64,000 nt of DNA from Actinomycetes bacterium (GTDB lineage Bacteria > Actinomycetota > Acidimicrobiia > Acidimicrobiales > RAAP-2). The translations under genes and the position numbers were made by a program. Positions 1 to 64,000 of this stretch are shown piece by piece. How positions within the stretch are numbered: position 1 is the stretch's first letter; every line of letters starts with the position of its first letter. The notes beneath the pieces were generated by a model, which ran no database searches, had not been told where the DNA came from, and saw only the letters and a program-made list of their open reading frames with translations. The stretch lies in NCBI GenBank assembly GCA_021794655.1, contig JAJYQJ010000112.1:1-64000 (forward strand). The letters are read 5' to 3'.

Positions 1-238
1 CGGTGTGGCAGAGGAGGAGTTCCAGCCCGGCAGTCTCCAGGTCGGTTTGGCTGCGATGGGCGAGGGAGCGCCAGTCGGGAACCTCGCCCGAGAGGTGGTA
101 GGGGATCCCGCAGATCGAGTAGTTGGGGTAGGCGTCGGCGACGACCAGGGTCGCCTCGACGTCGGGGGCGACCTCCCGGGCTCGCAGGCCGGCGCTGATG
201 CCGGCGTCGCTGCCCCCGACGATGAGCAGGCGGGTCAT
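1..238 (-). CDS. FAD-dependent pyridine nucleotide-disulfide oxidoreductase, partial
   Basis: Only the first 79 residues lie in the window; the rest runs off the left edge. The N-terminus has a dinucleotide-binding fold with the loop GGSDAGISAG at residues 8-17. Cys43 in YPNYSICGIPY is where CoA-disulfide reductase and NADH oxidase relatives keep their single redox cysteine. The ATG overlaps the stop of the DUF2180 gene (ATGA), so it is the last visible gene of the ars operon. Relatives of this flavoprotein are common in actinobacterial ars clusters; its substrate there is not established. The family call is firm, the role is inference. Confidence 0.85.
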   Translation of the reverse strand, partial: MTRLLIVGGSDAGISAGLRAREVAPDVEATLVVADAYPNYSICGIPYHLSGEVPDWRSLAHRSQTDLETAGLELLLCHT

Positions 239-477
239 GCCGGCCGCCGCTCGTTGCGCCGACGGCCGCCGGCGGTCCCAGTGGCGGCTTGCCAGGCGGT
301 ATCGCAGGTGACACAGCGCACTCGCCGGGCGGGGGGGTCGACTTGGACCTGGCGCACCAGCGGCTCTGTGCGGGTCAGGTGGTGGGCGCGCACGACCAGG
401 TGGTCCTCGCACACCCCGGCCCCGCAGTCGGCGCACACCAGGAGTTGACAGTCTCGATTGCAGTCCAAGCAGTTCAT
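235..477 (-). CDS. DUF2180-type small cysteine-rich protein
   Basis: This 80-residue protein starts at an ATG 20 bases after the arsB stop. Cysteines are clustered: MNCLDCNRDC at the N-terminus, CADCGAGVCEDH at about 15-26, then CVTC near residue 55. The pattern suggests a small metal-binding or zinc-ribbon fold, as in DUF2180 proteins, whose function is unknown. It lies between arsB and the FAD oxidoreductase and overlaps the latter by 4 bases, so it is probably co-transcribed. A role in metalloid binding would be inference from context. Confidence 0.75.
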   Translation of the reverse strand: MNCLDCNRDCQLLVCADCGAGVCEDHLVVRAHHLTRTEPLVRQVQVDPPARRVRCVTCDTAWQAATGTAGGRRRNERRPA

Positions 478-497
478 TGGCGGTCTCCTGACAGCGT

Positions 498-1814
498 CTA
501 GTGGATGAGGGTGACCCAGCCGGCCAGGGCCAGCAGGGTGATGGCGAGGACCGGGACGGTGAGCACGATGCCTTGGCGGAAGTACTGGCCCCAGCTGATC
601 TTGATGCCCTTGGTCTCCAACACGTGCAGCCACAACAAGGTGGCGAGCGAGCCGATGGGGGTGAACTTGGGGCCGAGGTCGGCGCCGACGACGTTGGCGT
701 AGACCAAGGTGGTATGGGTCAGGCCGGCGAGGTGCGCCCCGTGGATCGACAAGGCGCCGATGAGGGTGGTGGGCATGTTGTTCATCACCGCGGAGAGCCC
801 GGCCGCGCCGAACCCGCCGGCGAGCGCGGCGGGCACCAGCCCGGCGTGGCTCGCGCCCCGCAGGGCGTCGGAGAGGTAGGTGGTGAGCCCGGCGTTGAAC
901 AGCCCGTAGACCACCAGGTACATGCCGACCGAGAACACCACGATCTTCCACGGCGCCTCGCGCAGCACCTTGGCAGAAGAGAGGGCCTCCGAGCGCGCGG
1001 CGAGGGCGAGGAACGCCGCGGCGGCCAGCGACGAGGGGACCGAGACCGGGAAGTGCAGTGGCTCGGAGAGGAGGTAGCCGCCCAGCAGCACACCGAGCAC
1101 GGCCCACCCGGCCCGAAACAGCCGGATATCCCGGATGGCCGTTCTCGGCTCGGGCAGGATCTGAAGGTCGTAGCGGGCGGGCAGCGAGCGGCGGTAGAAG
1201 ACGTAGAGCACCCCAACACTGGCGGCGAAGGCAACCAGGTCGACCGGCGTCATGGTCGCCGCGTAGGTGACGAAACCGATGTGGAAGAAGTTGGCGCTGA
1301 CGATGTTGACCAGGTTCGACACCACCAGCGGCAGGCTGGTGGTGTCGGCGATGAACCCGGCGGCCATCACGAACGGCAGCGCCTGGCGGCGCCCGAAGCC
1401 GAGCGCCTTGGTCTGTTCGTAGACGATCGGGGTGAGGATCAACGCCGCGCCGTCATTGGCGAACAGGGCGGCGACCAACGCACCGAGCACCAGCAGGTAG
1501 ATGAACGCCCGTAACCCGCTGCCCCGGGCAGCGCGCAGCATGTGCAACGCCGCCCATTCGAAGAACCCGACCCGGTCGAGGATCAACGAGATGACGATGA
1601 CCGCCACGAAGGTGATCGTGGCGTTCCACACGATCCCCCACACGGTGGCCACATTCGCCAGGTCCACCACCCCGAGCGCCAAGGCGACCACCGCGCCGCC
1701 CGCGGCCGACCAGCCGATCGAGAGCCCCTTGGGTTGGGCGATGACCAGGGTCAAGGTGACGGCGAAGATCGCCACCGCGGTGACCGTCAGCCCCGCCCCG
1801 GTGAGGCTCAGCAT
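498..1814 (-). CDS. arsB: Arsenite efflux permease, ArsB / SLC13-like ion transporter
   Basis: A 438-residue polytopic membrane protein with about 10-12 hydrophobic helices. It carries motifs of the ArsB/ArsP-type ion transporter fold, including FANDGAALILTPIV, GFIADTTSLPLVVSNLVNI and the second-half repeat NNMPTTL with GADLGPKFTPIGSLATLLW. It exports arsenite (or antimonite) across the membrane, here probably energised by ArsA. The ATG at 1814 is chosen because it gives ATGCTGA with the CBS gene stop and begins with the first helix; the same frame is open further upstream, but that stretch is the shadow of the CBS gene. Confidence 0.92.
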   Translation of the reverse strand: MLSLTGAGLTVTAVAIFAVTLTLVIAQPKGLSIGWSAAGGAVVALALGVVDLANVATVWGIVWNATITFVAVIVISLILDRVGFFEWAALHMLRAARGSGLRAFIYLLVLGALVAALFANDGAALILTPIVYEQTKALGFGRRQALPFVMAAGFIADTTSLPLVVSNLVNIVSANFFHIGFVTYAATMTPVDLVAFAASVGVLYVFYRRSLPARYDLQILPEPRTAIRDIRLFRAGWAVLGVLLGGYLLSEPLHFPVSVPSSLAAAAFLALAARSEALSSAKVLREAPWKIVVFSVGMYLVVYGLFNAGLTTYLSDALRGASHAGLVPAALAGGFGAAGLSAVMNNMPTTLIGALSIHGAHLAGLTHTTLVYANVVGADLGPKFTPIGSLATLLWLHVLETKGIKISWGQYFRQGIVLTVPVLAITLLALAGWVTLIH

Positions 1815-2290
1815 AACCTGCCCGACCACCACGCCTGGAGCAGCGACCGGCGGGTGAGCACCCCGACGAGGTGGCCCTCGTCGTCGGTGACGGGGAGCAT
1901 GCCGGCGTGGTGGTCGGCCATGACCTCGGCCGCGTGCTCGCAGCGCGCCGAGACGTGCACGGCAGGCGGGTGGTGGCCCATGACCTCCGAGACCCGCTTC
2001 GCCTGGATCACGCGCAGGTGCTCGACGGCGCGCCGGCCGCCGCCGAGCGGCCAGAACCGTGCGGTCTCGGCCTCTTGCTCCACCAGATGGGGGTCCTCGG
2101 CCAGCACCAGCAGATCCTCCTCGTCCAACAGGCCCACCAGGCGGCCCTCCTCGTCGGTGACGGGCAGGGCGACCAGGCCCGCGTCGACCAACACCCTGAC
2201 GGCGTCGCGCAGCCCGTCGCCGGGGTGGACCGCCGCCGGGGGTGGCGCCATCAGCTCGCCTGCCGTCACGCAGGTTGTCGGCTCGCTCAC
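1808..2290 (-). CDS. CBS-domain pair protein of the ars operon
   Basis: A 160-residue soluble protein with two CBS domains, at about residues 10-65 (VTAGELMAPPPAAVHPGDGL onward, ending VGLLDEEDLL) and 98-155 (RVSEVMGHHPPAVHVSA onward, ending VGVLTRRSLLQAW). CBS pairs usually bind adenine nucleotides or SAM and act as regulatory modules. It begins with GTG overlapping the arsA stop (GTGA) and ends inside the arsB start. It is therefore likely translated with ArsA and ArsB, and a nucleotide-sensing role for the pump is plausible but unproven. Confidence 0.85.
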   Translation of the reverse strand: MSEPTTCVTAGELMAPPPAAVHPGDGLRDAVRVLVDAGLVALPVTDEEGRLVGLLDEEDLLVLAEDPHLVEQEAETARFWPLGGGRRAVEHLRVIQAKRVSEVMGHHPPAVHVSARCEHAAEVMADHHAGMLPVTDDEGHLVGVLTRRSLLQAWWSGRLC

Positions 2291-4122
2291 CGGGCCTCCG
2301 CGGCACCGGCCAGCACCGCCAGCCGCTCGGCCCCGACGGGTGGTTCTAGCTGCCAGGGAAGCGTCCAGACCCGCTCGGCGAGGCGGCGTACCCGGGCGAG
2401 CTGGGGGCGTTGCAACTCGGCGCGGGCGGCGAGCACCGGGTCGGTGGTGCCGGAGCGGCCGAGGGTGTTGTTCACCACCCAGCCATAGGGGGCGATCCCG
2501 GCCCGGCCCAGGTCGTCGACGAGGCGGGCGGCCTCGGCCACCGGGGTCGTCTCGGCCAGGGTCACCACGATCACCTTGGTGCGCTGTGGGTCTCGAAGGG
2601 CGGGCAGCAGGCCCGCGACCGCCTCGGGCACGACCCCGGCCGCCCGGGCCAGCTGCCTGTGGTAGCTCAAGGTGGCGTCGAGGAGCAACAAGGTATGCCC
2701 CGTCGGGGCGGTGTCCAAGATGACGTGGCGGTCCGTCGCGCCCGCCGCGGTCTGGGCGAACGCCTGGAACACCGCGATCTCCTCGGTGCACGGCGAGCGC
2801 AGGTCCTCTTCGAGCACCGCCCGAGCGTCGCCGTCGGCGCCTTCGGCGCCAGCGAGGACCTCGGCGCTGTAGCGGGCCACCTCGACCTCGGGGTCGATCC
2901 GCTCGACGCGCAACGTCTCGGGCAGGCCGGCGCCGACCGTGGCCGCCAGGTGGGCGGCGGGGTCGGTGGTCGACAACGTTACCGCCTCGCCCCGAGCGGC
3001 GAGAGCCACGCCGAGCGCTCCAGCGATGGTCGTCTTGCCGACCCCGCCCTTGCCCATCACCAGCACCAACGACGGCCCGGAGCGGGCCAGGGCGTCGACC
3101 AGATCCTCGATGCCCACCGGAGGTTCGCCGACGGCCCCCGGGCGCGAGGTCGGCACCGCTGATCGCTGCGGGCCACGGGGCTCACCACCGGCGAGGGCGG
3201 CCAGGGCGTCCAGCCCGGTCAGCTCCGAGCCCACCAAGGCCACCCCGAAACGCTGCGCGGGCAGGCCATCGAGGCTGGCGCAAGCCGCCCAGGCACGTTC
3301 CTGGCGCCCGGCGAACGCGCCAGCCATGCCGTCACCGGCGGCGGGCTCGGAGAGGATCCCGTTGACCACGAGCACCTGGCGGTCAAGGCCGCCGCCGGCC
3401 AGCTCGGCCCCGGTGCGCGCTGCTTCTGTGAGCGCGCCGTCCTCGGGCCGGGTGACCAGGGCCACGGCGGTCCGGGCCGGGTCGCGCAGGGCGGCCAGCG
3501 CGGCGGCGTAGGCGGCTCGCTGGCCCTCCAGCGCCGAAAGTGGCCCCAAACAGCTCACCCCGGCATCGTTGGTCGACAGGAACTCCTCCCACGCCCGGGG
3601 CAGCTCCAGCATCCGCAGGGTGTGGCCGGTCGGGGCGGTGTCGAAGATCACGTGGTCCACCCCGCCGGGGACCGCCGGCCCGTCCGCGCCGAGCAGCCGG
3701 GTGAACTCGCCGAACGCGGCCACCTCCACCGTGCACGCCCCCGACAGCTGCTCCTCGATCGCGGACAGCGCCGAGTCGGGCAGCACCCCCCGGTAGGGGC
3801 CGACCACCGCCTCCCGGTAGGCGGCCGCGGCCGCCAACGGGTCGAGGTCCGCCACCCACAGCCCCGCCACGCCCTCCACCGGGGTCGGCTGCGCACCAAC
3901 CGGCTGGGCGAACACGTCGGCCAGGTTCGACGCCGGGTCGGTGCTCACCACCAGCACACGGCGTCCCGCCCTCGCCAACCCGAGCGCGCTCGCCGCGGCG
4001 ACGGTGGTCTTACCCACCCCGCCCTTGCCGGTGAACAACACGAAGCGGGTGTCCCAGTGATCGAAGCCAAGCCTCGGCAGCGCCGCCAGGGCGCCTTGTC
4101 CGGCCTGCGATGCGGCGGCCAT
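2287..4122 (-). CDS. arsA: Arsenical pump-driving ATPase, two-domain
   Basis: A 611-residue tandem ATPase of the ArsA/GET3 class. P-loops TGKGGVGKTT (about 31-40) and GKGGVGKTT (357-365) mark two full nucleotide sites, and each half has the DTAPTGHTL switch motif. Cysteines in SGACTVEVAAF and RSPCTEEIAVF match the metalloid-site positions of the family. It hydrolyses ATP to drive arsenite export through ArsB. The ATG at 4122 forms TGATG with the arsD stop; an ATG 27 bases upstream is in frame but overlaps arsD and is less likely. It is the largest gene of the operon and intact. Confidence 0.95.
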   Translation of the reverse strand: MAAASQAGQGALAALPRLGFDHWDTRFVLFTGKGGVGKTTVAAASALGLARAGRRVLVVSTDPASNLADVFAQPVGAQPTPVEGVAGLWVADLDPLAAAAAYREAVVGPYRGVLPDSALSAIEEQLSGACTVEVAAFGEFTRLLGADGPAVPGGVDHVIFDTAPTGHTLRMLELPRAWEEFLSTNDAGVSCLGPLSALEGQRAAYAAALAALRDPARTAVALVTRPEDGALTEAARTGAELAGGGLDRQVLVVNGILSEPAAGDGMAGAFAGRQERAWAACASLDGLPAQRFGVALVGSELTGLDALAALAGGEPRGPQRSAVPTSRPGAVGEPPVGIEDLVDALARSGPSLVLVMGKGGVGKTTIAGALGVALAARGEAVTLSTTDPAAHLAATVGAGLPETLRVERIDPEVEVARYSAEVLAGAEGADGDARAVLEEDLRSPCTEEIAVFQAFAQTAAGATDRHVILDTAPTGHTLLLLDATLSYHRQLARAAGVVPEAVAGLLPALRDPQRTKVIVVTLAETTPVAEAARLVDDLGRAGIAPYGWVVNNTLGRSGTTDPVLAARAELQRPQLARVRRLAERVWTLPWQLEPPVGAERLAVLAGAAEAR

Positions 4123-4502
4123 CAGCAGCACCCCGAACCAGGAACGCACCCACCGGTAGCGGCGTCCGGCGCCGCCACCAACTCGTTGGTGGCCTCGATG
4201 ACCTCCGCCAGCTCCTCACGGCTCGGGTAGCGGCCGTAAGTGAGGACCGTGTCGCCGACCAGCACCGCGGGCAGCGCCCCGTCGCCGAACGCGGCCAGAA
4301 GCCCGGCCACCTTCGCGTCGGTGGCGAAGGCCGCGGGCTCTTGCGCCAGGTTGAACCGGGCGACGGTCGCCCCCCGGTCAGCCAGCCAAGCGAAGTCGGC
4401 TGCGGCCTGAGCCAACGCCGGGTCCACCGACGGACCGCACACCCCGCTCGCACAGCACAACGGCGGGTCGAACACCCGCACCTCAACTCCTGCAACGCCC
4501 AT
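4122..4502 (-). CDS. arsD: Arsenite metallochaperone ArsD
   Basis: A 126-residue thioredoxin-fold protein. The essential vicinal cysteines are present as C16-C17 and C22 (PLCCASGVCG), and the tail has a further CVPGSGCC group like the C-terminal pairs of known ArsD. It delivers As(III) to ArsA and is a weak repressor in E. coli. The ATG at 4502 is preferred over an in-frame GTG at 4508 because a GAGGAG Shine-Dalgarno sequence at 4511-4516 is spaced 8 bases from it. It is first in the leftward operon, divergent from arsR. Confidence 0.93.
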   Translation of the reverse strand: MGVAGVEVRVFDPPLCCASGVCGPSVDPALAQAAADFAWLADRGATVARFNLAQEPAAFATDAKVAGLLAAFGDGALPAVLVGDTVLTYGRYPSREELAEVIEATNELVAAPDAATGGCVPGSGCC

Positions 4503-4571
4503 GGTCACCGCTCCTCTCTCTCAGTCGGATGACCCTCAGTCGGGTGACCTCACCCGGCATCGACCACTATC

Positions 4572-4610
4572 AATATAGCACCTTGGCAGTCAGTATCGAC
4601 AGATGTCGAT
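4572..4610. promoter_or_regulatory. arsD promoter and ArsR operator
   Basis: A 6-bp inverted repeat ATCGAC-AGAT-GTCGAT at 4595-4610 lies between the divergent arsD and arsR genes, the expected type of site for an ArsR dimer. On the minus strand a TATATT -10 element (4572-4577) is about 17-18 bases from the edge of this palindrome, so a bound repressor would cover the -35 region of the arsD-to-oxidoreductase operon and lie just upstream of the arsR start. Assignment is by position and symmetry. Confidence 0.65.
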
Positions 4611-4626
4611 GTCTCACGGTTGTAGG

Positions 4627-5001
4627 ATGGGCGACGTGGCCACGACCGTGCAGCAGGACCGCCCGCCAACCCCAGGCCAAGAGGCGGGCGAGGAGCCCTG
4701 CTGGCCGGCGCTGTCCGAGGCTCCCCTCCGGCGGGCCGACGCCGAGACCCTCGCCGGCGTGCTGCGGGCCATCGCGGACCCGGCCCGGCTCCAGCTGATC
4801 AGCCTGATCCAAGCGGCGAGAGGCGGCGAGGCTTGTGTGTGCGACCTCGTCGCCCCGCTCGGGCTCTCCCAACCGACGGTCAGCCACCACCTCAAAGTGC
4901 TCCTCGACGCCGGCCTCGTCACTCGGTCCCGCCGCGGGTCGTGGGCCTACTACCGCCTCGTACCCGAACGCCTCGCCGCCCTCGCTCAGCTCCTCGCCTG
5001 A
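4627..5001 (+). CDS. arsR: ArsR-family metalloid-responsive repressor
   Basis: A 124-residue winged-helix repressor. Residues EACVCDLVAPLGLSQPTVSHH hold the metal-binding C70-V-C72 pair in the alpha-3 helix followed by the recognition helix; a third cysteine, C25, sits in the N-terminal tail and could be the extra ligand. As(III) binding should release it from the operator upstream. The ATG at 4627 is chosen because an in-frame ATG at 4603 lies inside the operator palindrome. A GTG at 4636 is an alternative. It is divergent from arsD. Confidence 0.92.
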   Translation: MGDVATTVQQDRPPTPGQEAGEEPCWPALSEAPLRRADAETLAGVLRAIADPARLQLISLIQAARGGEACVCDLVAPLGLSQPTVSHHLKVLLDAGLVTRSRRGSWAYYRLVPERLAALAQLLA

Positions 5002-5033
5002 CCGGCGGCCCATCCAAGACGAGGCCGGGCGGC

Positions 5034-5411
5034 TTAGGAGGCCCAGCCGAGCGCCTCTCGGTCGAAGATGTAGCCGACGCCGCGCACCGTGCGGATATGG
5101 GTCGGGTGGTGCGGGTCGGTCTCGATCTTCTGGCGCAACCGCCGTATGTAGACCTCCAAGGCCTTCCCCACCTCGCGGGGGTTGGTCCACCCCGCGGCCA
5201 ACAGCTGCTCCCGGTGGACCACCTGCCCGGCGTGGCCCAAGAGCACCGAGAGCAGCTCGAACTCCTTGGCGGGAAGCGGCATGCACCGCTCACCGACCCG
5301 CAGGAGCCGAGCGCCCAAGTCCAACTCGGTGTCTTGAGCGCGGAGCACCTCAGTGTCGACTCGATGTGGACCGTCCCCGAGCGAGGTCATGGTGGCGACC
5401 GCGGCGTTCAC
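5034..5411 (-). CDS. Orphan PhoB/OmpR-type winged-helix DNA-binding protein without receiver domain
   Basis: This 125-residue protein is only the effector half of an OmpR/PhoB response regulator. It shows LPAKEFELLSVLLGHAGQVV, the recognition helix VYIRRLRQKIE and the wing IRTVRGVGYIF. No phosphoacceptor receiver domain precedes it: the GTG start at 5411 overlaps the stop of the transporter gene (GTGA), leaving about 25 residues before the winged helix. Co-translation with a phosphate-type transporter suggests it controls phosphate or arsenate uptake genes without phosphorylation. A remnant of a full regulator is possible. Confidence 0.8.
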   Translation of the reverse strand: MNAAVATMTSLGDGPHRVDTEVLRAQDTELDLGARLLRVGERCMPLPAKEFELLSVLLGHAGQVVHREQLLAAGWTNPREVGKALEVYIRRLRQKIETDPHHPTHIRTVRGVGYIFDREALGWAS

Positions 5412-6868
5412 GCCCCGCCTCCACCGACCGCGACCCCCGTCGTTGGCTGGTACGTCCGTGGCGAGGGAACCTCGGCCGAGGCCTCCTCGAGGGTTTGGCC
5501 CTTCGGCTCGGGAAGGGCGACCAAGGTCAGGAGGATTCCGACTGCGGAGACCGCGGCCATCATGCCCATGACTCCGCTGATCCCGACCGACTTGAGGAGA
5601 TGAGGCACGAGGAGCGCCCCGAGGAAGGCCCCGAACTTCCCGCCTGCCGCCGATATGCCGTCACCCATGCCCCGGATGGAAGTGGGGAAGATCTCCGAGG
5701 GAAACACGAAGGTGGTCTCGTTGGGGCCGAACTCGATGAAGAAGTAGCTGATGGCAAACAGGCCGAGGAACAGGGCGGTGTTCTTCACGGCACCGGGGAT
5801 AAGCCAGATGCCTCCGAACGCCAGGGCCATGACCAGAAACCCCTGCCACTGGATCCGCTTGCGCCCCAGACGGTCCATCAACCAGACCGCCACCCAGTAT
5901 CCCGGGACCGCGGCCACCGTGAAGATGGCGAGCGAGATGAGGGTATGGGAGAGCAGGCTCCCATGGGGCTGGAGCTGCTTCAAGATCAGCGGGCTGGAGA
6001 CCGAGTTGCCATAGAAGGCGATGTCCATCAGGAACCAACTCCCCGCCGTGCCGATAAGACGCAGCAGGTACGGCTTGGAGGTCAGTCGCTTCCGCAGGTC
6101 GGAGGTTGCAGCGATCGGTGCGACGGGGCGATTGCCGTTGCCGGTTGTCGCCTGACCGTTGACCTTCGAGGCCTGGCCGGTCACCCACTCGACCGTCTTG
6201 GCCGTCTCTGCCACGTCGCCGCGGACACTCAAGGTGTAGCGAGGGGTCTCTCGGATCTTGCGGCGGAGGTAGACCACCGACAGGGCGGGAACAGCCCCGA
6301 GACCGAGCATCAACCGCCAGGCGATCCCATTGGGCACCCCGGCTCCGAGGAAGATGGCAGCGATGGCCGGTCCGGCCATCAGGCCGAAGCCCTGCATGGC
6401 GAACACGGTGCCCACCAGGCGCCCCCGGGACTTCTTGTTGGCGTACTCGGACGTGATCACGGCCGAGGTGGCGTAGTCGCCACCCACCCCGATGCCGACC
6501 AGGATCCGGAAGATGAACAGCGACTCAAAGTTCCACGCGAAGGCGGTGAGGATGGCACCCACCGCGAGAAGGGCCACTTCCAAGCCGTAGACCTTCTTGC
6601 GTCCGAGCCGGTCCATCAGCTTGCCGAAGGTGAGCGCTCCGAGCACCGACGCCAAGAGGGAGATGGAGTTGAGCAGTGAGATCTGGTTCGTGTTCAAGCG
6701 GAAGATCGGGGTCAGGATGACCGTGACCGTGCCGATGATGAACAGGTCATAGGCGTCGGTGAAGAAGCCCATGCCGGCGGTGAGCACCGTGAGCCAGTGC
6801 TTGCGGCCCACCTCGGCCTCGTCGAGGGGTCGATACAACTCGGTCACGGATGCAACGCCTTCGGCCAC
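5408..6868 (-). CDS. MFS transporter, PHS (Pho84-like) phosphate:H+ symporter type
   Basis: A 486-residue protein with 12 predicted helices in two six-helix halves split by a cytoplasmic loop at about 225-265. GMGFFTDAYDLFIIG and GGDYATSAVITSEYANKKS are close to the Pho84/PHS signature; FGKLMDRLGRKK and WLMDRLGRKRIQWQG are the MFS loop 2-3 and 8-9 motifs, and FPSEIFPTSIRG closes the second half. It likely takes up inorganic phosphate and, in this arsenic setting, may discriminate or export arsenate. The ATG at 6868 lies just downstream of an inverted repeat at 6890-6914. Confidence 0.85.
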   Translation of the reverse strand: MAEGVASVTELYRPLDEAEVGRKHWLTVLTAGMGFFTDAYDLFIIGTVTVILTPIFRLNTNQISLLNSISLLASVLGALTFGKLMDRLGRKKVYGLEVALLAVGAILTAFAWNFESLFIFRILVGIGVGGDYATSAVITSEYANKKSRGRLVGTVFAMQGFGLMAGPAIAAIFLGAGVPNGIAWRLMLGLGAVPALSVVYLRRKIRETPRYTLSVRGDVAETAKTVEWVTGQASKVNGQATTGNGNRPVAPIAATSDLRKRLTSKPYLLRLIGTAGSWFLMDIAFYGNSVSSPLILKQLQPHGSLLSHTLISLAIFTVAAVPGYWVAVWLMDRLGRKRIQWQGFLVMALAFGGIWLIPGAVKNTALFLGLFAISYFFIEFGPNETTFVFPSEIFPTSIRGMGDGISAAGGKFGAFLGALLVPHLLKSVGISGVMGMMAAVSAVGILLTLVALPEPKGQTLEEASAEVPSPRTYQPTTGVAVGGGGA

Positions 6869-6889
6869 CTGGGCTCCTCCCCAAACCTA

Positions 6890-6914
6890 TCGGATAGATG
6901 TCTGTCTATTCCGA
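6890..6914. promoter_or_regulatory. Inverted repeat upstream of the phosphate-type transporter
   Basis: TCGGATAGA and TCTATTCCGA flank a 6-base centre; the arms are complementary apart from one extra T. The repeat begins 21 bases before the transporter ATG, so it could be the operator of the transporter-regulator pair, possibly bound by the orphan winged-helix protein. This is inference from position. Confidence 0.45.
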
Positions 6915-7028
6915 CAAGATGAACGGGAGGTGGCCCACAAGCGACACGACGGTGAATTCTTGGCGAACTCGGTCTACGTCGCCAACTCCCCCGCAGCCTT
7001 CCCTGTGCCGAGGACGAGCAGCGGTCGG

Positions 7029-7056
7029 GCGGAGGCCAAGGGCCTCCGCTGCTTTT
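7029..7056 (+). terminator. Intrinsic terminator hairpin
   Basis: A perfect 9-bp stem (GCGGAGGCC / GGCCTCCGC) with loop AAG is followed by TGCTTTT. No gene is recognised upstream of it on the plus strand; bases 6915-7028 hold no convincing gene. Its T tail is interrupted by the insertion sequence that starts at 7062. Confidence 0.6.
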
Positions 7057-7146
7057 AACTACTTCCCCCGGAAATAAAGCGCACTGACCGCCGAAGAAAA
7101 GAGGAGCGCCGCAGCGCTCCGATCACCCTTCATGTGGTTGAGTGCG

Positions 7147-8550
7147 CTATCCGCTCGCTGCCTGCTTGCGCGCCTGCCGACGTTCTTCGCCACGACGGGT
7201 GAGGACGACGATGGTGTCGAGGTCGTAGGAGAGCGTCGACCACCCGGCCCAGATCCGGGCACCCACCTTCCCTTTGAGACGGGACCGGCCGGCCCCGTAG
7301 GACCGCTTCAGGTGGGAGATGCGCGCTTCGGCTCCGACCCGGAAGTTGGCGCGTCGCCTCCGGGTTCGCCGCGATCCGGCGTTGTCGTGGGAACCGACGA
7401 TGTGGGCCACCATGTCGGGTAGGGCGGCCTCGGTCTCGGCCCGGTGGAATCCGGCGTCAAAGGACCCTTCGACGAGCTTGATGCCGAGAGCGTCGAGCTC
7501 GGCCGCGGTCCTCGGCAGCAGCGCATTCTCGGGCGTGGATCCTGCTTCGAGCGGTGGCGGCACGATGAGGCCGCGGGCGCCCGGCTTGGTGCCGGCCGTG
7601 ACCTCGGCGTACTGGACGAGGTAGCCGAACTCATTGGGCTTGGCCAGCTTGCCCCGCCGGATAGGCCGGGCGTCGGTGTCGAACAGCGACACCAGACGGC
7701 TCTCGATCTTCTTGCCGGCAAAGCGTAGCTCTACCTGCTCGCAGACACGCCGGGCGAGGCCGATCACCTCTTCCAGCCTGGCGATGGCCCTGGCCCGCTG
7801 ACGGCGCGAGATCCCGATTCCCACCGAGCGCGAGCGACGGGCGGCGACGAGCAGCCGCTCGGCCTCCCGTGCCGAGGCCCGCACCTGGGTGGTGGCCTGC
7901 TCGGTCAGGCGCTGGACCTCGGACTTTGCTTCGCCCGAGCGGCGTCGCAGGGTCCTCGTGAGTGCCCGGAGCCGGAGCCCGACGGCCCGAGAACGGTCCC
8001 GGACCCGATGGGCGGCACCGGCCACCGGCACGGACTGTGCCACCTGGCACCCCGCCCGGGCGAGCAGCCGCACGGCATCTTTGGCGAGGCCGGTGTCCGT
8101 CGGGTACCGGATGTCGGCCTCGGTGACCGTCGAGTCCACCCGGATCGCCCGGGGACGCAGGACCTTGTCTGAGACGGCCTCTTTCACCACGGCCCGCACG
8201 AGGTCCTCTGCCACGTCGGGCCCCAAGCGACGGGTGAGCTTGCGCACCGTCGACTCGTCGGGGACGTGTGCGCCCAAGGGGATCCGGCAGAAGCGCCGCA
8301 AGTGGATGGAGTCCGACACCGCGGCCATGAGCGTCTCGTAGCCGTAGCCACCGCGGTGCTTGACCACCATCATCCGCAGGTAGGTCTCCATGGCGATGGT
8401 GGGCCGCCTCCGGCCGAGGAGATCCTGATGACCTTGTTCTTGGAGGTGGCACCAGTGCGTGCTCATGGTCGCCAGCACGGCGGGCTTGTCGAGCAGGTCG
8501 TCGAGGGCGGCGAGGTCGCCGGGTAGGACCTTCACCTCGTCGGGAAGCAC
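7147..8550 (-). CDS. Transposase, DUF772 N-terminal plus DDE domain (IS5/IS1182/ISNCY-like)
   Basis: A 467-residue transposase. The N-terminus (RRRPTIAMETYLRMMVVKHR, DSIHLRRFCRIPLG, VPDESTVRKLTRRLG) is the DUF772 DNA-binding region. The DDE catalytic core is suggested by IRVDSTVTEAD at about 137-147 and GSFDAGFHRAET at about 360, with a basic C-terminus. A long arginine-rich helical insertion (about 180-275) separates the first two acidic positions. It is the only transposase in the element and no frameshift is seen. Family-level assignment among IS5, IS1182 and ISNCY groups is uncertain. Confidence 0.85.
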   Translation of the reverse strand: MLPDEVKVLPGDLAALDDLLDKPAVLATMSTHWCHLQEQGHQDLLGRRRPTIAMETYLRMMVVKHRGGYGYETLMAAVSDSIHLRRFCRIPLGAHVPDESTVRKLTRRLGPDVAEDLVRAVVKEAVSDKVLRPRAIRVDSTVTEADIRYPTDTGLAKDAVRLLARAGCQVAQSVPVAGAAHRVRDRSRAVGLRLRALTRTLRRRSGEAKSEVQRLTEQATTQVRASAREAERLLVAARRSRSVGIGISRRQRARAIARLEEVIGLARRVCEQVELRFAGKKIESRLVSLFDTDARPIRRGKLAKPNEFGYLVQYAEVTAGTKPGARGLIVPPPLEAGSTPENALLPRTAAELDALGIKLVEGSFDAGFHRAETEAALPDMVAHIVGSHDNAGSRRTRRRRANFRVGAEARISHLKRSYGAGRSRLKGKVGARIWAGWSTLSYDLDTIVVLTRRGEERRQARKQAASG

Positions 8551-8657
8551 GGCGTCGAAGAGGAGGTTGATCGGATCGCCACGCAGCCGGAGTACCGAAC
8601 AGACAGCGTAGGCACTGATAGGTACGAGGTGGTGGATCCTCCGGCCAGAATGGACCC

Positions 8658-9029
8658 ATGGCCAGCTCCATCTCGATCGAAGATCGCGTGGCCCATCTCC
8701 GAGACGAGCTCGAGCGCCTGGCGGCCGAGCTCTCGGGCATCGGGTTCACCGCCGCAGGCAGCCTGGTTCGGCGCTACACCCACTGCGCAAGTGACGGGTG
8801 CCGCTGCAACGCCGACCCTCCTCAACCGCACGGCCCGTACTGGCAGTGGTCCAAAGCAGTTGATGGCAAGACCGTCACCAAGCGCCTGCGCGAGGACCAG
8901 GTACCGCTCTATCAGGAGTGGATCGCCAACCGTCGACGCCTGCGCCGCGTCGTCGCCCAGATGGCGGCCGTGTCGGAGCAGGCCACGCGACTCCTCCTCT
9001 CCCAAGCGAACGGGCATCCCGGGAACTGA
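8658..9029 (+). CDS. DUF6788-type IS accessory protein
   Basis: A 123-residue protein with an N-terminal helix (EDRVAHLRDELERLAAELSGIG), a cysteine pair region YTHCASDGCRCNADPPQPHGPYWQW and KTVTKRLREDQVPLYQEW. This layout is typical of DUF6788 proteins encoded next to transposases. It lies inside the element, divergent from the transposase, with the gap between them forming the element's internal promoter region. Its biochemical role is unknown; a zinc-stabilised DNA-binding accessory is plausible. Confidence 0.7.
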   Translation: MASSISIEDRVAHLRDELERLAAELSGIGFTAAGSLVRRYTHCASDGCRCNADPPQPHGPYWQWSKAVDGKTVTKRLREDQVPLYQEWIANRRRLRRVVAQMAAVSEQATRLLLSQANGHPGN

Positions 9030-9313
9030 ACAGTCGGCCGTCTCCGCTGGTCCTGGACGCTCGCCGGTGCGCTTATTTCCGGGGGAAGCAACTAACGCTG
9101 ATGAGTCTGCCCGCGGCTGAGCCCCGGAGGAAGGTCGCCCTCAGCGAGCCTGATCGACGCCTCGACGGTCAGTACACGCCGCGAAACCGCCGGTCGTGCC
9201 GTTTCCCATCTGCGTGGTTCCCTGCCGGGGGCGCTGGTCAGAGGGTATTTTTCGTCGGTTGAGCGGCGCTCCGGAGTAGTATTGGATCAAACGCGATCAC
9301 GCGCGGAGCGAAG

Positions 9314-9685
9314 TCAGGTGGAAACCAGGAGCGACGGGCTGGCGTCTGGAAGCTCGGGGTGTATGTGGCGAACCGTCCGGACGGCACCCCGATTAGTTGT
9401 TACCGACATGTCTTTGCGATGACGCCTATGGGGTTTTCCGGCCGCGATCTTGGGGGCGGTCTGACTCGCGCAGATACCGGCCACGCGGTCTGAGGCAAGC
9501 TTTATCTGCGTCTCGTTGAGCAGGCAAGCGCCCTCAGAAGTGAGGGCCCCAACGGTTGACGACTGCCGAAAGGAGTCCTCGCCACGCTCGGAAAGGAGCG
9601 CCTCAATCGGTTCGAAGAACTTCTCGTAAACGGGGTCGGGCTGAGGGAACCGCCAGGTTTCCAGCTCAGCTGTGGCATAAGTATG
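9314..9685 (-). pseudogene. Possible decayed gene fragment, no usable start
   Basis: Between the insertion sequence and the toxin-antitoxin pair the minus strand has 123 consecutive sense codons without a plausible start until close to the end. The conceptual product reads ELETWRFPQPDPVYEKFFEP, then IEALLSERGEDSFRQSS, and later LLNETQIKLASDRVAGI, which has the composition of a folded protein. I do not recognise it. The upstream end lies in the antitoxin promoter, so the 5' part may have been lost when the module arrived. The remainder of 9090-9698 shows nothing else I can name. Confidence 0.35.
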
Positions 9686-9692
9686 CTATATT
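9675..9692 (+). promoter_or_regulatory. Toxin-antitoxin promoter with autoregulatory palindrome
   Basis: The perfect palindrome GCATAAGTATGC (9675-9686) directly abuts a TATATT -10 hexamer (9687-9692), which ends 6 bases before the antitoxin ATG. Transcription would start at or next to the start codon. A ribbon-helix-helix antitoxin bound here would block the promoter, the usual autoregulation of such modules. Confidence 0.6.
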
Positions 9693-9698
9693 TGTGGT

Positions 9699-9935
9699 AT
9701 GACCCGTGTCAGGATCAGCACCACCGTGGACCAGGAACTTCTCGATCAGGCGCGCGAGGTGGAAGCGGGCAGGCCGGACTCAGCAGTTGTCGATGACGCC
9801 TTGGCGGCTTTACTCGCGCGAAACCGTGGCGCCGAAGTCGACGCAGCGTACGCTTCTTACGACGACCACCCGCTTGACGAAAACGACGAGTGGGGTGATC
9901 TCGCATCGTTCAGGGTTTCAGCAGCCGCGTCTTGA
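9699..9935 (+). CDS. MazE-like antitoxin
   Basis: A 78-residue acidic protein. The N-terminus [20 protein letters not shown] has the strand-helix pattern of ribbon-helix-helix antitoxins, and the C-terminal half ([21 protein letters not shown]) is the acidic tail expected to wrap the toxin. It precedes and overlaps the MazF gene by 4 bases. Its transcript is probably leaderless. Comparable small antitoxins in mycobacteria are called MazE5-type; the subtype here is not proven. Confidence 0.8.
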
Positions 9936-10261
9936 GTTCGTTGCCTGCTCGGGGAGACGTATGGTGGTGTGAGCTTCCCGACATTGGTCGAAGGCCGGTC
10001 GTCGTGTTGTCCCGCGACGCCGCCATTCCTCGCCTTCGGAGGGCAGTCATCGCTCCGTGCACCACGACCGTCCGTGGCTTGCCCAGTGAGGTTGTCCTCG
10101 AACCCGGCGACGACCCCGTGCCACGGCACTGCGTGGCTAACTTGGACTCGATCGAGAGCGTTGGCCTCAGCGCCCTCACGGAACGGATCGGTCGCCTCGG
10201 CGACGTCAGGATGCGGCAGCTCTGTAAGGCCCTCGAAGTTGCCGTTGACTGCGATCGCTGA
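9932..10261 (+). CDS. mazF: MazF-family endoribonuclease toxin
   Basis: A 109-residue toxin of the MazF/PemK fold, with [22 protein letters not shown] at the N-terminus, the conserved arginine of strand 1-2 and [11 protein letters not shown] in the middle. Members cleave mRNA or rRNA at short sequences. Translation starts with TTG at 9932, overlapping the antitoxin stop (TTGA), a weak start that would keep toxin below antitoxin. It sits next to the arsenic island boundary, a common place for such modules. Confidence 0.88.
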
Positions 10262-10778
10262 GCGTCCACTTTCGAGGCAGTCCGCGACCCTCCAACGGCT
10301 TTCGTTCGCCAGCTCCGCTTTCGGCGAAGCGGTCATCGCCCATGCTGGTCGAGCACTCGAAGATAGGCCACTCGACGACGAACGCCCACCCGAGCAAGAC
10401 GTGCGCTCATCACGATCAAGGAGGTGTGCCAGAGCTGAGAAGCCGCTTTGAACACGCCGAACTCCACGGTCCCTTACCGACCTCATCGTCGACAGCCCGC
10501 TCCTCTCGAGCCGCTTAGGATCTGCATGGCCGATCGTTTCGAGCATGATCGGGCAGTCGCGCGAACCCTGCGAACACCGCCCAATCTCTTGGCAGCGACA
10601 GGGCCGGGTCGGCCGACAAATCATTTCGTTACATGTAACGAAGTGTTGTGACTTTCACCCGGGAACGTGTACGACCAGGCGTTCGTCGATGCAATCTCCT
10701 CGGAATGGGCGCAAGACGAAGAGCCCGGCTCACTCTGAAACACGCCGCGATCAAGGACACCTCCGTTGGATTTGCAGG
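10262..10778. other. 517-bp gap without a convincing gene
   Basis: No frame here has both a good start and a recognisable product. A perfect 18-bp palindrome TTCGTTACATGTAACGAA occupies 10625-10642. Just downstream, bases around 10665-10738 in one plus-strand frame read VYDQAFVDAISSEWAQDEEP before a stop, which could be the tail of a lost gene. Confidence 0.5.
10625..10642. repeat. Perfect 18-bp palindrome, operator-like
   Basis: TTCGTTACATGTAACGAA is self-complementary over its whole length, the size and symmetry of a TetR- or MarR-type operator. No gene starts close to it: the carbonic anhydrase ends 137 bases away and mazF ends 363 bases before it. A half-site-like TTTCGTTACA recurs near 29354, upstream of yeiH. 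Confidence 0.6.
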
Positions 10779-11270
10779 TCAGGTGATGAGTCGTTCCACC
10801 ACTCCCGTGTCGACGTCGTAGCGCCAACCTTCGACCGCGACTCCAGTCGGCAACGCCGCACACTTGCGAATCGCTTCAACGTCGACGCGGAGCGCGTCGA
10901 CTGGGTTAGGCATCGCTAGAAACTCCCAAGACGCGCAGGCGCCGATCTGGTCCACGCTGAGCTCTTTCTTGATCTCGTCGTCGTTACGGTTGGCTAGTGC
11001 GCACTTCGTGTGCTGCATTACCGCAATCTCGGTGACTCCGAGAAACGTCGTCGCCAACACCAAGGAGCGCAGGACGTCGTTAGTAACCCGACCTCCGGCG
11101 TTTCGCATGATCTTTGCATCCCCGGGCGCGAGCCCGAGCATCGTCAGCGGCTCGATGCGGCTGTCCATGCAGGTGACGAGGGCGAATCCCTTCGCCGCGC
11201 TCGGTGGTACGTCCTGAAGGGAAAAGCTTCTCGCGTACGTTCGATTAGCGTCCAATAGGTCAGTGAACAT
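10779..11270 (-). CDS. Beta-carbonic anhydrase
   Basis: A 163-residue beta-class carbonic anhydrase converting CO2 to bicarbonate in the cytoplasm. Zinc ligands are visible as C34 in TCMDSR, H87 and C90 in MQHTKC, with the D36-R38 dyad beside C34. This matches the short actinobacterial form (about 160-165 residues). The ATG at 11270 is the first start. It is transcribed alone, convergent with the toxin module side and 66 bases from the epimerase gene. Confidence 0.92.
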   Translation of the reverse strand: MFTDLLDANRTYARSFSLQDVPPSAAKGFALVTCMDSRIEPLTMLGLAPGDAKIMRNAGGRVTNDVLRSLVLATTFLGVTEIAVMQHTKCALANRNDDEIKKELSVDQIGACASWEFLAMPNPVDALRVDVEAIRKCAALPTGVAVEGWRYDVDTGVVERLIT

Positions 11271-11336
11271 GAGTAAAGCGTAGACTAGAGTCGTTCACCT
11301 TCGTTCTCGCCAGACTTCACCCGATACCTCTAACCG

Positions 11337-12230
11337 CTAGAGGAGGTCGGCGAGCGCGTCGTCCAACGTTTCATGGTGAAAGTTGAATCCCGCGTCTTGG
11401 AGGACCTTTGGCACGACGAACTGGCTCGCCATCAACAGTTCAGTCGCCATGTCTGTCCCCAACCCAATTTCCAACACCCGCTTTGGAATTCTCATGAAAG
11501 CTGGTCGACGCAGCGCATTAGCAACGGTCCTCGTGAAAACCTTGTTGGTCACCGGTGTCGTCGAAGTCAAGTTAACAGGCCCCTGGATCCGGCGGTCGTC
11601 AACGATACGAATAATCGCGTCCACTTCGTCGTCGATCGAGATCCAGCTCATGAACTGTGTTCCTGAACCGAGAGTTCCGGCCAAACCCAGCTTAAAGAGA
11701 GGGAGTTGCTTTGCGAAGACACCGCCGTCACGACCGAGGACCAAACCAGTACGGATACATGCAACTCGGATTCCGGCAGCGCCGGCCTCACTCGTCGCCG
11801 CCTCCCACGCTTCACAGACGTCGGGCAAGAACCCACGGCCTCTAACGCTCGACTCGTCGAGCACCTCCGTGCCACGGTCCCCGTAGTAACCGATCGCCGA
11901 TGCGCTCACCAAGACATCGGGTGGAGACTCCAGGTGAGTCAACTGCTCGGAGAGAAAAGTCGTCCCGCTTACGCGGCTGTCCAGGATCTCTCGGCGTTGT
12001 TGCGTCGACCAGCGACGAGCCGCGATGCTCTCACCCCCAAGATGGACGACAGCGTCGATTCCCTCTAGTGACCTGAGATCCAAGAACCCGTTACCGGCGT
12101 CCCACGCGATCTTGCCGCGCACCTTCTCTCGGGATCGAACTAGTTGCGAGACTTCGTCGCCACGCGCTCTAAGCCTCGCACATAGGTGTCTCCCGATAAA
12201 CCCAGTCGCTCCGCTAACCCCAACGCGCAT
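11337..12230 (-). CDS. SDR39U1/TIGR01777-type NAD-dependent epimerase
   Basis: A 297-residue extended short-chain dehydrogenase. The Rossmann motif GATGFIGRHL is at 7-16, GGESIAARRW and SASAIGYYGDRG mark the family, and the C-terminal DUF1731-like part includes RIPKRVLEIGLGTDMATELL. Homologues include YfcH and YfhF; substrates are unknown. Length is typical. It is the third gene of a leftward run that begins with the carotenoid protein, 71 bases downstream of the DUF2237 gene. Confidence 0.9.
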   Translation of the reverse strand: MRVGVSGATGFIGRHLCARLRARGDEVSQLVRSREKVRGKIAWDAGNGFLDLRSLEGIDAVVHLGGESIAARRWSTQQRREILDSRVSGTTFLSEQLTHLESPPDVLVSASAIGYYGDRGTEVLDESSVRGRGFLPDVCEAWEAATSEAGAAGIRVACIRTGLVLGRDGGVFAKQLPLFKLGLAGTLGSGTQFMSWISIDDEVDAIIRIVDDRRIQGPVNLTSTTPVTNKVFTRTVANALRRPAFMRIPKRVLEIGLGTDMATELLMASQFVVPKVLQDAGFNFHHETLDDALADLL

Positions 12231-12301
12231 CTCGCCTGCCCTTCATCGCCGAGGAGCTCTGCTGATTAGAAGTTCATCGACGATCACGCCGGAGAGGCCG
12301 T

Positions 12302-12694
12302 TCATGTTTCCACTGTGTCCGGTCCGTCGGGGATGTCCACCGCGTACTCTTTGAGCGCGGTGATCGGTACGATCTCCAGGGCACGCTCGTGTGTCGATTC
12401 GAGCACTACGAACGCCGCGACGCCGTCTAGATACGCACGTAGCCAGTTCGCCGCGGTTACACACCATCGATCCCCGGGGACTAGTCCGGGGAACCCGTAG
12501 GCGGGCGCCGGTGTGCTCAAGTCGTTCCCTATTCGCTTCTGGTGATCCAAGAACTCGGCCGTCACCACCGCGCATATCGTGTGGCTACCCAAGTCCTCTG
12601 GGCCGCTCTTGCAGCACCCGTCGCGATAGAAACCCGTCAAGGGATCAGCAGAGCAAGGTTGAAGTTCTCCTCCGAGCACGTTGCGTTCGCTCAT
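12302..12694 (-). CDS. DUF2237 family protein
   Basis: A 130-residue protein matching the whole length of DUF2237: NVLGGELQPCSADPLTGFYR, DGCCKSGPEDLGSHTICAVVT, NDLSTPAPAYGFPGLVPGDRW and a closing VLESTHERALEIVP. The invariant cysteines suggest metal binding, but no activity is established. Its ATG overlaps the stop of the carotenoid protein gene (ATGA), so the two are translationally coupled. Confidence 0.92.
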   Translation of the reverse strand: MSERNVLGGELQPCSADPLTGFYRDGCCKSGPEDLGSHTICAVVTAEFLDHQKRIGNDLSTPAPAYGFPGLVPGDRWCVTAANWLRAYLDGVAAFVVLESTHERALEIVPITALKEYAVDIPDGPDTVET

Positions 12695-13482
12695 GGAAGT
12701 ACTGTCGGCTCCTCGGACTTCGTCTCAGACGCCCGGGCGTTGGACCAAAGCACCGCCGTCACCGTCGCCGCAGGTACCCATATCAAGAGAGCCGACCCAC
12801 CGATCTCATCGGCCCCGAGCACCACCGCGACGATCGCGAGCCACGCAATCTCAGCGTTGTACGTGATGAGAGCCGTCATGTGAGGATGATCAGTCCAGCG
12901 GCCGACATGCTCGTCGGGTTCGTCGCGAGTCATCCAAGTAAGAACCCCGACCAAGATCGCGGCGGTCAGCGTAAATCCGGCCTGACTGCCAAGTGGGAGG
13001 CCAAACCAGAAGCCGGGGCCCCGGTAGCGGAAAACATAGCCCAGGAACCAGCGGGGTCCAAGGCGTGAAACCGGATCCATGATCCAAAGAGCCCAAACCG
13101 TCAGCATGAGGCCAACTACGTACTCGTGCCATAGTGCCCTCGCGCGGGTCCGCATAGGCCCACTCGCGATGATCCGTCCGGCCGCGAACCCAAAGTAACC
13201 CATGAACGTGTAGGAAAGGGGAACCATGAGCGGTACGTCGCCTACAAACAGCTCCTTACCGCGCAGCGCAGGGTTAAACGTATAACTCGTGTAGGGGATG
13301 CCGAAGTGGACCGACGCGTTCTCCGCCGACACGCCGACAACGAGTGCGACTATCACGTAGATCGAGGTCTTCTTCCATCCCATGTGGGCGATAGCACGCC
13401 ATAGGAATACGAGCCCGAGGACGGTGACGTACCAACGCCCAATAAAGGTGCCGGCCGCCTCGTGCACCAGGGTCATCGGCAC
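12691..13482 (-). CDS. CruF-like carotenoid biosynthesis membrane protein (DUF422)
   Basis: A 263-residue integral membrane protein with about seven helices. ENASVHFGIPYTSYTFNP and VPLMVPLSYTFMGYFGF resemble the carotenoid hydratase family (CruF, bisanhydrobacterioruberin hydratase), which adds water to the ends of acyclic carotenoids. No other carotenoid gene is nearby, so the substrate is uncertain. It opens a short leftward operon with DUF2237. Confidence 0.8.
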   Translation of the reverse strand: MPMTLVHEAAGTFIGRWYVTVLGLVFLWRAIAHMGWKKTSIYVIVALVVGVSAENASVHFGIPYTSYTFNPALRGKELFVGDVPLMVPLSYTFMGYFGFAAGRIIASGPMRTRARALWHEYVVGLMLTVWALWIMDPVSRLGPRWFLGYVFRYRGPGFWFGLPLGSQAGFTLTAAILVGVLTWMTRDEPDEHVGRWTDHPHMTALITYNAEIAWLAIVAVVLGADEIGGSALLIWVPAATVTAVLWSNARASETKSEEPTVLP

Positions 13483-13578
13483 ATCGCAAACGAGTCACGC
13501 TCGGGTATCTCGGTCTTGTGGGATAGGACGTGGAAACGGTCCAGCGCCGCGCGTCTACTCCACACGACCGCCGAGCGG

Positions 13579-15030
13579 TCAGTACCTGTAGGTGTCAGGC
13601 TTGTAAGGTCCATCTACCGAAACACCGATGTAGTCAGCCTGTTCCTTCGTAAGCTTCGACAGCTTTACGCCGAGCGCATCGAGGTGCAGTCGGGCAACTT
13701 TTTCGTCGAGGTGCTTCGGGAGCACGTAGACTTTGTTCTCGTAGGCCTCTCTCTTCGTGAACAGCTCGATCTGTGCCATCACCTGGTTCGTGAACGAGTT
13801 CGACATCACGAAGCTCGGGTGTCCCGTCGCATTCCCCAAGTTGAGCAACCGGCCTTCCGACAGCACGATCACCGCGTGTCCGTCGTCAAAGATCCACTTG
13901 TCAACCTGGGGTTTGATGTTGACCTTTCTAATCCCGGGGATACGGCTAAGACCTGTCATGTCTATCTCGTTGTCGAAGTGCCCGATGTTTCCAACGATCG
14001 CCTGATGTTTCATCTGCGACATGTGCTCCGCGGTGAGAACGTTCTTGTTGCCTGTCGCAGTTATGAATATGTCGGCCTTATCTACGACGTCGCCGACCGT
14101 GTTCACCTCGAAACCATCCATCGCCGCTTGAAGCGCACAGATCGGGTCGACCTCGGCAACTATCACGCGCGCCCCTTGGCCGCGCAACGACTCTGCACAG
14201 CCCTTCCCCACGTCGCCGTAGCCACAGACGAGCGCCACCTTTCCACCGATCAAGACGTCCGTCGCCCGGTTGATGCCGTCAACCAGCGAGTGGCGGCATC
14301 CGAACTTGTTGTCGAACTTCGACTTCGTAACCGAGTCGTTGACGTTGATCGCAGGGAACAGCAGCTCTCCTTTGCCCTGCATCTCGTAGAGACGGTGGAC
14401 GCCCGTCGTCGTCTCCTCCGTCACCCCGATAACGCCCGACGCTAAAGACGTCCACCTCGTCGGATCCTGGTTCAGTCCGCGTGCCAGGAGGGACAGGACC
14501 ACAGCGAACTCCTCGGAGTCTGCAGTGGAGGGGTCCGGAACCGTTCCCGCCTTCTCGAACGCCGCTCCTTTGTGAACGAGCATCGTCGCGTCGCCGCCGT
14601 CGTCGAGGATCATGTTCACGCTCTCGTCGCCAGGCCAGAGCAGAGCCTGTTCGGTGCACCACCAGTACTCAGCGAGTGACTCACCCTTCCACGCGAACAC
14701 CGGGATCCCCTTCGGGTTTTCCTCAGTACCGTCTGGTCCAACCGCGACCGCCGCCGCCGCGTGGTCCTGAGTCGAAAAGATGTTGCAGCTCGCCCACCGG
14801 ACTCGAGCGCCGAGCGCGACCAGGGTCTCGATGAGAACAGCAGTCTGTACCGTCATGTGGAGTGACCCCGTGATTCGAGCACCAGCGAGAGGTTTGTCGG
14901 AAGAGAACTCACTCCTCATCGCCATAAGACCCGGCATCTCGTGTTCAGCGAGCTCTATCTCCTTTCTCCCGAACTCGGCGAGGGACAGATCTGCAACTTT
15001 GAAGGCGATGCGGTCTTCGACGGTCGTCAC
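13579..15030 (-). CDS. ahcY: S-adenosylhomocysteinase
   Basis: A 483-residue cytoplasmic enzyme splitting S-adenosylhomocysteine into adenosine and homocysteine, thereby clearing the product inhibitor of methyltransferases. It shows the substrate region [21 protein letters not shown], the NAD-binding motif [15 protein letters not shown] and the C-terminal KPDTYRY ending typical of actinobacterial enzymes. The start is GTG at 15030 with an AGGAG Shine-Dalgarno just upstream. A 7-bp-stem hairpin lies in the leader. Adenosine kinase, which consumes the adenosine, is in the same window at 47557. Confidence 0.96.
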
Positions 15031-15067
15031 GACACTCCTGTGTGATAGAAGGAATAGTTGAGCGGTC

Positions 15068-15099
15068 AGTGGCCACAGTTAGCCGACATCGAGGCCACT
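15068..15099 (-). promoter_or_regulatory. Leader hairpin upstream of ahcY
   Basis: AGTGGCC and GGCCACT form a 7-bp stem around an 18-base loop, 37 bases before the ahcY GTG and between ahcY and the divergent thioesterase gene. It could be a leader structure or an operator. I could not match it to the SAH or SAM riboswitch consensus. Confidence 0.4.
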
Positions 15100-15155
15100 T
15101 ACCCAGACACCGAGTCTAGCTTGCGTGCCAAGCCGGCGCACGCAATGATTCCTTC

Positions 15156-15656
15156 GTGACCGACGCCGGATTCGACAACAACGAGTCTCGCTCGCCTGGA
15201 CCGGATGGATCCCCTCGGCCAGCTGGCCAGCCAGACGATCCGACGAGTTCGGCTCTTCCGACCTCGATCTCACCGGAGAGCTTCATGTGCCACGACGTCC
15301 ACGAGCTCTTGGGCATCGAGCTCGTAGAAGCGAGTTCGGACAAGGTCGTCTTGAGCCTTCCTGTCACCTGGAAGGTCCACCAGCCCTACGGGATACTCCA
15401 CGGCGGCGTCTCCGCTCTCCTCGCAGAGTCCGCCGCCAGCTTCGGCGCCGCGCTCTCGGTGCCCGACGGCTGCCACGTCGTCGGCATCGAACTCAACGCG
15501 AGCCACCTCCGCTCGATGAGCGACGGAGTCCTCACCGCCGTCGCGACCCCGATACGAAAGGGTCGTCGGGTTCAAGTCTGGTCAGTCCAACTGAGCGACG
15601 ACAGTGGGCGTGCGATCTGCACCGCCCGCTGCACGCTCGCCGTCGTGAAAAGCTGA
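15156..15656 (+). CDS. PaaI-type hotdog thioesterase
   Basis: A 166-residue protein. After a disordered proline-rich tail of about 40 residues comes a hotdog fold with HQPYGILHGGVSALLAES (about 84-101), the HGG signature of PaaI/YbgC-like acyl-CoA thioesterases, and a closing strand RAICTARCTLAVV. It hydrolyses a small or aromatic acyl-CoA. Start is GTG at 15156; a later start would trim only the tail. It precedes the LLM oxidoreductase-thiolase pair, consistent with acyl-CoA metabolism. Confidence 0.87.
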   Translation: MTDAGFDNNESRSPGPDGSPRPAGQPDDPTSSALPTSISPESFMCHDVHELLGIELVEASSDKVVLSLPVTWKVHQPYGILHGGVSALLAESAASFGAALSVPDGCHVVGIELNASHLRSMSDGVLTAVATPIRKGRRVQVWSVQLSDDSGRAICTARCTLAVVKS

Positions 15657-15805
15657 CCGCTGCTTCTCTGGAGCTCCGGTGGGCGTCGCCGTCCCACCGA
15701 CTTATAGCGCTAACAAACCTCGACAATCGATCGCTCAGTACCAGGTTAACCAGCATTTTATTTTTTCTCGTGCGGCCGGGGGTTTCCTGTGGTTAGGATA
15801 GATGG

Positions 15806-16885
15806 GTGCAAGCGGTACGACCACAAGGCGGACTAGGAACACTGGGGTTCATACTTCCGCCTATGAATAGAGTTGAACTCCCTGTTAAAAGCGGTACTAC
15901 TCAAGGTAGTACTGATGGGTTTGCGCTGGCCGGCGGCGGCGGCCTTTTCGACCTCTGCCGGGGTCTCGAAGATCTCGGCGCGGGAGCCCTGTGGGCGGTC
16001 GACCATCTTTTCTGGGCGACGCCTATGTCGGAGTGTTTGACCTCGCTCGCCGTCGCGGCCGCCGCGACGCGGACGCTCCCAATCGGGTCGTGCGTTCTCC
16101 AACTCCCCCTCAGGAGCCCAGCCGTCGTCGCGAGACAGGCCGCTAGTATCCAGACTCTCTCAGGTGGCAGATTCGTTCTCGGCGTCGGTGTCGGTACCCA
16201 CCCGGGCGAGTACCTCGCAGCAGGCGTCGACTTCGCTCGACGTGGGAGCCTGATGGACGGCGCGCTAAGAGAGCTGAGGCGCCTGTGGAGCGGCGACGCC
16301 GACGGAGGTTCGAGATACCGCCAGCTCCCCGTGCCCGAGCCGGTCCCCGTCTGGATCGGCGGATCGAGTCGCATCGCTATTCGGCGGGCCGCGACCTCAG
16401 GCGACGGATGGATACCGATGTTCATCACGGCCGACGAGTACTCGAAATCGCTTAACTATCTACGTGCAGAGACGGTTGCTGCCTGTAGGAGTCCTCATGA
16501 TGTAACCGCAGCCGCCGTCCTCTTCGTCTCGTTGAACCAACACTCTAACGCGAAGATCGAGGCGACGGAGTGGATGTCGAGACTCTACGGGATTCCCCCG
16601 AAGGCGTTCGAGCGTCACGTAGTCGTCGGTCCCGCGCAGCACTGTGCCGGTGAGGTGGAGCGATACTTGGACGCCGGCGCCGAGCACGTCGCCGTGATGG
16701 TCGCCGACGACTCTCCAATCGATCACTTCGCGGCCCTCCTCGCCGCGATGCGCCAATCGGGTTCGATCTCACCCGACGCAACGGCCGGTGACCGCGCAGC
16801 CCTCGACGCGGGCGGCCAAGCACCGCCTATCCGTGTCGTAAACGAAGCCGGTGCTCATCCGCCAACGGAGGTGGCTCATGCCTAG
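15806..16885 (+). CDS. LLM-class F420-type oxidoreductase
   Basis: A 359-residue luciferase-like TIM barrel. Hallmarks are DLCRGLEDLGAGALWAVDHLF, LPLRSPAVVARQAASIQTLS, GGRFVLGVGVG and VPVWIGGSS. Actinobacterial members of this length generally use coenzyme F420 (or FMN). The GTG at 15806 gives an N-terminus of ordinary strand content. It overlaps the thiolase gene by 8 bases, so the two products probably act in one pathway, perhaps oxidation of a lipid or alcohol feeding a thiolase step. Confidence 0.85.
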   Translation: MQAVRPQGGLGTLGFILPPMNRVELPVKSGTTQGSTDGFALAGGGGLFDLCRGLEDLGAGALWAVDHLFWATPMSECLTSLAVAAAATRTLPIGSCVLQLPLRSPAVVARQAASIQTLSGGRFVLGVGVGTHPGEYLAAGVDFARRGSLMDGALRELRRLWSGDADGGSRYRQLPVPEPVPVWIGGSSRIAIRRAATSGDGWIPMFITADEYSKSLNYLRAETVAACRSPHDVTAAAVLFVSLNQHSNAKIEATEWMSRLYGIPPKAFERHVVVGPAQHCAGEVERYLDAGAEHVAVMVADDSPIDHFAALLAAMRQSGSISPDATAGDRAALDAGGQAPPIRVVNEAGAHPPTEVAHA

Positions 16886-18101
16886 ACCCGCGACGATCCA
16901 ACCGGTCGCCGTCCTCGGGACCGGAATGACCGATATGTCAAGACGCGACATGTCCCCAGAAGTCATGGCCCATCAGGCCGTCCGTGAGGCACTCGCCGAC
17001 TCCGGAGTGGAGCCGGCCCGCCTCGGGCTCGTGATTTCGAGCAACGCTCTCGGAGGCCGGCTGTGCGACCAAGGGTGCGTTAGGGGCCAGTCGTGGCTTC
17101 GAAAGCTCGGCCTCGGCGAAGTGCCGATCATCAACGTCGACAACTCGTGTGCCGGCGGCACCTCTGGAGTGCACCTCGCCGCGATGGCAGCTCGCGCCTC
17201 GGGACAGCCGGTTCTCGTCGTCGGCACCGAGAAGATGTGGACCGGTGACAGAGCTGAAACCATCGCTGGGATCGAAGACGGACTTCCGAGCGAGTACAGA
17301 GCCGACATGAGAGCTCGCCTCGCTATCGACGGTAACCCCGCCGGTAGCCTCCTGATGGGCCTCAACGCCAACTGGGCGTCGCAGTATATGTCCGAGCGCG
17401 GCGCGACTATCGAACAGGTCGCCTCAGCGGCAGTCAAGGCGAGGAAGCTCGCCTCCTTGAACCCCCTCGCCCAGATCCAGCGCCCCGCGACGCTCGACGA
17501 GGTCTTGGGATCCCCGCAAGTCGCAGGAGTCCTCACCCGGCTCATGTGCAGCTCCTTCACCGACGGATCGGCCGCATTGGTCCTCGCCTCGACCGACTGT
17601 GACAGCGTCGAGACCGCCGCACTCGCGCGCTCACCCCGCATCGTCTCCTCCGTCGCCCACTCCGGCGACGGGTCGATCGACTACCACGATCGTCTCGCCG
17701 GTCTCGCCGCCGCCGCTTGGGAGGAGTTTGGATTCGGGCCGAGCGACGTCGATCTCGTCGAGCTCCACGACGCGACCAGCCCCGAAGAGCTCTACGCTTT
17801 GGAGTCGCTCGGATTCTTCTCCCCCGGCGAGGCCGGTCCCGCGACGTACGCCGGCAAGACCTGTATCGGCGGAGGTCGCACCGCCGTCAACACGAGCGGC
17901 GGCCTCGTCGGCCGCGGGCACCCGCTCGGCGCCACCGGAATCGCCCAGATCGTCGAAGTCGCCAACCAGATGAGAAGGCGGTGTGGGGATCGCCAGGTCC
18001 CAAACCCGCGGATCGGCGTCACCGTGAACACCGGGGGGATAATTGAAGGTGACGCAGCATACGTCGGTATCCACGCACTCGCAGCCGGAGCCTCGCGTTG
18101 A
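16878..18101 (+). CDS. Thiolase-superfamily acyl-CoA acyltransferase (SCP-x/lipid-transfer type)
   Basis: A 407-residue protein with the thiolase fold. The nucleophile lies in VDNSCAGGTSGVH, the HDA motif in VELHDATSPEE and the C-terminal GLVGRGHPLGATG loop carries the conserved histidine. The second-half NTGG sequence replaces the classic CxG cysteine loop, as in SCP2-like thiolases involved in sterol or branched-chain degradation. The ATG at 16878 overlaps the LLM gene end. A short GCCCG-GAGT-CGGGC hairpin at 18112-18125 follows the stop. Confidence 0.85.
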   Translation: MPRPATIQPVAVLGTGMTDMSRRDMSPEVMAHQAVREALADSGVEPARLGLVISSNALGGRLCDQGCVRGQSWLRKLGLGEVPIINVDNSCAGGTSGVHLAAMAARASGQPVLVVGTEKMWTGDRAETIAGIEDGLPSEYRADMRARLAIDGNPAGSLLMGLNANWASQYMSERGATIEQVASAAVKARKLASLNPLAQIQRPATLDEVLGSPQVAGVLTRLMCSSFTDGSAALVLASTDCDSVETAALARSPRIVSSVAHSGDGSIDYHDRLAGLAAAAWEEFGFGPSDVDLVELHDATSPEELYALESLGFFSPGEAGPATYAGKTCIGGGRTAVNTSGGLVGRGHPLGATGIAQIVEVANQMRRRCGDRQVPNPRIGVTVNTGGIIEGDAAYVGIHALAAGASR

Positions 18102-18191
18102 CCGCTATTCTGCCCGGAGTCGGGCGGAGCCGCGTATAGTGTCCTCTGCCGACGCGTCCCGCCGCCGACGTCCAGGCTCTCTTCGCGGGCC

Positions 18192-18245
18192 TAATTGCAT
18201 AACTGTAATTGCCTAATCGTGATTGTAATTGCCTAATTGCCTAAT
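18192..18245. repeat. Four TAATTGC repeats upstream of fabH
   Basis: TAATTGC occurs at 18192, 18206, 18226 and 18234, and the longer unit GTAATTGCCTAAT at 18205-18217 and 18225-18237, exactly 20 bp apart (two helical turns). The array ends about 27 bases before the fabH start and is strikingly AT-rich for this region. It is likely a regulator-binding array or part of the promoter. Confidence 0.6.
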
Positions 18246-18271
18246 CTTGGAGAGGAGCCCGGTGGTGCAAC

Positions 18272-19201
18272 GTGAGTAGAGGAGTAGTCGTCAAGGGTTG
18301 GGGAATCGGACTCCCCGAGAAAGTTGTGACCAACGACGATCTCACCGCGACGCTCGACACGAGCGACGAGTGGATCTCTCAGCGAACCGGGATCCGTGAA
18401 CGCCGGATCGGTGGTACTACCTCGAGCCTCGCCATCGAAGCCGGTCGGCGTGCAATTGAAAGCGCGGGCCTCCTAGCCGCCGACATCAGCACCGTCGTCC
18501 TCGCAACGACGACCCCGGACGCGATCGTCCCCGGTACCGCCGCGACCGTTCAAGACGGGCTCGGCATCGTCGGGGGGGCTTTCGACGTCAACGCCGCCTG
18601 TTCGGGATTCGTCTACGGACTCGTCGTAGCCGCCGGACTCGCCGCCGTAGGTTCTGGCCGTGTCCTCCTCATCGGCTCCGACACCTTGAGCCGGATAACC
18701 GACTGGGACGATCGCACGATCGCCGTCTTAGTCGGCGACGGCGCCGGCGCCGTCGTATTGGAGCCAGTTGAAGGACCCGGCGCCCTCTTGAGCTGGAATT
18801 TGAACGCCGATGGATCACTGCGCCATCTCTTGAAGTGCGACCACGGAGGGTATCTCTACATGGACGGCAAGGAGATCTTCCGCCGCGCGGTGAGAATGGT
18901 CGTCGAATCCGCCCAACAAGCGTTGGACGACGCGAACATAAAAGCCGGCGACGTCGACATGCTCATTCCCCATCAGGCCAACCTGCGAATCATCCAAGCC
19001 GCCTGCCAGCGCCTCGGGATTCCAGAAGAGCGTACCGCCGTCGTCATCGACCGATACGGCAACACCTCTTCTGCCTCCATACCTCTCGCGCTCGACGACG
19101 CTCTCAAGACAGGTAACATAAAAGACGGCTCCACGCTGTTGTTGACTGGGTTCGGGGGTGGAATGACATGGGCCTCCGCTGTGCTGAAATGGGGTCGGTG
19201 A
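18272..19201 (+). CDS. fabH: 3-oxoacyl-ACP synthase III (KAS III)
   Basis: A 309-residue KAS III condensing an acyl-CoA starter with malonyl-ACP to begin fatty acid synthesis. The catalytic triad is C110 in VNAACSGF, H234 in IPHQAN and N264 in RYGNTSSASIP; GFGGGMTWASAVLKW is the usual C-terminus. The GTG at 18272 is preceded by GAGAGGAG. No fabD, acpP or fabF follows, so it is not the canonical fab cluster and could use an unusual starter. Slightly short for the family (about 310-340). Confidence 0.92.
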   Translation: MSRGVVVKGWGIGLPEKVVTNDDLTATLDTSDEWISQRTGIRERRIGGTTSSLAIEAGRRAIESAGLLAADISTVVLATTTPDAIVPGTAATVQDGLGIVGGAFDVNAACSGFVYGLVVAAGLAAVGSGRVLLIGSDTLSRITDWDDRTIAVLVGDGAGAVVLEPVEGPGALLSWNLNADGSLRHLLKCDHGGYLYMDGKEIFRRAVRMVVESAQQALDDANIKAGDVDMLIPHQANLRIIQAACQRLGIPEERTAVVIDRYGNTSSASIPLALDDALKTGNIKDGSTLLLTGFGGGMTWASAVLKWGR

Positions 19202-19294
19202 CGAGATTGCGAGCGCAGGCCCCCGGCTTCAGCCTCGGTGGACCGGGGTCGCCAGCTGCTTTCAGGGACGGAGTGTTTATGGACGGTCACGGCT

Positions 19295-20176
19295 ATGAGT
19301 GAGACCCTCGTCGTCCTCGCCGCCGGCAGGGCCCGCCGATACGGCGGGTGCAAGCCGCTCGCTCCAGTCGGCCCCTCCGGTGAACCCGTACTCGACCTCC
19401 TCGCCAGCGACGCCCTCGCCGCCGGGTTCTCCAGGATCGTCGTCGTCGTCGGCCCCGTCACCGGCGCGGCCATTCGTTACCACGTCCAACGATGCTGGCC
19501 GGACTCCGTCGACGTCGGGTTCGCCACCCAACAGACGCCGCTCGGCACCGTCCACGCGGTGCTCGCCGCTGCGGGTCACCTCGACCCAGGGCGCGCGTTT
19601 GCCGTCGCGAACGCCGACGACCTCTACGGCGTCGCCGCGTTCGAGGTCATCGTCGACCACCTCGAACACGAAGATCCATCCAACGCGTTGGTCGGGTTTC
19701 CAATCCACGCCGTGATGCTCGGAGACTCCCCGGTCACAAGAGGCATATGTGAAGTCGGAGACGACGGTTACTTGATCTCTATCTCAGAACGTCGCGAGGT
19801 CTTCACCCTCGGTCCCGGGCTCGGCTACGCCTCAAAGGACGGTCTCGACCCCGTCGAGATCGATCCCGACGCCCTCGTCTCGATGAACCTCTGGGCGTTC
19901 AACGAAGAGATGTGGGACGTACTCGGTGACGCGATGCTGAGATCGAGCGACGCCTCCCAAGACGCCGAAGTTCTCCTCCCCGACGTCGTCGCGAAGCAAC
20001 TCGAATTAGGGGCGTCGGGGCGCGGATCTTCTGCGACGAAGTTCAAGGTTCTGCGCACCGACTCGACGTGCGTCGGCGTCACGCACCCCGGCGACCTCGC
20101 GCTCGTGCAAGACGAGATCGCCCGCATGGTCGCCAACGGCGACAGGCCCGCCGAACTCTGGCGCCGGTCTGGCTGA
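19295..20176 (+). CDS. Sugar-nucleotide-type nucleotidyltransferase (MobA/RfbA-like fold)
   Basis: A 293-residue protein with the nucleotidyltransferase signature LVVLAAGRARRYGGCKPLAP at the start (glycine-rich loop and lysine) and the metal-site NADDLYG at about 105. It should transfer an NMP to a phosphorylated sugar or cofactor, but the acceptor cannot be told from sequence. The ATG at 19295 starts directly with the first strand; an in-frame upstream ATG would add 19 residues unlike the family. It lies between fabH and the CDF transporter on the same strand. Confidence 0.8.
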   Translation: MSETLVVLAAGRARRYGGCKPLAPVGPSGEPVLDLLASDALAAGFSRIVVVVGPVTGAAIRYHVQRCWPDSVDVGFATQQTPLGTVHAVLAAAGHLDPGRAFAVANADDLYGVAAFEVIVDHLEHEDPSNALVGFPIHAVMLGDSPVTRGICEVGDDGYLISISERREVFTLGPGLGYASKDGLDPVEIDPDALVSMNLWAFNEEMWDVLGDAMLRSSDASQDAEVLLPDVVAKQLELGASGRGSSATKFKVLRTDSTCVGVTHPGDLALVQDEIARMVANGDRPAELWRRSG

Positions 20177-20204
20177 ACGAGAGCCCTGCCGTGGTGATCA
20201 GCTG

Positions 20205-21185
20205 ATGTCGCGCACTACGAAGCTGATCGTCGCCCTCTGCATAAACGCTCTTCTCGTCGTCATCGAAGTGTCCGCGGGAATCTTCTCGCACTCCAGCGCC
20301 CTCGTCGCCGACGCCGGACACAACCTCACCGACGTCGCCGCGCTCGGTCTATCCCTCCTCGCCCTCAGATGGGCCCTGCGACCAAGGAGCGAAGAGCGAT
20401 CGTTCGGAAATCATCGGGGCACGATTCTCTCCGCACTCGCCAGCTCCGCAATACTCGGGCTCGTCGGTATCGGCGTCATCGTAGACGGTGCGCGCGTCCT
20501 CGCCAACCCCCACGCGGTGAACGCCGGCGTCGTCGTCGCCGTCGCCGCCGTCTCCGCCTTCGCAAACCTCATCGCCGCGTTGCTCTTGAGAGACAAGAGT
20601 CGTGACTTGAACCTCAGGACCTCCTTTGTACACATGGGGGCCGACGTCGTATCTTCCACCGTCGTTCTCGTATCCGGCGCCGTCATCTTGGTCGCCCACG
20701 GGGGAGCATGGAACAAGCTCGACCCCATCGCATCGATCGTCATCGCGATTCTAATCGTCATCGAGTCAGTCCGGCTCTCCAAAGAAAGCGTCGACGTCCT
20801 CCTCGAGTCAACCCCCTCCGACGTCGACCTCGGCGCGCTCCGTGAAGTGATCACCTCCGTCCCGAGCGTCCTCGAGGTCCACGACCTCCACGTATGGAGC
20901 CTCTCGAGCGAGTTGAGAGCGCTCTCAGCTCACTTGGTCCTCGGCGGCCACCCCACCCTCGAAGACGCTCAAGCCATCGGAGGCGCCGTGCGCTCTCGCA
21001 TCACTACATCCTTTAACATCGCCCACACGACGTTCGAACTCGAGTGCGAGCGATGTGTCGACGACGACGATCCATGCACGATTCTCGACCCCCCCATCGA
21101 CTCCGCCTCGGTCGTCGACCCGGGTCTCGTCGTGAAGAGCGAGACGCCGCACTCGCCGGTCCTTCCTTCATCGCAGGCGCTCTGA
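20205..21185 (+). CDS. Cation diffusion facilitator metal exporter (CzcD/ZitB type)
   Basis: A 326-residue membrane protein with six helices. Metal-site residues are in ADAGHNLTD (helix 2, H39 and D43) and HMGADVVSS (helix 5). The cytoplasmic domain includes VLEVHDLHVWSLSSELRALSAHL, typical of zinc/cobalt CDF proteins. It exports divalent metal by proton antiport. The C-terminal tail (CERCVDDDDPCTILDPP) has extra cysteines and acids that may bind metal. Start ATG at 20205. Confidence 0.92.
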   Translation: MSRTTKLIVALCINALLVVIEVSAGIFSHSSALVADAGHNLTDVAALGLSLLALRWALRPRSEERSFGNHRGTILSALASSAILGLVGIGVIVDGARVLANPHAVNAGVVVAVAAVSAFANLIAALLLRDKSRDLNLRTSFVHMGADVVSSTVVLVSGAVILVAHGGAWNKLDPIASIVIAILIVIESVRLSKESVDVLLESTPSDVDLGALREVITSVPSVLEVHDLHVWSLSSELRALSAHLVLGGHPTLEDAQAIGGAVRSRITTSFNIAHTTFELECERCVDDDDPCTILDPPIDSASVVDPGLVVKSETPHSPVLPSSQAL

Positions 21186-21227
21186 GCACCCGCCAAGTAC
21201 CTGCATCCGCTCCCTCGATCCGCTCCG

Positions 21228-21322
21228 CCCGAACGCGACATAGCCCGAACGCGGAGTAACCCGAAACGCGACGCAACCCGAACGCGGAGTAACCCCAAAC
21301 GCGACGCAACCCCGAGTAACCG
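21228..21322. repeat. Tandem repeat, 16-17 bp unit, about five copies
   Basis: Alternating units CCCGAACGCGGAGTAA (16) and CCCGAAACGCGACGCAA (17) follow each other directly after the CDF gene, ending in a partial copy CCCCGAGTAACC. Copies differ by one to four bases. The 21186-21882 gap contains no convincing gene; other contents are the two following entries and an inverted repeat CCTTAGC/GCTAAGG at 21582-21610. Confidence 0.75.
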
Positions 21323-21639
21323 TTCGGCCTGAGCCTCCCGTGCTTCTCGGGGCCACGTCATCGACGGCCTGTCCGGCGGGACCTCAGGCGTGTCGGACAC
21401 CCTCTGATCCAGCGCTAAGCTGAGCAGGTTCCAGGGAATCCGCCCAACCCTTTCGCGGGCCGTCTGAGCCGGGCCACCTATCCGCCACCACAAAGGACTC
21501 GATTGAGCCTCTTGCCATCCCTTTGGAACTCCATAAGGTGATCCATCAGTCTATGTGACACGAGTTGGTATCCCGACCTTTCCTTAGCCTGCGCCTCGCC
21601 TAAGCTAAGGTCAATAGGGTTTGAGGAAATCCAGAGGTT

Positions 21640-21700
21640 CTACCCACAAAAGACGCGTTAGTCCACAGAAGATCTGGATTTATCCCCAGCTCTTTCCACA
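21640..21700 (+). other. Cluster of DnaA-box-like nonamers
   Basis: Four nonamers resembling TTATCCACA occur within 61 bp: CTACCCACA (21640), TAGTCCACA (21659), TTATCCCCA (21680, one mismatch) and CTTTCCACA (21692). All are in the same orientation. No dnaA, dnaN, gyrB or rnpA gene is in the window, so this is not an obvious chromosomal origin. It could be a DnaA-titrating or regulatory site, or chance. Confidence 0.3.
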
Positions 21701-21714
21701 AGATCGACCAGGCC

Positions 21715-21758
21715 GGCTGGGCTCGTTGGAGTGGCTGGGCTCGTTGGAGTGGCTGGGC
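21715..21758. repeat. 18-bp tandem repeat, 2.4 copies
   Basis: GGCTGGGCTCGTTGGAGT is present twice without mismatch (21715-21732 and 21733-21750), followed by a partial GGCTGGGC. It lies 125 bases before the GH43-like gene in noncoding sequence. Confidence 0.75.
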
Positions 21759-21882
21759 GGGCGGGCGGTCCACGCCTTGGTCCGCGGGCGGACTCCTGCG
21801 AACGAGACGTTAGAGGTCGATCCAAGTTCACACGCGATATGAGCGATACCTGCGACACGAGGAGATCTAGAATCGTGGCGTC

Positions 21883-23058
21883 TTGCATAGGCAGTTGAGC
21901 ACACCGGCCTCGAGAAAGGCGTTTGGCGCCCGCACGACCGGCACTCTCGTAGTTGGCGTCGTCGGGGTCGTAGTCGTCGTGCTCGCGTACTTGGTCGTAG
22001 GTCACCTCCTTTCGTGGCCGCTCGCTTCTGCGAGCACGTCAAATAATTCGTCGACGACCAATCGCGCACGCATCGAGCAGGTCGGGAGAGCGACCGCGTC
22101 GGCTTACCGCAGATACGTCGTCCGCTACTACGAGCCGAGACCGACGACGCACCCACTCGCCCCGGCGCGGATAGTTGGACTCGGTAGGAACGCTCCAGAT
22201 CCGTTCGTGTTCGTTGAACGCGACCGTTACTATCTCTACACGAGCCAAGGAAACCTCGTGAACAATAACGTTCCGGTTCAGTCCTCGACGACGCTCGGTA
22301 GGTGGGGACCCGTTACAGACGCTCTCCCGGTGTTGCCGAATTGGGTGCTGCCAGGCTATACATGGGCACCGGACGTCGCTAAGTTCGGCAGTTCGTACGT
22401 CTTGTACTTCACCGCCGCCGTACGCGGGAGCAGTCCGTCGATGGAGTGTATCGGAGCCGCTGCGGGCAAGTCGCCGACGGGTCCGTTCGTTGCGCAGCAA
22501 GCTCCGTTCATCTGTCAGAAGTCACACTTCGGGTCGATAGATCCGAGAACCTTCACGACGTCCAAGGGGACCGTGTATATGATCTGGAAGTCCGACGACA
22601 ACGCCGACGTGAACGGGACACAGCTGACAGGGATATACGCGCAGCTCTTGAGTGCGAACGGGCTTGAACTTATCGGCTCCCCCAAGAAGATCTTCGCACC
22701 CGACGAACCGTGGCAGGGAAGAATTGTCGAGGCGCCAGATCTCGTGCAAGTCGGAAACGCGTTCTGGCTGTTCTACTCGGGTAACTGGTTCAATCAGCCC
22801 TACTACGCGATCGGTGTCGCACGATGCTCTGGGCCGGTCGGACCCTGCCACGACACCTCGCCGACACCGTGGCTCGCGTCGAACCTTCAAGGGGCGGGTC
22901 CTGGTGAAGAGTCGTTGTTCAGCGACGCAAACGGCGTATGGATGCTCTACTCCCCTTTCAGGTCTACTCGTCCGTCACCGGATCCACCACCGAGGCCGAT
23001 CGCGATGGTTAGGGTGGGGTTCGGCGCGGGCGGACCATACGTCGCGTCGACGAAGTGA
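21883..23058 (+). CDS. Membrane-anchored GH43/GH32-like glycosidase
   Basis: A 391-residue protein with one N-terminal transmembrane segment (about 20-50) and an extracytoplasmic five-bladed beta-propeller. Acidic residues expected of GH43 enzymes are visible: NAPDPFVFV (base), SIDPRTFTT (pKa modulator) and RIVEAPDLV (acid). Likely substrates are arabinans or related cell-wall glycans. The start is TTG at 21883, with another TTG four codons later. Two cysteine pairs in the propeller suggest an oxidised extracellular location. Confidence 0.78.
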   Translation: MHRQLSTPASRKAFGARTTGTLVVGVVGVVVVVLAYLVVGHLLSWPLASASTSNNSSTTNRARIEQVGRATASAYRRYVVRYYEPRPTTHPLAPARIVGLGRNAPDPFVFVERDRYYLYTSQGNLVNNNVPVQSSTTLGRWGPVTDALPVLPNWVLPGYTWAPDVAKFGSSYVLYFTAAVRGSSPSMECIGAAAGKSPTGPFVAQQAPFICQKSHFGSIDPRTFTTSKGTVYMIWKSDDNADVNGTQLTGIYAQLLSANGLELIGSPKKIFAPDEPWQGRIVEAPDLVQVGNAFWLFYSGNWFNQPYYAIGVARCSGPVGPCHDTSPTPWLASNLQGAGPGEESLFSDANGVWMLYSPFRSTRPSPDPPPRPIAMVRVGFGAGGPYVASTK

Positions 23059-23129
23059 GGACCTCGGGGACCGAACCCGATCAGCGCGGAGCAAGATGGT
23101 CGTTTAGCCTGGGAGCGAGGTGATGACGC

Positions 23130-24803
23130 GTGAGCGGCCCGAAACGAACGCGATCGTGGTGGGGTTGGGGGTACGATGAAGACTCCCTGAGTAAACGAGA
23201 GATCGACTCGTTAGCTCGAATGCTCGCGGGAAGTTTTCAAGGTTGGTCGCCGAGGCGGATAGATCCGCCGGCACCGGCAGATCTATCGTTGCCATCCTCA
23301 CGTCTCCACGCGCCGTCCTCGCTGGAGACGATCGTCTCAAGCAGTCCAAGAGACAGAGCGTCTCATGCCTACGGGTGCTCTTATCGAGACGTCGTCCGGG
23401 CGTTGCGAGGCCAGATCGATCACCCCCCCGACCTCGTCGCGCGCCCGACATCTGAACGAGACGTCGAAGCGATACTGGACTGGTGCGCTACGGACGGCAT
23501 AGCCGTCGTCCCCTACGGAGGTGGAACGAGTGTCGTAGGCGGCGTAGAACCCGACGTCGGTGACGCCTATCGCGGCACCGTCACCTTGGACTTGGAACGA
23601 TTAGGGCGGGTCGTAGAGGTCGACGAACTCTCACGGGCCGCCCGGATACAAGGTGGCGCGCTCGGTCCTTCAATTGAAGAAGCCCTGCGGCCGATCGGAA
23701 TGACCCTGAGGCACTTTCCCCAGAGTTTCGAGTGCTCGACTCTCGGCGGGTGGATAGCGACGCGCGCGGCGGGTCATTTTGCGACCGGCCCGACCCACAT
23801 CGACGATCTCGTCGAATCGCTGAGAGTGGTCACGCCCGTCGGAGTTCTAGAGACGAGAAGGCTTCCGGCGTCGGGCGCAGGACCTTCTCCCGACGGGCTC
23901 TTCATAGGATCTGAAGGAATCCTCGGGGTAATCACGGAGGCGTGGGTGCGGGTAAGAGAGCGCCCGACTTGGAGGTCGGGTGGCGCAGTCAAGTTCGCCT
24001 CCTTCGACTCCGGCGTCGCGGCGGTCAGAGCGTTGTCTCAGTCCGGGTTGGAGCCTTCGAACTGCCGGTTGATCGACCCGGTCGAGGCGATGGTGAGCGG
24101 GACCGGCGACGGGAGCGCCGCGATCTTGGTCGTAGGTTTCGAATCCGCCGACCACCCAGTCGAACCTCTAACGGATCGCGCGTTGGAGATTGTTCAAGAC
24201 CACGGTGGGTTACCGAGCGGGTCGTGGGGATCTCGAAGTGCACAAGCGCCCGGCGGCGACGGTTCCAATACTGCATCCGACGAGCGTGACGAAGTACAAC
24301 GATGGAAGAAGAGCTTCCTTCGCGCTCCGTACCTGCGCGACGCGATGGTCCGTTTGGGGACGATCACAGAAACGTTCGAGACCGCCGTCACGTGGGAGCG
24401 TTTCGACGAGCTCTACGACGCGGTCGTCTCCGCTGTTACGAACGGACTCGACGAAGCTCAGGTCGTCGCAGGCTTCGTAACGTGTCGGTTCACGCACGTT
24501 TATCCAGACGGACCGGCCGTCTACTTTACCGTCATCGGACCCGCGACACGGGGCGCCGAGTTGGAGCAGTGGGACCTGATCAAGGCCGCCGCGGCAGATG
24601 CGGTGCTCGCCTCAGGGGGGACGATCACACACCATCACAGTGTCGGCAGGGATCATCTTCCCTGGTACGATCAGCAACGCCCCGAGTTGTTCGCGTCGTC
24701 GTTGCGTGCCGTCAAGGACGTCCTCGACCCGACGGGCGTGTGCAACCCCGGGGTCCTCCTCCCGACGCCGACGCGCGCTATCGGCAGTGGTCTCCAGGTG
24801 TGA
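23130..24803 (+). CDS. FAD-binding oxidase, alkyl-dihydroxyacetonephosphate synthase-like
   Basis: A 557-residue PCMH-type flavoprotein. FAD-binding elements are RPTSERDVEAILDWC, VPYGGGTSVVGGVEP and LGGWIATRAAGHFATGPTHI; RHFPQSFECSTLGG is close to AGPS. The C-terminal HHHSVGRDHLPW contains the histidine cluster of AGPS active sites. In eukaryotes the enzyme makes ether lipids; bacterial relatives are poorly characterised and may be D-lactate-type oxidases. Start GTG at 23130; it follows the GH43-like gene by 71 bases. Confidence 0.85.
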   Translation: MSGPKRTRSWWGWGYDEDSLSKREIDSLARMLAGSFQGWSPRRIDPPAPADLSLPSSRLHAPSSLETIVSSSPRDRASHAYGCSYRDVVRALRGQIDHPPDLVARPTSERDVEAILDWCATDGIAVVPYGGGTSVVGGVEPDVGDAYRGTVTLDLERLGRVVEVDELSRAARIQGGALGPSIEEALRPIGMTLRHFPQSFECSTLGGWIATRAAGHFATGPTHIDDLVESLRVVTPVGVLETRRLPASGAGPSPDGLFIGSEGILGVITEAWVRVRERPTWRSGGAVKFASFDSGVAAVRALSQSGLEPSNCRLIDPVEAMVSGTGDGSAAILVVGFESADHPVEPLTDRALEIVQDHGGLPSGSWGSRSAQAPGGDGSNTASDERDEVQRWKKSFLRAPYLRDAMVRLGTITETFETAVTWERFDELYDAVVSAVTNGLDEAQVVAGFVTCRFTHVYPDGPAVYFTVIGPATRGAELEQWDLIKAAAADAVLASGGTITHHHSVGRDHLPWYDQQRPELFASSLRAVKDVLDPTGVCNPGVLLPTPTRAIGSGLQV

Positions 24804-24857
24804 CAGGGCTAGCTCGACCCCATGGCTAAAGCCGGCGGCTTGCGCTCGCCGTTTTCG

Positions 24858-26636
24858 TCAAGTCGGGTGATCCACCTGGTGAGCAGGGGTCGCCTGTCGT
24901 TGGCGTGTGGCGGTCAGTGTCGTCGGTCGTCGCGTTGTGAGTGCCTCGTCTTTGCGGCGTTCCAAGAGTGTCGATAGCTCCCTCCACTCAGAACCGGTCA
25001 GGAATTTGATGTGTGAGGGAATGCGGTTGATGACAGCGGCAGCCTCGATTCCATAGTGTTCAGTTGCCCTCCCCATCGCGAACACCGTCTCCGGAGGCAG
25101 TGGGCCGTCCCTTCCCATCGCAAGATCCATCAGCCGGAAAGATGCAATTTCGGCGTCTTGGACTGCGCCCAACTCGTCTTGGAGGCGAGCGAGCTGTTTT
25201 GTGAAGCGAGTAAGCGGTTGGCCGTAGATGTCGGCGGTGAACTCGAGCGCGTAACGAAGACGCTTGCAACGAATCCGCAGTCTGTGAAAGTCGCTCGGCA
25301 GCCTCGAACGCTTCGCTCTCTTCCCCGCCTTTACTGCCGCTTGATGACGTGCGGTGAGTAGCTCGGGGACAGAGACGACTGCGGGCGTTCTCGCGACCAA
25401 CGAGCGGGTGTTCGGGCCGTGGACCGCCATCGCTTCGAGTCCGCTACTCAACCTAGCCCAGCGCGACGTGTCAAGTGCGTGAAGAAGTCGCGAACGTGCT
25501 TGAGATCTTTCGTCTTCGAGGAGTTCTCGAAGTTGAGCAAGCGGGCGAACCGGCGAGTTGCCCGCGTACCCCGGATTCGCCTCGGCGTCTCGTCCTTTCG
25601 ACTCCGACGCCGGCTGAGGCAAAGAATCGGTCTCACTTAGGCGTTCGATCTGAACGTCTAGATCGCGCACTTCTCCGAGCACCGACGCAAGCCAGCTCAG
25701 CTCGTCGTGGAACGTCTGAGCCCTGACGGGCAACACGGATGAAAAGCAGTCGATCGCGGCTCTAAGCCTTCGGGTCGCGACACGCATGTCGTGGAGTTCT
25801 TCTATATCTTCACCGAGACGCGTGCCGGCTTCTCTTGCGTAAAGCACGCGGAGCTGACGTCGAATCACCGCGTACGCGAGGTCCCCGAGCGTCGATTCGG
25901 GGGAGATCTCAGTTGAACCGAGGTAAGGGGGAGCTGGAACGGACATCCCGAGCGACAAGAGCCCCGCTTCGAACTTGGAGAGCAGAGCCGGCTGCAGCCC
26001 GCACGCGATCCGCAAGTCGTCGACGTGGGGTCTCATCTCTTCGAGCATCTCGGGGACGACCTCGATCTCAACTCGACGTAGTTGAGCGGGACGCTGCCTC
26101 GCGTCAACCCTGATGACCGTCTCGTCCAACGCGACCTCTGCGGCTTGTATCGCGTCGAAGAGCAACAGGAACGGTCGGCGTCTCGTTCGTACCTCGATCA
26201 CCTTTGCAAGTTGACGGTCACCGCATAGAGCGCGCACTCGCCGTCCAACCGGTCCATCCGACGATATCTCGTCGGGCTCAGCCCCCGAGATCGGTTCGGT
26301 GATCTCGAGGCGCTTCCGCAGGCCGCTCTCGCTCGCGGGCTGGAGGTCTTTGAGAGTCGCCTCGAACAGTTGGCCCCGGTTGCGGATCCTCAGCACGTAA
26401 CCTGCCCGGCAGATCCGCCAGTCGTCGGTATCTACGTACGTGTCGACGAGACGTCTAGAGGTCTTTGCGATAGCCAGGAGGCGCCCGCCAGTTCCGGAGT
26501 CGCCGCTCTCATCCGGTCGTTCTTCCAACGAGGAAAGCCAGCGTTCAACCGGGCGCAGATCCAACGCGTCGAACTGCCACTCGATCTCTGTGTCGTCGTC
26601 ACCCGTGGCTGACCCTGGCCCGCTCGTTTTGCTCAC
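24858..26636 (-). CDS. CYTH and CHAD domain protein (polyphosphate-related)
   Basis: A 592-residue protein. The N-terminal CYTH triphosphate tunnel domain starts with TEIEWQFDAL (a degenerate ExExK) and spans about 15-230, including the YVDTDDWRICRAGYVLRIR and ATLKDL strands. The CHAD helical domain covers about 250-560, with ELHDMRVATRRLRAAIDCF and DFHRLRIRCKRLRYALEF, both rich in the paired histidines and arginines that bind polyphosphate. Such proteins hydrolyse or bind inorganic polyphosphate. It is divergent from a Nudix hydrolase. Confidence 0.92.
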   Translation of the reverse strand: MSKTSGPGSATGDDDTEIEWQFDALDLRPVERWLSSLEERPDESGDSGTGGRLLAIAKTSRRLVDTYVDTDDWRICRAGYVLRIRNRGQLFEATLKDLQPASESGLRKRLEITEPISGAEPDEISSDGPVGRRVRALCGDRQLAKVIEVRTRRRPFLLLFDAIQAAEVALDETVIRVDARQRPAQLRRVEIEVVPEMLEEMRPHVDDLRIACGLQPALLSKFEAGLLSLGMSVPAPPYLGSTEISPESTLGDLAYAVIRRQLRVLYAREAGTRLGEDIEELHDMRVATRRLRAAIDCFSSVLPVRAQTFHDELSWLASVLGEVRDLDVQIERLSETDSLPQPASESKGRDAEANPGYAGNSPVRPLAQLRELLEDERSQARSRLLHALDTSRWARLSSGLEAMAVHGPNTRSLVARTPAVVSVPELLTARHQAAVKAGKRAKRSRLPSDFHRLRIRCKRLRYALEFTADIYGQPLTRFTKQLARLQDELGAVQDAEIASFRLMDLAMGRDGPLPPETVFAMGRATEHYGIEAAAVINRIPSHIKFLTGSEWRELSTLLERRKDEALTTRRPTTLTATRQRQATPAHQVDHPT

Positions 26637-26782
26637 CCGCCAAGGTTAGCTTTATCGCCGGGCGCTCCCAGTAGTCGTGCGTCATCGTGCGCCTCGGCCT
26701 GAAATACCCACAGATCAGGCGTCATTGCCCTCCCTTAAAACCGGTCCGCATTTCGGCGCTCCAGGGAGGCTAAGGTGGGGCC

Positions 26783-27244
26783 GTGGTCACCAGCAGATCT
26801 ACGACAATCGACGCCGGCCACAAGAGCGAGGTCGTCCACGCCGCGGGCGGTCTGATCGTGCGCAGGGCCCCAACAGGGGCTTGTGAGGTCCTCGTCGTCC
26901 ACCGGCCAACGCGTTGCGACTGGTCTTTCCCAAAGGGCAAACTGAATAGCGGAGAGACCTTTGAGCACGGCGCAGTGAGAGAGGTGCGCGAAGAGACCGG
27001 CTTCGTCTGCAACGTCGGCCGTTTCATAGGACATACCGAGTATCGCGACCGCAAGGATCGACCAAAGGTCGTCGCGTACTGGGTCATGCAGCCGCTGGGT
27101 GAAGGGGCGTTCACTCCAAGCGAGGAGGTCGACGAGATCCGCTGGGTGGAGCTCGACGAGGCTTCTCGACTCCTCAGCTACGACAGAGACAAGGAGTTGC
27201 TCGTCGTCCTCGCGGCAACCGACGAGGTCGCCCCACTCGTCTAA
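26783..27244 (+). CDS. Nudix hydrolase
   Basis: A 153-residue hydrolase. The Nudix box runs GKLNSGETFEHGAVREVREE at about 52-71 and then TG, complete with the REVREE catalytic helix. The FPKGKL lead-in resembles diadenosine-polyphosphate and MutT1-type enzymes. It cleaves a nucleoside diphosphate linked to another moiety, perhaps Ap4A or an inositol pyrophosphate. It starts with GTG, 146 bases from the divergent CYTH-CHAD gene, which suggests shared phosphate metabolism. Confidence 0.92.
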   Translation: MVTSRSTTIDAGHKSEVVHAAGGLIVRRAPTGACEVLVVHRPTRCDWSFPKGKLNSGETFEHGAVREVREETGFVCNVGRFIGHTEYRDRKDRPKVVAYWVMQPLGEGAFTPSEEVDEIRWVELDEASRLLSYDRDKELLVVLAATDEVAPLV

Positions 27245-27263
27245 TTGCAACTGGGCCCCTTGG

Positions 27264-27381
27264 GTCCACCAAGTCCACCAGGTCCTTTCTCTACTCCAAA
27301 TTCTGACGGTATCTCAGAATATTTCAGTTTGGTTAGACAATGGACTGACGATATGGACTTAGCGTAGACGACCGGTATACT
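27264..27381 (+). promoter_or_regulatory. 9-bp tandem repeat and promoter before the unknown gene
   Basis: GTCCACCAA/GTCCACCAG/GTCC forms a 9-bp repeat at 27264-27285. A TATACT -10 hexamer at 27376-27381 is the best promoter candidate for the gene starting at 27491. A GGGGAA-GTT-TTCCCC hairpin follows in the leader before a GGAGGAG ribosome site. Confidence 0.5.
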
Positions 27382-27490
27382 TGGAGCATTGGTGACGATG
27401 TCACCCGATAGGGCACCGAAATGAATAAAGGCCCACCGGGGAAGTTTTCCCCTCATCCATAGCCGCCCGAGATTTAGCGGAGGAGAAACG

Positions 27491-28162
27491 GTGCCGCAAG
27501 ACGATTGGTTGAGTGCAGTCGATCAGATATTCGTAGAAGCAGAGGTGAAAGCGGCGCCGGTCGCGCCGCCGGTGAAGCCCAAGCCTGTTGCTCCTGCCTA
27601 CACGTCGTCGTGGTTCAACATCCGACTCGTCGCACACCCCCACATCATCGGCCAGGACGCGGGAATCGTCGTGAAGCCAGATGGCTCCAAGGAGGTGACC
27701 CGCTGGGTCTTGATACCTGGCGCCCCAGGAGACGAGTTCCCACTCATCGGAGAAGAGCGCCCACCACACGACTACCAACCGGGCTCCAAGCCGTTTCACA
27801 CCTTTGAAGACGCGATGGCCTGGTGTGCCCACATCGCGGCTTGGGAGAAAGAGATGGGCGGCTGGGTCAAAGAGGCCAGAGGTAGGTACAGGCCCGGAGT
27901 GAGAGGGGAGGAGTTCGCGTCGGCATGCGACGCTGACGTCGAGACCTCGGACCCGGTCGCGATGACCGTCCCCTGCGGAGAGTCGACCGTTCCCGGTTTT
28001 TCGATATGCCGTACTCACATCGCACGGGCAATCGCTCACTCCCTCCCCGACGACGCGCTCGCAGACGTCGTCGGCGACGGTGGTCGGCTACTCGTCGACG
28101 CTCTCTGGCTTCGACAGGCCCTCGAGCTTCCGCTTCCAGGTGGTGGTCGTACAACTGAGTGA
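27491..28162 (+). CDS. Uncharacterised protein with possible Cys3His metal site
   Basis: A 223-residue protein I cannot place in a family. It starts with GTG behind a strong GGAGGAG site. After a proline/alanine-rich linker (20-36) comes a mixed region with RWVLIPGAPGDEFPLIGEE and FHTFEDAMAWCAHIAAWEKE. The C-terminal part has C146, C162, C173 and H176 (SICRTH), spaced like a zinc ribbon with a trailing helix. It appears soluble. Neighbours are the Nudix gene upstream and yeiH on the opposite strand, which give no functional hint. Confidence 0.7.
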   Translation: MPQDDWLSAVDQIFVEAEVKAAPVAPPVKPKPVAPAYTSSWFNIRLVAHPHIIGQDAGIVVKPDGSKEVTRWVLIPGAPGDEFPLIGEERPPHDYQPGSKPFHTFEDAMAWCAHIAAWEKEMGGWVKEARGRYRPGVRGEEFASACDADVETSDPVAMTVPCGESTVPGFSICRTHIARAIAHSLPDDALADVVGDGGRLLVDALWLRQALELPLPGGGRTTE

Positions 28163-28202
28163 CTCGTTCACCTCGCGTTGGACCAACGCCGGATAAACAG
28201 GC

Positions 28203-29330
28203 TCAAAGAGTGCCCGTTAGCAACTGCAGGCCGAGGCTCGCGACTGCGACGACAATCCACAGCCCAGCCCCGAGCGCGAGTGGGCGGAAACCGGCTCGCC
28301 GGATGTCGTGAACTCGAGTCGATAGGCCAATCGATGCGAGTGCGACGGTAATCATGAACGTCGCCGTCGTCGAAATCCCCGGGTGCCAGGCGGCCGGTAC
28401 GAGTCCGACTGAGTTAATCGCGACCGCCGCGACGAACCACACTATGAATATCGGCAGGATACGGTGGATCCTCGACCGCAGGCGTGGTGCGTCTTGGACG
28501 TCGGGATCCTTCGACGCGGCGCGGGCACGTGCTATGCCGAGTGCGACCGCAATCGGGATAATCATGAGAGTTCTCGTGAGCTTTACTACCACCGCGTACG
28601 AACTCGCGCCTTTCCCAAATACCGTGGAAGCCGCCACCACCGACGATAGATCGTTGATCGCGGTCCCTGACCACAGTCCAAACGAGTGAGCCGACATCCC
28701 TATCAGATGTCCGATAGTTGGAAACGTGAGGACTGCCGCCACGTTGAATGTAAATATCGTCGCAATCGCGTAAGAGACGTCCACCTCGGTCGCTCCGATT
28801 ACAGCGTCCGTAGCGACGATCGCAGACGCCCCGCATATCGCGGTCCCAACTCCTATCAACGTGCGTAGGTCCGTCTCTATCGACAGTGCTTTACCGAGTA
28901 TCCAAGCCGCAAACAAAGCTACCGCGAGTGTCCCGAGCAACACCGGCAACGACGAAGTGCCCGTCGCGAGCACCTGTGTGAATGAGAGTTCCGTTCCAAG
29001 GACGATGATCGCGCCTTGGAGGACACGCTTTGAACCGAACGCAAGGCCTGGACGCAGCTTCTGCGACGGGGGTTTGACGACCGCGACGAGAATGCCGGCC
29101 ACTATCGCGAACACCGGAGCACCGACGATCGGCAACACCTGTCCCAACACGGTGGCTATCGCAGCAACGACCAGAGCGGTCACAAGTCCGGGAACGATCC
29201 GCGACGCTGCATCGTACTTCGACGTCGGAAGTTCAACTGAACGACGTTTAAAGCTAGGTGTCGGTACCGGGTCTTGGATCCGCTCGGCCGGAGCCGTTGC
29301 GGTCACGTCGTCAAAAACGCGATCGGGCAT
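28203..29330 (-). CDS. YeiH/UPF0324 family putative sulfate exporter
   Basis: A 375-residue membrane protein with about ten helices after a 45-residue cytoplasmic tail. Family landmarks are GTAICGASAIVATDAVIGA, FGLWSGTAINDLSSVVAAS and KLTRTLMIIPIA. YeiH proteins are annotated as putative sulfate exporters, tied to sulfur metabolism, but this is weakly tested. Its gene is divergent from a LysR regulator, the standard arrangement for yeiH. ATG at 29330. Confidence 0.9.
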   Translation of the reverse strand: MPDRVFDDVTATAPAERIQDPVPTPSFKRRSVELPTSKYDAASRIVPGLVTALVVAAIATVLGQVLPIVGAPVFAIVAGILVAVVKPPSQKLRPGLAFGSKRVLQGAIIVLGTELSFTQVLATGTSSLPVLLGTLAVALFAAWILGKALSIETDLRTLIGVGTAICGASAIVATDAVIGATEVDVSYAIATIFTFNVAAVLTFPTIGHLIGMSAHSFGLWSGTAINDLSSVVAASTVFGKGASSYAVVVKLTRTLMIIPIAVALGIARARAASKDPDVQDAPRLRSRIHRILPIFIVWFVAAVAINSVGLVPAAWHPGISTTATFMITVALASIGLSTRVHDIRRAGFRPLALGAGLWIVVAVASLGLQLLTGTL

Positions 29331-29429
29331 CTACTCACCTCTGTCTGTTAGTTGTTTCGTTACACGGCTGACCCCGTAAGCTTGAACGAACGCGGAGTTC
29401 CTCGATAGACGGGAATTCGCGATATGGTT

Positions 29430-29444
29430 ATAAGCTCTACTTAT
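29430..29444. promoter_or_regulatory. LysR-type box overlapping the regulator's own start
   Basis: ATAAG-CTCTA-CTTAT is an inverted repeat with 5-bp arms and the T-N11-A shape of LysR sites. It overlaps the first two bases of the LysR ATG and lies 100 bp from the yeiH start, so it could serve autorepression. Confidence 0.55.
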
Positions 29445-30384
29445 GCCTCTTCCACATCCAGTCCCGGATCTCTCCTCGCTCGACCTCCTCCAGAGCGTCG
29501 CGGTGCTCGGTTCGATACGCCGGGCCGCACAGGCCCATCACATCAGCCAACCGGCGGCGAGCATGAAACTGCGATCTCTGGAGAGCTGCCTCGGACTGCG
29601 TCTCCTCGAGCGTTCGAGCACTGGAGCACGATTGACGACCGCGGGAGACGCCGTCGTCGAGTGGTCCGAACCGGTCCTCGAAGGGATGAAAGCTCTCCAC
29701 ATCGGGACCTCGGCCCTGCGCTCGAAGGACGAAGGCCACCTCGCCGTCGCCGCAAGTATGACCGTCGCGGAGTACCTCATACCGGGATGGATCGCGCGCA
29801 TCGCAGAGATGCGTCCGGGTCTGTCCATATCGTTGAAGATGGGCAACTCACTCCAAGTGGCCGAGATGGTCGAGGGCAACGACGCCGTCGTCGGGTTCGT
29901 CGAGGGAAAACGTGAACCGAGCAGTCTTCACTACCGCAAGATTTCAACGGACTCGCTCGTCGTCGTCGTCGCCCCCTCACACAGCTGGGCGCACAGGAGG
30001 GCCCCGCTTTCGGCCGCGGAGATCTCACACACAGCGTTCGTGCTGAGAGAACCTGGTTCTGGCACCCGCGAAGTCTTGGAGTCTGCCCTCGAGGAAAGAG
30101 GTCTCCAGCTCCTCGTTGGGATGGAGCTCGGTTCGACGACCGCCATCAAGGCCGCCGTCGTCGAGGGAGTCGGCCCGGCCGCACTCAGCCATCTCGCGGT
30201 TCGCTCCGAGATGAACGACGGGCGTCTCGTCGCCGTTCCCGTCGCCGACCTAGACTTGGGTCGGACCATTCTCGCCGTGTGGTCGCGGTCGAGATCTCTT
30301 TCCCACGACGCCGACGACTTTCTCTCCCGTGTCAAGGCGATGACCGCGAACTCCACACGACGTCGCTCCGAGGTAGAGGAGTGA
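29443..30384 (+). CDS. LysR-family transcriptional regulator
   Basis: A 313-residue regulator. The winged helix-turn-helix spans about 10-70 (LLQSVAVLGSIRRAAQAHHI, SQPAASMKLRSLES, LGLRLLERSS), followed by a linker helix and a periplasmic-binding-like effector domain (about 95-300). CysL/YeiE-like members activate a divergent yeiH gene in response to sulfur or cysteine status. Its target is very likely the neighbouring yeiH. Confidence 0.93.
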   Translation: MPLPHPVPDLSSLDLLQSVAVLGSIRRAAQAHHISQPAASMKLRSLESCLGLRLLERSSTGARLTTAGDAVVEWSEPVLEGMKALHIGTSALRSKDEGHLAVAASMTVAEYLIPGWIARIAEMRPGLSISLKMGNSLQVAEMVEGNDAVVGFVEGKREPSSLHYRKISTDSLVVVVAPSHSWAHRRAPLSAAEISHTAFVLREPGSGTREVLESALEERGLQLLVGMELGSTTAIKAAVVEGVGPAALSHLAVRSEMNDGRLVAVPVADLDLGRTILAVWSRSRSLSHDADDFLSRVKAMTANSTRRRSEVEE

Positions 30385-30464
30385 AACCGATACAGCGCGT
30401 CACACCTCCGCGAAGCTGGTTACCCCGCCAACCCGATACCGACACCTGTCTGTGTCGCGCGATC

Positions 30465-30492
30465 CTTGGCTCTTGGCTCTTGGCTCTTGGCT
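30465..30492. repeat. 7-bp tandem repeat, four perfect copies
   Basis: CTTGGCT is repeated four times without mismatch, 81 bases after the LysR stop. The 30385-30849 gap contains this, the inverted-repeat segment at 30583-30722, and two further repeat runs; no gene is convincing. Confidence 0.85.
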
Positions 30493-30582
30493 CGGCATCC
30501 GCGGGCGTGCCGGAACGTGTATATCGGTTCAAGAGGAGAGAGGAACGGTTAGAGGTTGGTAGGGCTAGGACAAGCCGGGCTC

Positions 30583-30722
30583 GTCTCGAAGGTACGCCGG
30601 TGGAATTGGTTCACCATCGTCGGACACCTGTACGCGGGCACCAACGCCGACCACGCAGGTCCTGATTTCGAATCCAGATCGCCGGCACGAACTCGCCACC
30701 GTGTCGTGGTGGCCCGAGACGG
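30583..30722 (+). ncRNA. Inverted-repeat-rich segment, candidate structured RNA
   Basis: Several long complementary pairs nest here: CGTCTCG (30583-30589) with CGAGACG (30716-30722), GCCGGTG (30596-30602) with CGCCGGC (30680-30686), GTCGG (30619-30623) with CCGAC (30647-30651), and a local hairpin GCCACC/GGTGGC (30695-30713). ACCTG/CAGGT (30626-30660) would cross the third pair as a pseudoknot or alternative. No known RNA family was recognised. Orientation is taken from the AhpD-like gene downstream. Confidence 0.35.
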
Positions 30723-30758
30723 GCTGTCCGGAGTGCAACGTGTATAAGATCGTTCACG

Positions 30759-30847
30759 GTGCATGAGATCGTGCATCAGATCCTGCACGAAGCCGTCACG
30801 CAAACCGAGACCAGGAAAGACTAGGAAAGAATAGGAAGGACGAGGAG
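30759..30847 (+). repeat. 12-bp and 10-bp tandem repeats running into a ribosome site
   Basis: GTGCATGAGATC and GTGCATCAGATC (30759-30782) are followed by the degenerate CTGCACGAAGCC. Next, 10-bp units AGGAAAGACT, AGGAAAGAAT and AGGAAGGACG begin at 30813 and lead into the AGGAG ribosome binding site of the AhpD-like gene, whose ATG is at 30850. Confidence 0.7.
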
Positions 30848-30849
30848 CT

Positions 30850-31194
30850 ATGCCACACTTTCATGAGGTAATGGCGGAACTGCAAGGTCCGTACAAGGAC
30901 TTGGGGACTGCGATACCCGGCGTCGTATCCTCCTACGCGAGCTTGCACAAGGCGGCGATGGCCGAAGGAGAGGTTTCCTCCAAGACAAAAGAGCTCATCG
31001 CGTTGGCCGTTGCGATCACCCGCGAGTGCGACGGGTGCATCGCCTCTCACGCTCGTGGTGCGTTCAGGAGAGGCGCAACCGAGCAAGAGGTCGCCGAGAC
31101 GGTAGGTGTCGCGATACTGATGAACGGTGGCCCCGCAACGGTATGGGGTCCCCGAGCGCTGTCTGCATTCCGAGAGTACTCAGCTTCAACGTAG
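30850..31194 (+). CDS. Carboxymuconolactone decarboxylase/AhpD-like protein
   Basis: A 114-residue all-helical protein. The redox/active pair is in ITRECDGCIASHARGA (CxxC followed by H), the AhpD signature, with KTKELIALAVA before it and AVGVAILMNGGP-like helix residues after it. Members act as alkylhydroperoxidases or small decarboxylases and form hexamers. The gene has its own repeat-rich leader and no partner reductase nearby. Confidence 0.9.
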   Translation: MPHFHEVMAELQGPYKDLGTAIPGVVSSYASLHKAAMAEGEVSSKTKELIALAVAITRECDGCIASHARGAFRRGATEQEVAETVGVAILMNGGPATVWGPRALSAFREYSAST

Positions 31195-31246
31195 CTCCTT
31201 ATCTGCTCGACGGACTCTGGGTTACTTGGGTGTCCGCTCGACGTTT

Positions 31247-32224
31247 CTACGTTGGGGATCCGTCGTCTGGAGGAGTCGGTGGATCAGCGTTTGGCCCAGG
31301 TCCTTCGTGTGGATCTTCGTGTCGGTGTTCTTGTGGATCTTCGTGTGGCTCAGTCAGACTGCGTGGCCATAGGTGACGGTGGCGGACGATATTTACCTCT
31401 GTCGAGTAAAGGAATAGTTGGGAGCCGAGGTTGAGCCAGAAGACGAGTCCGAGCACGACCGCGAATACTCCGTAGAGCTCACTTGCCCTTTGCAGATGGT
31501 GTCCTATTAGGTACCCTCCGATTCCTTGCAAGACGGTCCAACCGATTCCGCCCACGAACGTACCGGGCAGTAGTGAACGAACGGGGACGTCCGGTGGAGC
31601 GAGGATGACGAACGCGAGCAAGTAACAGCTCATATTGACGAGCGCTCCTCCGAGAGCGACGAGGACTCTAAGGGCCATGGTATGCCGCCCGAAATAGGCG
31701 GCCCCGATCGTCGATGCCCCGGTGAGGACCGAACTCAAGACTACGGCCGTCGTCATCGTTCCAAGTAGAGCCAAGCTACGTAGAATCCTGGTCCACATGG
31801 TTGCTTCGCGGTCCCTCGGCACTCTCCACGCGGTGGCGCTGGCACGCTGCATTGCGTTCGTGACCCCCAATGAACCCCACAGGAGACCCAGCGCGCTGAC
31901 GACAAAAGCCAACACGTTCCCCCTACTCAGCGATCTAATGTTGCTGTTGATCTTGTCGCCGATTATCGGAAACTGGCGAAGGGCTGAATCGACGATGTCC
32001 TTGGAAAGAGCGGAGTTGGGACCGATGACGATTCCGACGATCGTCACCAAGAGGAGTAGCAACGGGAAGACGGCGAGGAATCCGTAGAAAGTTATCAACG
32101 CGGAGAGAGACCCCCCGCGATCGTCGCCGTACTTCTTCACTACCCCATATAGGAACGCAAATGGCCTATGTGACTGTTGAAACGAGTCAACGTGCGCAAC
32201 GAATTGGCGATACAGGCGGGTCAT
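31247..32224 (-). CDS. YihY/BrkB family membrane protein
   Basis: A 325-residue inner membrane protein with six helices (about 40-285). SLSALITFYGFLAVFPLLLLL, NAMQRASATAWRVPR and GSQLFLYSTEVNIVRHRHL are family marks. Function is unsettled; it is not an RNase BN as once thought. The C-terminal 40 residues are a charged, histidine/proline-rich tail with repeated EDPQEH and EDPHEG units. The ATG at 32224 gives the usual N-terminus; it ends a leftward pair with the P450 gene 40 bases upstream. Confidence 0.88.
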   Translation of the reverse strand: MTRLYRQFVAHVDSFQQSHRPFAFLYGVVKKYGDDRGGSLSALITFYGFLAVFPLLLLLVTIVGIVIGPNSALSKDIVDSALRQFPIIGDKINSNIRSLSRGNVLAFVVSALGLLWGSLGVTNAMQRASATAWRVPRDREATMWTRILRSLALLGTMTTAVVLSSVLTGASTIGAAYFGRHTMALRVLVALGGALVNMSCYLLAFVILAPPDVPVRSLLPGTFVGGIGWTVLQGIGGYLIGHHLQRASELYGVFAVVLGLVFWLNLGSQLFLYSTEVNIVRHRHLWPRSLTEPHEDPQEHRHEDPHEGPGPNADPPTPPDDGSPT

Positions 32225-32264
32225 TACGACATTGAAGCACGTCTCGTCGTCGCTCGCCGCCGTC

Positions 32265-33554
32265 TCAGTTAGTCGGCCTGTGCGGCGTGAACGAACACGG
32301 CAGGTGCTTGATGCCGTTGATGAAGTTGGACTGCAAGCGGTCCGGCTCACTCGTCGCCCGGATATCTCCCAACCGCTCGAAGATCTCCTTGAACATGACC
32401 GAGATCTCCTGTCTCGCGAGGTGGGCGCCGAGGCAGAAATGGGGACCGGCGGCTCCAAAACCAAAGTGAGGGTTGGGATCTCTTGTAACGTCAAATTCCC
32501 ACGGGTCGTCGAAGACCGTCTCATCCCTGTTCGCCGAGTTGTAAAACATGAGAACCTTTTCTCCGGCGCTCAGCGGCTCTCCGGCAAGCTCTGTGTCCTC
32601 GCCTACCGTTCTACGCATCCAGATCACCGGCGACGCCCACCTTACGATCTCTTCTACCGCGCTCGGTGTCACTGCGACGATATCGTTCATCCAGACCTCT
32701 TTTTGCTCTGGATACTCCGTTAACGCCCAGAGTCCATGGGAGATAGCGTTCCTGGTGGTTTCGTTTCCGGCGACGACGAGGAGGATGAAAAACGATGAGA
32801 GTTCGGCGTGTGTGAGCGACTCTCCGTCGATGTTTGTCGAGATGAGGGCAGACGTTAGGTCGTCGGTGGGGTTGGCGATTCGATAGGCGCTCAGATCCTG
32901 CATCATCGCGGTGAGCGTCTGGGCGGCCCCAAGGAAGACCGTCACAGGGTCTTGATCTTGAGGAAAGTACTCAGGGTCTCCGTTGCTCAGAATGACGTTA
33001 GAGCACCTGAGGACTTCGTCGTAGCTCGACGACGGTATTCCCATCATGTCGCAGATTACCTTCAGGGGTAGCGGCGTAGCTACGTCCGTCGCGAAATCAC
33101 ACTCACCCTCACCGACGACGTTATTGATCACGTCTTTCGCGACGTCGTCGATCACGCCCTCGATACTTCGTATCATTCGAGGGCTGAACGCTTGAGAGAC
33201 AATCCTGCGAAGACGCGCGTGGCGTGGGTTGTCAGTGCTGATCATCCCGCTGAAGTAGTCGAGCATCTCGGTTGGAAGATCGATGATGCTCACAGCCCCC
33301 TTGCCGGACAGGTATATCTCAGGGTGGCGGCTGATCGTCGCGACGTCGGCGTGACGAGTAACCGCCTTGTAGCCAGGACCGGGAGGAGGGGCGAGGAGCG
33401 ACACGTCGCTCAAGTCGGGCTCGTCGAAGTACGCGAGAGGCCGGAGGTTTCGAAGGGTGCGAAACGCCCCTTCGCGTTCATCCCACGGCCTCTTCCAAAA
33501 CTCCAGATCAGAAAGGTCGATCTCGTCTACGTCGAGGACCTCTTTCGCCAGCAT
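32265..33554 (-). CDS. Cytochrome P450 (CYP124/125/142-like)
   Basis: A 429-residue soluble P450. The I-helix is VVAGNETTRNAISHG, the K-helix ExxR lies in VEEIVRWASP, and the heme loop HFGFGAAGPHFCLGAHLAR places the axial thiolate at C374. These sequences resemble actinobacterial enzymes that hydroxylate sterol side chains or branched lipids; the exact substrate is inference. It is divergent from an FAH-family hydrolase. No dedicated ferredoxin gene is adjacent. Confidence 0.92.
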   Translation of the reverse strand: MLAKEVLDVDEIDLSDLEFWKRPWDEREGAFRTLRNLRPLAYFDEPDLSDVSLLAPPPGPGYKAVTRHADVATISRHPEIYLSGKGAVSIIDLPTEMLDYFSGMISTDNPRHARLRRIVSQAFSPRMIRSIEGVIDDVAKDVINNVVGEGECDFATDVATPLPLKVICDMMGIPSSSYDEVLRCSNVILSNGDPEYFPQDQDPVTVFLGAAQTLTAMMQDLSAYRIANPTDDLTSALISTNIDGESLTHAELSSFFILLVVAGNETTRNAISHGLWALTEYPEQKEVWMNDIVAVTPSAVEEIVRWASPVIWMRRTVGEDTELAGEPLSAGEKVLMFYNSANRDETVFDDPWEFDVTRDPNPHFGFGAAGPHFCLGAHLARQEISVMFKEIFERLGDIRATSEPDRLQSNFINGIKHLPCSFTPHRPTN

Positions 33555-33658
33555 ATCTCCACGATATCGACAATCTTTGCGTTCGTCTTCGCGCGTCTCG
33601 GAAACGGCGGACGAGCCCTAGACGAGACGGCGCCTTGTCCGTCCGCTACGTTGCCATC

Positions 33659-34555
33659 ATGCGACTAGCGACCTTCGTTGCACCGGGAGAAGATCGTTCG
33701 AGTGCACGGATGTGCACAGGGGTTGTGACGGCCGGGGAGATCGTCGACTTGACGGACTCACCTGTCGGGATGCCGCGAACGATGGAGGATCTCCTCGCTC
33801 TTGGATCTGGTGGAATCGCGGCGGCGAGAGCGGCGCCGAATACCTCAGCGAGGAGATTTGCCCTTGGAGAGGTCGAGCTACTCGCTCCCGTCACCAATCC
33901 CCCTAAGTTCTTGGGAATCGGGATGAACTACCGCGAGCACGTGGCGGAGCTGGGAAAGCAACTCCCGGAGTACCAGTACTGGTTTAACAAGCAACGGACG
34001 TGCGTGGTTGGTCACCGTAGCCCGGTTCTCATCCCGAAGTTGTCGGATCAAGTCGACTATGAAGGCGAACTTGGGATTGTGATAGGGAGGCGTTGTCGAA
34101 ACGTCCCCGAAGAGCGCGCAGTAGAGGTTGTTGCGGGGTTCACAGTCGTGAACGACGTGAGTATCCGAGACTTCCAGTGGCGCACTCCGACGTTCACGAT
34201 GGGCAAGTCGTTCGACTCACACGGGCCAATCGGCCCGTGGATAACGACACCCGACGAAGTCGAGGACCCCGGCGATCTATCCATCAAGACCTGGGTAAAC
34301 GACGAACTTCGTCAAGACGCGCGCACTTCGGACATGATCTTTAAGTTCGACGAGATGATCGCGTACTTAACGAGCGTATTCCCGCTCGAGCCAGGCGACG
34401 TGCTCGCGACGGGAACCCCCGCAGGAGTTGGCGCAAACTTCACCCCTCCCCGCTGGCTCACACCCGGAGACACCGTCCGCATCGAGATCGAGGGGATCGG
34501 GACGCTCGAGAACTCGGTAGTCGCCGAGACAGAGTTGGACGTGTTGGGAGTTTGA
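33659..34555 (+). CDS. Fumarylacetoacetate hydrolase family protein
   Basis: A 298-residue enzyme with the FAH fold. FLGIGMNYREHVAE begins the catalytic domain; metal ligands are suggested by VDYEGELGIVIGR (two Glu) and VVNDVSIRDFQW (Asp), and PLEPGDVLATGTPAGVG is the C-terminal signature. It cleaves C-C bonds or hydrates acids in aromatic catabolism. The ATG at 33659 fits the family better than an in-frame TTG 24 bases upstream. It is divergent from the P450, with 104 bases between. Confidence 0.9.
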   Translation: MRLATFVAPGEDRSSARMCTGVVTAGEIVDLTDSPVGMPRTMEDLLALGSGGIAAARAAPNTSARRFALGEVELLAPVTNPPKFLGIGMNYREHVAELGKQLPEYQYWFNKQRTCVVGHRSPVLIPKLSDQVDYEGELGIVIGRRCRNVPEERAVEVVAGFTVVNDVSIRDFQWRTPTFTMGKSFDSHGPIGPWITTPDEVEDPGDLSIKTWVNDELRQDARTSDMIFKFDEMIAYLTSVFPLEPGDVLATGTPAGVGANFTPPRWLTPGDTVRIEIEGIGTLENSVVAETELDVLGV

Positions 34556-34619
34556 ACCGCGACGACCGAGAGCTGATCAAGTATCGCGCCGCGACGATCA
34601 CGCGCGACGATGAGTGTTC

Positions 34620-35027
34620 TCAGGCGTCTTGGTTGCGGAAGAAGAACTCAAGCTGAATGTGGTCTGGGTCTCGGAACACGAGTACAGCTCCGGAGTCCGA
34701 CTCGGAGATTGGTGAGTGTTCGATATGTGACTCTTCGAGGCGCTTCTTCCATTCGCTGAGGTCCTCCATCCGAGAGACCGCGAACGAAACGTGGTCGAGA
34801 CCGGTTCGGGTCTCGTCGAAGCGAGCGGTACCTGCGCCGAAGTGGTGACGAAGGCTAATAAGCATGGAGGAACCGGGATCTTTGAGCAGCACGGTCTCGA
34901 AGCGGGAGTCGCTCTTTCGCCTGACGACGACTAGACCGAAGAGCTCCTTGTACCACGCTTCACTGACACCGAGGTTGCGAACGGTGAGGCTTAGATGGTC
35001 AACTCCGGCGATCTGGGGGACTGGCAT
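34620..35027 (-). CDS. VOC (glyoxalase/dioxygenase) superfamily protein
   Basis: A 135-residue protein built from two beta-alpha-beta-beta-beta modules. Metal-ligand candidates are the histidines in GVDHLSLTV and GLDHVSFAV and the glutamate in DPDHIQLEFFF. Substrate is unknown; it may be part of the ring-cleavage context of the adjacent FAH hydrolase. The ATG at 35027 is preferred over a GTG two codons upstream. Convergent with the FAH gene. Confidence 0.88.
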   Translation of the reverse strand: MPVPQIAGVDHLSLTVRNLGVSEAWYKELFGLVVVRRKSDSRFETVLLKDPGSSMLISLRHHFGAGTARFDETRTGLDHVSFAVSRMEDLSEWKKRLEESHIEHSPISESDSGAVLVFRDPDHIQLEFFFRNQDA

Positions 35028-35187
35028 GTACACAAATCTACGCGTTCTGCGAGAAGAGCATGACGATACGGGCGATCGATCACTCTTGGTCTAAGAAATC
35101 CACCCCTATCACCTCTGTTGAGAGCCCGTGGAGAGTAGAGGTTGGCGTAGTGCACGAGAGGGCGACGTCTTGCGGCAGAATAGAGGG

Positions 35188-35619
35188 ATGCAAGACGCGA
35201 ATGTCACAGGATCTGAGAAGAGCGAGAGACTGGCGCATGAAGAGCGCACGGTCACAGGTGGCCCAGAAGCTCTGGAAGTTGAGGTTCCTCCAAGTCGCCA
35301 AGGCCTGTCTGACGAGGAGAAGTCGGAGAGGATGGGGAGTCTCATGTCCCTCATGGACCTCATGCGTCCCGCTGTTCAGTCCGACGGGGGAGATCTCTTG
35401 CTCGTGAGCGCAGACGTGGAATTGGGAACCGTCGAAGTCCAGCTCCAGGGTGCGTGCAGCTCGTGTGCGGTCAGCTCCTCGACCCTCCAGGGCGGGGTAG
35501 AGAGAATTCTCCGCGATCGACTTCCGTGGGTCACGGAAGTGATCGGCGGTGTCGACGACTCGATCGATCCGTTCGAAAGTGCTGCTCAGGGTAGGGGCGC
35601 GTACGTGCCGCGATACTGA
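35188..35619 (+). CDS. NifU-like C-terminal domain protein
   Basis: A 143-residue protein. The NifU C-terminal (Nfu) domain begins near 60: LMRPAVQSDGGDLLLVSADV, then GACSSCAVSSSTLQGGVERI with the iron-sulfur CxxC, and PWVTEVIGGVD. Nfu proteins carry or deliver Fe-S clusters. The first 55 residues are a charged disordered tail, so the start could lie later; the ATG at 35188 is chosen over one 60 bases upstream. It is followed by a MarR operon. Confidence 0.88.
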   Translation: MQDANVTGSEKSERLAHEERTVTGGPEALEVEVPPSRQGLSDEEKSERMGSLMSLMDLMRPAVQSDGGDLLLVSADVELGTVEVQLQGACSSCAVSSSTLQGGVERILRDRLPWVTEVIGGVDDSIDPFESAAQGRGAYVPRY

Positions 35620-35675
35620 GCTGACCGCTGGGCGCCGGTCGTGCGAGCGCCCGCAAGCAGAACGCCCCGGCGTCA

Positions 35676-35706
35676 TTGGCAATTAGTTAGCAAAACTAAC
35701 TAAACT
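35676..35706 (+). promoter_or_regulatory. MarR operator within its promoter
   Basis: A perfect inverted repeat TTAGTTAG-CAAAA-CTAACTAA (35683-35703) lies between a TTGGCA -35 (35676-35681) and a TAAACT -10 (35701-35706) with 19-base spacing. Transcription would begin at or next to the MarR GTG at 35713. This is a textbook autorepression layout. Confidence 0.75.
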
Positions 35707-35712
35707 TGAGAC

Positions 35713-36180
35713 GTGGGACTGAAGAACGAGGCGCCGGCCGGTGAGGAGAGTGCCGTCCCTCGTGACACAGCGGAGTTGGCAGCTCGAATGCGAGTTGCCG
35801 TGACCCGGCTCAACCGTCGGCTGAGGCAACAGTCTTTAGACGGGCTATCTCCCGCTCAGGCTTCTGCTCTTGGCATGGTTGATCGGCTCGGTACGCCAAC
35901 TCTTGGCGAACTCGCAGACGCCGAGCAGGTCCAGCCCCCGACGATGACGCGGTTGGTCGACTCTCTCGAGCAAGCGGGCATGGTCGTTCGTACTGTCGAC
36001 GACAGCGACAAGCGGGTTTGTAGGGTCAAGTTGTCCGAGGAAGGTGGACGCGCGGTTGATCGAGTTCGTTCCTTGAAGAACGCTTTCTTGACTCGACAGA
36101 TTGCGGGACTGGATCCAGCAGACAGCTCGATACTCGATCAACTCGTCGCGCTAGTGGAAAGACTGGCTGAAGAAAGGTGA
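35713..36180 (+). CDS. MarR-family repressor of the adjacent MFS exporter
   Basis: A 155-residue winged-helix protein. The DNA-binding part is LSPAQASALGMVDRLGTPTL, then ELADAEQVQPPTMTRLVDSL and the wing VVRTVDDSDKRVCRVKLSEEG. It starts with GTG and overlaps the MFS gene (GTGA), so the pair is an operon under the palindromic operator just upstream. The ligand is presumably a substrate of the exporter. Confidence 0.93.
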   Translation: MGLKNEAPAGEESAVPRDTAELAARMRVAVTRLNRRLRQQSLDGLSPAQASALGMVDRLGTPTLGELADAEQVQPPTMTRLVDSLEQAGMVVRTVDDSDKRVCRVKLSEEGGRAVDRVRSLKNAFLTRQIAGLDPADSSILDQLVALVERLAEER

Positions 36181-37430
36181 AGCGTCTGAGCGGCGCCGCA
36201 GGGAGAACGTTCAAAGCGCTTTCGGTGAGGAACTACCGGCTTTACTTCGTCGGCCAGGTCGTATCCGTATCTGGAACGTGGATGCAGACGGTCGCGCTCG
36301 CTTTACTCGTCCTGTCGTCGAAGCTTCACGGGACTGGAGTTGACGTTGGAATCGTGACGGCGTTGCAGTTTTTGCCGATGCTCTTGTTTGGAACCTGGGG
36401 TGGACTAGCCGCCGATCGCTTGGACAAGCGACGCCTCTTGCTGGCGACACAGTCGAGTGCCGCGGTTCTCGCGCTGATCCTGGGTCTTCTAACGCTCGTT
36501 GGAACGATCCGGCTATCTGAGGTGTATGTCCTCGCGACCCTCCTCGGGTTCGTCAACATGTTCGACAATCCGGCACGTCAGAGCTTTGTCTCCGAGATGG
36601 TTGGTAACGAGCTGCTTCCCAACGCCGTTAGCCTCAACAGCGTACTGATGAATTCAGCACGCGTCATCGGGCCCGCTATCGGCGGAGTTCTCATCTATAC
36701 GGTCGGATTCGCTTCATGCTTCCTCGCGAACGCAGGTTCGTACGTCGCGGTGATTGTCGCGCTCGCGATGATGCGTACAAGCGACCTCAAGAAAGCGAGA
36801 CCTGCGCCGAAGGCAAAGGGGCAGTTGCGAGAGGGATTTCGTTACGTGTGGTCGACTCCGGAGTTGCGCGACCCACTTCTCACGATGGCAATTGTCGGGA
36901 TTTTTGCGTTCAACTTCACCGTAACGCTTCCGCTCCTCGCCAAATTCTCGTTCCACGGTGGAGCGGGGACCTATTCGATGTTCGTCGCCGCGATGGGATC
37001 TGGGGCGATCATCGGCGGGCTCGCCGTTGCCCACAGGAGCAGACCGTCCGTCGCTTTGATGGCGCGCATCGGCATCTTGTTCAGCGTCACCGTTCTTGCG
37101 GTGTCAATCGCGCCGAGCCAGATCCTCGTAACCATCGCACTTGTTGTAATGGGGATCTTCAGTATCTCGTTCATCGCAACCGCAAACGCGACTCTGCAGC
37201 TGCAAGCAGAGCCGAACATGCGTGGGCGGGTTATGGCCCTCTATGCGATTGCGTTCCTCGGCAGTACGCCAATCGGGGCTCCTCTAGTTGGGCTCATCAG
37301 CGATGCGAGCAACCCTCGCGTCGCACTCGCGGTGGGCGGCGTCGCCGCACTCGCAGCCTCGATCCCCTTGGCGACTCGTTACAGAAGGCCTCATCGAAAA
37401 GGTTTGACGCTCGCGCTCGATCAGGGTTAG
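36177..37430 (+). CDS. MFS exporter (EntS/TetA-like, MFS_3)
   Basis: A 417-residue transporter with 12 predicted helices. ALSVRNYRLYFVGQVVSVSGTWMQ at the start, GGLAADRLDKRRLLL in loop 2-3 and FVNMFDNPARQSFV in loop 4-5 are the marks of the enterobactin-exporter-like MFS_3 group, which pump drugs, dyes or siderophores. Coupling to a MarR repressor supports efflux of a toxic aromatic. Start GTG at 36177. Confidence 0.92.
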   Translation: MKRLSGAAGRTFKALSVRNYRLYFVGQVVSVSGTWMQTVALALLVLSSKLHGTGVDVGIVTALQFLPMLLFGTWGGLAADRLDKRRLLLATQSSAAVLALILGLLTLVGTIRLSEVYVLATLLGFVNMFDNPARQSFVSEMVGNELLPNAVSLNSVLMNSARVIGPAIGGVLIYTVGFASCFLANAGSYVAVIVALAMMRTSDLKKARPAPKAKGQLREGFRYVWSTPELRDPLLTMAIVGIFAFNFTVTLPLLAKFSFHGGAGTYSMFVAAMGSGAIIGGLAVAHRSRPSVALMARIGILFSVTVLAVSIAPSQILVTIALVVMGIFSISFIATANATLQLQAEPNMRGRVMALYAIAFLGSTPIGAPLVGLISDASNPRVALAVGGVAALAASIPLATRYRRPHRKGLTLALDQG

Positions 37431-37748
37431 CTCCCAGAAAGACGCGGCGCTCGCCTCGGCTCGGAATTCCTAAACATCTTGGGGATTCGAGATCCACACG
37501 AGCACGTCAGGTCGTCTCGCCCCTGTCCTCCGGCGAGTCGCGCAAGGTTAAACCCCCATTACGCTCAGTTGGCCCCTATGGTGGATAGTCCCTGGTCAAA
37601 AGGGTAGGCGCCTTGTGGAGTGCTCTATCGGCAAAAGTTTGCACGGTCGTGTTTGCACTCGGAGTGCACTGCGGGGGAGGCTATCAGTTCATGTTCGTAT
37701 CGGCAGGAACGTTGCGTGCCTAAGACTCCTCGTCAGTGCGTTGTCGAG
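37431..37748 (+). other. 318-bp leader region before the glycosyltransferase
   Basis: The region holds a perfect palindrome TGCACTC-G-GAGTGCA (37654-37668) followed by a strong GGGGGAGG site (37673-37680) and a 10-codon open frame MFVSAGTLRA (37691-37723) that ends before the glycosyltransferase start. The glycosyltransferase frame itself is also open upstream to 37620. Whether the short frame is translated, or the strong site serves an upstream start, cannot be decided here. Confidence 0.4.
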
Positions 37749-39119
37749 ATGCGCAGCTCATGGGAGCGCTCCAAGAGCTCAACGATCCCACCGAGAGTCG
37801 CGCCCGCACCCGCTGTTGGAGACGGCCTCAGGATCGCGTTCCTCATCTACCGTGGCAACCCGCGCTGTGGAGGCCAAGGCGTCTACACGCGTCATTTGAC
37901 TCGCGAACTCGTCGCACTCGGACACAGCGTTGAAGTGTTCTCTGGTCCTCCGTGGCCCGATCTGGACCCCGGGGTAGGTTTTACCCCTATCCCAGGATTG
38001 GATCTCTACCGAGACCCTGACCCGTTCAGGGTTCCACACCCGCGTGAGTTCCACGATCGAGCCGACGCCGTCGAGTTCGCAATCATGTGCTCTGCGGGGT
38101 TCGGCGAGCCGTTGGCGTTTTCGCTCAGAGCTCGTCGCGTACTCGCACAACGTCGTGACGATTTCGACCTCGTCCACGACAACCAGTGCCTGGCTAACGG
38201 GATGCTCGGAATGATCCGCGACGGATGGCCGCTCTTGACGACGTTGCATCATCCAATCACGGTCGATCGCAAGTTGGCACTCTCTCACTCCACCAGCCGC
38301 TGGCAACGCCTGACCACACGACGCTGGTTCGGATTTTTGAGGATGCAAACACGCGTCGCTCGTCAACTGCCGGCGATAGTTACAGTTTCGGAGTCGTCAC
38401 GGCGTGACATTGCCGCTCAAATGGGGGTAGCGCCGGAACGGATGACGGTGGCCCCCGTTGGAGTCGACGTCTCGGTCTTTCGACCCATAGACGGTGTCGT
38501 GCCCGTTCCGGGCAGACTGATGGTGACGTCTTCGAGCGACGTTCCGATGAAAGGGCTGGTCCCACTTCTAGAGGCCGTCGCAAAACTTAGAACGCAACGC
38601 GACGTCGAACTCGTCGTAATAGGAAAGCCACGCGCCGGCGGCCGGGTGGATCGTGCAATCAGCAGGCTCTCACTCGAGGGTACCGTTAGATGTGTGAGCG
38701 GGATAAGCGACGATGAGCTCGCACGGTTATACGGGGAGGCAGAGGTCGCCGTAGTGCCTTCGCTCTACGAGGGGTTCTCGCTCCCCGCTATCGAGGCTAT
38801 GGCGTGTGGCGTACCGGTTGTCGCGACAACCGGAGGTGCGTTGCCTGAAGTCGTCGGAAAAGATGGCGAAACAGGGGTGCTGGTGCCCCCGAACGATCCA
38901 AGTGAGCTCGCAACCGCTATCGGGATGCTTCTAGACGATCCGGGTTTTCGCGGCCGCTTGGGAAGAGCGGGGCGGGAACGTGTGATGAGTAGATTCACTT
39001 GGGAGGTGACCGCCCGCGAGACTGCGGCTTGTTACAGGGCGATGCTCGACGGACTCCCACTGCCCGGCGCTCGCCCAGATAGCGGCCTTTGTGCGAAAGG
39101 AGTTACTTCGAAATGTTGA
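37749..39119 (+). CDS. GT4-family glycosyltransferase
   Basis: A 456-residue GT-B enzyme. The N-terminal domain starts at RIAFLIYRGNPRCGGQGVYT; the C-terminal domain carries VVPSLYEGFSLPAIEAMACG with the E-x7-E nucleotide-sugar site and GVPVVATTGGALPEVVG. It retains configuration and uses an activated sugar to build a glycan or glycolipid. The ATG at 37749 is chosen, though the frame is open further upstream. It overlaps the methyltransferase gene by 7 bases at the start of a four-gene run. Confidence 0.88.
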   Translation: MRSSWERSKSSTIPPRVAPAPAVGDGLRIAFLIYRGNPRCGGQGVYTRHLTRELVALGHSVEVFSGPPWPDLDPGVGFTPIPGLDLYRDPDPFRVPHPREFHDRADAVEFAIMCSAGFGEPLAFSLRARRVLAQRRDDFDLVHDNQCLANGMLGMIRDGWPLLTTLHHPITVDRKLALSHSTSRWQRLTTRRWFGFLRMQTRVARQLPAIVTVSESSRRDIAAQMGVAPERMTVAPVGVDVSVFRPIDGVVPVPGRLMVTSSSDVPMKGLVPLLEAVAKLRTQRDVELVVIGKPRAGGRVDRAISRLSLEGTVRCVSGISDDELARLYGEAEVAVVPSLYEGFSLPAIEAMACGVPVVATTGGALPEVVGKDGETGVLVPPNDPSELATAIGMLLDDPGFRGRLGRAGRERVMSRFTWEVTARETAACYRAMLDGLPLPGARPDSGLCAKGVTSKC

Positions 39120-39910
39120 CGGCTGATTTCGATCGTCTCGGAGTCGTAGCAGGAGACCGGCTCTTGGACCTCGGTTGCGGATTTGGGCGTCACGCGTTCG
39201 AAGGTGCGCGTCGCGGCGCACACGTCGTCGCTCTGGACGCCGGTGCCGCGGAGGTCGCCGGCGTGCGTGCGACGTTTGGCGTGATGGTCGAAGGTAACGA
39301 GCTACCCGGGGATCACCCGGCCGGGGTGGTTCAAGGAGACGCGCTGTGCCTGCCGTTTGCCGACGGATCGTTCGATCGAATCATTGCCTCCGAAGTGCTC
39401 GAGCACATTCCCCAAGATCGTATCGCGATGATGGAGTTGAGCAGACTACTTCGGCCAGGCGGGACGATGGCAGTTACGGTCCCTCGCTGTGGCCCTGAGG
39501 TTGTCAACTGGGTGCTATCAGACGAGTACCATGACGTACCTGGCGGGCACGTACGGATCTACCGCAGGACGACGCTTCGCGCCAGGCTCGAGTCCGCCGG
39601 GTTGGTTCCAACCGGCAGCCATCACGTGCACGGGCTCCATTCTCCCTACTGGTGGTTGCGATGCCTGGTCGGTCCGTCTAACGAGACCAACCCGCTCGTG
39701 AAGACCTACCATAGGCTCTTGGTGTGGGACATCGTGCGAGCGCCACGTCTCACCCGGATCGCAGACCGGATTCTCAACCCAATCATGGGTAAGAGTTTCG
39801 TTCTCTACCTTTACAAGCCGTTGGATGCGAGTGATCGAAGCTCGGATCACGGTGATCGAGAAGATGTCCCCGAAGCCGTTCCAGGTGAGAGACGAGGTAA
39901 AGCGGCATGA
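39113..39910 (+). CDS. Class I SAM-dependent methyltransferase
   Basis: A 265-residue enzyme. Motif I is LLDLGCGFGRHAFEGARRG, the acidic end of strand 2 is VVALDAG, motif post-I DGSFDRIIASEVLEHI and motif II LLRPGGTMAVTVPR follow. The ATG at 39113 has an AAAGGAG site 10 bases upstream and overlaps the glycosyltransferase end (ATGTTGA). It overlaps the next gene by ATGA, so all three are coupled. It may O-methylate the sugar added by its neighbour. Confidence 0.9.
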   Translation: MLTADFDRLGVVAGDRLLDLGCGFGRHAFEGARRGAHVVALDAGAAEVAGVRATFGVMVEGNELPGDHPAGVVQGDALCLPFADGSFDRIIASEVLEHIPQDRIAMMELSRLLRPGGTMAVTVPRCGPEVVNWVLSDEYHDVPGGHVRIYRRTTLRARLESAGLVPTGSHHVHGLHSPYWWLRCLVGPSNETNPLVKTYHRLLVWDIVRAPRLTRIADRILNPIMGKSFVLYLYKPLDASDRSSDHGDREDVPEAVPGERRGKAA

Positions 39911-41043
39911 CGACCGACCGTGTCAAACAGAGTTCCGACCTCGTGCCCGAGGTGAAAGGGGTACTGACGTCGTCTGAGATCCTTGAGACTGCGGGCACGA
40001 TTGCCGAGCTCCAAAGAGACAACGGGATGATCCCGTGGTTTGAGGGGGGTCACTGCGATCCGTGGAATCACGTCGAAGCTGCGATGGCGTTGACCGTATG
40101 TGGTCTCGTCGAGGAGGCCGAACGGGGTTATGAGTGGCTTGCCGACAGTCAGTTGGCCGACGGGAGCTGGTTCAACTACTACACGAGCCAAGGGGTGAAG
40201 GACGCAAGGCTCGACACCAACGTTTGCGCGTACGTCGCGGCAGGGCTGTGGCATCACTACTTGATCACCGGCGACGCGGACCACCTCGGCTCAATGTGGG
40301 GAGTCATCGAAAAAGCCGTGGACTTCGTGCTCCGTTGGCAGTGTCCAGACGGTTCGGTGCTCTGGTCTCTCGATCCGGCCGGGAGGCGTGAGAGCTACGC
40401 TTTGTTGACCGGATCGTCGTCGATATACCACTCGCTGCGTTGTGCCGTCGCAGTCGCTGAACGCCTCGGCAAGGACCGCCCTGAATGGGAGCTCGCCGCG
40501 GGGCGATTGGCTCACGCTGTTGCCCATCACCCAGGAGCGTTCGCGCCAAAGGCCGAGTTCGCGATGGACTGGTACTACCCGATGCTCTCGGGCGCTTTGG
40601 AGGGCGATCCCGCCAGGCGACGAATCGCTAGAGGTTGGTCCACGTTCGTAATGGAAGGAATCGGGGTTAGATGTGTGTCCACCGGGGACTGGGTTACCGC
40701 CGCGGAAACAGCGGAGTGTGTGATAACCCTGAACGCCTTGGGGATGCACGGCGCAGCCAGTGAGCTTTTTGAAAACGTTCAAGACCTACGAATGAGCAAC
40801 GGGTCTTACCTTACCGGTATGGTTTTCCCGGATCGAACGACGTTCCCTGACGGGGAAAGAACGAGCTACACGGCGGGAGCTATTATCTTGGCAGCCGACG
40901 CGCTCTCGAACTGTTCACCGGCGGCGGGTCTGTTCAGAGGGGAGGGAATCCCAGACCGATTGGACCTCGCGGAGTCCAAGTGCGACGGTGATCGACTCCC
41001 GGGGTGTACCGCGAGCGTTACGGACTTGAACGGGATCTGGTAA
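39907..41043 (+). CDS. Alpha/alpha-toroid protein, prenyltransferase/glycosidase-like
   Basis: A 378-residue protein made of helix pairs with QRDNGMIPWFEGGHCDPWNH, DSQLADGSWFNYY and WQCPDGSVLWSLD, which are QW-like repeats as in terpene cyclases, protein prenyltransferases and six-hairpin glycosidases. It is usually annotated as a prenyltransferase in actinobacteria, but I see no DDxxD or DxDD prenyl motif. Tight coupling to a glycosyltransferase and methyltransferase favours a glycan-processing role. Function is open. Confidence 0.75.
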   Translation: MTTDRVKQSSDLVPEVKGVLTSSEILETAGTIAELQRDNGMIPWFEGGHCDPWNHVEAAMALTVCGLVEEAERGYEWLADSQLADGSWFNYYTSQGVKDARLDTNVCAYVAAGLWHHYLITGDADHLGSMWGVIEKAVDFVLRWQCPDGSVLWSLDPAGRRESYALLTGSSSIYHSLRCAVAVAERLGKDRPEWELAAGRLAHAVAHHPGAFAPKAEFAMDWYYPMLSGALEGDPARRRIARGWSTFVMEGIGVRCVSTGDWVTAAETAECVITLNALGMHGAASELFENVQDLRMSNGSYLTGMVFPDRTTFPDGERTSYTAGAIILAADALSNCSPAAGLFRGEGIPDRLDLAESKCDGDRLPGCTASVTDLNGIW

Positions 41044-41070
41044 GCACAGAAGTTTGAGAGGGGAGACTCG

Positions 41071-43392
41071 GTGATAAAGCGGCCTAACACGTTGGTGAGG
41101 ATGCTCGTCGTCGTCATGTCGGTAGTGGTAAGTTCCGTCGCGTTGCCGGCGTGTAGTGCAAGTGGATCTGGAGTCCAAGACGGAGTCTTGCCCGCGGGCA
41201 ACTCATTGGCGCCCTTCAGCGGCCACGGGTCCATCGACGACGCGTACGAGCTCGGGGCGCGGCCGGGTACCCAGCTGCATCTCTTCAACTCTGCGGGAGT
41301 TAGTGTCGGCTCGGGCATTGCGGATCGCTTCGGGAGTTTGATCGTGCGAAATATCGCTCCCGGGAACGGATACACGTTTCGAAGCACCCGAGGCACAAAG
41401 TCGTTCAGTACGAAGTCGTTTCGCGTCATGAGTCCAAACGACATCCCGCCCGAGTCTTTCTATTCGAGCCAGCACATGCATGTGGGTCTCAACTACATCA
41501 CGATGCGAGACGGGATAAAGCTTGCCGCGACAGTCCGGTTGCCGCCTGGAAAGACGCTCGCGAACGGTCCGTTCCCAACAGTCATCGAGTACTCGGGGTA
41601 CTCTATCGCCGCCCCCCACAGCCTGATCAACGCGATACTCCACGGCGGAAACATGAAAGATCCACTCCTCCCCTCCACTGCGACCGTAGTCGGATCCGCG
41701 ATCGCTCCACTCTTAGGGTTCGCAACGGTAAGCCTTCAGATGCGAGGAACCGGGTGCTCTGGGGGTGCGTTCGACTTGTTCGGGCTTCCGACGACGACCG
41801 ACGGTTACGACGCCGTCCAGATCGTCGCGTCACAACCTTGGGTCGCGTTTCACAAAGTTGGAATGGTCGGGATCTCCTTTTCAGGCATCTCCCAACTGTT
41901 CGTCGCCGGAGCCCGTCCGCCCGGCCTTGCGGCTATCGCCCCGCTCAGCGTGACGAACGACTTGTACGCGACGGGTGAACCTGGTGGCATCTTGAACTCG
42001 GGATTTGCGGCGAGCTGGCTTGAAGCTCGTCAAAAGGACGCGGAGCCCGCGCCCGGCGGAGGCCAAGCGTGGGCCTCCGCGGAGATAGCCGCGGGGGACA
42101 AAACATGTCTTGCCAACCAGGACTTACGCCTCCAGACTCAAAACGTGATGAAGCTGGTCGCTCAGAACCCCCTGCGTACTCCGTCGCTGTTTAACCCTCG
42201 ATCTCCAGCTCTGTGGGCGAAGAAGATAAACGTTCCCGTGTTTCTTGGCGGTGCACTCCAAGACGAAGAGACCGGGCCGCAGTGGCCGGATCTAATACCG
42301 AACTTGGCGCACGATCCTCACGTCTGGGTGTCGATGGTCAACGGGACCCACGTCGACTCGCTCGGGCCAGGAACCATAACGAGATGGCTCGAATTCCTCG
42401 ACATATTCGTTGCCCACCGCGTGCCAACCGAGCCCTCTTTCATGGCGCCACTCGCCGGGAAGCTCTACCAGATGTTGACGGGTGCTCCTTCAGGCCCGCT
42501 CCCGGCGCTGCGGTTCACGAACGCGCCAAACGTCAACGTTGCACGGGCTGAGTTCGAGAGCCAGACGCCGCGGGTGAGGGTGCTCTTTGACAACGGTGCT
42601 GGAAGCGCTGGGCCCGGGGCGATGCAGCCTGTTTGGTCGGCGAGCTTTGCTTCCTGGCCACCGCGCCGGGCAGTCGTCACAACCCTTCATCTTGGAACAG
42701 GCGGCGCCTTGTCGTCACGTCCCGGAGCTAGCTCGACGGTCTCTTTCCGGCCTAACCCCGCCGCGAGACCTGCGACCGATCTGCTGAGCGGAGGAAACGT
42801 GTGGGCCGCGCTCCCGCCGTACAACTGGACGCCGGTAACCGGCTCGGTTGGCCTGGGTTTCATTACGCCCCCTCTCGCCCACGATGAAGTAGTAGTCGGA
42901 CCGGCTAGTCTCAACCTGTTGTTGAAGAGCAGCGCCGCAAATACCGACCTGCAAGTCACCGTATCCGAGGTGAGGCCCAACGGTCAGGAGATGTACGTGA
43001 CCTCTGGGTTCCTTCGGGCCTCGGATCGAGCGTTGAACACGACGAAGTCCACCGCTCTCCATCCAGTCCCGACTTACTTGCACAGCCAACCGATGCCGAG
43101 CGGGCGGTTTGTCGAAGTGAGGATTCCAATAGATCCAATCGGCTATGCGTTCAGGGCCGGGTCACGCCTTCGAATCACGATCACGGCTCCCGGCGGCGAC
43201 CGCCCTGAGTGGGCGTTCGCAACGCCTGCTACGAACGGAAAAGTACTCGACACCGTCGCACTCGGTGCCGGCGGCTCAACGCTCGTCATCCCCGTCGTTC
43301 CCGGTATTACACCTCCAGACCCCCAACCACCGTGTCCGTCGTTGCGTGGGGAGCCGTGTCGGACCTACGTTCCCGCGGGAAACGGCGGCTAA
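41071..43392 (+). CDS. CocE/NonD family hydrolase, predicted lipoprotein
   Basis: A 773-residue alpha/beta-hydrolase with a jelly-roll C-terminal domain of the X-Pro dipeptidyl-peptidase/cocaine-esterase class. A lipoprotein signal ends in SSVALPACSAS with C28 as lipid anchor. Nucleophile Ser lies in VGMVGISFSGISQLF, acid in GALQDEETGPQ and His in MVNGTHVDSLG. FRAGSRLRITITAPGGDRPEW is the C-terminal family signature. It starts with GTG, 27 bases after the toroid gene, behind GAGGGGAGA. Likely outward-facing esterase or acylase. Confidence 0.87.
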   Translation: MIKRPNTLVRMLVVVMSVVVSSVALPACSASGSGVQDGVLPAGNSLAPFSGHGSIDDAYELGARPGTQLHLFNSAGVSVGSGIADRFGSLIVRNIAPGNGYTFRSTRGTKSFSTKSFRVMSPNDIPPESFYSSQHMHVGLNYITMRDGIKLAATVRLPPGKTLANGPFPTVIEYSGYSIAAPHSLINAILHGGNMKDPLLPSTATVVGSAIAPLLGFATVSLQMRGTGCSGGAFDLFGLPTTTDGYDAVQIVASQPWVAFHKVGMVGISFSGISQLFVAGARPPGLAAIAPLSVTNDLYATGEPGGILNSGFAASWLEARQKDAEPAPGGGQAWASAEIAAGDKTCLANQDLRLQTQNVMKLVAQNPLRTPSLFNPRSPALWAKKINVPVFLGGALQDEETGPQWPDLIPNLAHDPHVWVSMVNGTHVDSLGPGTITRWLEFLDIFVAHRVPTEPSFMAPLAGKLYQMLTGAPSGPLPALRFTNAPNVNVARAEFESQTPRVRVLFDNGAGSAGPGAMQPVWSASFASWPPRRAVVTTLHLGTGGALSSRPGASSTVSFRPNPAARPATDLLSGGNVWAALPPYNWTPVTGSVGLGFITPPLAHDEVVVGPASLNLLLKSSAANTDLQVTVSEVRPNGQEMYVTSGFLRASDRALNTTKSTALHPVPTYLHSQPMPSGRFVEVRIPIDPIGYAFRAGSRLRITITAPGGDRPEWAFATPATNGKVLDTVALGAGGSTLVIPVVPGITPPDPQPPCPSLRGEPCRTYVPAGNGG

Positions 43393-43421
43393 CCGACCCG
43401 GTCGACTCTACTTAACGGTGT

Positions 43422-44129
43422 TCAAGTTGTTCGACGGCGCAGAACTCTGAGGCTGCCGCACTCGCCGTCCTCTATCCAATCTCCAGACTCCAACGCGGCA
43501 CACCAGATGTCAAACGGTGGTCTTCCGCCGTCTCTTGGGTCCAAGAAGACGTCGTGTATCGCGAGCCAACCTCCCGGCCTCACGTGGGGCCCCCAGCTCT
43601 TAAAGTCGGCCCACGCGGGCTCCTCTCCGTGCCCGCCGTCTATGAAACACAAGTCGATCGGCGTGTTCCAGAACTTAGCGATCGTGACGGAGTCGCCGAT
43701 CACTCCTATAACGACGTCGGAGAGCCGCGTATCTTCTATCGAGCGGCGCCAGTTGAAAAGGGTCTCTAACTGCTGGGTATGAGGGTCAACGAGGTCCTCT
43801 TCGTGGTGTTCCCATCCACGCTGGTTTTCCTCGGATCCGTGATGGTGGTCGACGCTGAAGACAACCGCGCCGCTCAGCTCGCCGGCCGCCCCCAAGTAGA
43901 TCGTGGACTTTCCGCACCACGCCCCGATCTCGACGAAACATCTACGCCGACCAGTCGTTTGCCCTCCGATCTCTTCTAACGAGTCGCGGCTCGTCCCCGC
44001 TCTGAGAGCGGCATCGAGTAACGCCTCACCTTCGTCGTCTGGCATGAATCCCCGCGTCGCGCGTGCCCGAGTTATCAGAGACAGAGTCCGCTCACTGCGG
44101 TCTCCACGAGGTGGGTTGAGGTCACTCAT
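43422..44129 (-). CDS. Class I methyltransferase, Methyltransf_24/TylF-like
   Basis: A 235-residue protein. RCFVEIGAWCGKSTIYLG is motif I, VVFSVDHHHGSEENQRGWEHH contributes metal or substrate contacts, and LCFIDGGHGEEPAWADFKSW is the DGGH motif. Enzymes of this type methylate small molecules or sugars and often need a metal. Start ATG overlaps the GDT1 gene stop by one base (TGATG), implying translational coupling. Confidence 0.85.
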   Translation of the reverse strand: MSDLNPPRGDRSERTLSLITRARATRGFMPDDEGEALLDAALRAGTSRDSLEEIGGQTTGRRRCFVEIGAWCGKSTIYLGAAGELSGAVVFSVDHHHGSEENQRGWEHHEEDLVDPHTQQLETLFNWRRSIEDTRLSDVVIGVIGDSVTIAKFWNTPIDLCFIDGGHGEEPAWADFKSWGPHVRPGGWLAIHDVFLDPRDGGRPPFDIWCAALESGDWIEDGECGSLRVLRRRTT

Positions 44130-44755
44130 CAGCGGACAATAGCGTAGACGTTATAGACGGAGAACCCAATCAAGACGAGAGCCCCGCCCCTTCGAATGCC
44201 CGCCAGAGGGATGAGTTTCAGTAACGCTCGGCCCCCAAACGCTCCTACTAACGAGACGGCCATAAGTGCACCGAGTGCGCCTACGAACACTGAAAGTGGC
44301 TGGTGGTAACGGGCCATTAGGTTGACCGTAAGCAGCTGAGTTAGGTCGCCGAACTCCCCGACCAAGATGACGCCGAATGCGGTCGCGACCGTCTTGAGCG
44401 CAGGTGGGCTAGGGAGCGATTGCAGACTCTCAAGGTGGGACTCCGCCTTCGCCGCCTCGGCCGCCCCCTTCTCTTCTTCGCCGCGTTCTGGAACGAATAG
44501 GAGGTAGGCCGCCCCGGCGAGGAAGAGAACGGTCGTGATAACGAGCAGGTCTCGATGCGGTAGTAGCATCAGCAGTCGACCGGCGACGACAGCTAAGCTA
44601 ACGTGGACGCTAAACGCCGCGCAACAGCCGACCCATACGAGAATCGGACGCGAGCGGCTACCCATGAGAAGCATCGCGATCATCGTCTTATCGGGGAGTT
44701 CAGCGATCGCGATCATCGCGAATACGACCGCTACGACGCCTACGCTCACCGACAA
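44129..44755 (-). CDS. TMEM165/GDT1 (UPF0016) family cation exporter
   Basis: A 208-residue membrane protein of two three-helix repeats. The paired signature is AIAELPDKTMIAMLLM (repeat 1) and LVGEFGDLTQLLTVNL (repeat 2), corresponding to ExGDK/R motifs, both slightly altered. The loop (about 95-125) is acidic. Members export Mn2+ or Ca2+ in exchange for protons. No manganese riboswitch fits in the 42-base gap before it. Confidence 0.88.
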   Translation of the reverse strand: MSVSVGVVAVVFAMIAIAELPDKTMIAMLLMGSRSRPILVWVGCCAAFSVHVSLAVVAGRLLMLLPHRDLLVITTVLFLAGAAYLLFVPERGEEEKGAAEAAKAESHLESLQSLPSPPALKTVATAFGVILVGEFGDLTQLLTVNLMARYHQPLSVFVGALGALMAVSLVGAFGGRALLKLIPLAGIRRGGALVLIGFSVYNVYAIVR

Positions 44756-44797
44756 CGCCTAACTGAGCGTCCCACTAACCCAGGAGCTGGAGTCTCG

Positions 44798-47449
44798 CTA
44801 CTGATCGAATCGGGCGAGGACGTCGTTGAGCCTCTCTCGTTCTCGTTCGGAAAACGCCAGGTTAACGCGCAGGCGTTCGAGTGCTTGAGTGACAGTCTTT
44901 TGACCTGTTCGAAGCGGGTGTTGAGCGAGGAAACCTTCAACGTCTGAGGCGGTTTCTTGTCTCGAGCATAGCCCTCGTACCGAGTCGAGCATCCTCGAAT
45001 GGCTATTGGAGGGGAAACGTTCAATGATCACTTCCCACGAGCTCTTGACGCGATCCCACACGGCTTCGCCTCCTACTAGATTGAAAAGGAGCGCACCGAT
45101 GAGGTACGGCGCGTTTTGAGTGCGGACCTCCTTCATCGCTAGGTCAAAGGTTCTAAGGCAGAGCTCAAGATCTAAGAACTCCGCCAGCGCGTAGAGGTTG
45201 CGCATCTCAGCCTGGGGATTCAACGGGCTTCTATAGCGTGCGAGAACTGACTCGAAGTCCTCTCTTCTAGCGCGTGTGGCTATCGACGAGAGAACACCGC
45301 TCTCTATGTCCCCGTAGAGGGCGCCTGCGCGACCGTCGACAGCAGACTCAAATCGCCGCGAAGCTTCCAGACGAACCGCTTCGTCCTCGCCGACCGTACC
45401 GAGCACCGTAATCAACAGATTTCGAAGCGTCGGAGTCCGTTGAGTATCCTCTGGTCGAGGATCCCAACCGATCTCCTCGAACCGTCGGCCGAAGATCTTT
45501 CTCGCAGCGATTGCGAGTTGCGCTCTCGAATCCTCGTTCGCAATGCGTTCGACGAGGCGGATCGCACCGACGACGATTCCCCATACCGCCGGATCGTCTT
45601 CATCTTGAAGTCTCATCGCGAGCGTTAGAAAACGTTCTAGTCCGCTGCTCCCCGAGAGGACCGCCGCCCACGTGTCCGCCACCAAGTTAAATCGTTCGAG
45701 AGGGTCGAGCCGGCTCATATCCGAAGAGATCGAGTCGAGGTCGTCCTCGTCGTAGGCAACTCGATATAGGCCCCATCCTCCGGCGTTGATCAACGTCGGC
45801 CCCGTCTGGAAGTCCGGAATCTCAAGACGCATCGACTTTTCTGACATCAACACCGTGGTGAGCTGCGCTTCTCTTTGATCACTCGTATCAGCGACGGGAC
45901 GGATCAGGAGCGGGATCTGCCATTGGTCGCCTATCGCGCTCGACTCTTTGGGTCGTCTGGATCCGTAGCGAAACGGCTCCTGGGTCAAAGTGTCTCTCTC
46001 AACCGATACGACCGGGTATCCACCTTGAAGGATCCAGGAGTCCATGACGGCGCGAACCGGCTCCCCGCTCGCACTCTCCAACGCGTCCCATAGGTCTGTC
46101 GTAACCGTATTCGCGTACGCGTGCTTCTTTAGATACTCACCGACACCGCGCCGGAACGCCTCTGGACCAACGTAGCGCTCGAGCATTCGCAGAACGCTCC
46201 CACCTTTTTGATAAGTGAGTACGTCGAACATTCCGTCCGCCTCCTCCGGCGATCCAACGGGGTACTCGATCGGGCGGGTTGATTCCAATCCATCGACCGC
46301 GAGAGCCGCCTCGCGTTCTGTGCCAAACGTTGTCCACCGTTGCCACTCCGGCCGGAACGAGTCAACGCAGAGCACCTCCATGAACGTCGCGAACGCTTCG
46401 TTGAGCCAGATCCCCTCCCACCACTTCATCGTGACGAGGTCTCCAAACCACATATGGGCTATCTCGTGGGCCACCACGTCAGCCACCCTCTCCAGATCCA
46501 CCCGGGCCGCGGCGTCTTCTTCGACCAAGAGAGCGGTTTCGCGAAACGTCACACATCCGAGGTTCTCCATCGCACCGAACGCGAAATCGGGGATCGCGAC
46601 GAGGTCGAGCTTCTCTGTTGGATACGGGATGTCGAAGTAGTCGGAGAAAAACTTGACTGCATGAGCGGCGACCTCCAACGCGAAACTCGTCAAGTGCGAC
46701 TTCCCCGGTACGTGGATCACGCGTATCAAGACGCCGTCCACCTCGATCGGTTCGGTCGCCTCGAACGGGCCAACGACGAACGCAACGAGATACGTCGACA
46801 TCTTCATCGTTGGGCTGAAACGAACGCGCCTCTTTCCGCCGCCGTCGCTCGTTTCTACGATCGGCGAGTTAGAAAACGCCGAGACGCCCGGATCAACGAT
46901 CAACGTCACCTCAAATACGGCTTTCAGGTCGGGTTCATCCCAACACGGGAACGCACGCCTTGCGTCCGTCGACTCCATCTGGGTCGTCGCGATTGTATGG
47001 GTCGCGCCGTCTAGATCGGTAAAGGTGCTTCGATAAAAACCTCTGAGTTGGTCGTTGAGAGTTCCCGAGAAGCGACACGACAGGGTGGAGCTGCCAATCG
47101 GTATCTCTTCGTCGAACGAGAACGTCGCGCGTTCAGAGCCTTCGTCGATCGTAACGTCCGCCTCGATCGTGCGGCCGTCGCTGAGGGTGAGGTGTGCATC
47201 GAAGATATCCAGGTCCGCCGCGTTGCACACGAGCGAGCTGTTCCTAGAGTTCACGTCGACATCGATCTCGACCGATCCCTCAAACGTCGCTTTGGTGAGG
47301 TCGGGCGTGATCACGATTCGATAACAGCTCGGGGTAGCCGTACGAGGGAGTCGGTAGGCCTGATCAGGGCTAACCGTCGCGTGCTCGGGGGTTGGGTCGG
47401 TCATCGGGGGACTCGTCGGCGTGGCCTCGGGGGTTGGGTTCATGGGCAT
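44798..47449 (-). CDS. pepN: Aminopeptidase N (M1 family)
   Basis: An 883-residue zinc aminopeptidase. The substrate-recognition GAMEN motif is at 292-296 (FAFGAMENLG), the zinc site HEIAH at 328-332 with the third ligand in NEAFA (E351), and an ERAP1-like helical C-terminal domain closes it. It trims N-terminal residues of peptides in the cytoplasm. The ATG at 47449 is chosen; the frame stays open for 40 more codons, but these translate a tandem repeat and look noncoding. Divergent from adenosine kinase. Confidence 0.93.
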   Translation of the reverse strand: MPMNPTPEATPTSPPMTDPTPEHATVSPDQAYRLPRTATPSCYRIVITPDLTKATFEGSVEIDVDVNSRNSSLVCNAADLDIFDAHLTLSDGRTIEADVTIDEGSERATFSFDEEIPIGSSTLSCRFSGTLNDQLRGFYRSTFTDLDGATHTIATTQMESTDARRAFPCWDEPDLKAVFEVTLIVDPGVSAFSNSPIVETSDGGGKRRVRFSPTMKMSTYLVAFVVGPFEATEPIEVDGVLIRVIHVPGKSHLTSFALEVAAHAVKFFSDYFDIPYPTEKLDLVAIPDFAFGAMENLGCVTFRETALLVEEDAAARVDLERVADVVAHEIAHMWFGDLVTMKWWEGIWLNEAFATFMEVLCVDSFRPEWQRWTTFGTEREAALAVDGLESTRPIEYPVGSPEEADGMFDVLTYQKGGSVLRMLERYVGPEAFRRGVGEYLKKHAYANTVTTDLWDALESASGEPVRAVMDSWILQGGYPVVSVERDTLTQEPFRYGSRRPKESSAIGDQWQIPLLIRPVADTSDQREAQLTTVLMSEKSMRLEIPDFQTGPTLINAGGWGLYRVAYDEDDLDSISSDMSRLDPLERFNLVADTWAAVLSGSSGLERFLTLAMRLQDEDDPAVWGIVVGAIRLVERIANEDSRAQLAIAARKIFGRRFEEIGWDPRPEDTQRTPTLRNLLITVLGTVGEDEAVRLEASRRFESAVDGRAGALYGDIESGVLSSIATRARREDFESVLARYRSPLNPQAEMRNLYALAEFLDLELCLRTFDLAMKEVRTQNAPYLIGALLFNLVGGEAVWDRVKSSWEVIIERFPSNSHSRMLDSVRGLCSRQETASDVEGFLAQHPLRTGQKTVTQALERLRVNLAFSERERERLNDVLARFDQ

Positions 47450-47504
47450 CTTGGATAGGTTAGCTCCCGGCACGGAGCACAGATTTCGCCAGATGAATAC
47501 GCGA

Positions 47505-47540
47505 CGACCGATAAGACGACCGATAAGACGACCGATAAGG
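47505..47540. repeat. 12-bp tandem repeat, three copies
   Basis: CGACCGATAAGA is present three times (47505, 47517, 47529); the last copy ends in G, making the AAGGAG that resembles a ribosome site for adenosine kinase. It lies between the divergent pepN and adenosine kinase genes. Confidence 0.85.
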
Positions 47541-47556
47541 AGTACTCTCTCGTGTC

Positions 47557-48726
47557 GTGAGAGATACAAGCGATTCGATGAACGCGGGCAGCGAAGTAGA
47601 AGGACGTGAGCATCGCGAAGCAGACGCCGACGGCGGATTCGAGTTCGACGTCGTCGGGATCGGTTCTCCCTTGGTCGACATCTTGGCGACCGCCGGCGAA
47701 AAGGAACTCAAGGCCGTGGGATTGGAGAAGGGCTCGATGTCGCTCGTCACCCTCGAGCGTGCCCGGAATATCTACGACGCGATGGGTTCGACTGTCGAGG
47801 TATCGGGGGGTTCTGCCGCAAATACGATGGTAGGTCTCGCAGCCCTCGGGGGATCCGCCGGATTTGTCGGAAAGGTCGCCGACGACGATCTAGGGGTCGT
47901 ATTTGCCCACGACATCCGAGCTGCCGGCGTAGCATTCGAGCCGGCAGTTGGCCCCGCCGGTTCGTCGGCCACCTCACTCGACGGGCTCTTTGCGGCAGGC
48001 GGTGCGGAACATGGATCGTCGGAGACTCAAGACGACGCGAAAGACTCATCCACGGAGGAAGAAGTTGGAACCGGGCGGTGTCTCGTGCTCGTGACGCCCG
48101 ACGCCGAACGGACGATGGCGACACATCTCGGTGTCGCAACTACGATCGGACCGCACGACATCCCCGAAGAGTTCGTCGCACGGCATCAGATCGTTTACTT
48201 GGAAGGATATCTTTGGGACCTCCCGCCAGCTATTGAAGCGATGCGCAAGGCTATCTCGATAGCCCATGAATTCGATCGATCTGTCGCCCTCTCGTTATCC
48301 GACCCGTTCTGCGTCGAACGCCACCAGGACGAGTTCTTAGAACTCGTCCAAGAAGACATCGATATTCTCTTTGGGAACGAAGAAGAGGTTACGAGGCTGT
48401 TCAAAGCTACGTGTTTTGAAGACGCGATTAACGCCGCGTCTGAAACCGGACTTCTCGTCGCCGTGACGCGGGGACCCCTGGGGTCGGTCGTCACGACTCC
48501 GCACGGACCGGTGAGTGTTCCCGCCGAAGAGGTGGAGAACGTAGTCGATACAACCGGCGCTGGCGACCTCTACGCGGCAGGATTTCTCTACGCGCTCTGC
48601 CACGACTTGAGACCGCAGGAGGCGGCGCAACTTGGAGGGTTGTGTGCCAGTGAAGTAATCGGCCATATGGGTGCGCGTCCCCAAGCCGACCTGGGCGAAA
48701 TGGCTCGTCGAGCAGGGCTCAAGTGA
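47557..48726 (+). CDS. PfkB-family carbohydrate kinase, probable adenosine kinase
   Basis: A 389-residue ribokinase-fold enzyme. VVGIGSPLVDIL and VSGGSAANTMVGLAALGG form the substrate site; DTTGAGD at 331-337 contains the catalytic Asp337. Similarity is to bacterial adenosine kinases, which phosphorylate adenosine released by AhcY. An acidic insertion (about 148-173, GSSETQDDAKDSSTEEE) interrupts the usual lid region. The start may be the GTG at 47557 or the ATG seven codons later. Confidence 0.85.
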   Translation: MRDTSDSMNAGSEVEGREHREADADGGFEFDVVGIGSPLVDILATAGEKELKAVGLEKGSMSLVTLERARNIYDAMGSTVEVSGGSAANTMVGLAALGGSAGFVGKVADDDLGVVFAHDIRAAGVAFEPAVGPAGSSATSLDGLFAAGGAEHGSSETQDDAKDSSTEEEVGTGRCLVLVTPDAERTMATHLGVATTIGPHDIPEEFVARHQIVYLEGYLWDLPPAIEAMRKAISIAHEFDRSVALSLSDPFCVERHQDEFLELVQEDIDILFGNEEEVTRLFKATCFEDAINAASETGLLVAVTRGPLGSVVTTPHGPVSVPAEEVENVVDTTGAGDLYAAGFLYALCHDLRPQEAAQLGGLCASEVIGHMGARPQADLGEMARRAGLK

Positions 48727-48808
48727 CGACTCGATTCGTGCCGTAGGATCTCTTGAACCGCTCCGGTTGGAGCCGGGGCAAACGTGTGTGGCAACTAGGA
48801 GCGATAAC

Positions 48809-49894
48809 TTGGCGTTGACGATTGGAATAGTTGGACTGCCCAACGTCGGAAAGTCCACGCTCTTCAACGCGTTGACACGCAACGACGTTCTAGCGGCGAA
48901 CTATCCTTTCGCCACAATCGACGCGAACCTCGGTGTCGTGGGAGTACCCGATGATCGCCTGGAGAAACTTGCCGCTCTCTTTTCTAGCGAAAGGGTTGTC
49001 CCGGCGACCGTAACGTTCGTCGACATAGCGGGCATCGTGGAAGGCGCCTCGAAAGGGGAGGGCCTGGGCAATCAGTTCCTAGCGGCCATTAGGGAAAGTG
49101 ACGCTATATGCCAGGTGGTTAGAGCGTTTTCCAACCCCGACGTCGTCCACGTCGACGGCGAAACGGATCCGAGGAGAGACATCGACACCGTAAATACGGA
49201 GCTGATCCTCGCCGATCTACAAACCGTTGAAAACCGACTGAGAAAGCTGGCAAAAGAGTCGAGATCTCACCCGGAACTCGTCTCTTTGCTCGACGCGGTC
49301 AATGCCGCCCACGCGATATTGGACGACGGAAGGACTATTTCTAGTGCCGCCGCTGACGGAGACGTCGACTTGGCCGCGCTCAGCGAACTGCACCTGCTAA
49401 CCGCGAAGCCCTTCATCTACGTGTTCAACGTCGACGAAGACGATCTTTCGAACGATAAGCGACTCCGTGAGCTCGCAAGTTTGGTTGAACCCGCGGAGAG
49501 CTTGACGGTCTGCGCTCAGATCGAATCAGAGGTTGCCTCCATGGATCCCACAGACGCCGCTGAGCTCCTCGCAAGTTACGGGCTTCAAGAGTCAGGGCTC
49601 GCAAGACTGATCCACGTCGGTTTCCGTGCGCTCGGCCTGCAGACATTCTTGACCGCGGGGCCAAAGGAGTCTCGGGCGTGGACCATCAGAGCCGGCGACA
49701 CAGCACCTGAGGCGGCCGGAGTCATCCATACAGACTTCAAGACCGGGTTCATCAAGGCCGAGATCGTTAGCTTCGACGATCTCATCGCCGCGGGCTCCAT
49801 CGCATCGGCGCGTTCAAACGGCAAGGCGAGGATAGAAGGTAAGGACTACGTGATGCGTGACGGCGACGTGGTCGAGTTCAGGTTTAACAACTAG
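48809..49894 (+). CDS. ychF: Redox-regulated ATPase/GTPase YchF
   Basis: A 361-residue Obg-like P-loop protein. G1 is GLPNVGKST, with FVDIAGIVEGASKGEGLGNQ as G3 and switch; a coiled coil (about 130-165) precedes the TGS domain (about 278-361), which contains HTDFKTGFIKAEIV and KDYVMRDGDVVEFRF. It prefers ATP and binds ribosomes. The TTG at 48809 is the start, with AGGAG 7 bases upstream; the frame runs further back but overlaps adenosine kinase. Length is exactly typical. Confidence 0.96.
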   Translation: MALTIGIVGLPNVGKSTLFNALTRNDVLAANYPFATIDANLGVVGVPDDRLEKLAALFSSERVVPATVTFVDIAGIVEGASKGEGLGNQFLAAIRESDAICQVVRAFSNPDVVHVDGETDPRRDIDTVNTELILADLQTVENRLRKLAKESRSHPELVSLLDAVNAAHAILDDGRTISSAAADGDVDLAALSELHLLTAKPFIYVFNVDEDDLSNDKRLRELASLVEPAESLTVCAQIESEVASMDPTDAAELLASYGLQESGLARLIHVGFRALGLQTFLTAGPKESRAWTIRAGDTAPEAAGVIHTDFKTGFIKAEIVSFDDLIAAGSIASARSNGKARIEGKDYVMRDGDVVEFRFNN

Positions 49895-49978
49895 TTGCCG
49901 GTAGCTGCCGACTTACCGACCTTCCGACCGAATCAAAACGTTGTGTGAGCGCGTAGTACGGGAAACGTGCGCGGTGGC

Positions 49979-50746
49979 CTAGGTCTTCGCTGCTTGCGGA
50001 GGTATGTGTTGTCCAACTAGCCAGCTTATCGAGTTGAGTGCTTCTGGTACCGTCCAGGTGTCGGCAGCCGGGTGACATAGATTGTTGATCCCAGTTGAAT
50101 CGAGTAACCCCTTGAGGTTGGGTGCGAGATGGCAGTGAAGGTTCGGGGCACTCGCGGTCAAGAATCGTTCGTTGCCGTTTGGGCTGATCAAGATGAAACC
50201 GTCACTGTGGTCTATATCGAAAGTAAGCTTCTTCCCGGTCCACCAGTCGGTTCCAGGCGGCTGTGGTTCAGGGACTTTCTGGAAGTACACGCCAAAGTAC
50301 TTCCAGAACCGTTGAAGCTCCGGCAAGGTTCCTGTCAGTAGAGGCCAAGTCGCACCGAATCGACGGGAGTAAGCCCTCAGTCGTCCAGGGGAGTCGCGCC
50401 AGGGATCGACGGAGATCTCCACGAATACCACCTTGTTCCCGAGTCCGGCCGCGTTGACGTCGTGTCGAAGTGCAATGAACGCACCGGTCGTTATAGGGCA
50501 CATTTCCTGACAAAGCGTCAGAAACGGCGCGAGAACTACGTACTTCCCTCTGAAGGTGGCAAGAGAAGTCTTAAGGCCCGTCTCCGAGATGAGCGGCATC
50601 GTCGGTATCTTGCGATTCATGACCACTCCTAAGCTTGGTGGTGGGGGCGCCGGCGCAGACCCGCACGCACCGAGGACGAAACCAGCGAGCACGAGCAGTA
50701 GAGCTACGCAGCGTATTCGTGAGAGTATCGTTCGTGGTCTTGGCAT
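49979..50746 (-). CDS. SCO1/SenC-family copper chaperone lipoprotein
   Basis: A 255-residue thioredoxin-fold lipoprotein. The signal ends in LAGFVLGACGS (lipobox LGAC). Copper ligands are the cysteines of TLCQEMCPI (CxxxC) and the histidine in FDIDHSDGFILI. It inserts copper into the CuA site of cytochrome oxidase or maintains its thiols at the outer membrane face. The ATG at 50746 starts the signal sequence; the upstream region is shared with the divergent phosphodiesterase. Confidence 0.92.
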   Translation of the reverse strand: MPRPRTILSRIRCVALLLVLAGFVLGACGSAPAPPPPSLGVVMNRKIPTMPLISETGLKTSLATFRGKYVVLAPFLTLCQEMCPITTGAFIALRHDVNAAGLGNKVVFVEISVDPWRDSPGRLRAYSRRFGATWPLLTGTLPELQRFWKYFGVYFQKVPEPQPPGTDWWTGKKLTFDIDHSDGFILISPNGNERFLTASAPNLHCHLAPNLKGLLDSTGINNLCHPAADTWTVPEALNSISWLVGQHIPPQAAKT

Positions 50747-50780
50747 TGGGTTACGCACTGGAAAATAGTACTGTGTTTGC

Positions 50781-51650
50781 GTGGCAAAGGTTAATCCGTG
50801 GCTTGACCGAAGAGTCATCGCATACGCACACCAAGGCGGAGCGTGGGAGAGTCCCTCGTCGACACTTTTTGCGATGCGTCATGCGGTCCGCTCCGGGGCG
50901 ACCGCGATCGAACTCGATGTCCATGCGAGTGCGGACGGTGAACTCGTGGTCTGCCACGACACGACGGTAGATCGAACGACGAACGGGGTCGGCAAGATCG
51001 CCGACCTGACACTCGCCGAACTCCAAGCGCTTGACAACGCTTACTGGTTCATCCCCGGGGCAGACGTCACTCCGGGCTTGGACGACGACAGATATCCATT
51101 TCGGGGACGAGCGCCGAGTGACCCTGAATTTGGAGTTACGACGTTGCGCAAAGTATTAGAGGAGTTTCCAGACACTGTCTTGAACCTCGACATAAAACAG
51201 AGCGCTCCAGAGGTTGTGCCCTACGAAGAGAAGATCTTTGACATTTTGACGGAGTTCGGACGCAAAGACGATGTCATCGTCGCGTCGTTCCTCGATCGTG
51301 CGCTAGACGCGTTCTCTGCGTTATCGAAGGATATTCCAGTCTCCGCGGGCATGACGGAAACTGTCAATTTCTTCCAAGCTGTCCAAAATCGAGAGGAGCC
51401 GCCTGAAATCAGGGGAGTCGCATTCCAGGTCCCCGAGCGCCAAGGGGATCTGGTCGTCGTCGACGAACGCTTCGTTCACGAGGCGCATCGACGCGGTATC
51501 GCGGTTCACGTCTGGACGGTTAACGACGCCGACGCGATGGAAAGACTCATCGGCGTCGGCGTTGACGGCGTCATATCCGACGTGCCAACGACGCTCTCAG
51601 CGGTCCTTGGAGAGTCGAAAGTTGGTTGGGCCGGGTTGCGACCGCGTTGA
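50781..51650 (+). CDS. Glycerophosphodiester phosphodiesterase
   Basis: A 289-residue TIM barrel. AYAHQGGAWESPSSTLFAM (usually HRG, here HQG), IELDVHASADGELVVCHD and DRTTNG match the actinobacterial GDPD signature, with VNDADAMERLIGVGVDGVISD near the C-terminus. It splits lipid-derived glycerophosphodiesters into glycerol 3-phosphate and alcohol. It appears cytoplasmic (no signal). Start GTG at 50781, 34 bases from the divergent SCO1 gene. Confidence 0.92.
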   Translation: MAKVNPWLDRRVIAYAHQGGAWESPSSTLFAMRHAVRSGATAIELDVHASADGELVVCHDTTVDRTTNGVGKIADLTLAELQALDNAYWFIPGADVTPGLDDDRYPFRGRAPSDPEFGVTTLRKVLEEFPDTVLNLDIKQSAPEVVPYEEKIFDILTEFGRKDDVIVASFLDRALDAFSALSKDIPVSAGMTETVNFFQAVQNREEPPEIRGVAFQVPERQGDLVVVDERFVHEAHRRGIAVHVWTVNDADAMERLIGVGVDGVISDVPTTLSAVLGESKVGWAGLRPR

Positions 51651-51658
51651 GCCTGCCG

Positions 51659-51742
51659 TTAACCGCGCCCGCAGTTGGGCTTCTTGCCGTGGTTTGCCTT
51701 TTTCTTGGCCCGTAGTTTTCTTTTCACGGTCTTTTTTGACAT
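51659..51742 (-). CDS. bL37-like small ribosomal protein, 27 residues
   Basis: A very short but convincing gene: ATG at 51742 and TAA at 51661-51659 encode 27 residues with 12 Lys/Arg. The middle, RAKKKANHGKKPN, closely resembles the actinobacterial large-subunit protein bL37 (KANHGKRPN in mycobacteria). It probably binds 23S rRNA. There is no Shine-Dalgarno; a TAGGCT -10 sits 9 bases before the ATG, so the transcript is likely leaderless. An unusual C-terminal CGRG extension is present. Confidence 0.82.
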   Translation of the reverse strand: MSKKTVKRKLRAKKKANHGKKPNCGRG

Positions 51743-51751
51743 TAGAGAAAT

Positions 51752-51781
51752 AGCCTACCGGAAACGGTTACCCTGGTCGAA
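51752..51781 (-). promoter_or_regulatory. Predicted promoter of the bL37-like gene
   Basis: On the minus strand TTCGAC (51776-51781) and TAGGCT (51752-51757) are spaced 18 bases, and initiation would fall within a few bases of the ATG at 51742. The phased 10-bp array starts 9 bases upstream of the -35 element. Confidence 0.5.
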
Positions 51782-51790
51782 TCCGTAACT

Positions 51791-51880
51791 GACCTCGGTT
51801 GACTTCCCATGACCTTATTTGACCTCGCTTGATCCTCCCTTGTCTTGGTTGAACTCGCTTTGTCTCAGTTGAACTCGGTG
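51791..51880. repeat. Nine-unit degenerate 10-bp phased array
   Basis: Nine consecutive 10-bp units follow the consensus GACCTCGGTT (for example GACCTCGGTT, GACCTCGCTT, GAACTCGCTT, GAACTCGGTG), with TTGA at six of the eight junctions. The 10-bp period puts all units on one face of the helix. It lies upstream of the bL37 promoter and 120 bp before the DUF192 start. Confidence 0.75.
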
Positions 51881-52000
51881 AACGTAGACTTTGCGTATGG
51901 AAGGGGCACGTAGGAACAGTTTCGTGGATTGCGGTGGGCGAAGACGCAAATTGAGCCGGCGACGCCCTTTCTTGAAGCGGGCACGAGTGGTGAAGAAGCG

Positions 52001-52345
52001 ATGCGCTCAGGCTGGCTGATAAGGGACTGCGAAGTACTGGCGTCGGCGGAGTTGGCCGACGGCTACTTGGACCGCGTACGCGGCCTGATCGGGCGTCGGG
52101 ACTTTGAGGGAGCGATGGTGCTGCCGCGTACCCGCTCGGTTCATACGGCGTTCGTGCCGTTTGTGATCGATGTCGCGTTCCTGGATCGAGAGTTCGTCGT
52201 CGTTTCAATGATTCGAATGGCGCGATGGAAGATTTCTCTGCCACGGAGGCGGGGGTGCAACGTGCTGGAAGCGCCGAGTGGTTCCTTCGAGCGGTGGCGA
52301 CTTCACGTAGGAGACCGCTTGGAGTTTCGTGATGCAACTCAGTAA
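52001..52345 (+). CDS. DUF192 family protein
   Basis: A 114-residue beta-rich protein covering the DUF192 domain: YLDRVRGLIGRRDFEGAMVL, RSVHTAFVPFVIDVAFLDRE and GSFERWRLHVGDRLEFR. Function is unknown; structures show a compact single-domain fold. The ATG at 52001 begins directly before the domain; an upstream in-frame start (51929) would add 24 residues. It overlaps rsmI by 17 bases. Confidence 0.85.
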   Translation: MRSGWLIRDCEVLASAELADGYLDRVRGLIGRRDFEGAMVLPRTRSVHTAFVPFVIDVAFLDREFVVVSMIRMARWKISLPRRRGCNVLEAPSGSFERWRLHVGDRLEFRDATQ

Positions 52346-53294
52346 CGAGGGGCCATCTGCGGCTCGAGACGAGAGCTTCAGTGAAGCGATCGTGAGAGAC
52401 GATTGCGATTGGCACGGCAAGCAGGGTTGCCTTGCGATTGTAGGTACGCCAATTGGGAACCTATCGGACCTCTCGCCCAGGGCTATCGAAGTGCTTGGAA
52501 CGTTCGATCGTATCTGTTGCGAGGATACCCGGCGGACTCGAGGGCTGCTATCGGCCTTTGGCCTGCCTGCTAGTCCACGCAGACTCGTGTCGTTGCACGC
52601 ACACAACGAACGAGGCCGGATTCCACAAGTACTGTCCTGGGTGGAGTCAGGAGAGCGCATAGCTATCGTGAGTGACGCCGGTCTCCCGGGCATCTCGGAC
52701 CCCGGCGAGCGACTTGTATCTGAGGCGTTGGACCACGGCCTACGCGTAACGGTCGTACCGGGGCCTTCGGCCGCGTTGGCGGCGCTCGTCTTGAGTGGGA
52801 TGAAGATCGACCGGTTTTGCGTGGAAGGATTCCTCCCGCGAAAAGGCCGAGCGCGTGAGATGCGACTCGAAGAGTTGGCGTCAGAGTCGAGGACGTCGGT
52901 GCTCTTTGAGTCACCGGAGCGCTTGGTCGCTACGTTGTCGGAGCTGTGTGAACTGGGAGGTGATCGCCTCGTAGCGGTGGTCAGAGAAGTGACCAAAGTC
53001 CACGAAGAAGTGTGGCGAGGGACCCTCGTAGAAGCCGTCGAAACGTACTCCAACAAGGAGGTTCGTGGGGAGATCGCAGTTGTCTTGAGTGGAGCGGACC
53101 TAGAACACGGCACCTCGCCTGAAGAGGTTCGCACGTTGATTTCAAAGTGCTTGGAGGACGGCAAGAGCCCACGCGAGGCGGCCAGCGTCGCGGTCTTGGA
53201 GTTCGGAGTTGGCCGCCACGCCGCGTACGAGTTGGCCATAAAGCTCAGGGACTCGTTCGCGAATTCGGGGTCGGGATCGAGAGAAACAAGATGA
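52329..53294 (+). CDS. rsmI: 16S rRNA (cytidine1402-2'-O)-methyltransferase
   Basis: A 321-residue tetrapyrrole-methylase-fold enzyme. CLAIVGTPIGNLSDLSPRAI, CCEDTRRTRGLLSAFG, IAIVSDAGLPGISDPGERLV and VVPGPSAALAALVLSG are family motifs. It 2'-O-methylates C1402 in the ribosomal P site. Start is GTG 52329 or the next codon ATG; the first 30 residues are not conserved. It begins the rsmI-metG-tatD-rsmA run. Confidence 0.95.
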   Translation: MMQLSNEGPSAARDESFSEAIVRDDCDWHGKQGCLAIVGTPIGNLSDLSPRAIEVLGTFDRICCEDTRRTRGLLSAFGLPASPRRLVSLHAHNERGRIPQVLSWVESGERIAIVSDAGLPGISDPGERLVSEALDHGLRVTVVPGPSAALAALVLSGMKIDRFCVEGFLPRKGRAREMRLEELASESRTSVLFESPERLVATLSELCELGGDRLVAVVREVTKVHEEVWRGTLVEAVETYSNKEVRGEIAVVLSGADLEHGTSPEEVRTLISKCLEDGKSPREAASVAVLEFGVGRHAAYELAIKLRDSFANSGSGSRETR

Positions 53295-53343
53295 AAGCGG
53301 AGGCTTGGAAAGAGGCCGTCGCTCTCACCGGTACTGTATAGCC

Positions 53344-54894
53344 ATGGCGCGCTTCTTTATAACTACGCCGATCTACTACGTGAACGACGCTCCTCACGTC
53401 GGCCATGCTTATGCGACGGTCAATGCAGACGCGATAGCGAGGTGGCATCGGTTGATCGGCGATGATGTGCTGTTCCTGACGGGTACCGATGAACACGGCC
53501 TAAAGGTTGCACAAGCCGCGAGCGAGGCTGGAGTGAGTCCGAAGGAGTGGACCGATCGAACGGCCCGGCGGTTCATAGACGCGTGGGCTGGATTGAACAT
53601 ATTGAACGACGACTTCATCCGTACGACTGAAGATCGACACCACGAGACTGTCCGAAAGTTCTTGTCTCAGATATACGATAACGGGTTCATCGTTCCAGGC
53701 GTCTTTAGCGGTCTCTACTGCGTCAGCTGCGAGGCGTACTATAACGAGTCCGAGCTGGAAGAGGGCGAGAGATGTCCAATCCATCGTCGTCGCGTAATCG
53801 AGATGGAGGAAGAAAACTATTTCTTCAGGCTGAGTTCGTTCGAGGAGAGGTTGATCGAATGGTACGCGTCGTTCCCGGACGCAGTCCTCCCTGAGGCGAA
53901 GCGAAACGAAGCGTTGAGTTTCATCAGAGGAGGTCTTCAGGACATCTCGATCACGCGTACCTCTTTGTCTTGGGGGGTCCCGGTACCCTGGGATGAGAAG
54001 CACGTCTTTTATGTGTGGTACGACGCGTTGGTTAACTACTTGACCGCAGTTGGCTACGGTCGAGACGACGAGATGTTCACACTGTGGTGGCCTCACGTGC
54101 ACCACCTCATTGGCAAAGAGATTCTCAGGTTTCACTGCGTGTGGTGGCCGGCGATGTGCATGGCGGCAGGCATCGAACCTCCTGGAAGCGTGTTTGTTCA
54201 CGGGTGGTTGCTGGTTGGCGGTGAGAAGTTGTCGAAGACCCTAGTCAAGGCGGGTGGTTCCGACGAAGGCGGCGCCCAGGTGAAACTGACACAAGTCGCT
54301 CCCGATCTCCTGATTGGCGACTTCGGAGTCGACGCGGTTCGCTATCACCTCTTGCGAGACACGCCACTTGGATCCGACGGCGAATTCTCCTACGAAGGTA
54401 TAGTTAAACGCTACAACTCGGATCTCGCGAACAACTTGGGGAACTTGGTTTCGAGGGTGTCGACCGTCGTTGCGTCGAAGTGTGGCGGGATCGGTCCTGC
54501 TCCCTCGAGCAACTCCCCGTTGCGTTCAGCGGCCGACACGGCGGTGGATCAGGCCGTTCTAGCTTGGCAGAGGTTCGCACCCCACGCGGCGCTAGAAGCC
54601 GTGTGGGGACTGATCGGGGCGACCAACGCGGAGCTCGAGGAGTGCGAGCCTTGGAAGCTGGATCCAGGACCCGAGGTTGACGACGTCTTGGGAAACTCTA
54701 TCGAGGCCCTTCGCATTATCGCACTCCTCATTTACCCCGCGATGCCCGCGAGCGCTGACGAGATATGGCGGAGGTTGGGCTTGGACGCCTCTCCTCGGGA
54801 GTCGCTTCTTCCACGGGACGCGTCGTGGGGTGGTTATCCTGGCGGCCTCGTGGTGGAAAAGGGGGCTCCAATGTTCCCTCGACGCAAAGCTTGA
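53344..54894 (+). CDS. metG: Methionyl-tRNA synthetase
   Basis: A 516-residue class I synthetase. HIGH appears as APHVGHAYATVNADA, KMSKS as GEKLSKTLVKAGG (a KLSKT variant also seen elsewhere), and a partial zinc knuckle is CVSC with CPIH in the connective domain. It charges tRNA-Met with methionine. No C-terminal EMAP-like extension is present, as in mycobacterial enzymes. The ATG at 53344 is chosen over a start 13 codons upstream. It lies 49 bases after rsmI. Confidence 0.96.
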   Translation: MARFFITTPIYYVNDAPHVGHAYATVNADAIARWHRLIGDDVLFLTGTDEHGLKVAQAASEAGVSPKEWTDRTARRFIDAWAGLNILNDDFIRTTEDRHHETVRKFLSQIYDNGFIVPGVFSGLYCVSCEAYYNESELEEGERCPIHRRRVIEMEEENYFFRLSSFEERLIEWYASFPDAVLPEAKRNEALSFIRGGLQDISITRTSLSWGVPVPWDEKHVFYVWYDALVNYLTAVGYGRDDEMFTLWWPHVHHLIGKEILRFHCVWWPAMCMAAGIEPPGSVFVHGWLLVGGEKLSKTLVKAGGSDEGGAQVKLTQVAPDLLIGDFGVDAVRYHLLRDTPLGSDGEFSYEGIVKRYNSDLANNLGNLVSRVSTVVASKCGGIGPAPSSNSPLRSAADTAVDQAVLAWQRFAPHAALEAVWGLIGATNAELEECEPWKLDPGPEVDDVLGNSIEALRIIALLIYPAMPASADEIWRRLGLDASPRESLLPRDASWGGYPGGLVVEKGAPMFPRRKA

Positions 54895-55009
54895 TTGCCG
54901 TGTCTCCTCGGTCGACTGTGGCCGCACTCGCGGGTACTGGTCTCGGTTGTGCGTGTGTGCGTAGACCTGGCCGGTTGAGAAACATCTCTGGATCGTGACA
55001 GGGAGGACG

Positions 55010-55864
55010 ATGGAGAGATCAGTTGAAGAATGCGGGTGTTCGTGGTTTGATTCTCACTGTCATCTTCAGGGGAGTTACGTCGAAGACGGCGAACTGACGG
55101 AGACTCTTGAACGAGCGACGGACGCGGGGGTAGTGGGGCTGGTCTGCGTCGGAACAGACGCGGTTAGTTCGGCCGAGGCGGTCTCAATTGCTCGAGCATC
55201 TAAGAACGAAGGGAAGGGCGAGAGTTCGCGAGTGCCTCGCGTATGGTCGACTATCGGAATACATCCCCACGAAGCGACGCGAGGAACTGTTGACGTAGCT
55301 GCGTTACTCGAAGAAGAGATGACCGCTCGAGATGGTCTGGTGGTTGGCGTCGGTGAGTGTGGGCTCGACTACTACTACGAGCATTCCCCGAGGGATCAAC
55401 AGATTCGCGTCTTCTTGGATCAGATGGCTCTCGCGTGCAAGTACGATCTTGCGTTGGTGATTCACGTAAGGGACGCGTGGGACGATCTCTTTGCGCTGTT
55501 GGGTAGCGAGTCCCTCCCGAGTAGGGTAGTTGTCCACTGCTTTTCGGGGGGCAGGGACGAGGCGAAGCGATGCTTGGAGTTGGGAGCGTTCTTGTCGTTC
55601 AGCGGCATTGTCACTTTCAAGAACGCCGGTGGAGTTAGGGAAGCGGCCAAGCTTTGCCCGGTAGATCGTCTCCTCGTCGAGACCGATAGTCCCTTCCTCG
55701 CCCCAGTTCCGTTTCGTGGCAAGACTAATGAACCCGCTTGGGTCTCGAGGGTCGGTGAAGCTGTGTCGGAGATCAAAGGGATCGGTGCGCGAGAACTCTC
55801 GGAGCTTACGTGCGCGTCTGCGTTAGAGGCGTTTGGAATATCAGAACTACTATCAGGTGGTTAG
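55010..55864 (+). CDS. tatD: TatD-family metal-dependent DNase
   Basis: A 284-residue TIM-barrel hydrolase. Metal ligands: FDSHCHLQ (HxH), GECGLDYYYEHSPRD (E), VIHVRDAWDD (H), VVHCFSGG (H) and LLVETDSPFLAP (D). It acts as a 3'-5' exonuclease or quality-control factor. Start is ATG 55010 behind GGGAGG, with a short spacing; GTG at 54995 is possible. It follows metG as in many actinobacteria. Confidence 0.93.
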   Translation: MERSVEECGCSWFDSHCHLQGSYVEDGELTETLERATDAGVVGLVCVGTDAVSSAEAVSIARASKNEGKGESSRVPRVWSTIGIHPHEATRGTVDVAALLEEEMTARDGLVVGVGECGLDYYYEHSPRDQQIRVFLDQMALACKYDLALVIHVRDAWDDLFALLGSESLPSRVVVHCFSGGRDEAKRCLELGAFLSFSGIVTFKNAGGVREAAKLCPVDRLLVETDSPFLAPVPFRGKTNEPAWVSRVGEAVSEIKGIGARELSELTCASALEAFGISELLSGG

Positions 55865-55991
55865 CGACAACGTGGTGAACTGGGGGTACGCGTGACCGTC
55901 GTCGTCACGTTTGAGTTGCATTTGCGCGTCGAGAACTCCTCTCATAAGGTGACCGGGTCTCTCCTCGCAAGAGATCGATGTCGGCGTAGCT

Positions 55992-56783
55992 GTGGCGAGG
56001 CGGACGGTCATGTTCCCGGCGAAAGGCGTAGTTCTGCTGACACCGCGTTTGAGGCGAAGACGCGCCATGGTCTCTGCGATCCTTTGCGGATCGATGTTCG
56101 TGGCTCCTTTGCTTATACTGCAAGACGGCTCGGCACGTGCGAACGGTGTGCTCCCAGACAGCAACCGCAGCGCCACGGGGGGTCTGTCGCGCGCGCCAAC
56201 GCTCGCCTACTTGAGTCCGACGGTCGACACTCAACTCGTGGAGTACGAACGACAACTTTCTGGCTATCGCGCCAACGCTCTAGGTTCCAGGAGTCATCCG
56301 GGAACGTATCGAAACTCCTCCCTCCTAAATCCCTTCCAGAACTCCTCGCCGGTGGCTCCAGGCGGTAGCCCGGCTGCAAGCCCTGGTAACGCTTCTAGTG
56401 CGACGGTTCAAGGGTCGGGCGTCGTTGATACCCCACCCGACACCCCACCCGACACCCCACCCGATACCCCTACGACGACGCAGCCACCGCCGCCACCGGT
56501 TAGCGCCCCTCCGCCCGCGCTGCCTGGGCCGAGCGCGACGAACTCGCAGAGTGGAGAGGCGACGTGGTACACGGCGGCAGCCCCGGGGTTCTGTGCGAGT
56601 CCTACCCTGGCGTTTGGAACTGTGGTTCTCGTGACGAACGTTGCGACGGGCGCGTCTACGTCTTGTACTGTTGATGACCGTGAGGGTGACACGCCGGGAC
56701 GGATCATAGACATGTCTTATGAGGGTTTTTCCCAAATTGGAGATCCGAGCCAGGGGATAGTCGCGGTTACCGTCAGCTGGTGA
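55992..56783 (+). CDS. Secreted RlpA-like double-psi beta-barrel protein
   Basis: A 263-residue protein with a signal-anchor (about 26-48), a disordered linker with TPPD repeats and a proline-rich stretch (about 150-180), then an RlpA-like barrel: SGEATWYTAAAPGFCASPTL, LAFGTVVLVTNVATGAS, VDDREGDTPGRIIDMS. It probably binds or cleaves glycan strands of peptidoglycan. It occupies the slot of the resuscitation-promoting factor between tatD and rsmA. GTG start; it overlaps rsmA (GTGA). Confidence 0.83.
   Translation: MARRTVMFPAKGVVLLTPRLRRRRAMVSAILCGSMFVAPLLILQDGSARANGVLPDSNRSATGGLSRAPTLAYLSPTVDTQLVEYERQLSGYRANALGSRSHPGTYRNSSLLNPFQNSSPVAPGGSPAASPGNASSATVQGSGVVDTPPDTPPDTPPDTPTTTQPPPPPVSAPPPALPGPSATNSQSGEATWYTAAAPGFCASPTLAFGTVVLVTNVATGASTSCTVDDREGDTPGRIIDMSYEGFSQIGDPSQGIVAVTVSW
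56429..56467 (+). repeat. 12-bp coding tandem repeat (TPPD)
   Basis: ACCCCACCCGAC-type units repeat three times inside the linker of the RlpA-like protein and encode repeated Thr-Pro-Pro-Asp. Copy number could vary and change the distance of the barrel from the membrane. Confidence 0.8.
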
Positions 56784-57694
56784 CGCTGACGATCGGTGAG
56801 CTGAAGAGAGTCCTTTACGAAAACGAGGTGCGTCCTCGTCGCTCTCTTGGACAGAACTTTGTCGTAGATCCCAATACGGTGAGGCGGATAGTCCGCCTGG
56901 CGGGGATTCGCGAAGGGGATCTAGTGGTGGAGGTGGGAGCCGGGCTCGGCTCCCTTACGCTAGCGCTTTGCGAGGCGGGCGCTCGTGTGAAGGCCGTCGA
57001 GATCGATAGGCGTCTGATTCCACAACTTCGTCGGGCTCTCGAAGGAACTTCGGCCGAGGTGATTCAAGCAGACGCGCTCGGAGTCGACTGGGATGAGCTT
57101 ATTGGTGAGGACGAGACGAGCGGGGGTAGCGCTCCGTTTGAAGCCGTCGATCTAGAGGGTTCGAGTAGGCGCGAGTGTGAAGATCACGGTGTCGTGCCGA
57201 GCTATCGGTTGGTCGCAAACCTTCCATACAACATAGCGACGTCGGTCGTGATAGACGTGTTGGAACGGGCGAGAAGGATTGACTCGATGCTGATCATGGT
57301 GCAACGCGAGGTGGGTGAACGAATGGTGGCACGTCCGAGGAGTAAGGCGTATGGCTCGGTTTCGGTGAAGATCGCGTACTGGGCCGAAGCGTCACTCATC
57401 GGCAAAGTTCCCTCGACGGTGTTCTATCCGAGGCCGAACGTTGAGTCGGTGTTGGTAAAGATCGAGCGAAGGGGACGTAGGGGAGAAGTACCGATGAGTT
57501 CGAGAGACGATCGCTATGGACGCTTTTGCGAGGTTGTAGAGGCCGGGTTTGGACAGCGACGCAAGACGTTACGAAGTTCGCTCAAAGGAGTTGTAGAACC
57601 GGACTCGTTCGATCGTGTCGCGATATCGCCTGGGGCGCGCGCCGAAGAGTTGAGCGTCGATGATTGGAAGAGGCTATGCGAGCTGCCTCGTTGA
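56780..57694 (+). CDS. rsmA: 16S rRNA dimethyladenosine transferase
   Basis: A 304-residue enzyme that dimethylates A1518 and A1519 in small-subunit assembly. RRSLGQNFVVDPNTV, VVEVGAGLGSLTLAL, VANLPYNIATSVV and FYPRPNVESVLVKI are canonical. An acidic/serine insertion (about 111-136, GEDETSGGSAPFEAVDLEGSS) separates motif III and NLPYN. Start is GTG at 56780, overlapping the RlpA-like gene stop. Confidence 0.96.
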   Translation: MTLTIGELKRVLYENEVRPRRSLGQNFVVDPNTVRRIVRLAGIREGDLVVEVGAGLGSLTLALCEAGARVKAVEIDRRLIPQLRRALEGTSAEVIQADALGVDWDELIGEDETSGGSAPFEAVDLEGSSRRECEDHGVVPSYRLVANLPYNIATSVVIDVLERARRIDSMLIMVQREVGERMVARPRSKAYGSVSVKIAYWAEASLIGKVPSTVFYPRPNVESVLVKIERRGRRGEVPMSSRDDRYGRFCEVVEAGFGQRRKTLRSSLKGVVEPDSFDRVAISPGARAEELSVDDWKRLCELPR

Positions 57695-57757
57695 GAGCTA
57701 TGAGGCTCAAGGCGCGAGACACTGCGGGAACGCAAAGCGATGGAGTATGCTCGATAG

Positions 57758-60610
57758 ATGGTGCCTACCGATCTGGAGGGCCGGGGCCAGGCGGTGTCTG
57801 CATGGATGAGTTGGGCGAGGGCGACGCTTGGTTGTGATGAGGGTAGCGCCCACTACGTAGCAGACGTTGCGGTTCAAAGCCTGGAACGGGGAGCGTCTCC
57901 ACACCTTGCAGCTGCGAACGCGTATCGATCGCTTGGGGTACGGCTCCCTCCGTTCGTTGAGATTGCGCTGGCTAACGAAGAGTGGCGTTTGAACGCTCTG
58001 GTCGTGGAGCTGGATCGTATCGGGTCGACGAGATCCTTTGCCGATGACGTAGAGAGCCTGCGAGACGCGTTGGTGAGGCAGCTGGCAGAGGTAGTCGAAG
58101 TCCGGCGAGGAGTTGGCGTTGTCTCGGGCGCGGCCGGAGTTGGTGGTGGACTTACGGCGACACAGTCGCAGCCGTATCTATCGACGCGTCTCGAAACGCC
58201 CGCGGGGAGTACTGGGCAAGGCGCTCGGATACTTGGAGTATCGGGTGCGTTCTTGCTCGTACTTTCAACGTTGCTGTTCGTAGCGTTTGGCGCGAGGAGA
58301 AGTAGCCCAACTCGACTCACGGCGGTCGTCGTGCTCGAGGTCGTGATGGTGCTAGTTGGGCTAGTGCTTAGAAGAAGTGAGAGGACTAAGGTCGCATCTT
58401 CGGTCTATTTCGTCGTTGCGTCACTGATCTTGCCGGTCTTGCTTGCGACGTTGACCCTGTCGGCGAACGCGGAGCGCTTAGGAGTTTCTCCGGCCGGCGC
58501 GCTTGGAGTAGTCGCACTGTTGTGTGCGTCGCTGTATGGGTGGCTCGCGTGGAAACTCGAGAGTGAGGGCTACGGCTTGCTCGCGTCGGTCGCACTTGGT
58601 GTCGGGTGGGTAAGTGCGGCGCTGGCCGTTGTCGGGGGCCGCTACGCCTCGATTCCTGTAGCGGTCCTACCGGGGGTCTATCTGTGGTTCGATATCTTGG
58701 CGACGGGCGACGGTGTTCACGGTGAGGGCGTGACGAGGAAGTCGTCGCCTTACCGACGATGGACGACCGTGTTCACGGTGGCGAGTTCGGTTTTCGCACT
58801 CGAATGGGCGGGCGCGAGTTCACGTCTGAGCGCCGTATGCGGGCGGGACGGGGCGACGTTGTCACACTGCTTACAAACGACGCTCGCGCCGGAGAGGTTC
58901 GTGCTTCCCGCTTCTCTCGGAGTGCTCGCGGTTGTGTTGGGAACGACGGGGCTGAGGCGTGGTGGCTGGATTTGGTCCCGCGTGTCGGTTGTGGTAGCTG
59001 CGTTGGCTGTCTTGGCGGCGAACTGGGCTCTTTCGTGGGGGGCTTTGGGGAGTGTGCTGGAGCTTCTCGTAGTGGCATGGGCGTTGGTACTGTGGTCACG
59101 AGAGCGGGGCTCGATGGCGAGCTTTGTGAGGGGGTTAGCGACGGTTGGGGCGGCGTCGATAGCTCTCGTTCTCCCGGCGCTCGCCGAAGAGCCGAAGTGG
59201 TTGACGGTGCTGGTGCTGCTGGCTGCTGCTGGCGTCCCCGTTGTCGCTGCGGTTGATTCGAGACGTGACGAATGGCTGTTCGTATCGATTGTCTTGGCGA
59301 CGGGGGCACTGTTTTTCGCTATCTGGGAGGTCGTCTCGGCGACGGGAGCAGCGAGTTCTACGACGCCGTCTGCGATCGCGGTTGGTGTGATGTTGGCCCC
59401 GATACCGGTAGCCGTCGCGGTGGCGGGTACCTTGTTTGCGAGGCGGCACGGATCCAGGTGGTCTGTGCCGATTTACGTTATGGCGGCGTTGGTCGCCGCG
59501 GTCAGCGTTCTCCTTATCGTCGCGGAACGGCCGATGATCGCAGGAGATGTAACGATTCTCTACTGGGTCGTCGTCGAGTTCGTCGGTGTTGAGAGCTCTT
59601 GGGGTCCCCTGGCGGTTGTCGGTGGCGTAGTGGGTGCTGTCGGCTCAGTCCTGATCGCTTCTGGAATGAGGGTCCAAACGGGTTATCTTCCCCTCGCGGC
59701 GGTAGCTGCGTTCGTCGTCGTCTACGGACTCGGGGCGATCTTATCGACATCGGAGAGAAGCGCGACAGACGAGGGCGTCGTGGACTCGGGAGCGTCTTTA
59801 AGGAGCGGTGTTAGAAGAGCGAGGATGCCCGGGTCGTGGCATCGTCAAACTGGGCTAGTCGGGATCGCCGCCCTCGTGCCGTGGATGTGGGCGGACCTAT
59901 CGCTTGAACGGTCGGTAAGTTCGGGAGTGTACGCGTACCTAGTAGCGGTGTGCGTGTTGAGCGCGTTGCTCGCTGCGGAACAAAGAGCGTTCGAAGGAGA
60001 CCGGTGTTTTGGCGCACTGAGTGTCGTTGCGGCGTCGTTACTCGGCCCAGGGATCGCTCGATGGCTGGGTGCTGAGAATCCGCAGTGGTACGTAGCGATG
60101 CCGGCGATCGCGTTGATCGCGTTGGGCCAAACGATGGATCGCTCGCGAGACGATCGGAAGGCGTCGGTCGCTAGAGGTGAAGGCCTGAGCAAGTCCGAAG
60201 ACGGCGATGCCTCGTTGGTCGTTCCAGATACGACCCGGGCGGCGCGCACGTTGTCTCCGGTGTTCAGCGTCGTTGGGTTCACGATCATCCTTACAACCAC
60301 GTTCGTTCAGGTGCTTGTCGGCGGCAGGGAGTACGACGGACGTATAGCGCTACTCTTTATCGAAGGTGCGGTCGCTCTATTGATCGGGGTTGGATTGCAG
60401 CGCCGTATCCCCGTGATAGCTGGGGCGTTCGCGATTGGAGCGGCGAGCATGGTTGCAATTGCTCACAGTTCTGCGGCAGTTCTTGTCTACGGAGTGGCCG
60501 CGGTTGTTGCGATTCTCCTCATCGCGGCGGCAACCGTCCTCTCGGTGTTGAATCAGCCCGACTCACGTGCCCGCCGGGCAGCCAGTCTCTGGCGTACCTG
60601 GAGATACTGA
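57758..60610 (+). CDS. Large polytopic membrane protein of unknown function, 950 residues
   Basis: I do not recognise this family with certainty; it is reminiscent of DUF2157/DUF2339-type proteins. A soluble N-terminal domain of about 150 residues (SAHYVADVAVQSLERGASPH, PPFVEIALANEEWRLNALVV) precedes some 24 hydrophobic helices filling residues 165-930. No catalytic motif stands out; a cytoplasmic loop lies at 805-835. It follows rsmA where ispE is usually found, so it is either an insertion or a lineage-specific gene. Start ATG at 57758. Confidence 0.75.
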   Translation: MVPTDLEGRGQAVSAWMSWARATLGCDEGSAHYVADVAVQSLERGASPHLAAANAYRSLGVRLPPFVEIALANEEWRLNALVVELDRIGSTRSFADDVESLRDALVRQLAEVVEVRRGVGVVSGAAGVGGGLTATQSQPYLSTRLETPAGSTGQGARILGVSGAFLLVLSTLLFVAFGARRSSPTRLTAVVVLEVVMVLVGLVLRRSERTKVASSVYFVVASLILPVLLATLTLSANAERLGVSPAGALGVVALLCASLYGWLAWKLESEGYGLLASVALGVGWVSAALAVVGGRYASIPVAVLPGVYLWFDILATGDGVHGEGVTRKSSPYRRWTTVFTVASSVFALEWAGASSRLSAVCGRDGATLSHCLQTTLAPERFVLPASLGVLAVVLGTTGLRRGGWIWSRVSVVVAALAVLAANWALSWGALGSVLELLVVAWALVLWSRERGSMASFVRGLATVGAASIALVLPALAEEPKWLTVLVLLAAAGVPVVAAVDSRRDEWLFVSIVLATGALFFAIWEVVSATGAASSTTPSAIAVGVMLAPIPVAVAVAGTLFARRHGSRWSVPIYVMAALVAAVSVLLIVAERPMIAGDVTILYWVVVEFVGVESSWGPLAVVGGVVGAVGSVLIASGMRVQTGYLPLAAVAAFVVVYGLGAILSTSERSATDEGVVDSGASLRSGVRRARMPGSWHRQTGLVGIAALVPWMWADLSLERSVSSGVYAYLVAVCVLSALLAAEQRAFEGDRCFGALSVVAASLLGPGIARWLGAENPQWYVAMPAIALIALGQTMDRSRDDRKASVARGEGLSKSEDGDASLVVPDTTRAARTLSPVFSVVGFTIILTTTFVQVLVGGREYDGRIALLFIEGAVALLIGVGLQRRIPVIAGAFAIGAASMVAIAHSSAAVLVYGVAAVVAILLIAAATVLSVLNQPDSRARRAASLWRTWRY

Positions 60611-60633
60611 ACGGGTCGATTGCAGACGTCGAG

Positions 60634-61260
60634 TCAAAGACCACATGCGTATCGACTGCTCCACGGGGCCCAGCCGTACTCGTTGTAGAGCCTGAGTGCG
60701 AGCGCGTCTTGTAGCGCGGGTGCTGCTTGGTACGGCCAGCCGTTGAAGCCGTAAGCCCTCCATGTGCTGAGTTCAATTCCGTACGCTCCAGAAGGCGCAG
60801 AGGGGTCGTTGTAGCGGTTACCGGATTCATGCACACGAATGCACTGCCAGTCGGCGGTATTGGTGCTATTGGAGTCGTTTAGGACTATCGGCGTCGGCGG
60901 AGACTGCAAAGCGACCGGTACGAGTTTAACCTCAGGGGGCATCGGCCGCATCCATTCCGTGACGTAAACGGGGACGTTTCCTTGGTTTGTCGCGAGAGTC
61001 GATGAGGTCCGCGTCTTGACGTGTCGGGTCGAGTTCAGTGACGTCTTTGTCCCGAGATGTACGGGAGTGCGATAGACGACGAGACCGTTTGGTCTGATCC
61101 CCAAATGAGTTGCGATGTGTGAACTATCGAAGCCGTAAGTCGTTGCCTGATCCAACGGTGAACTGTGTGTTCGCGTTGGAGATGCGATAGTGCTCAACAG
61201 TGATACAAATGCCAAAATGACAGCAGCCGTTGCCGCCGTGAGTGCAATGCGGGTCCGCAC
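60634..61260 (-). CDS. Secreted Rpf-like (transglycosylase-like) cell-wall protein
   Basis: A 208-residue protein with an N-terminal signal/anchor (about 5-28), a linker and a C-terminal Rpf/lysozyme-like domain (about 135-208). WQCIRVHESGNRYNDPS contains the catalytic glutamate, followed by SGAYGIELSTWRAYG and YNEYGWAPWSSRYACGL, whose cysteine pairs with that in WQC. It cleaves peptidoglycan and may promote resuscitation. The GTG at 61260 has GGGAGG 4 bases before it. Convergent with the 950-residue protein. Confidence 0.87.
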   Translation of the reverse strand: MRTRIALTAATAAVILAFVSLLSTIASPTRTHSSPLDQATTYGFDSSHIATHLGIRPNGLVVYRTPVHLGTKTSLNSTRHVKTRTSSTLATNQGNVPVYVTEWMRPMPPEVKLVPVALQSPPTPIVLNDSNSTNTADWQCIRVHESGNRYNDPSAPSGAYGIELSTWRAYGFNGWPYQAAPALQDALALRLYNEYGWAPWSSRYACGL

Positions 61261-61264
61261 AGCA

Positions 61265-61411
61265 CCTCCCTTCGTCGGGCGCTCGTTGCGCCGTACTCTG
61301 ATCGGTGTTAGCGGGCTCCGGCCATTGCATTCGCGCCCCGGACGGTGTGCGGAAAGGCGTCATCCGTCCTGGCTTTGCGCCGTAGGGTGTGCGGCCGGTT
61401 CATATTTGCCC
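61265..61411 (-). promoter_or_regulatory. Structured 5' leader of the Rpf-like gene
   Basis: Read on the minus strand, GGGCAAA (61405-61411) is followed by CCGGCC (61393-61398), GCGCAAAGCC (61371-61380), a GGATGA-containing hairpin closed by GGACGG/CCGTCC (61364-61369 and 61340-61345), and GGCCGG (61318-61323) which pairs with the CCGGCC. The ribosome site GGGAGG ends it. GGGCAAA plus GCGCAAAGCC echoes the c-di-GMP-I (GEMM) riboswitch core, but its third conserved element is not found. Confidence 0.4.
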
Positions 61412-61558
61412 TAAAGCTCTTGGCTCGTGCCGGCTTCCTCCTTACGGCTCAGTGAGTCCCGTCGTGTGTCGCTTTCGATCAGGACTCCTGGGCGCGCGTC
61501 TAGCTAATTTGGTGTCTGCTTTGCACATGGAACGTGACCGAACGATCTGAACCCTTTT

Positions 61559-61661
61559 GGTTCCATCCGCTCATCTAAACCCTCTGGCGCTCCGGGCAAA
61601 CCTGCCGGAGGCCTGGATGGTTCATGTGCGTACCTGGTTCCACCAGAGTAGCGGTACCGCT
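61559..61661. other. Hairpin-rich intergenic segment
   Basis: CTCCGG/CCGGAG (61590-61610) is nested in CCATCC/GGATGG (61563-61620), CTCTGG (61582-61587) can pair with CCAGAG (61643-61648), and AGCGGTACCGCT (61650-61661) is self-complementary. It lies between the Rpf-like gene and the desaturase gene. No coding sequence or known RNA is recognised. The desaturase promoter is probably in the AT-rich stretch around 61760-61780. Confidence 0.35.
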
Positions 61662-61806
61662 CCTTGAGTGGGTGGATCCCCCGTGACCAGGTAGTTTTCG
61701 AGGTATTTAGGTTAGAGCGGCAGAACTCATGGGGCAACCTCTGGTATTACACATAGAGAAATAATCCAGGTCCTAATGTAATATGATCTGGAAAGTGGAG
61801 ACGACG

Positions 61807-62748
61807 ATGACCCCGCGACCAGCGCTCCTTCCTGACGTGTTGCCAACGGATCGCCTGACCAAGTCCGGCAGGCCAGTTCCCGAGGTGCGCGCGTCGCTTC
61901 GCAAGATTCCAAGCGTCAAGAACGTAGGAACGGTTGCGGGTGCTTATCTCCAGTCGTTCGGAGTCATTGCTATCGCGCTATGGATCGACCGATGGTGGGC
62001 TTACGTAGTTGCCTTCCTCTTGATGGGAAGGGCGTTCGCGCTGTACAACATACTGGCTCACGAGGCCGCCCATCGGCTCCTATTTCGCAGTCGAGCCATC
62101 AACGACTTTGTTGGGAGGTGGCTGCTGGCGTACCCAGCGTTCAACCCGTTCGAGATATACCGACGGTTGCACATGTCCCACCACCGAGACGAGCTCGGTC
62201 CCAACGAACCAGACGCTGCGCTCTACGCGGGGTATCCTATTACACGAGCGTCGTTGTGCAGAAAGCTCCTTCGCGACGCGCTGTTCGTCTCCGGTTGGAA
62301 GAACATAAAGCCGTTGCTCTTAGCGCTCACGAAAGCGACGAGTCGGACAACTGCGTCGCGAATCGTCTTAGTCCAACTTGGGATCTGGATCTTGTTCGCT
62401 GCAGTTGGTTACTGGTGGGTCTACCCGCTGCTTTGGCTCGCGCCGTCGATGACGGTGTGGAGAGTCTTGAATCGCCTGCGCGCAATTGCAGAACATGGCG
62501 GGATGACGCGCTCTGATGACCGGAGGCTAACCACCCATATGGTGCGCCAACGTCGGTTAGCTAGATTCTGGGTGGTTCCATACAACGCGGGTTGGCACTT
62601 GGCTCACCATGTCGACATGGGGATACCGTGGCGAAACCTGCCCAAGTTACACGAGGAGCTCGTCGCGTCCGGTTGGGTCACCGACGAGTTGGAGTATCCA
62701 CGATATCTTGCGCTTTGGAGCGCGTTGGCGTCTCGCGGGGAGCACTGA
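61807..62748 (+). CDS. Membrane fatty acid desaturase
   Basis: A 313-residue di-iron membrane enzyme. The three histidine boxes are NILAHEAAHRLL, HMSHHRDELGP and GWHLAHHVDMG, with helices around 50-85 and 185-230. It would introduce a double bond or hydroxyl into a lipid acyl chain or carotenoid end group. The ATG at 61807 has GGAG 6 bases upstream; an earlier in-frame ATG (61783) is weaker. Its 3' end overlaps the PaaX-type gene by 71 bases on the opposite strand. Confidence 0.9.
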   Translation: MTPRPALLPDVLPTDRLTKSGRPVPEVRASLRKIPSVKNVGTVAGAYLQSFGVIAIALWIDRWWAYVVAFLLMGRAFALYNILAHEAAHRLLFRSRAINDFVGRWLLAYPAFNPFEIYRRLHMSHHRDELGPNEPDAALYAGYPITRASLCRKLLRDALFVSGWKNIKPLLLALTKATSRTTASRIVLVQLGIWILFAAVGYWWVYPLLWLAPSMTVWRVLNRLRAIAEHGGMTRSDDRRLTTHMVRQRRLARFWVVPYNAGWHLAHHVDMGIPWRNLPKLHEELVASGWVTDELEYPRYLALWSALASRGEH

Positions 62749-63535
62749 GGAGGTCTCGAAGTTCTGAGTCGAACTTGTTGTAGGACTCACGCAGGTTGTC
62801 GCCGGGCCAGTCGCTCGGCAAGAGCTCATCGGGAAGGAGTGGGTCAGTGCGGAGGTGGCGGACGACGGCCGCAGATATAATGAACCGTTCGGCGGGGCTG
62901 CACGAGCCGTCCATCGCTCTTAGGAGTCGGCGAGCCCGCCTTGCCCAGTTGTCGAGTTCCCAAAGCGAAGCTACGAGCGAGGGTCCGTCAGGGACCGACG
63001 AAGCTGTCATTACTCGCACTCTTGTCGACTCCATTGAAGTTGTGTCGCGAGGTAGGTTGGCCGGCCGCATCCACACACCCTCTCGTAGCTCTGCGAGCTT
63101 GAGGCGTTCCATCTCCCCTGCGAGGTGACTCCGATCGGCCCTTGTGGTGTCTTTAGACACCACGATCGCCAACTCCCAAGATCCGTCCCACTGCTTCTGT
63201 GGTGCGAGGCGAGCTTCGTCGAAAGACCGTTGCCGTTCGACGAGCCGGCGGTTCAGTTCGTAGCGCCCGTCGAGGTGGTTCAAGTCGCCGTCCGCGCTCA
63301 TTCGCGAGAGGGCTACCCGGACTGTCCCCTCCGCGATCTCAAAGAGTTGGCCGACTCTTACGAGAGTGTGAGCCGCAAGTTTTGGAGGATGGGTTCCAAG
63401 GAGTGTCGATAGGATGACCGATCGCGCGGTGAGCGGCGGGAGGTTCACTGACTCCACATCTGCAATGTCACCTTTCTCATCTTGGACCCGATCGGGGTCG
63501 GTGCGTGGGGGTGAGCTCACCGCCCGGTTGGACAC
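62678..63535 (-). CDS. PaaX-family transcriptional regulator
   Basis: A 285-residue regulator. The N-terminal winged helix (about 35-95) includes [34 protein letters not shown] and a wing [14 protein letters not shown]; the middle SWELAIVVS and the C-terminal all-helical region are PaaX-like. PaaX proteins bind acyl-CoA effectors such as phenylacetyl-CoA. No paa genes are present, so its target may be the convergent desaturase or lipid genes. Start GTG at 63535, overlapping msrA. Confidence 0.85.
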
Positions 63536-64000
63536 GGTACGCCGGTTCCACCAACGCCACAGTATCCAGACGGGTTGGCAGCTAGATACTGTTGATGGTA
63601 GGGCTCCGCGTAGTAGAAGTCGCTATCTTGGATCAGCTCAGTAGTGATCTTCTTGTAACCGGCATCCGTTAGGGCGTCTTGGTATCGGTCGAGCACTTCG
63701 GAAGCAGTTGTCAACTGACCTTGCGTCTCAGAAATAATGGCAGAGCGATACTGCGTTCCTACGTCGTTGCCCTGTCGCATTCCCTGGGTGGGATCGTGAT
63801 TTTCGAAAAACGTCACGAGCAGTGACTCGTAGCTGACGATGCTTGGATCAAAGATAACGAGGACCGCTTCTGCGTGCCCGGTATCTCCAGAACAGACTCG
63901 TTCATAGGTGGGGTCCGTTACGTTGCCACCAGCGTATCCCACCGCGGTCGTGAATACCCCTGGTATCTCCCAGAACGCACGTTCTGCACCCCAAAAGCAT
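63517..64000 (-). CDS. msrA: Peptide methionine sulfoxide reductase MsrA, start-truncated
   Basis: About 160 codons are inside the window; the first residues lie beyond the right edge. The first complete codons are the catalytic CFWGAERAF, followed by [20 protein letters not shown] and [18 protein letters not shown], the usual C-terminal resolving-cysteine region. It reduces methionine-S-sulfoxide in oxidised proteins. Its 3' end overlaps the PaaX-type gene by 19 bases on the same strand, suggesting an operon. Confidence 0.95.

Follow-up and report, generated by a model that had tools for sequence, protein, structure and literature searches.

A degenerate nine-unit 10-bp repeat array between bL37 and the DUF192-rsmI operon, a candidate lineage-specific minisatellite

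The stretch of DNA analyzed in this study (64 kb; referred to as the window) carries the bL37 gene on the minus strand and a DUF192-rsmI operon on the plus strand, and the divergent gap between them, which is unusually long at 258 bp, contains the repeat array described here (Table 1). The gene had been called bL37 in the first-pass annotation, and this identity holds: the ORF matches NCBIfam NF047428 with 35.1 bits (cut-off, 30), and 143 of 150 genomes of the family carry an orthologue. The genes that flank the array are housekeeping genes; metG and tatD, farther to the right, were identified by reading translations. A small rightward ORF (51897 to 52019), which belongs to no family, has no codon-position GC signal, and has no match in the relatives' loci, was treated as non-coding. 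Far from the array, a transposase-like ORF (window positions 7147 to 8550, minus strand) was recognized by eye from its translation.

Table 1. Positions of the genes, predicted promoter elements, and repeat units in and around the bL37/DUF192 gap
Feature	Position	Strand	Remarks
bL37 gene, MSKKTVKRKLRAKKKANHGKKPNCGRG	51659..51742	-	NCBIfam NF047428, PDB bL37 chains, family orthologues
Predicted bL37 -10 box, TAGGCT	51752..51757	-	Ends 9 nt ahead of ATG; leaderless layout
Possible bL37 -35 box, TCGACC	51775..51780	-	17-nt spacer; consensus reading only, below promoter-scan threshold
Nine-unit degenerate 10-bp direct-repeat array, gapless	51789..51878	+	Plus-strand consensus TTGACCTCGG, minus-strand consensus CCGAGGTCAA
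Best-preserved part of the array, a 20-bp block that spans units 6-7 and recurs as units 8-9	51839..51878	+	16/20 identical
Possible -10 box of the rightward unit, TAGACT	51885..51890	+	6 nt ahead of ATG at 51897; consensus reading only
DUF192 gene	52001..52345	+	Followed by rsmI, metG, and tatD
rsmI	52329..53294	+	After DUF192

The bL37 promoter, with the layout TCGACC, 17 nt, TAGGCT, 9 nt, and ATG, is predicted to be leaderless, and this prediction, already made in the first-pass annotation, is strongly supported by the family-wide conservation of the spacing between the -10 box and the start codon. The bL37 upstream sequences of 90 family members were compared, namely, that of the window (51743 to 51757) and those of 89 relatives (L002, L004-L031, L142-L161, and L223-L262); in all 90, a TAnnnT -10 box ends 6 to 10 nt upstream of the start codon, while the same placing is found at 4.4% of random positions. 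No promoter was called by a sigma-70 scan with its standard threshold. Among the ribosomal proteins of Mycobacterium tuberculosis that were considered in 2013, none was leaderless (PMC3898074). The array is indeed located immediately upstream of the predicted promoter, directly beyond the -35 position: its edge lies 8 bp upstream of the possible -35 box, and it spans approximately -47 to -136 from the predicted bL37 start. Its right edge extends almost to the possible -10 box of the rightward unit.

Units 1 to 5 of the array are, in order, CTGACCTCGG, TTGACTTCCC, ATGACCTTAT, TTGACCTCGC, and TTGATCCTCC, and units 6 to 9 are CTTGTCTTGG, TTGAACTCGC, TTTGTCTCAG, and TTGAACTCGG. The consensus is matched at 64 of the 90 positions (71% identity), and a possible tenth unit, TGAACGTAGA, is 1 bp off the register of the other nine. 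The self-match values of the array are high at lags 10 (0.53), 20 (0.64), and 30 (0.60), compared with 0.15 to 0.37 at nearly all of the remaining lags through 39 (0.27 at lag 11). Because of these high values, and because none of 20,000 dinucleotide-preserving shuffles reached the lag-10 self-match at periods of 5 to 15, the nine-unit array was confirmed to be real; the stretch first noted, 51791 to 51880, is the same one shifted by 2. With a lag-20 z of 7.6, the array ranks with the strongest periodic stretches of the window. The TTGA described at most unit junctions is exact in five of the nine units and its TGA is present in seven, whereas in units 6 and 8 the TTG is shifted by 1 bp. The placement of the units on one face of the DNA is only approximate because the exact 10.0-bp period drifts by approximately 4 bp (approximately 137 degrees) from a 10.5-bp helix across eight steps. 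The array DNA showed no secondary structure (z = +1.45), an RNA family search gave no credible match, and neither flanking duplications nor inverted repeats nor mobile-element ends were observed around the array.

The likeness between units 6-7 and units 8-9 is suggestive of growth by block duplication, in which the array may have been extended two units at a time. Units 6 and 8 have three derived letters in common, which is no more than suggestive (chance of such sharing, 0.08). Approximately 26 of the 90 array positions deviate from the consensus, and the nine units contain no indel. Neutral decay is expected to introduce a few indels as well as substitutions. That the 26 deviations include no indel is the strongest argument from the sequence that spacing is under selection, yet it is weakened because gapless arrays are the ones that get noticed. 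Substitutions are not significantly uneven over the unit positions (p = 0.09), as examined for a binding core.

The family sample comprised 172 genomes, among which the genus is represented by this genome alone; a comparison of RsmI with that of named close relatives gave a best identity of 54% and no useful sister species. The divergent order of bL37 and DUF192 is retained in many relatives, and bL37, DUF192, and rsmI are conserved in relatives that lack the array. None of the 89 relatives inspected (approximately 20 genera) carries the array upstream of bL37, and their bL37-DUF192 gaps are approximately 37 to 157 bp, compared with 258 bp here (37 to 137 bp in 30 measured relatives and up to approximately 157 bp in another set, from coordinates). 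Since the gaps of the relatives are shorter and none carries the array, the array DNA is an addition in this lineage.

Other intergenic tandem arrays are abundant in this genome. In a sample of 424 kb, in which intergenic DNA was delimited by crude ORF-based gene calls, 17 degenerate intergenic tandem arrays were found in 44.7 kb of intergenic DNA, and they have unrelated sequences and nearly all have other periods (range, 14 to 35 bp; e.g., 14, 18, 21, 22, 24, 33, and 35). The excess over relatives is modest, i.e., four relatives pooled gave 5 intergenic arrays in 33.6 kb. A second strong 10-bp array was not found in the 424-kb sample, and the sequence motif forms a single array genome-wide. 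Within the window, intergenic tandem arrays are located at 18189-18245, 21228-21312, 21715-21758, 30465-30493, 30808-30846, and 47503-47539, and more short intergenic arrays of many periods were seen elsewhere in the same genome (L188, L191, L192, L197, L198, L200, and L202). The degeneracy with a preserved period had been taken in the first-pass annotation as a sign of selection on spacing, and this reading is not upheld, given the absence of the array in 89 relatives, the many arrays of other periods, and the unit columns, which are not significantly uneven; the comparison among relatives that it called for found no array in the 89 genomes examined.

Similar repeats occur elsewhere in the family. 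Four RGTCAA half-sites at 10-bp spacing were found at 16 places in 12 family genomes, compared with 3 for the reversed pattern, and most of these places apart from the array locus adjoin a tRNA gene (five by ARAGORN and four more by visual recognition of tRNA-like 3' ends). GGTCA(A/C) repeats with a 10-bp period lie beside tRNA genes (Cys, Gly, and Glu) or tRNA-like 3' ends in L164, L171-L174, L176, L177, L181, and L182, and the GGTCA array in L171 is directly behind a tyrosine integrase gene. These tRNA-adjacent arrays probably serve integrative elements as arm or excisionase sites; attachment-site arrays of such elements are known to have direct repeats spaced by one helical turn (PMC7498355). 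In L166 (genus G079), a purine-rich AAGTCAAGAC-like array with a period of approximately 10 bp (approximately 840 to 975) lies directly upstream of a substrate-binding-protein-like ORF (995 to 2209).

A functional reading of the array itself is weakly supported. The tRNA-adjacent arrays raise the question of whether the array is a relic of an integrative-element attachment site, with excisionase or integrase arm sites as direct repeats approximately one helical turn apart, although the search pattern itself accounts for part of their likeness in motif. This candidate was rejected as largely refuted and is barely credible, since neither a tRNA nor an integrase is nearby: the 64-kb window contains no tRNA at all, the neighbors are housekeeping genes, and the array has no flanking duplications or inverted repeats. 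Alternatively, a regulator may bind cooperatively, head to tail, to (A/G)GTCAA half-sites at 10-bp spacing and repress or activate the bL37 and DUF192-rsmI promoters. Response regulators of the OmpR/PhoB type and BldC-like proteins bind head-to-tail on their own repeats. The period near the helical turn, the directional units, the position upstream of the predicted bL37 start, and the existence of GGTCA repeats with this period in the family, even if mostly by tRNA genes, are consistent with such a protein array. We nevertheless consider it unlikely: the genome has no second such array, TTGAC and TTGA[AC]C pairs are not in excess at 10-bp spacing in the 424 kb, two-unit motif matches genome-wide (67, four of which are within the array) barely exceed those of a reversed-pattern control (52), the unit columns are not significantly unequal, and relatives conserve bL37, DUF192, and rsmI without the array. 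A more specific form, in which a lineage-specific operator of nine half-sites, the one genomic target of a cooperative putative regulator, would couple the leaderless bL37 promoter to the divergent DUF192-rsmI rRNA-methylation operon, is very doubtful. The most similar case described is the region upstream of Streptomyces lividans pstS, a degenerate actinobacterial array just upstream of a promoter, in which eight degenerate 12-nt repeats are present and deletion of the region that holds them doubles expression; a repressor was proposed, the identity of which was not found in that study (PMC2605767). That array differs in its 12-nt unit (ACYCASCCMNSV), its gene, and its partial conservation in S. 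coelicolor, whereas the array here is not conserved; in view of this precedent, the array may still have a regulatory role. The PHO boxes of Streptomyces PhoP likewise are directional tandem units near promoters with degenerate outer units, but their period is 11 nt, at which the array self-match drops to about half of that at lag 10, and bL37 and DUF192 are not known phosphate genes (PMC7866108). BldC operators, too, lie near promoters and consist of head-to-tail repeats that vary in number, but they require 9-bp AATTNNNNC units, whereas the array has a period of 10 bp and a consensus without the AATT core (PMC5859096).

The array may instead be an intrinsically curved or UP-like element that would wrap around RNA polymerase and so raise the activity of the bL37 promoter, a possibility that we regard as quite improbable. 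UP elements stimulate transcription via the C-terminal domain of the alpha subunit, and the array starts at approximately -47 from the predicted start. Curvature was calculated with two wedge models: the Bolshoy model predicts a bend of 86 degrees over 90 bp and the De Santis model one of 60 degrees, at the 99.8th and 99.5th percentile, respectively, of the window 90-mers. The curvature prediction suggested in the first-pass annotation thus gave a value for the array that is high within the window, but not one consistently beyond that of arrays with permuted columns, in which period and composition are kept: the array stands at the 96.5th percentile of these in one model and the 81st in the other, so much of the predicted curvature comes with the period, and any 10-bp repeat gains some. 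In addition, the array has no A-tracts and does not resemble A-tract curved DNA, for which a phased control bends by approximately 160 to 240 degrees; its exact 10.0-bp period drifts off the helix, and the relatives drive the same promoter without it.

We favor, as moderately probable, the reading that the array originated as an intergenic minisatellite specific to this lineage, has diverged since then, and affects the promoters incidentally at most. A 10-bp (later 20-bp) unit would have been expanded by slippage or by short tandem duplication inside the bL37/DUF192 divergent region, which lengthened the gap from the size found in the relatives, and the copies would then have gathered substitutions. 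The 10-bp register may have been kept because duplication, as proposed, adds whole units, rather than by demonstrable selection on spacing. The array, its position, its absence from the relatives, and the abundance of other intergenic arrays are observed, and from these we infer that it arose by slippage and serves no dedicated function; a slight modulation of transcription may still arise via mild curvature or extra -35-like TTGAC words. Head-to-tail copies beyond chance, presence that differs between lineages, the single occurrence of the array sequence in the genome, and identity at lags 20 and 30 above that at lag 10, together with the closeness of units 6-7 to units 8-9, as block duplications predict, all agree with a minisatellite. 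As in bacterial intergenic minisatellites and variable-number tandem repeats, the units are short, head-to-tail, and intergenic, and many other arrays are found in the same genome. On the other hand, the period is near one helical turn, the array is more degenerate than most others here, and it is placed exactly between two divergent promoters, which is suggestive. The lack of any indel (in a setting where ascertainment favors gapless arrays), the lack of any other strong array with a 10-bp period in the sampled part of the genome, and the modest excess of intergenic arrays over relatives also stand against a minisatellite.

The -10 box holds a fixed position relative to the bL37 start codon across the family, which indicates that this ribosomal-protein gene is conserved and apparently leaderless. 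If the array is an ordinary minisatellite, it is a caution that a 10-bp period by a promoter is alone no evidence of selection for helical phasing in a genome that produces numerous arrays with other periods. Were the array an operator, control of a ribosomal-protein promoter by such a long head-to-tail array would be a rarity.
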